Source: an uncultured Lachnospiraceae bacterium (GTDB lineage: Bacteria; Bacillota; Clostridia; Lachnospirales; Lachnospiraceae). From it: a stretch of 20,413 nt of DNA. The notes below the pieces were generated by a model that was given only the letters and a program-made list of their open reading frames with translations, did not search any database and was not told where the DNA came from. Location of the stretch: the NCBI GenBank assembly GCA_902783305.1, contig CACZQU010000136.1:1-20413 (forward strand), written 5' to 3'. The translations under genes and the position numbers were made by a program. This document shows positions 1-20,413 of this stretch, one piece after another. The stretch's first letter is position 1. Each line of letters starts with the position of its first letter.

Positions 1-57
1 GGTACTGTAGAAGCCTCAAGACAACATCGATTCTTCACACCGAAACAGAAGAGGTGC

Positions 58-195
58 TCCGGTGATATCCGGACGGATACCGTCCCATAGGTCTGTATCC
101 ACATCAAGTGGATGCGGACCGTACATGCCCGTGGCCGAAGGGGCGTGCCCGACCGAAGGGAGGGTTTTACACCGCTTTCCTTAAGCGGTGCAAAA
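58..195 (+). promoter_or_regulatory. Structured 5' leader RNA of the dehydrogenase gene, family not recognised
   Basis: The leader is packed with hairpins. Positions 58-62 pair with 69-73, which competes with 71-76 pairing with 80-85 around a three-base loop. A 13-bp stem joins 90-102 to 108-120 with a five-base loop, and its only non-Watson-Crick pairs are two G-U wobbles. Positions 124-130 pair with 141-147. A last hairpin joins 165-177 to 183-195 with one A-C mismatch. The motif CCGAAGGG occurs at 135-142 (as CCGAAGGG) and again at 153-160. The last stem has no U-run behind it, so it is not a simple terminator. The mutually exclusive first stems and the position ahead of the ribosome site suggest a cis-regulatory RNA. 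I checked by eye for lysine, FMN, SAM, TPP, cobalamin, glycine, THF, M-box, ZTP and T-box signatures and none fits well. Confidence 0.45.
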
Positions 196-223
196 GGCAT
201 ATTCTGCAGACCAGCGTTTATTT

Positions 224-230
224 AAGGAGG
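224..230 (+). promoter_or_regulatory. Ribosome binding site deciding the dehydrogenase start
   Basis: AAGGAGG lies seven bases before the ATG at 238. A second in-frame ATG at 250 would be 19 bases away, so 238 is the better start. Confidence 0.85.
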
Positions 231-237
231 AAAAAAA

Positions 238-1287
238 ATGGAAGGTACCATGAAAACAGCGGTTATGACCAGACTGAAATACTGTGAAATCCAGGAAAGG
301 CCGATTCCGCAGCCCAAGGATGATGAGGTTCTTGTAAAAGTGGAAAATGTAGGAGTCTGCGGGTCAGACCTTCATTATTATGAATCCGGCAGAATCGGGA
401 ACTTTATTGTAGAATATCCGTTTGTCCTCGGACACGAAGCAGGCGGTACCGTAGTAGAAGTGGGCAAAAATGTCACAAAGATCAAGGTTGGCGACCGTGT
501 CGCTCTCGAGCCGGGAAAGACCTGCGGGAAATGCGAATTCTGCAAAACCGGAAGATACAACCTCTGCCCGGATGTCATCTTCTTCGCCACGCCTCCTGTC
601 GATGGAGTTTTCCAGGAATATGTTGCTCATGAAGCAGAGCTTTGCTTCAAAATTCCGGAGAACATGTCTACCGAGGAAGCTGCTCTGATTGAGCCGCTGG
701 CCGTAGGTATGCATGCCGCCATACAGGGCGATGCTCATCTCGGCCAGACCGCGGTCGTGACAGGCTCCGGCTGCATCGGTCTGATGTCCCTTCTTTCCCT
801 GAAGGCAAGGGGCGTCTCCAAGGTCATCGTCGTTGATATTATGGATAAGCGTCTGGAACAGGCAAAGAAGCTTGGCGCAGACTATGTCATCAACGGCAAG
901 ACAGAGGATACCGTAGCCAGGATCATGGAGATTACCGAGGGAGCCGGCTTTGACCTGGGTGTCGAAACCGCCGGTTCACAGTTCACCGCTTCTCAGCTGA
1001 TCCAGGCAGCCAAAAAGGGAGCGACGATCGTCCTTGTCGGCTACAGCGCTTCCGGCGAAATGACTCTGCCCATCGGCATGGCTCTCGACAAGGAGCTGAC
1101 CTTCAAGACCGTGTTCCGCTATCGCAACATTTATCCGCTGGCCATCGAAGCGGTTGCAAGCGGAAAGATTGACGTCAAGGGTGTCGTCACAGACCGCTTC
1201 AAACTGGATGATATCCAGGAAGCCCTGACCGCATGCGTGGAAGATAAAGCCAATATCGTGAAGGGTGTCATCAAAATCTCCGACTGA
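238..1287 (+). CDS. Zinc-dependent alcohol/polyol dehydrogenase (sorbitol/xylitol dehydrogenase-like)
   Basis: This 349-residue protein is a medium-chain, zinc-dependent, NAD-linked dehydrogenase that would oxidise a sugar alcohol or a secondary alcohol to the ketone in the cytoplasm. The catalytic-zinc residues are C41 (in VCGSDLHYY), H66-E67 (in GHEAGG) and probably E152. Structural-zinc cysteines are C96, C99, C102 and C110. The nucleotide fold has GSGCIG at 176-181, and D200 at the end of the second strand favours NAD over NADP. Length and the GSDLHYY motif match sorbitol/xylitol dehydrogenases, but the exact substrate cannot be read from sequence. It is the only plus-strand gene, stands alone and follows a hairpin-rich leader. 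It converges on the hisA gene with a shared terminator between them. The family call is sure and the substrate open. Confidence 0.9.
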   Translation: MEGTMKTAVMTRLKYCEIQERPIPQPKDDEVLVKVENVGVCGSDLHYYESGRIGNFIVEYPFVLGHEAGGTVVEVGKNVTKIKVGDRVALEPGKTCGKCEFCKTGRYNLCPDVIFFATPPVDGVFQEYVAHEAELCFKIPENMSTEEAALIEPLAVGMHAAIQGDAHLGQTAVVTGSGCIGLMSLLSLKARGVSKVIVVDIMDKRLEQAKKLGADYVINGKTEDTVARIMEITEGAGFDLGVETAGSQFTASQLIQAAKKGATIVLVGYSASGEMTLPIGMALDKELTFKTVFRYRNIYPLAIEAVASGKIDVKGVVTDRFKLDDIQEALTACVEDKANIVKGVIKISD

Positions 1288-1388
1288 TCCCTTTGTCGTA
1301 CGCCGTACTACAGAGAGCTGAGCAGGTACTCAGGCACTGTAATTCAATAAGTATGGCTGACGCGAAACGTTGTCTGCCATTCCGGTAA

Positions 1389-1431
1389 AAAAACCCGCGA
1401 AACAGGATTATTTCCTGCTTCGCGGGTTTTT
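1389..1431. terminator. Bidirectional intrinsic terminator between convergent genes
   Basis: An inverted repeat pairs 1389-1407 with 1413-1431, with one mismatch (1402/1418) and a five-base loop. The GC core CCCGCGAA is flanked by an A-run on the left and a T-run on the right, so it can stop transcription from both sides. It ends two bases before the hisA stop codon and lies about 100 bases after the dehydrogenase stop. Confidence 0.9.
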
Positions 1432-1432
1432 C

Positions 1433-2203
1433 TTATCTGATTGAAATCACCTGTTCAAAAGGAATCGGTCCTCCGAACAGATCCAATGCGCTGCCAATGG
1501 TAAAATCCAGTCTTCCCTTGCCGCAGAGCCGCAGGAGATTCACATCCTCCATGCTCCCGATTCCTCCGGCATAGGTAACCGGTCTTTGGTGATATGTCCC
1601 CAGGAGCTCCGCCAGCTCCCGCTCAATACCGGAAGCCTTTCCTTCCACGTCCACGGCATGAACCAGGAACTCTGCGCAATACGCTCCGAGCGACTCCATC
1701 AGCTCCAGGGTGACAGGAACATCCGTAAATCTCTGCCAACGGTCGGTCACGATATAATACCGGTCATCCTTTCTCCTGCAGCTGATGTCCAGCACCAGCC
1801 TCTTTTGTCCTGCCGCGGATTTCATCTCCTCCAGCCTGTCCCAGCAGATTCTTCCCCCCTGAAAGACATAAGAGGTCACGATCACGTGGCTGGCTCCGGC
1901 TTCGAGGAAATAAGCCGCATTGTCCGGACGGATTCCTCCGCCGATCTGAAGGCCTCCCGGATAGGCGCCCAGCGCCTGAACCGCCTGCTGCCTTGTCGCT
2001 TCATATCCCGGGGTTCCGGCGCCGTTCAGAAGGATCACATGTCCCCCGGAAAGCCCATGCTCCCGGTAAAGCCCGGCAAACCAGGCCGCATCCTGGGAAG
2101 AGACATGATTTTCACGCAGTGCCCGGCCGTCATCCCGCAGGGAACCGCCTACGATCTGTTTCACCTTCCCGTCATGAATATCAATACACGGCCGGAATCT
2201 CAT
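1433..2203 (-). CDS. hisA: Phosphoribosylformimino-AICAR ribotide isomerase, eukaryotic-type HisA
   Basis: This 256-residue TIM barrel carries out the Amadori isomerisation of ProFAR to PRFAR in histidine synthesis. The N-terminus FRPCIDIHDGKVKQIVGG is the hallmark of the plant/yeast HIS6-type isomerase rather than the usual bacterial form (typically starting near MIIPAIDL). Likely acid/base residues are D8 and D139 (in LVLDISCRR). Phosphate-binding loops include GGGIR (88-92) and the late AGGIGS motif. The start ATG overlaps the dapB stop as ATGA (2200-2203), so translation is probably coupled, and it is the last gene before the terminator. No other his gene is in the window, so it sits apart from a his operon and within a lysine-pathway group. 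Family identity is clear from the motifs. Confidence 0.88.
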   Translation of the reverse strand: MRFRPCIDIHDGKVKQIVGGSLRDDGRALRENHVSSQDAAWFAGLYREHGLSGGHVILLNGAGTPGYEATRQQAVQALGAYPGGLQIGGGIRPDNAAYFLEAGASHVIVTSYVFQGGRICWDRLEEMKSAAGQKRLVLDISCRRKDDRYYIVTDRWQRFTDVPVTLELMESLGAYCAEFLVHAVDVEGKASGIERELAELLGTYHQRPVTYAGGIGSMEDVNLLRLCGKGRLDFTIGSALDLFGGPIPFEQVISIR

Positions 2204-2955
2204 GCGATCACATCCGCCATCTGATATCTGCCGGGAGCTTTTCCCTTCAGGAATTTTGCGGCTTCCAAAGCTCCCTTCGCAAAAATGGCCCGGGAAAACG
2301 CTGTGTGCTTAAACTCGATCACCTCGTCCGTACCGGCAAAGAGGATCTCATGCTCCCCGACAATGGTGCCGCCGCGGACCGCGCTGATCCCGATTTCCCT
2401 GCTGTCCCTTTTCTGGCTGACCTGGCTGCGGTCAAAGACATAATGGTATTGTCCATCCATCGCTTCGTTGATGCTGTCGGCCAGGGCCAGAGCCGTACCG
2501 CTGGGAGCGTCCAGCTTGCGGTTGTGGTGCTTCTCGACAATCTCCATATCAAAGCCGGCATTTGCCAGAACCTTTGCGGCGTCCTGCACCAGCTTCAGAA
2601 GAACATTGATGCCAAGGGACATATTGGCGGATTTGAGGATGGCGATTTCCCCGGAAGCCTCCTCGACCAGCGCAAGCTGCTCTTCACTCAGACCTGTCGT
2701 GCACAGAACGACCGGCAGTTTTTTTGCTCTGCAGTCCTTAAGAAGCTGATTCACTGCCTTTGCGGAGGAAAAATCCACCACAACATCGGCTTCCTCCACT
2801 ACCTCACCTACACTCCTGTAGACCGGAAAATCCGCCTTTCCGTCGTCCACGATATCCACACCCGCCACAATTTCAATCTGGGAATCCTTCTGTGCAAGAT
2901 CAGCGATCACTCTTCCCATATATCCCATGCAGCCATTCATGATGATTTTTGTCAT
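2200..2955 (-). CDS. dapB: 4-hydroxy-tetrahydrodipicolinate reductase
   Basis: This 251-residue enzyme reduces 4-hydroxy-tetrahydrodipicolinate with NAD(P)H, the second committed step of the diaminopimelate/lysine pathway. The N-terminal Rossmann segment is MNGCMGYMGR (6-15), and the CTTG loop is at 85-88. The family signature EKHHNRKLDAPSGTAL has catalytic H143/H144 and K147, followed by the substrate-binding SGT at 152-154. The conserved RGGTIVGEH motif comes later. The length is slightly below the usual 260-270 residues, which is normal for the shorter Clostridial form. It starts at ATG 2953-2955 with a GGGAGAG ribosome site. A palindromic element fills much of the 84-base gap to dapA upstream. 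The four-base overlap with hisA downstream supports a shared transcript. Confidence 0.96.
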   Translation of the reverse strand: MTKIIMNGCMGYMGRVIADLAQKDSQIEIVAGVDIVDDGKADFPVYRSVGEVVEEADVVVDFSSAKAVNQLLKDCRAKKLPVVLCTTGLSEEQLALVEEASGEIAILKSANMSLGINVLLKLVQDAAKVLANAGFDMEIVEKHHNRKLDAPSGTALALADSINEAMDGQYHYVFDRSQVSQKRDSREIGISAVRGGTIVGEHEILFAGTDEVIEFKHTAFSRAIFAKGALEAAKFLKGKAPGRYQMADVIA

Positions 2956-2978
2956 AGCTTATCTCTCCCTGAATCACC

Positions 2979-3029
2979 GGGGACGGTTCTCACTGGCTCG
3001 CCTTCGCCGAGTCAGTAAAAACCGTCCCC
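2979..3029. repeat. REP-like palindromic element between dapA and dapB
   Basis: The outer arms GGGGACGGTT (2979-2988) and AACCGTCCCC (3020-3029) pair perfectly. An inner stem joins 2992-3000 to 3008-3016 with one G-U pair and a seven-base loop. No T-run follows on the minus strand, so it is not a simple terminator. The GGGGACGGT core resembles palindromes scattered through many Clostridial genomes, but its mobility is an inference. It lies inside the transcript between dapA and dapB and could affect mRNA stability there. Confidence 0.7.
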
Positions 3030-3039
3030 ATGACTCCCT

Positions 3040-3924
3040 TTACATCAATCCATAGTCCTTCATTGACTTGATGAGACGTTCCTTGTTTTTGGGCTCCATT
3101 TCGCATAATGGCATTCTGGTGGGACCTACCTCCTTGCCAAGCAGATTCATCGCTGTCTTGACCGGAATAGGATTCACTTCGCAGAAAAGAGATTCAATCA
3201 GATCGATAGCATCCAGCTGAAGCTTCGCTGCTTTTGCCAGATTTCCATTCAGAAACTCCATGACGATGTCATGGGTCTGTCTTGGCGCAACATTGGAAAG
3301 AACAGAGATCACTCCGATTCCTCCGAGAGAAAGAACCGGCAGGATCTGATCGTCATTTCCGGAATACAGATCCAGCTTTCCATCGCAAAGTGCCATCGTC
3401 CTGGCAATCTGTGAAAGGTTGCCGCTGGCCGCCTTCAGTCCTACGATATTCGGTACATCCTTTGCCAGAGCGGCCATCGTCTCCGGAAGGATATTGCAGC
3501 CGGTCCGGCTGGGGACATTGTAGACAATGACCGGAACATCCACAGACTTCGCGACCGTCGTATAGTGTCCGATGAGACCCTTCTGGGACGCTTTGTTGTA
3601 ATACGGCGTCACGACAAGAATCCCGTCCACTCCATAGGATGCCGCTTCCTGTGACATCATCACCGCTGTCTCGGTGCAGTTGGAGCCTGTACCACCGATC
3701 ACGGGAAGACGTCCCTTCACCTGATCCACCGCAAATTTGATCGTTTTGAGGTGTTCCCCATGGGTAAGGGTCGAGGATTCTCCTGTCGTGCCGCAGATAA
3801 TGATCGCGTCGGTGCCGTTTTCTATCTGCTCATTCAGGATTTCGTCCAGTTTATCATAATTTACCTTCCCGTCATCATACATCGGGGTGACAATTGCCAC
3901 TCCGGCTCCTTTAAAGATCGCCAT
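3040..3924 (-). CDS. dapA: 4-hydroxy-tetrahydrodipicolinate synthase
   Basis: This 294-residue TIM-barrel aldolase of the DHDPS/NAL family condenses pyruvate with aspartate semialdehyde, the entry step into diaminopimelate and lysine. The pyruvate-binding loop GTTGES puts T46 and T47 in place. Y109 (in TPYYNK) and the catalytic Y135 (in YNVPSRTG, with R140 for substrate binding) complete the triad. K164 in GLKAASG is the Schiff-base lysine. All catalytic residues of true DapA are present, which argues against an N-acetylneuraminate lyase. The gene starts at ATG 3922-3924 behind a GGGAGG site, 25 bases after the stop of the adenosyltransferase gene. It is the second gene of a four-gene group. 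Confidence 0.96.
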   Translation of the reverse strand: MAIFKGAGVAIVTPMYDDGKVNYDKLDEILNEQIENGTDAIIICGTTGESSTLTHGEHLKTIKFAVDQVKGRLPVIGGTGSNCTETAVMMSQEAASYGVDGILVVTPYYNKASQKGLIGHYTTVAKSVDVPVIVYNVPSRTGCNILPETMAALAKDVPNIVGLKAASGNLSQIARTMALCDGKLDLYSGNDDQILPVLSLGGIGVISVLSNVAPRQTHDIVMEFLNGNLAKAAKLQLDAIDLIESLFCEVNPIPVKTAMNLLGKEVGPTRMPLCEMEPKNKERLIKSMKDYGLM

Positions 3925-3949
3925 CGATGAGCCTCCCTTCTTCTATACT

Positions 3950-4450
3950 TCAGATACCGACGTTGTCCTTTGTTGTCACCGTCGTGATACTGTCCGCGTA
4001 ACGCGTCAGCCAGTCCGGTATATTTACTCCTGTCAGAATCACGTGCATGGAACCCTCTGTCTGATCCAGCATTTCCCTCATCATTTCCTCACTGGCGATC
4101 CCCATTTCCAGAAGTCCCAGCGCTTCATCCAATACGAGAAGATCACACTCCCTGGTCACAATGACCTTCCTCGCGAAATTCAACCCATTCAGTATATTGG
4201 TCTGTTCCTCTTTCTGCTCTTCTTCATTGAGGTCATTGTAACAGGCTTCCTGTTTCTCAAACCGGAAAATCTTTATATCCTGTCTGTCGAGATTCTCCAG
4301 GAATTCCGTGTCTCCTTTGTCCTTTCCCTTCAGAAACTGGATGATGATCACGCTTTTTCCCATAGTGGAAGCCTGGAGGCATTTTCCTATCGCCAGGGAA
4401 GTCTTTCCCCTTCCGGTGCCGCAGATAACCTCTGTCTGAATTTTACTCAT
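3950..4450 (-). CDS. Cob(I)alamin adenosyltransferase-like P-loop protein (CobO/BtuR family)
   Basis: This 166-residue protein resembles the CobA/CobO/BtuR family, which transfers the adenosyl group of ATP to cob(I)yrinic acid or cobinamide. The P-loop reads GTGRGKTS (11-18), where the family usually shows GxGKGKTT, so K16 and T17 are kept. Further family signs are the segment VIIIQFLKG after the P-loop, DLLVLDEAL in the middle, and the end segment ILTGVNIPDWLTRYAD. It is shorter than E. coli BtuR (about 196 residues) and its P-loop is slightly divergent. It is the first gene behind the promoter at 4550-4578 and runs directly into dapA. No other cobalamin gene is nearby and no cobalamin riboswitch was seen upstream. 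The family is likely, but the true substrate is uncertain. Confidence 0.72.
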   Translation of the reverse strand: MSKIQTEVICGTGRGKTSLAIGKCLQASTMGKSVIIIQFLKGKDKGDTEFLENLDRQDIKIFRFEKQEACYNDLNEEEQKEEQTNILNGLNFARKVIVTRECDLLVLDEALGLLEMGIASEEMMREMLDQTEGSMHVILTGVNIPDWLTRYADSITTVTTKDNVGI

Positions 4451-4489
4451 GATTCCATATTGTCCTTTCTATGCCTGAGGAAAATCCTC

Positions 4490-4602
4490 AGGGGCTGCCG
4501 AAAATAACCTGTACACTTTGGGTTTACCGACTATTGAGGTGTTCTATTTATATTACCTTAAATCGACATAAATTGCAAGACAGGTAAACCGGCGCAGCCC
4601 CT
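4490..4602. repeat. 113-bp inverted repeat spanning the operon promoter
   Basis: The outer arms AGGGGCTGC (4490-4498) and GCAGCCCCT (4594-4602) are perfect reverse complements. Inner arms GGTTTACC (4521-4528) and GGTAAACC (4583-4590) are also perfect. The promoter of the cobO-dapA-dapB-hisA group lies between the inner arms. One inner arm sits just upstream of the -35, the other about 15 to 22 bases after the expected start site. It could be a paired operator or the ends of a small non-coding mobile element. Confidence 0.6.
4550..4578 (-). promoter_or_regulatory. Promoter of the cobO-like/dapA/dapB/hisA group
   Basis: On the minus strand, TTGCAA (4573-4578) and TAATAT (4550-4555) are separated by exactly 17 bases. 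The surrounding sequence is AT-rich, about 100 bases ahead of the first start codon. It is the only good sigma-A-type match in this intergenic region. Confidence 0.65.
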
Positions 4603-4609
4603 TAACAGG

Positions 4610-4751
4610 CCGGGCATGTTACTACTCACGGATTAACCGTAAAGCCACGCGCGGGCGAAGGGTCAGACCGTGAATTGTAACCGGGCGTGCTGCGAAGCAC
4701 GGCTTAACCGTAACGCCGCGCGCAGGAAAACAGTCAGCACGGTAACCGTTC
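4610..4751. repeat. 71-bp imperfect tandem duplication behind typA
   Basis: Two copies (4610-4680 and 4681-4751) both begin CCGGGC. They share blocks such as TTAACCGTAA (4632-4641 and 4703-4712), CGCGC and GTCAG in register, about two thirds identical by eye. Copy 2 has a perfect hairpin CGTGCT-GCGA-AGCACG (4686-4701) and its end runs into the typA stop codon. This resembles a dispersed intergenic repeat of gut Clostridia. No function can be read. Confidence 0.7.
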
Positions 4752-6582
4752 AGCTCTTGCGGAAAGCGGCACGTTTACGGTCCCTGGAGTCCAGAATCCG
4801 TTTACGGATGCGCAGATTCTCAGGAGTGACCTCCAGAAGCTCGTCCTGATCGATAAATTCGATGGACTGCTCCAGGGAAAAGATTCTGGGCGGCGTAAGC
4901 TTCAGTGCTTCATCCGCATTGGATGAACGGGTGTTGGTCAGATGCTTGGTCTTGCATACATTCAGCTCGATATCCTCTGCCTTTCCATTCTGTCCGATGA
5001 CCATGCCGGCATAGACCTTTTCCCCTGGACCGACAAACAGAGTTCCTCTTTCCTGTGCAATGAAAAGACCATAGGTTACCGTCTCTCCGGCTTCAAAAGC
5101 AATAAGAGAGCCCTGCTTCCGGTAAGTAAAATCTCCCTTATACGGCGCATACCCATCAAAAATGGTATTGATTACCCCCGTACCTTTGGTATTGGTCAGA
5201 AAATCCCCATTGAAGCCAATCAGTCCGCGGGAAGGAATCCGGAATTCCAGCCGGACGGATCCGTCCGTGGAGGTACTCATATTCTGAAGCTCCCCTTTTC
5301 GCTCACTCAACATCTGGATGACCGTTCCGGAGTATTCCTCTGCCACATCCACGTAGGCCAGCTCCATGGGTTCAAGCTTATTCCCCTTGCCGTCATACCG
5401 GTAAAGGACTTCCGGCTTACTGACGGCGAATTCGTACCCCTCCCGGCGCATGTTTTCAATCAGGACAGAAAGATGCAGCTCACCTCTTCCGGAGACTTTG
5501 AAGCATTCCGTTGTATCCGTATCCTCCACTCTGAGGCTGACATCGGTATTCAGCTCACGGTAAAGACGGTCGCGCAGGTGCCGGGAGGTCACATATTTTC
5601 CTTCCTGTCCTGCCATGGGGCTGTCATTGACCAGGAAATTCATCGCGATAGTCGGCTCGGAAATCTTCTGGAAAGGAATCGCCTTCGGATGCTCTCCGCC
5701 GCACAGCGTATCTCCGATGTGGATTCCGGAGATCCCGGAAATTGCGACGATGGATCCCACGGAAGCAGATTTTACCTCTACTTTACTCAGACCGTCAAAC
5801 TCATAAAGCTTACTGATCCTGACCTTGGTCACCTTATCCGGATCATGGTGGTTGAGCATGGTGAGATCCTGGTTGACACTGATCGTTCCGTTTTCCACCT
5901 TGCCTACACCGATTCTGCCCACATATTCATTGTAATCGATGGTACTGATCAGCACCTGTGTATCTGCCTCCGGATCCCCCTCAGGAGCGGGGATATACTT
6001 CAGAATGGCTTCAAATAACGGCTCCATATTCTCCGGCGTGTCCCTCAGATCCAGCACGGCATGGCCTGTCTTGGCCGAAGCATAAAGGAAAGGACAGTCC
6101 AGCTGCTCATCGGAAGCACCCAGATCCATCAGAAGCTCAAGCACTTCATCCACCACATCGTCTGGGCGCGCCTCGGGCCGGTCGATTTTATTGATGCACA
6201 CCAGGACATGCAGGTTCAGCTCCAGCGCCTTTTTCAGGACAAACTTTGTCTGCGGCATAGCCCCCTCGAAGGCATCCACCAGAAGAATGACACCGTCCAC
6301 CATTTTCAGTACGCGCTCCACTTCACCGCCAAAATCCGCGTGTCCGGGCGTATCCACGATATTTATCTTCGTTCCCTTGTAATGTACTGCCGTGTTTTTG
6401 GAAAGGATCGTGATGCCGCGCTCCCGTTCGATATCATTGGAATCCATGACCCTTTCCTGAACCTCCTGGTTCTCCCTGAATACACCGCTCTGCCGAAGCA
6501 GCTGGTCAACCAGCGTCGTTTTGCCATGGTCTACATGAGCGATAATTGCAACGTTGCGTACGTCATCCCGTTTAATTTTCAT
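4750..6582 (-). CDS. typA: Translational GTPase TypA/BipA
   Basis: This 610-residue ribosome-associated GTPase of the EF-G/LepA superfamily is linked to 50S assembly and stress adaptation. All G motifs are visible: G1 AHVDHGKT (15-22), G2 RGITI, G3 DTPGHADFGG, G4 NKID and G5 SAK. They are followed by the beta-barrel and EF-G-like domains III and V and the TypA-specific C-terminal domain (NVCKTKHLTNTRSS and TPPRIFSLEQSIEFI). The start is placed at ATG 6580-6582 because homologues begin near MKIKRDDVRN and a purine-rich GGAAGGATGAGAAGGG stretch precedes it. A longer frame would need a TTG at 6627 and adds 15 unconserved residues. The gene is alone between the repeats at 4610-4751 and the upstream aminotransferase terminator. 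Confidence 0.96.
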   Translation of the reverse strand: MKIKRDDVRNVAIIAHVDHGKTTLVDQLLRQSGVFRENQEVQERVMDSNDIERERGITILSKNTAVHYKGTKINIVDTPGHADFGGEVERVLKMVDGVILLVDAFEGAMPQTKFVLKKALELNLHVLVCINKIDRPEARPDDVVDEVLELLMDLGASDEQLDCPFLYASAKTGHAVLDLRDTPENMEPLFEAILKYIPAPEGDPEADTQVLISTIDYNEYVGRIGVGKVENGTISVNQDLTMLNHHDPDKVTKVRISKLYEFDGLSKVEVKSASVGSIVAISGISGIHIGDTLCGGEHPKAIPFQKISEPTIAMNFLVNDSPMAGQEGKYVTSRHLRDRLYRELNTDVSLRVEDTDTTECFKVSGRGELHLSVLIENMRREGYEFAVSKPEVLYRYDGKGNKLEPMELAYVDVAEEYSGTVIQMLSERKGELQNMSTSTDGSVRLEFRIPSRGLIGFNGDFLTNTKGTGVINTIFDGYAPYKGDFTYRKQGSLIAFEAGETVTYGLFIAQERGTLFVGPGEKVYAGMVIGQNGKAEDIELNVCKTKHLTNTRSSNADEALKLTPPRIFSLEQSIEFIDQDELLEVTPENLRIRKRILDSRDRKRAAFRKS

Positions 6583-6788
6583 ATCCCTTCTCATCCTTCC
6601 GGGTAAAAAATCTTTATTTATTGCCAAAATGACAGTTTACCACAAATGACGCAGATATCAAGTCCTGAGGAAAAAAAACACGAATCGGAAAAGCAGTATG
6701 ACGATTCACTCCTGGATTCCGATCAGGAGAAATCCCCGATTCGCGAATGTCTGTAAGGATGCTTTGAATAGAAAAAACAGCAGCAGAC

Positions 6789-6837
6789 AAAAAAGACGGT
6801 ACAGTGGCTGATCCTTCTGATCACTCACTGTACCGTC
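6789..6837 (-). terminator. Intrinsic terminator of the aminotransferase gene
   Basis: A 12-bp perfect stem joins 6795-6806 to 6826-6837. A second stem (6809-6813 with 6819-6823) extends it past a two-by-two internal loop. On the minus strand it is followed by six T (6789-6794). It begins 16 bases after the aminotransferase stop. Its GGGGACGGT/ACCGTC outer core resembles the palindrome at 2979-3029. Confidence 0.92.
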
Positions 6838-6853
6838 CCCTATGTCTGAATCC

Positions 6854-8044
6854 TTACCCTTTCCGGTACTCCTCTGCCAGCTTCGCAAACCAGGGAAGAG
6901 AATGGATAATGGTATCATACGAGACACAATAGGCAAGACGGACATATCCAGGACACGCAAAAGAGGATCCCGGAACCATCAGGATATTATACTTCCTGGC
7001 TGCCTCGCAGAAAGCCTTCTCATCGGGCACTGGTGATTTCATGAAGAGGTAAAAGGCTCCCTGGGGTCTGACACATTCAAATCCCAGCTCCGTCAGACCC
7101 TGATACAGAGCCTTCCGGTTGCGGTCGTATGCTTCCACATCGCACGCCTCGTCCACGCATTTCGCTATGACCTTCTGCATCAGTGAAGGCGCGTTCACAC
7201 ACCCGCTGATCCGGTTGGCTATAGCAGCGGCAGTGATGAGCTCCTCGCTTTGGTCCGCTTCATCCGGAATGGCCAGATAGCCGATCCTCTCTCCGGGCAG
7301 TGAAAGAGATTTGCTGTACGAATACCCGACGACCGTATTCGCGTAATATTTTGTCAGGAAAGGAACCTGGACTCCATCATAAGCCAGTTCTCTGTACGGC
7401 TCATCAGAAATCAGGTAAATGACGCTTCCGAACTCTTTCTGCTTTTCGGTAAGAATCCGGCAAAGCTCAATGATCGTTTCTTCCGAATAGATAATTCCTG
7501 TCGGATTGTGGGGAGTATTGACAATCACCGCCCGGGTCTTTGCCGTAATCTTTCCGGCAAACTCGGCAAGATTGGGCTGGAACGTACGGGTATCCGGGGA
7601 AACCTCTACCAGGATCCCGTCGTAGTTGCGGATATAAGCCCCATATTCCAGAAAATACGGCGCAAACACAACGACTTCCTCCCCGGGGTTGACAATGGTT
7701 TTCAGGATCACATTCAATGCGCTCCCGGCTCCTACTGTCATGATCAGATTACGCGCATGAAAGGATGTCTGAAAACGCCTGTTCAGGGACTGTGCGATCG
7801 TCTCCCTGACATCTTCAAACCCGGCGTTGCTCATGTATCCATGCAAAACCAGCGGATCCTCGCTGTTTACCAGCTCCAGTATCGCTTCACGGATGCTGTC
7901 CGGCGCCGGAACACTGGGATTCCCCAGACTGAAATCAAATACATTCTCTGCGCCATATAGCTTTTTCAGCCGGTTGCCCTCCTCGAACATTACCCGGATT
8001 GCTGAATTGTTCCGCACAAAGGGTTTCATTTTTTCCGCGATCAA
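6854..8044 (-). CDS. PLP-dependent class I/II aminotransferase (aspartate aminotransferase-like)
   Basis: This 396-residue fold-type I aminotransferase has the pyridoxal-binding lysine K245 in YSYSKSLSLPGERIGY. Other cofactor and substrate residues are N180 (in NTPHNPTG), D214 (in SDEPYREL), Y242 or Y243, and the carboxylate-binding R369 (in GYVRLAYC). It would swap amino groups between an amino acid and 2-oxoglutarate, but the amino acid cannot be fixed from sequence. It lacks the N-terminal pattern of LL-diaminopimelate aminotransferase, so a direct link to the dap genes is not supported. The start is an unusual TTG (8042-8044) with AAAGGAG ten bases upstream. The next ATG (8027-8029) has no ribosome site and would lose conserved residues. 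It follows the membrane-protein gene by 45 bases and ends at a strong terminator. Confidence 0.9.
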   Translation of the reverse strand: MIAEKMKPFVRNNSAIRVMFEEGNRLKKLYGAENVFDFSLGNPSVPAPDSIREAILELVNSEDPLVLHGYMSNAGFEDVRETIAQSLNRRFQTSFHARNLIMTVGAGSALNVILKTIVNPGEEVVVFAPYFLEYGAYIRNYDGILVEVSPDTRTFQPNLAEFAGKITAKTRAVIVNTPHNPTGIIYSEETIIELCRILTEKQKEFGSVIYLISDEPYRELAYDGVQVPFLTKYYANTVVGYSYSKSLSLPGERIGYLAIPDEADQSEELITAAAIANRISGCVNAPSLMQKVIAKCVDEACDVEAYDRNRKALYQGLTELGFECVRPQGAFYLFMKSPVPDEKAFCEAARKYNILMVPGSSFACPGYVRLAYCVSYDTIIHSLPWFAKLAEEYRKG

Positions 8045-8054
8045 TGAAGTTGCT

Positions 8055-8061
8055 CTCCTTT
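8055..8061 (-). promoter_or_regulatory. Ribosome binding site supporting a TTG start
   Basis: AAAGGAG on the minus strand lies ten bases before TTG 8042-8044 and 25 bases before the first ATG, so it favours the TTG as the aminotransferase start. Confidence 0.7.
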
Positions 8062-8089
8062 CTTCTCCAGCACGTCTGGCCTTTTACTG

Positions 8090-8770
8090 TCAATTTTTTT
8101 CAGGATTGCTGCTTTCAGACAGAAGATTTCCTATGGAGGAATAAGCCGCCTGCTTCCTGCCGGCCGTCTTTTTCTGGCCGGACGAAGAGTCTGCTGCCGG
8201 AGCAGGAGCCACTACCACCATTGGTTGTTTCCTCCCGTCCATCCGGGAGGCGGCATCTGTCTCTCCCGACGCCGCATTGACATTTACCGTGATCGAAATC
8301 GGACCCTGATCCCCTGTGGAGGTACGAAATGATTTCGTTGAATCCGTCTCCCGGTCCGTGTTCCAGCTGTCATTTCGATCATAGGATCCGCCTCTGTCCG
8401 GATTCTCCTCAAAGGCGCTTACCGACAACGTCTGGGGAATGACAAGGTCAAGATAACGGATCGTATACGTCGTTGTGGCATTTCTCTGAAGCAGCCGAAG
8501 CGCTTCCGAAACCGCCAGGAGCAGCATTCCACCGATAAACACGCCGATTCCCAGAAGAACAATTTCCGTAAGCATTATCCCTTCCGGGAACAGTTCAATA
8601 AAAATTTCTGTAAATGAGCCGATTTCAGCATAAGCCAAAGCAGCAAACACAGTGAGAACCCCGCCAAGACTCCATACCAGAATCGCCGCAATCATGCACA
8701 ATGTGGCAACACCATTCTTTCTGTTGTCCTGTGTAGGTTCAAGAATGGGAAGCTTGTCATTCACAGGCAT
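8090..8770 (-). CDS. Unknown two-helix membrane protein with a disordered tail
   Basis: This 226-residue protein matches no family I recognise. A short charged N-terminus (1-20) is followed by a membrane helix at about 21-48 and a second at about 66-88, giving a hairpin with both ends on the same face. Residues 95-115 (TTTYTIRYLDLVIPQ) look folded. From about 120 to the end the chain is rich in Ser, Asp, Asn, Thr and Lys, with VVVAPAPAADSSSGQKK and several RK pairs, so it is probably disordered. The start ATG 8768-8770 has AAGGAGG seven bases upstream. An extended -10 promoter lies at 8816-8824. It is the first gene of a pair with the aminotransferase. It is a real gene by start signals and composition, with function unknown. 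Confidence 0.75.
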   Translation of the reverse strand: MPVNDKLPILEPTQDNRKNGVATLCMIAAILVWSLGGVLTVFAALAYAEIGSFTEIFIELFPEGIMLTEIVLLGIGVFIGGMLLLAVSEALRLLQRNATTTYTIRYLDLVIPQTLSVSAFEENPDRGGSYDRNDSWNTDRETDSTKSFRTSTGDQGPISITVNVNAASGETDAASRMDGRKQPMVVVAPAPAADSSSGQKKTAGRKQAAYSSIGNLLSESSNPEKN

Positions 8771-8815
8771 GGCATTTCCTCCTTTTGTCGAATCGTCATT
8801 ACAGCATACTTCGTT

Positions 8816-8824
8816 ATTATACCA
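8816..8824 (-). promoter_or_regulatory. Extended -10 promoter for the membrane protein/aminotransferase pair
   Basis: TATAAT (8816-8821, minus strand) is preceded by TGG (8822-8824), an extended -10. No good -35 is seen 16 to 18 bases upstream. It lies 45 bases before the start codon at 8770. Confidence 0.55.
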
Positions 8825-8918
8825 CAGTTCTTATCCTCATGCTACTTTCCGGGACGACTTTCGTCAGATAAAAGGCAAAAGAGTAGCTATTCACGGATTT
8901 TTGCCCCGAAGCATAAAT

Positions 8919-8963
8919 GAAGCGTCCTGCAGCTTTACGTAATCATATGCCGCAGGACGCTTC
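8919..8963 (-). terminator. Probable terminator of the atp operon
   Basis: A perfect 12-bp stem joins GAAGCGTCCTGC (8919-8930) to GCAGGACGCTTC (8952-8963), with a 21-base loop. It starts 17 bases after the atpC stop. The following minus-strand sequence (ATTTATGC) is a weak U-run, so termination may be partial. Confidence 0.6.
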
Positions 8964-8980
8964 CCATTCCGTAATCGTAT

Positions 8981-9382
8981 TTATCGTGTCACACTCAGCC
9001 TGACCAGCGCCCGCTGGAGCTTCGCGGAAAGGATTTTGTAATCCTTCTCCGATATGCCGGTCTCATTCAGCTTCGCCTGGGCACGCTCTTTTGCCGCCTC
9101 AGCACGCTCACGGTCAATATCCTCCTGCCACTCCCAGGTTGTCGCCAGAAGCCGGCAGCTGCCGTTCATCATGCTGAGCATTCCTCCGATACAGGCGGCA
9201 TTGCGCCTGGTTCCGTCGGGAAGAACGATATGCGCTTCTCCCATTCCAAGTGCGGTCACATAATTGCAGTGTCCGGTCAGAATAGCCAGGTCCCCGGTGA
9301 TTGTCCGGCAGACGACACGCTCTACTTCACCATCAAAAAGCAGCCCGTCAGGCGTTCCGATCTGCAGTGGAAAAGTTGCCAT
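8981..9382 (-). CDS. atpC: F1Fo-ATP synthase epsilon subunit
   Basis: This 133-residue subunit of the F1 central stalk couples c-ring rotation to the catalytic head and regulates ATP hydrolysis. The N-terminal beta-sandwich starts FPLQIGTPDGLLFDGEVERV and contains the usual GDLAILTGH motif. The C-terminal helical pair (about 90-133) is rich in Ala, Glu, Lys and Arg. It is the last gene of the operon, 12 bases after atpD, with an AAAGGAGGGG site ahead of the ATG at 9380-9382. A hairpin follows the stop. Confidence 0.95.
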   Translation of the reverse strand: MATFPLQIGTPDGLLFDGEVERVVCRTITGDLAILTGHCNYVTALGMGEAHIVLPDGTRRNAACIGGMLSMMNGSCRLLATTWEWQEDIDRERAEAAKERAQAKLNETGISEKDYKILSAKLQRALVRLSVTR

Positions 9383-9394
9383 ATAGCCCCTCCT

Positions 9395-10795
<1,401 letters not shown>

Positions 10796-10848
10796 TTATG
10801 TTTTCTCCATAGTAGGAATCTCGATAGCAATTCCATCAGCAATTCACA

Positions 10849-11709
10849 TTATACCCCTTCCGCTCCGGCAACAATCTCCGTAATCTCCTGAGTGATACTG
10901 GCCTGTCTCGCACGGTTATAATGCAGATTCAGCCTCTCGATCATTTCTTCTGCGTTGTTGGTCGCTGCCTCCATTGCCATCCTTCGCGCCGCAAGCTCAC
11001 TGACGGCACTCTCACAGACAGCGCCGTAAATCAGCCCGGCCAGGTACTCGGGGACAATCGCGTCAAAGACTTCGTTGCTGTCCGGTTCATATAAAATCAA
11101 ATCGCGGATAACCTTTTTATCGCTTTCGTCCGGCGAAACGAGGTCAATCAAAGGGAGAACCGGCTTCGAATCCGGGCGCTGGGAAAGCATCGAGAAAAAC
11201 CGGGTATAACACAGATTCACATGCCCGAAATTGCCTTCCCGGAATTCCCTGCAGACAATACTTGCCATCTCAAAACAGTCTCCCACGGAAACCCGGGCAA
11301 CCTCGGCAAAGGCCTCCGTCATAATGGGTATGTTGCGGCGCTTGAAATACTCCACCACTTTTTTACCGACAGGAAGTACCACGTAGTCCTTTCCCTTTGC
11401 TTCCTCCTCCAGCATTTTAAAGAGGTTGGCATTATATCCTCCCGCAAGCCCCCTGTCTCCGCCTACAGCGATAAAGCAATGCTTCCCTATGGCATTACTT
11501 TTTACATAAACGGAGGAGAAATCCGTATTTCCCCCTGAAATCGTCTCCAGCGTCTTATACAGCTCCTGAAAGTAGGGACGGCAGTTATCTGCCCTCTCTT
11601 TTGCCTTTCTGAGCTTGGAGGAAGCAACCAGCTCCATGGCCCGGGTGATCTGCATGGTATTCTGCACACTCTTGATCCGGAGCTTAACGGCTTTCATATT
11701 TGCAGCCAT
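10849..11709 (-). CDS. atpG: F1Fo-ATP synthase gamma subunit
   Basis: This 286-residue central shaft of F1 transmits rotation between the c ring and the alpha3beta3 head. The N-terminal helix carries the family signature (AVKLRIKSVQNTMQITRAME), followed by VASSKLRKAKE. The C-terminal helix ends with YNRARQASITQEITEIVAGA, the matching strand of the coiled coil. The central Rossmann-like part has the GDRGLAGGYNANLFK motif. The ATG at 11707-11709 follows a GGAGG site that nearly touches the atpA stop. Length and motifs are normal for the family. Confidence 0.97.
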   Translation of the reverse strand: MAANMKAVKLRIKSVQNTMQITRAMELVASSKLRKAKERADNCRPYFQELYKTLETISGGNTDFSSVYVKSNAIGKHCFIAVGGDRGLAGGYNANLFKMLEEEAKGKDYVVLPVGKKVVEYFKRRNIPIMTEAFAEVARVSVGDCFEMASIVCREFREGNFGHVNLCYTRFFSMLSQRPDSKPVLPLIDLVSPDESDKKVIRDLILYEPDSNEVFDAIVPEYLAGLIYGAVCESAVSELAARRMAMEAATNNAEEMIERLNLHYNRARQASITQEITEIVAGAEGV

Positions 11710-11721
11710 ACACGACCTCCT

Positions 11722-13245
11722 TTAACTCTGGCGATCTGTAAAGTCTGCCGTATAGGTCTTCAGAACCTGCGCCAGTTTCTCTTCCGTATCCTGCTCAAGC
11801 TTTCCTGTCTGACGGATCTCCTGCATTACCGCCGCGCCTTCCGCGTCAGTATCAAGATACTGGAACAGCCCGCTTTCGTAATCGTGCACCTTCTCTACCC
11901 GTACACCCTCCAGATATCCTCTGGTAACGGCATAGATGATGGCTACCTGTTTCTCCACGGCAACCGGCGCGTTGCGGCCCTGCTTCAGAACCTCCACGAT
12001 ACGTGCTCCCTGATCCAGACGGGACTTGGTATCCGCGTCAAGATCTGATCCGAACTGAGCGAAGCTCTGCAGCTCACGGTATTGCGAATAAATCAGCTTC
12101 AATGTACCCGCAACCTTCTTCATCGCCTTGATCTGCGCATTACCGCCAACACGGGAAACCGAAATACCAGGATTGACCGCAGGCATAATACCGGAATGGA
12201 ACAGTTCCGTCTCCAGGTAAATCTGCCCGTCTGTGATGGAAATGACATTGGTCGGAATGTAAGCAGAAACATCGCCTGCCTGTGTCTCAATAATCGGAAG
12301 CGCGGTCAGGGAACCGCCGCCATGGGCATCGTCCAGCTTTGCCGCTCTCTCCAGAAGCCTGGAATGCAGGTAAAAGACATCGCCGGGATAAGCTTCACGC
12401 CCCGGTGGGCGCCGGATCAGCAGGGAAAGTGCACGGTAAGCCACCGCATGCTTGCTCAGATCATCATAAATCACCAGGACGTCTTTTCCCTGGTACATAA
12501 AATATTCACCCATCGCACACCCGGTATAAGGGGCGATGTACTGCAGCGGACTGGCTTCAGAAGCGGTAGCCGCCACGACAATGGTATAATCCATTGCGCC
12601 ATTACGGTTCAGGTTATCTACAAGGGAGGCAACGGTAGAACGCTTCTGGCCGATTGCGACATAAATACAGATAACATTCTGGCCCTTCTGATTGATAATC
12701 GTATCTGCGGCCAATGTCGTCTTTCCCGTCTGACGGTCACCAATGATCAGCTCACGTTGTCCGCGGCCGATGGGAATCATCGAATCAATAGCCTTGATCC
12801 CGGTCTGCAGAGGCTGACGAACCCCCTGTCTGTCACAGATACCAGGCGCCTGGCTCTCGATCGGACGAAACTCGGTAGTTTCGACAGGCCCGGATCCATC
12901 GATGGGCTGGCCAAGGGCATTGACAACCCTGCCGATCAGGGCATCCCCAACCGGTACGGAGACGACCCTTCCGGTCCTCTTGACGGTCTGGCCCTCACTG
13001 ATATTTTCATCCGTGCCGAACAAAACGATCGACACGCTATTTTCCTCCAGGTTCTGCGCCATGCCGAAACTGCCGTCTTCAAACTCAAGCAATTCCCCGG
13101 CCATGCAATTGACCAGGCCGCTTGCCCTGGCAATTCCGTCACCTACCATGAGAACCGTACCGGTTTCATCCTGTTTGATCGTGTTCTCATAGTATTTGAT
13201 CTGGCTGCGGATAACCTTGGATATTTCTTCAGGTTTCAGCTGCAT
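11722..13245 (-). CDS. atpA: F1Fo-ATP synthase alpha subunit
   Basis: This 507-residue non-catalytic nucleotide-binding subunit of the F1 head has Walker A GDRQTGKT at 169-176. Its C-terminal part carries the [17 protein letters not shown] arginine-finger segment. The start is placed at ATG 13243-13245, with GGAG six bases upstream. The product then begins [10 protein letters not shown], as in homologues. The frame stays open to 13326, but the extra part would lie inside atpH and looks unlike any alpha subunit. The gene follows atpH by 16 bases and precedes atpG by 12, so translation is likely coupled along the operon. Confidence 0.97.
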
Positions 13246-13261
13246 ATGAATCTCCATTCTG

Positions 13262-13801
13262 TCATAGGACAAGTGTTTCCAGCCTGCGGGAGATCCCGGC
13301 CACCCGTCCGGCTGCCGTCCCGTCAAACTGTTTCCCTTCCATTTCTACGCGAAGACCGGCTATCACGGCACTGTCCACTTTCTCGACAAGATACACCTGC
13401 TTACCGCTCATCGCCGCAAGCTTTCTGGTCAGCGCTTCCCTCTGCTCCTGTGAAAGAGGAACCGCGCTGGTCACTATTGCTTCCACAATGTCGTGCTGCG
13501 CATTATATCTCGCCGTAAACTCCTCACAGCATCCGGCGTATTCCCACATCAGGCCTCTCTCGCAAAGGAGCTTGAGAAAACTGACCAGATATCGCTCCGC
13601 CTGAGTGCCGAACGCTTCCTCAATCATGTCAAGCCTTTGAGGAAGGGAGATCGCCGGATTCCCGAGAAGCTTCACATAATCCGGGTTTTCCCGGAAAAGC
13701 CGGCGGATCTGATCCATCTGCTGCTTCACAGCATCCTCAAGGTTCTCCCCGGCGGCGAGCTCATACAGACTGCCGCCGTACAATCTGGCTTTGTCTGTCA
13801 T
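13262..13801 (-). CDS. atpH: F1Fo-ATP synthase delta subunit
   Basis: This 179-residue peripheral-stalk subunit caps the F1 head and joins it to the b subunits. The N-terminal helical bundle begins with the typical YGGSLYELA segment and continues with [19 protein letters not shown]. The C-terminal half has the family's [19 protein letters not shown] region, then the end motif [21 protein letters not shown]. The ATG overlaps the atpF stop by four bases (ATGA, 13798-13801), so the two are probably translated together. Sequence divergence is usual for this subunit, and position in the operon settles the call. Confidence 0.95.
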
Positions 13802-14301
13802 GACGTCTCTCCTACGTTTTCAATAAACTCTTCAATCAGCTTATCATGGTCCTCGGATCTGAGCTCACGCTCAATCACCTTTCCGGCAAGCTCCAATGCC
13901 ATAGAGCCGATTTCATTTTTAATCTCGTTAACGGCCTTCCTCTTTTCCTGAGCGATATCGCTCTCGGCCTTTTCCTTCATTGCACTCGCCTGCTTCGAAG
14001 CCTCCCGGATCATTTCTTCACTGGTCAGCGTCGCTGTGCGCTGTGCATTGGCAAGGATTTCGTTGGCTCTGTTTTTCGCGTCAAGCATGTTCTGCTCATA
14101 TTCCGCTTTGATCGCCTCAGCCTCCGTTCTGGCTTTCTCGGCCTGACCGATCTCATCGTCTGTCTTCTGCCTGCGCTTTTCCAATACTTCATTGATCGGC
14201 TTAAAGAGGAACCGTTTGATCAGATAAATCTGGATAAAAAGGTTGCACAAGGTCGCGATCATTGTCCACGGGACCAGTGTAACCAACTCCTGTACCTGCA
14301 T
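13798..14301 (-). CDS. atpF: F1Fo-ATP synthase b subunit
   Basis: This 167-residue peripheral-stalk subunit has one N-terminal membrane helix (about 12-34, WTMIATLCNLFIQIYLIKRF). The family motif FLFKPINEVLEKR follows. A long charged coiled coil rich in Glu, Ala and Lys (about 40-155) forms the stator rod that contacts delta. The start ATG 14299-14301 has GGAGG seven bases upstream, and the stop overlaps atpH. The gap to atpE is 79 bases with no gene. Only one b-type gene is present, so the stalk is expected to be a homodimer. Confidence 0.96.
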   Translation of the reverse strand: MQVQELVTLVPWTMIATLCNLFIQIYLIKRFLFKPINEVLEKRRQKTDDEIGQAEKARTEAEAIKAEYEQNMLDAKNRANEILANAQRTATLTSEEMIREASKQASAMKEKAESDIAQEKRKAVNEIKNEIGSMALELAGKVIERELRSEDHDKLIEEFIENVGETS

Positions 14302-14380
14302 AGTTGTACCTCCGGTATACCAGGAAGAAGCAGCTGTCGCACTGCCGGTCTTCCCTTGGAATCAGTCTGAATGCCCTTTT

Positions 14381-15450
<1,070 letters not shown>

Positions 15451-15961
15451 ATACGTTCCCACCTCCTGTTATTTCCGCCTGAACCGGATCTCCCTTTTCA
15501 TCTATAACTCCAAATCTGAGATTATATCTGAAATCTGTCCGGATCCATATCCGCAATCCCGTACACAACCGAAGCAAAGAGCCGGCTTTCTGCCGCAGCC
15601 TCAGACGATATCTGAGAAAGCCGTTTACACTTACTGACTGCCGAAGGCAGGAGCTCAGTGCAACGGGATAAACCGCGGTTTGTCATGACAACCGGCAGTC
15701 CGTTTCGTTCGCGCGTATACTATCCGGCTTACGGAAATCGGTATCCGGAACGATGCTTACAGGAACAAGCTTCAGGCAACGAGTGTCAATAGGTTGCATT
15801 TATACAAAGATCTGTGAGATCCCTGAATCATAATCAGCCGGCCTGGGTCTTCTTTGTCTGTCAGGGCAGGAAATCTGCAATATGAACCATCTGTACGGAT
15901 TCATCCAGAGTCATTTTTCTTTCTGCCGCCTGTAAAAACCGGAAAATAACCTGTTTACGGC
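15451..15961 (-). other. Long gene-free gap inside the atp operon
   Basis: No convincing reading frame was found on either strand in these 511 bases. Possible elements are CGGCTTTCT/AGAAAGCCG arms (about 15586-15623), a CTGCC-TTC-GGCAG hairpin (about 15638-15650) and a TATAAT match on the minus strand (15521-15526) without a good -35. A TTGACA on the minus strand (15785-15790) lacks a matching -10. The stretch could hold a second promoter or an RNA leader for atpB, or a lost small gene. Confidence 0.5.
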
Positions 15962-16393
15962 TTAAGAGTGATGAATCACCCCGATTCCCTTCAGTGTCCC
16001 GATGATTTTAATGCCCAGACTGGGAAACAGCAATGGAATCAGTCCTGCCGCGAAATGAAAACAGGGAAGACAGATCGCAAGCACAGCCCAGAGCATCTGC
16101 ATCAGCATCCTCCGGGAATAGCTGGCCTTCATATATCCTCTCGCCAGCTGCTCATCAGAGGTGGAAGCAACTTTCTGAACTGCCAGTCCCATCAGGAAAA
16201 AATTGAGAACCGCGACAAGTGCTCCCAGAAGCCCGGCAGACACAACGGTAAAATCAAAAGGAACCTTCTCCGGATAAATCCGATGGAGCAAAAAGAAAAC
16301 CATCAGCATCCCTGCCGTGCCCACCGCTGTATAAATCGTGATATTCTTTGTCTCCTTCCTGACAGCAGGAGACACCTTTTCCAATTGGCTCAT
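15962..16393 (-). CDS. atpI: ATP synthase accessory membrane protein, AtpI-like
   Basis: This 143-residue membrane protein has four predicted helices (about 18-36, 48-70, 96-112 and 114-131). Its position fits the AtpI assembly/chaperone protein for the c ring. Helices 1-2 and 3-4 form the usual two pairs. The long loop between them (about 73-92, VQKVASTSDEQLARGYMKA) is consistent with that family. The start at ATG 16391-16393 has GGAG six bases upstream. An ATG four codons earlier (16403-16405) is possible. Sequence is poorly conserved in this family, so the call leans on topology and on its place between atpZ and atpB. Confidence 0.72.
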   Translation of the reverse strand: MSQLEKVSPAVRKETKNITIYTAVGTAGMLMVFFLLHRIYPEKVPFDFTVVSAGLLGALVAVLNFFLMGLAVQKVASTSDEQLARGYMKASYSRRMLMQMLWAVLAICLPCFHFAAGLIPLLFPSLGIKIIGTLKGIGVIHHS

Positions 16394-16604
16394 TTTCCAC
16401 TCCATAATCAACTGTCCTGCGGCATTTTTCAAATCACAGGCTGCCTCACGCTGCGAGGGTAAGTACAGTCTCCCTTCGCCCCAGTGTAAATGCACCTGCC
16501 CTGCTGCCTGACAGTTATCTCAAACCTTACACCGCATATGCGCAGAACCTGTCTGCGCAGTTTCACTGTCTTTCCATTCTGGAAAAAGATTCCGGGAAGC
16601 AGTG

Positions 16605-16889
16605 TCAGATATGCCGGTTATGAAAAACTCCATGCCCCCGGCGATCCTTCCTTTCGTCATCCTTCCTGCCGTCTGACATGACCATGCGGTATATCCTCAA
16701 GGCGAAAGAAAAAGAACCTCCAAGACCAAAGAAAAAACCGGGAATAAAAATCCAGCCGCCAAGACCGGTATTTGCCGTCAGCCACCAGCATATTCCCACA
16801 CACATCAGTAAAGGGGTAATAAAGCTTAATCCAAGCTGAGTCAGGAGAGTAAGATTTTTTACCAGTTCCATAAACTGCTTTCCTGTCAT
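16605..16889 (-). CDS. atpZ: AtpZ-type F1Fo-ATPase accessory protein
   Basis: This 94-residue protein has two membrane helices (about 18-38 and 45-67) with a Gly-rich link (TANTGLGGW). The soluble C-terminus is rich in Lys, Arg and Asp. This is the layout of AtpZ (ATPase gene 1 family), reported to act with AtpI in cation supply or ring assembly. The start ATG 16887-16889 has GGGGAGGAG upstream, and an earlier in-frame start at 16913 lacks a site. It is the first atp gene, 211 bases ahead of atpI, with a candidate promoter at 17003-17032. Homology is inferred from topology and context. Confidence 0.65.
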   Translation of the reverse strand: MTGKQFMELVKNLTLLTQLGLSFITPLLMCVGICWWLTANTGLGGWIFIPGFFFGLGGSFSFALRIYRMVMSDGRKDDERKDRRGHGVFHNRHI

Positions 16890-17002
16890 ATACACTCCTC
16901 CCCGCCAGGACATATGCTTGATTCATCCTGAGTATTGTGCCGCGCGCCGGATTTCACGGATATCGCGTTTATCCTGCCCCCGTGCTGTCAGTGTATCTTA
17001 TT

Positions 17003-17032
17003 ACTTTATCATAAACCTGTTTCCATTGTAAA
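17003..17032 (-). promoter_or_regulatory. Candidate promoter of the atp operon
   Basis: On the minus strand TTTACA (17027-17032) and TAAAGT (17003-17008) are 18 bases apart, about 115 bases ahead of atpZ. The match to consensus is moderate. No terminator separates it from the lipoprotein gene, so read-through is also possible. Confidence 0.4.
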
Positions 17033-17078
17033 CACGTAACTGGATTTCTTCAGGAATACTTATTCCCATTCCGTACCA

Positions 17079-18191
17079 TTAAAACAGGTAGTTTTCCGCC
17101 TTTTTGAATTCTATGGTTTTTCTGTCAATCCACATCGGCTGGATCAGAATTTCAGGCACAGGTTCGCTTCTTCTCCTGCGGGCTGCAGCCTGAACAGCCG
17201 ACCATATCGTCTGGTAGCCTATGGCATAGGGATACTGGGACGCAATCCCTGCTTCCTCTCCGCTTCGGACAGCAGCCTGCTGCCTGAGCGTAGCATCCAC
17301 ACCTATCATGGCAACCGATTCCAGGGTTTCATCCTTCTTCATATTCAGATAAGCTTCTGAAACCTCCGATGATGTACAGAATACCCCCACAAGATTTGGA
17401 TCCGAGGCCAGAACCTCTTTCATCGTCTCCGTCAGGTTCTCTGTTTCATTGGAATAGACGGTAGCGATTACCTGTATATCCCCATATTGGGCGACAACAT
17501 TCTTGAAGCCTTCCACTCTCTCTGTCGTACACTGGAGTTTATCGGATCCGCAGAACAATGCCACTTTGCCCATCTTTCCGATAGCCACGGCCAGACGGTA
17601 TCCTCCCATCTCGCCTATGCCGATATTATTCGAGCCTAAATGCGCGGTAATCAGATTCTCATCCTCTATATTGACTTTGGAGTCAAAGGTAACTACAGGA
17701 ATCCCGTTTTCTCTCGCGGTCTCCAGCTGGGCAAGACAGGAATTGGCATCGCAGGCTGCAAGGCAGAGAACATCCGGATTCTCCGACAGGACAGCGTCAA
17801 TCATATTGATCTGGCTGTCCACATCTGATTCACTTTCGGGAGCTTCATAGGTCATGCGGATCTGCTCGTCTCTTGAAAAGCCATAAGCTGCATTGATATC
17901 CTTCAGGGCCTGCTTCATTCCCCGTTGAACGGCATCCCAGTATTCACCCTTTTTTCCTCTGCTGACAATGGCTATCCTCATTCCGGGGTTAATCCGTAAT
18001 GACAAGTCTATCTCAGGAATCGCCGGGAGTTCTGTTTTTTCCTCTCCCTTTGCTGCGGCGGTACCTGCCTGTCCTGCCATCATTTCCTCCATAACCGGTT
18101 CAAGCCAGACTTCCACGTCTTCCTTCGAACAACCGGTCATTACAACCGGAAAAAGAAGAATCATCAGCATGATCCCTATGATTTTTCTCAT
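17079..18191 (-). CDS. Orphan sugar-binding-type lipoprotein (periplasmic binding protein family)
   Basis: This 370-residue exported lipoprotein has a signal peptide with the lipobox VMTGC (C21). A linker of about 45 residues rich in Glu, Ala and Gly follows, then a ribose/galactose-type periplasmic-binding fold (PF13407-like). The first lobe begins near MRIAIVSRGKKGEYWDAVQ and contains PDVLCLAACD and NGIPVVTFDS. The hinge and second lobe contain VALFCGSD, VEGFKNVV and VAMIGVD. It would bind a sugar or signal molecule at the cell surface. No ABC permease, ATPase or sensor kinase lies beside it, so it is an orphan here. It starts at ATG 18189-18191 behind GAGGAG, 12 bases after the pseudouridine synthase stop. 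The fold is clear and the ligand unknown. Confidence 0.85.
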   Translation of the reverse strand: MRKIIGIMLMILLFPVVMTGCSKEDVEVWLEPVMEEMMAGQAGTAAAKGEEKTELPAIPEIDLSLRINPGMRIAIVSRGKKGEYWDAVQRGMKQALKDINAAYGFSRDEQIRMTYEAPESESDVDSQINMIDAVLSENPDVLCLAACDANSCLAQLETARENGIPVVTFDSKVNIEDENLITAHLGSNNIGIGEMGGYRLAVAIGKMGKVALFCGSDKLQCTTERVEGFKNVVAQYGDIQVIATVYSNETENLTETMKEVLASDPNLVGVFCTSSEVSEAYLNMKKDETLESVAMIGVDATLRQQAAVRSGEEAGIASQYPYAIGYQTIWSAVQAAARRRRSEPVPEILIQPMWIDRKTIEFKKAENYLF

Positions 18192-18203
18192 TGTAAAGTC
18201 TCC

Positions 18204-18950
18204 TCATAACAAAGTACGGCCCCCTTCAAGAGCCCATTCAAAACAAGGATTTTTCGGTAATATTCGAAATTCCATTTTTCTTCTGTTTCCGGGATGGAGA
18301 AAGGATAAGCCTGCCGCGCACAGACCCAGGCCGTCAGATACAGCGGTTTCCTCCCCACCATACTTTCTGTCTCCTGATAACGGCCATCCGGCATGGGAAA
18401 GCTGAACCCGGATCTGATGATGCCTCCCCGTATGCAGCCAGACCTTCAGTACTGCCCGATCCGGCTCAGAGACAATCACCCGGAAGGACAGCCTGGCTGT
18501 CTTCGCACCCGGAGTATCGGGCGGCACCACGAAGGACATATTCTTTCGGCCGTCCCGAATAAGAGAATCCTCCAGACGATAATCCCTGCCCTCTTCAAGG
18601 CAGCATAACCATTCCTGACCCGTCATCCTGAGATTTTCATCATAAGGGAGGCGGCATACCGCTGCAAAATAATACTTGCGGCATTCCCCGCTTTGCAGCT
18701 GTTTTCCCAGACTTCCGGCCGCAGCTCTTGTCCTGGCACATACCAGCAAGCCCTCCACCGGCTGATCCAGACGGTGGACAATTCCGATGTAACTGCTGTG
18801 ACAGTAATTCTTCAGAAGACTCTCGAGATCCATCTGCGTGGCATCGGCTGACTGAACGGCAAGCCCTGCAGGCTTATTCACGACAACAATATCCTTATCC
18901 TCATAAAGGATAAGATCCCGGATATCACATCGTATCGCAGAACATGACAT
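18204..18950 (-). CDS. RluA-type RNA pseudouridine synthase
   Basis: This 248-residue enzyme converts uridine to pseudouridine in rRNA or tRNA. The catalytic aspartate is D62 in HRLDQPVEGLLV. Other family marks are the early VVVNKPAGLAVQ, the VWLHTGRHHQIRVQLSHAG segment with its conserved Arg and Gln, and GDRKYGG. There is no S4 domain, so it is a short member, common in Lachnospiraceae, rather than RluB/E/F. The start is ATG 18948-18950 with AAGGTG six bases upstream. A GTG three codons earlier lacks a site. It precedes the lipoprotein by 12 bases and has an extended -10 promoter at 19030-19038. Target uridine is unknown. Confidence 0.9.
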   Translation of the reverse strand: MSCSAIRCDIRDLILYEDKDIVVVNKPAGLAVQSADATQMDLESLLKNYCHSSYIGIVHRLDQPVEGLLVCARTRAAAGSLGKQLQSGECRKYYFAAVCRLPYDENLRMTGQEWLCCLEEGRDYRLEDSLIRDGRKNMSFVVPPDTPGAKTARLSFRVIVSEPDRAVLKVWLHTGRHHQIRVQLSHAGWPLSGDRKYGGEETAVSDGLGLCAAGLSFLHPGNRRKMEFRILPKNPCFEWALEGGRTLL

Positions 18951-19029
18951 TTCTTTCACCTTGTAGACATCTGTGTTAAGAACCTGGTGACTGGTGACAT
19001 TTCCTGAAATGACGAAATTGACAAAGGAT

Positions 19030-19038
19030 ATTATAGCA
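19030..19038 (-). promoter_or_regulatory. Extended -10 promoter for the pseudouridine synthase/lipoprotein pair
   Basis: A perfect TATAAT (19030-19035, minus strand) is preceded by TGC (19036-19038). No good -35 is seen. It lies 79 bases before the start codon and just after the terminator at 19061-19103. Confidence 0.6.
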
Positions 19039-19060
19039 CACTACTCTTTGTGATTCCATA

Positions 19061-19103
19061 CAAAAAAAGACGGTCATCATTTCTCAATAATGATGACCGC
19101 CTT
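19061..19103 (-). terminator. Intrinsic terminator of an upstream minus-strand transcript
   Basis: An 11-bp stem CGGTCATCATT/AATGATGACCG (about 19072-19098) is flanked by AAAG/CTTT pairing. On the minus strand a run of seven T follows. There is no confident gene upstream for 1.1 kb on this strand, so it must serve a decayed gene or an RNA. Confidence 0.85.
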
Positions 19104-19996
19104 TAAGATTGTCCGTTATTCAATTTTTATACCTCATTTATTTTTATATTCTTTTTTCTTACCCGCCACTTCTTTTTCCTGAAAACCGTAACAGGATTCA
19201 AATGGCTTGCAGCAACACTTGCGCTGCTCTTATTATTCTCTTTTTTTATAATTTTTCATATCCTCTGATATTTCCCGCTCATAATCGAAATGATCCATTG
19301 CCATTTGATTATTTAGAAAGTTATATAGATTTAATCTGAACACCACTTTACGATATGGTATTCACAGGATAAGATCCGCATAATATCAAGGATATAGTTG
19401 ATACTATGCATTGATGCAAAGCTTTGATTCGTCCCACCGCTTATAAAAGATATTACCAGTCTTACCTGATCATGATAACATCACACCGGTGTATCATTCA
19501 GACGGATCGCAGGATATCGTACTCATCTACTCTCAAATGCCTTTTCCAAAGATATCTTCCCTGACTCTTATCATATCAGTGAACATTCTTTTTCCAACTG
19601 AAAACTGCTTCTCAAATGAAAAGGCTGTACAGAAACTGTAACCTATCAAACAGATTGCCTGACCCACAGAACTGAGCGATGAGGGTTTTATCCTTCCGGA
19701 GAGAAGTTTCTTCACACTGCCTCCAGGAATCCTTGTATCAATTTTGTGACAGATATTCAATATAAGGAATCATTCTATACTCCGGAATTCATTACTCTGC
19801 ATCCTTTGTGCAGATATCCTCTTATAAGAGATCATCCGGGTCTTTCTAGCAGGAAATCTGATCCCTGTCACTCTTATATTGATGATCGAAGCGATTTCAT
19901 TTCAAGGGACTCACCTCTTTCTGATTCAATAAAACAACTGTCATACGGGTTTCATTTCAAATTCTGTTTTCTGATCTCTTTCTTGTTGACAACGTC
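19104..19996 (-). pseudogene. Gene-less transcription unit: decayed gene or unknown RNA
   Basis: These roughly 890 bases lie between a near-consensus promoter (19997-20025) and an intrinsic terminator, both on the minus strand, yet hold no intact gene. The longest same-strand frame is 75 codons (19533-19760). It begins at a TTG without a ribosome site and runs on from another open stretch of 46 codons across one TGA. Its segment LLSGRIKPSSL faintly recalls a helix-turn-helix of the XRE type, which is weak evidence. A further coding-like tail of about 40 codons (ending EREISEDMKNYKKRE, about 19240-19360) is in another frame. Base composition is clearly more AT-rich than the neighbours. Palindromes ACACCGGTGT (about 19483-19492) and CAAAGCTTTG (about 19417-19426) are present. 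Confidence 0.35.
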
Positions 19997-20025
19997 ATAA
20001 TATCACTATTCTTGGGTTTTGTCAA
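19997..20025 (-). promoter_or_regulatory. Near-consensus promoter with no clear gene
   Basis: On the minus strand, TTGACA (20020-20025) and TATTAT (19997-20002) are exactly 17 bases apart. GTTGTCAAC (19985-19993), an odd-centred palindrome, lies near the expected start site and could be an operator. This is the best promoter match in the window. Confidence 0.7.
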
Positions 20026-20136
20026 GGATTATTTTTATATTTTGCTGTATTTTTGTTTCTTTATCTGTTTTAAAAAGACATAAATAACTAATTGTTTGAA
20101 TATTATGTATTATAATAATTGTTTGTACCATATAAT

Positions 20137-20185
20137 AAAAAGTCAGCACAGAACAGCGGGGACTCCCGGATCATCCTGTGCTGAC
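20137..20185 (-). terminator. Intrinsic terminator of the gene at the window end
   Basis: A perfect 10-bp stem GTCAGCACAG/CTGTGCTGAC joins 20142-20151 to 20176-20185. On the minus strand it is followed by TTTTTATTATA. It begins nine bases after the stop codon of the partial gene. Confidence 0.9.
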
Positions 20186-20194
20186 CTCCTGCAT

Positions 20195-20413
20195 TCAGCT
20201 CTTCCTGTTATAATTAATCAGACAGCCCTTCAGGATGATCTCCCGTTCATCATCCGTCAGATCTCCCAGCGCCACGCGGAAAGCTTTCATTCCCGTTTCT
20301 TTTACGACATAGCCGGTGATCACGCTATCTTTCCCTTCAACAGCCTTCCGAATCCCGGGAAAGAAGAGATAGTCTCCGTTCTCAAAGGGTATTTCTCCTG
20401 CATCAATGACAAA
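20195..20413 (-). CDS. 3' end of a minus-strand gene, probably an aconitase-family hydratase
   Basis: Only the last 72 codons are present and the frame runs off the window edge. The segment reads without interruption to a TGA at 20195-20197 and is followed at once by a terminator, so it is real. Visible pieces are FVIDAGEIPFENGDYLFFPG, then a Gly-Tyr-Val segment (TGYVVKETG), and the C-terminal LTDDEREIILKGCLINYNR. The pattern LTxxEREIIxxGCLxNY resembles the C-terminal swivel domain of aconitase-like hydratases in Clostridia, as I recall it. No active-site cysteines fall in this part. The family call is tentative and the coding call is not. Confidence 0.6.
   Translation of the reverse strand, partial: FVIDAGEIPFENGDYLFFPGIRKAVEGKDSVITGYVVKETGMKAFRVALGDLTDDEREIILKGCLINYNRKS

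Follow-up and report, generated by a model that had tools for sequence, protein, structure and literature searches.

The segment at positions 88-200 of the window (the whole stretch of 20,413 nt of DNA from an uncultured Lachnospiraceae bacterium that was analyzed) is, with a probability of about 0.8, a copy from a family of small, structured interspersed repeats that are non-autonomous, occur in some Lachnospiraceae and are similar in kind to BOX and ERIC. The element, named E, is repeated and dispersed, lies in both orientations, has tandem and truncated forms, is present at some orthologous sites and absent from others, and retains its fold by compensatory change. The genomes compared are metagenome-assembled, with that of the window 82% complete and with 5.97% contamination.

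The leader upstream of the dehydrogenase gene had been described as a row of strong stems, and every stem of this description was found in the sequence: the 13-bp stem at 90-102/108-120 that includes two G-U pairs, the overlapping alternatives at 58-62/69-73 and 71-76/80-85, the motif CCGAAGGG at 135-142 and 153-160, and a last stem of 8 bp at 170-177/183-190 that is lengthened by U165-168 with A192-195. When window 1-240 was folded as a unit, a z of -5.63 was obtained and none of 200 shuffles was equal or better. When the leader was split, segment 88-200 alone had a z of -5.4 (0 of 300 shuffles equal or better), compared to -0.8 for 1-87 alone (63 of 300) and -1.2 for the two flanks joined without 88-200 (35 of 300). 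Thus, the fold signal is confined to 88-200, and this segment was taken as the feature. The stems within 90-200 are beyond chance, and to this extent the row of strong stems was borne out; the stems outside 88-200, including the 58-85 alternatives, are within chance. An outer stem formed by 1-16 with 195-212 was considered as a riboswitch P1 and rejected, as the duplex was matched by 27 of 300 shuffles and 1-87 had no relatives in blastn of the family and genus genomes except the overlapping contig, short chance-level matches aside. The coordinates of all features are listed in Table 1.

Table 1. Features of the E copy and its surroundings in the window (R1, covariance model built from five copies).
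Positions	Strand	Feature	Basis or remark
1..87	+	Unrelated 5' flank	No structure above chance; equals the overlap with contig C605
88..200	+	E copy, structured dispersed repeat of ~110 nt	R1 match at 85-205, 121.3 bits (the window belonged to the R1 training set); blastn 94-201; z -5.4
90..120	+	H1, 13-bp hairpin, loop AUCAA (ACAUCA.G family loop)	12/13 pairs changed on both sides
127..129	+	GCC, 5' strand of the junction-closing stem, pairs with 196-198	Comparison of copies
130..147	+	H2, hairpin with GAAG loop, holds first CCGAAGGG	Comparison of copies
148..164	+	H3, hairpin with tandem GA internal loop, holds second CCGAAGGG	100% of cells paired
165..195	+	H4, hairpin with loop UCCUU	12/13 pairs changed on both sides
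196..200	+	GGCAU, 3' strand of closing stem (GGC 196-198) and 3' boundary of E	Flanks of copies diverge beyond
224..230	+	AAGGAGG, ribosome binding site of dehydrogenase	Read from sequence
238..1287	+	Zinc-dependent medium-chain dehydrogenase	ATG at 238; polyol type likely

Comparison of the copies revealed an architecture in which H1 is followed by a three-hairpin junction, with the GCC/GGC stem enclosing H2, H3 and H4. The closing stem and H2 are placed by the comparison only, because the minimum-energy fold of the window by itself replaces the closing stem and takes a shifted stem in place of H2, which has a G.G mismatch in this copy. A consensus fold derived from five copies has 40 pairs, and in 15 of these both sides have changed. 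In an alignment of 28 model-aligned copies, 94.5% of cells were paired and 34 of the 40 pairs were changed on both sides; this alignment is fitted to a structure that derives from five of the same copies, and many of the 28 copies are closely related to one another. The paired value was reached by none of 500 column shuffles, and sliding the partners reduced pairing to 36.5-49.4%. When 11 diverged copies were aligned by MAFFT without fitting to the structure, 35 pairs were obtained, of which 20 were changed on both sides. These compensatory changes reveal that the 90-120 stem is kept, as its two wobble pairs had hinted, and that the neighboring stems are kept with it. Judged from this pattern of substitution, the fold is likely to have a role in RNA or in single-stranded DNA.

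Copies of E were found well outside the window. In a blastn search of the window's genus (60 genomes), one place was detected in G234 (79% identity over 94-200), and by blastn of 200 family genomes at an E-value limit of 10, at which chance matches, mostly short, occur in each genome, three places in G142 matched window 100-201 (or 100-200) with 70-75% identity. The R1 model detected, at an E-value ≤1, 53 matches in G142, six in the window's genome and three in G234. At an E-value ≤1e-5, the related rumen genome G142 had 33 matches, namely 25 of at least 100 nt and eight short ones of H1 only, and G462 of the same genus had 22 (20 long and two H1-only), with some of the long matches being truncated copies that the model stretched to its full length; the other 11 genomes examined of this genus had none at this threshold. 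A second model, R2, found E in two of 10 genomes of the window's genus, with two places in the window's own genome and one in G234. A pattern search for one E subtype, performed with one genome per species and possibly without the records of the window's own genome, detected 15 stretches in RUG14788 (uncultured Lachnospiraceae, G142), seven in RUG12359 (G462), and one each in RUG11222 and Blautia sp. RGIG5147 (G234). Overall, with nine candidates scored per genome, E was present in at least four of 397 family genomes and in at least two of 391 class genomes, one of which is the window's own and the other a marginal match in G777 (E-values of 2.2e-5 and 5.9e-5). The G777 locus, from another family of the class, consists of two hairpin-rich units in tandem (199 nt together) with a CCATCAGGGG hairpin, and is marginally matched by R2.

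A counterpoint to the repeat reading is that E is not abundant in the window's own genome, where only two full-length matches were found, one of them weak, with few in relatives. The second copy of this genome (C323, 880-997) is diverged and lies between divergent reading frames, the left of which appears by eye to encode a membrane transporter component. In contig C102 of the same genome, a terminator-like hairpin at 4723-4772 carries the H1 loop CACATCAGGTG with A and T runs on either side. Short matches to the H3 region were also observed in other genera: an exact 22-nt match to window 144-165 in G129 (C83, 13310-13331) and a 21-nt match of 95% to window 144-164 in G114 (C21, 21218-21238). 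Carriage of E by a virus or plasmid was rejected, with no pattern matches in viral contigs and no plasmid match to window 1-240.

The neighbors of E are diverse. Sense copies were found in the pta-ackA gap, ahead of a PYC_OADA carboxylase gene (the gene preceding this copy was identified by eye only), and following the genes for a glutamate dehydrogenase and a dUTPase. Antisense copies separate the genes for L23 and L2 and those for an ArsR regulator and a P-type ATPase, and another adjoins an ABC ATPase gene (neighbors assigned by Pfam). The L23-L2 gap holds a single E in G142 and two tandem copies, 105 nt apart, in G462; tandem units were also seen by eye in G352. Other copies are in pieces. 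H1 occurs alone elsewhere, as a longer palindrome, and a set of copies (L061, L062, L067, L096, L099, L102 and L103) is truncated at a variable 5' position with the 3' end intact, a form that recalls the products of target-primed reverse transcription or one-ended transposition. Many E or H1-only copies of G142 and G462 (e.g., L041 and L102) are adjoined by a palindromic composite of ~300 nt with the ends ATTTNTGGAACACCCAC and GTGGGTGTTCCAGAAAT; this composite breaks contigs and has probably amplified the E copies next to it.

Truncated and hairpin-only copies also bear on whether E is a stand-alone small RNA gene that was amplified in the genome. The compact conserved fold and the tandem copies are consistent with such a gene; the pieces are not, and a simple consensus scan detected no sigma-70-type promoter-like site in window 1-400 or in positions 1-400 of locus L036. 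A gene of this type is thus extremely improbable.

We also compared orthologous sites with and without E. A search for the dehydrogenase in each of the 64 genomes of the window's genus gave matches at an E-value ≤1e-100 in 23. The four closest orthologues (L107 to L110, with 93, 89, 87 and 82% identity, respectively) had no E within ~1.5 kb upstream. E is absent from these close relatives and is not a fixed leader of the dehydrogenase gene. A binding-protein gene was identified by eye upstream of the dehydrogenase in L107 and L108, and other sequence in L109 and L110; since L107 and L108 keep this gene without E, the arrangement of genes is old and does not include E. Window 1-87 was likewise absent from, or not alignable to, the four orthologue leaders, and the insertion is thus not clean against the orthologues. 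The L108 leader (G237) has another hairpin-rich stretch, with GGGGCGCC...GGCGCCCC and GGGTAGAG...CTCTACCC, in which R2 finds no E. At a second site, 11 of 13 sister-genus genomes had an acetate kinase match; E precedes ackA in two of these 11 (G142 and G462) and is absent in nine, eight of which have the end of pta directly upstream of ackA by eye. No mobilizing enzyme was found for E. No same-species empty site and no target-site duplication were found, the dehydrogenase and pta-ackA gaps being too diverged for the insertion ends to be placed.

The first base of the window is a contig end. Contig C605 overlaps it over precisely window 1-87, extending further upstream and stopping one base before E. 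Since this 87-nt overlap ends where E starts, an assembly branch at the insertion boundary is suggested, reflecting either a mixture of strains that have and lack E or a branch of another origin, although no empty allele was seen. C605 carries a gene for a periplasmic sugar-binding protein (Peripla_BP_4), 3' of which are a terminator-like hairpin that reads on the opposite strand and a second one on this strand. The dehydrogenase is likely of the polyol type; no NCBIfam equivalog passed its cut-off for it. Past this gene, frames at 1433-3924 on the minus strand resemble a HisA-like protein, DapB and DapA by eye.

The original prediction was that the leader may sense a sugar alcohol or its phosphate for the dehydrogenase. 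A riboswitch or other metabolite-sensing leader would account for a strong, conserved, multi-helix fold with a junction that is located just upstream of a ribosome site, and sense copies do precede ackA and a carboxylase subunit gene as well. By contrast, it would not account for antisense copies in ribosomal-protein, ArsR/ATPase and ABC gene clusters, for copies in tandem and in pieces, or for the lack of E before the four closest orthologues and before ackA in nine of 11 genomes. No Rfam family reached threshold anywhere in the window, in agreement with the earlier view that the leader fits no known riboswitch; with relaxed thresholds on 1-400, the best match in Rfam 15 was freshwater-2 over 172-240, at 18.5 bits compared to a cut-off of 49.9 bits. 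Two other Rfam matches, an S10-Clostridia leader and a tRNA, were both away from E, and the window itself had no tRNA. A known riboswitch or RNA family was therefore rejected, at the gathering and the relaxed thresholds of Rfam alike. With E beside unrelated genes in both orientations, the proposed sugar-alcohol sensor was not supported, and metabolite sensing of any type is very unlikely here.

A further explanation is a repeat that spreads and whose fold and UCCUU loop or junction are kept to act in cis on ribosome sites, on translation, or on mRNA stability or decay. The UCCUU loop of H4 is retained in most diverged copies, and several sense copies sit in the gaps of apparent operons, for which a cis function is possible. 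In the window, the H4 segment 176-184, which spans loop and stem bases, is predicted to be able to pair with 222-230 over the ribosome site by nine contiguous pairs, seven of them Watson-Crick. However, any such pyrimidine loop matches ribosome sites, duplexfold of this stretch favors another pairing, the copy between pta and ackA allows only ~4 pairs by eye, and the loop is also retained in antisense copies. Because of the latter two findings, the pairing of the loop with the ribosome site is taken only as a lead, and selection of E for a cis-acting role appears unlikely. If it were true, E insertion would rewire its neighbors, such as the dehydrogenase, ackA and carboxylase genes.

Returning to an interspersed repeat as the best explanation, E would have inserted between the end of the periplasmic sugar-binding protein gene on C605 and the zinc dehydrogenase gene. 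It would spread as a mobile element, and its fold may serve mobility, as single-stranded DNA or RNA, or tolerance in transcripts. In the dehydrogenase mRNA, E would fold into stable hairpins, through which it could influence translation, read-through or the stability of the message, by analogy to what is known for BOX and ERIC, and would not sense a ligand for the dehydrogenase. If the fold were selected for RNA function, the family would supply new leader RNAs through its mobility. A false riboswitch candidate is removed by these results, and a family of structured repeats that occurs also as tandem units, as single hairpins and as truncated copies is added for rumen Lachnospiraceae. The locus also illustrates a trap, in that a leader can fold strongly and show covariation without being a locus-specific regulator.

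Among known systems, the riboswitches and cis-regulatory RNAs of Rfam 15 are like E in having a conserved multi-helix fold upstream of a gene, with no family at threshold; by contrast to the steady sense position of riboswitches before related genes, E occurs in both orientations and beside unrelated genes. Closer in kind are the BOX repeats of Streptococcus pneumoniae, which are described as small, intergenic and modular, with a variable number of modules and predicted RNA stem-loops, as located at the 5' and 3' sides of operons and transcribed as operon extensions, and as thought to be non-autonomous mobile elements (PMC3049150). Compared to BOX as described there, E appears to have another sequence and another set of modules; it has a long hairpin followed by a three-hairpin junction, and no transposase link such as that of BOX with ISSpn2 was found for E. 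ERIC (IRU) of enterobacteria is a structured intergenic repeat of ~127 bp in transcribed regions, with reported orientation-dependent effects. E appears to differ from ERIC in sequence, host group and fold and has tandem and hairpin-only forms. Dispersed palindromic hairpins are shared by E and the REP/REPIN elements associated with RAYT, and H1 alone resembles a REP-like palindrome; REP measures 20-40 bp and carries a GTAG or CGTC tag (PMC3733652), whereas E is ~110 nt (88-200) and has no such tag at H1 by eye. A Y1 tyrosine transposase (RAYT) was rejected as mobilizer of E, as PF01797 had no match in G142, the genome richest in copies, or in G154, and was found in eight of 10 genomes examined, E-free ones among them. 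We make no claim that E belongs to BOX, ERIC or REP; from REP it is set apart by size and tag. In a survey of stem-loop repeat (SLS) families of 40 genomes, 57 of 92 families share a predicted structure (PMC2267715). Dispersed copies, a shared fold and presence/absence place E with such small interspersed structured repeats, the general kind of BOX, ERIC and SLS. Within the literature searched, which is not the full body, no description of the E family was found, and to this extent the family is new, its kind being an ordinary one.
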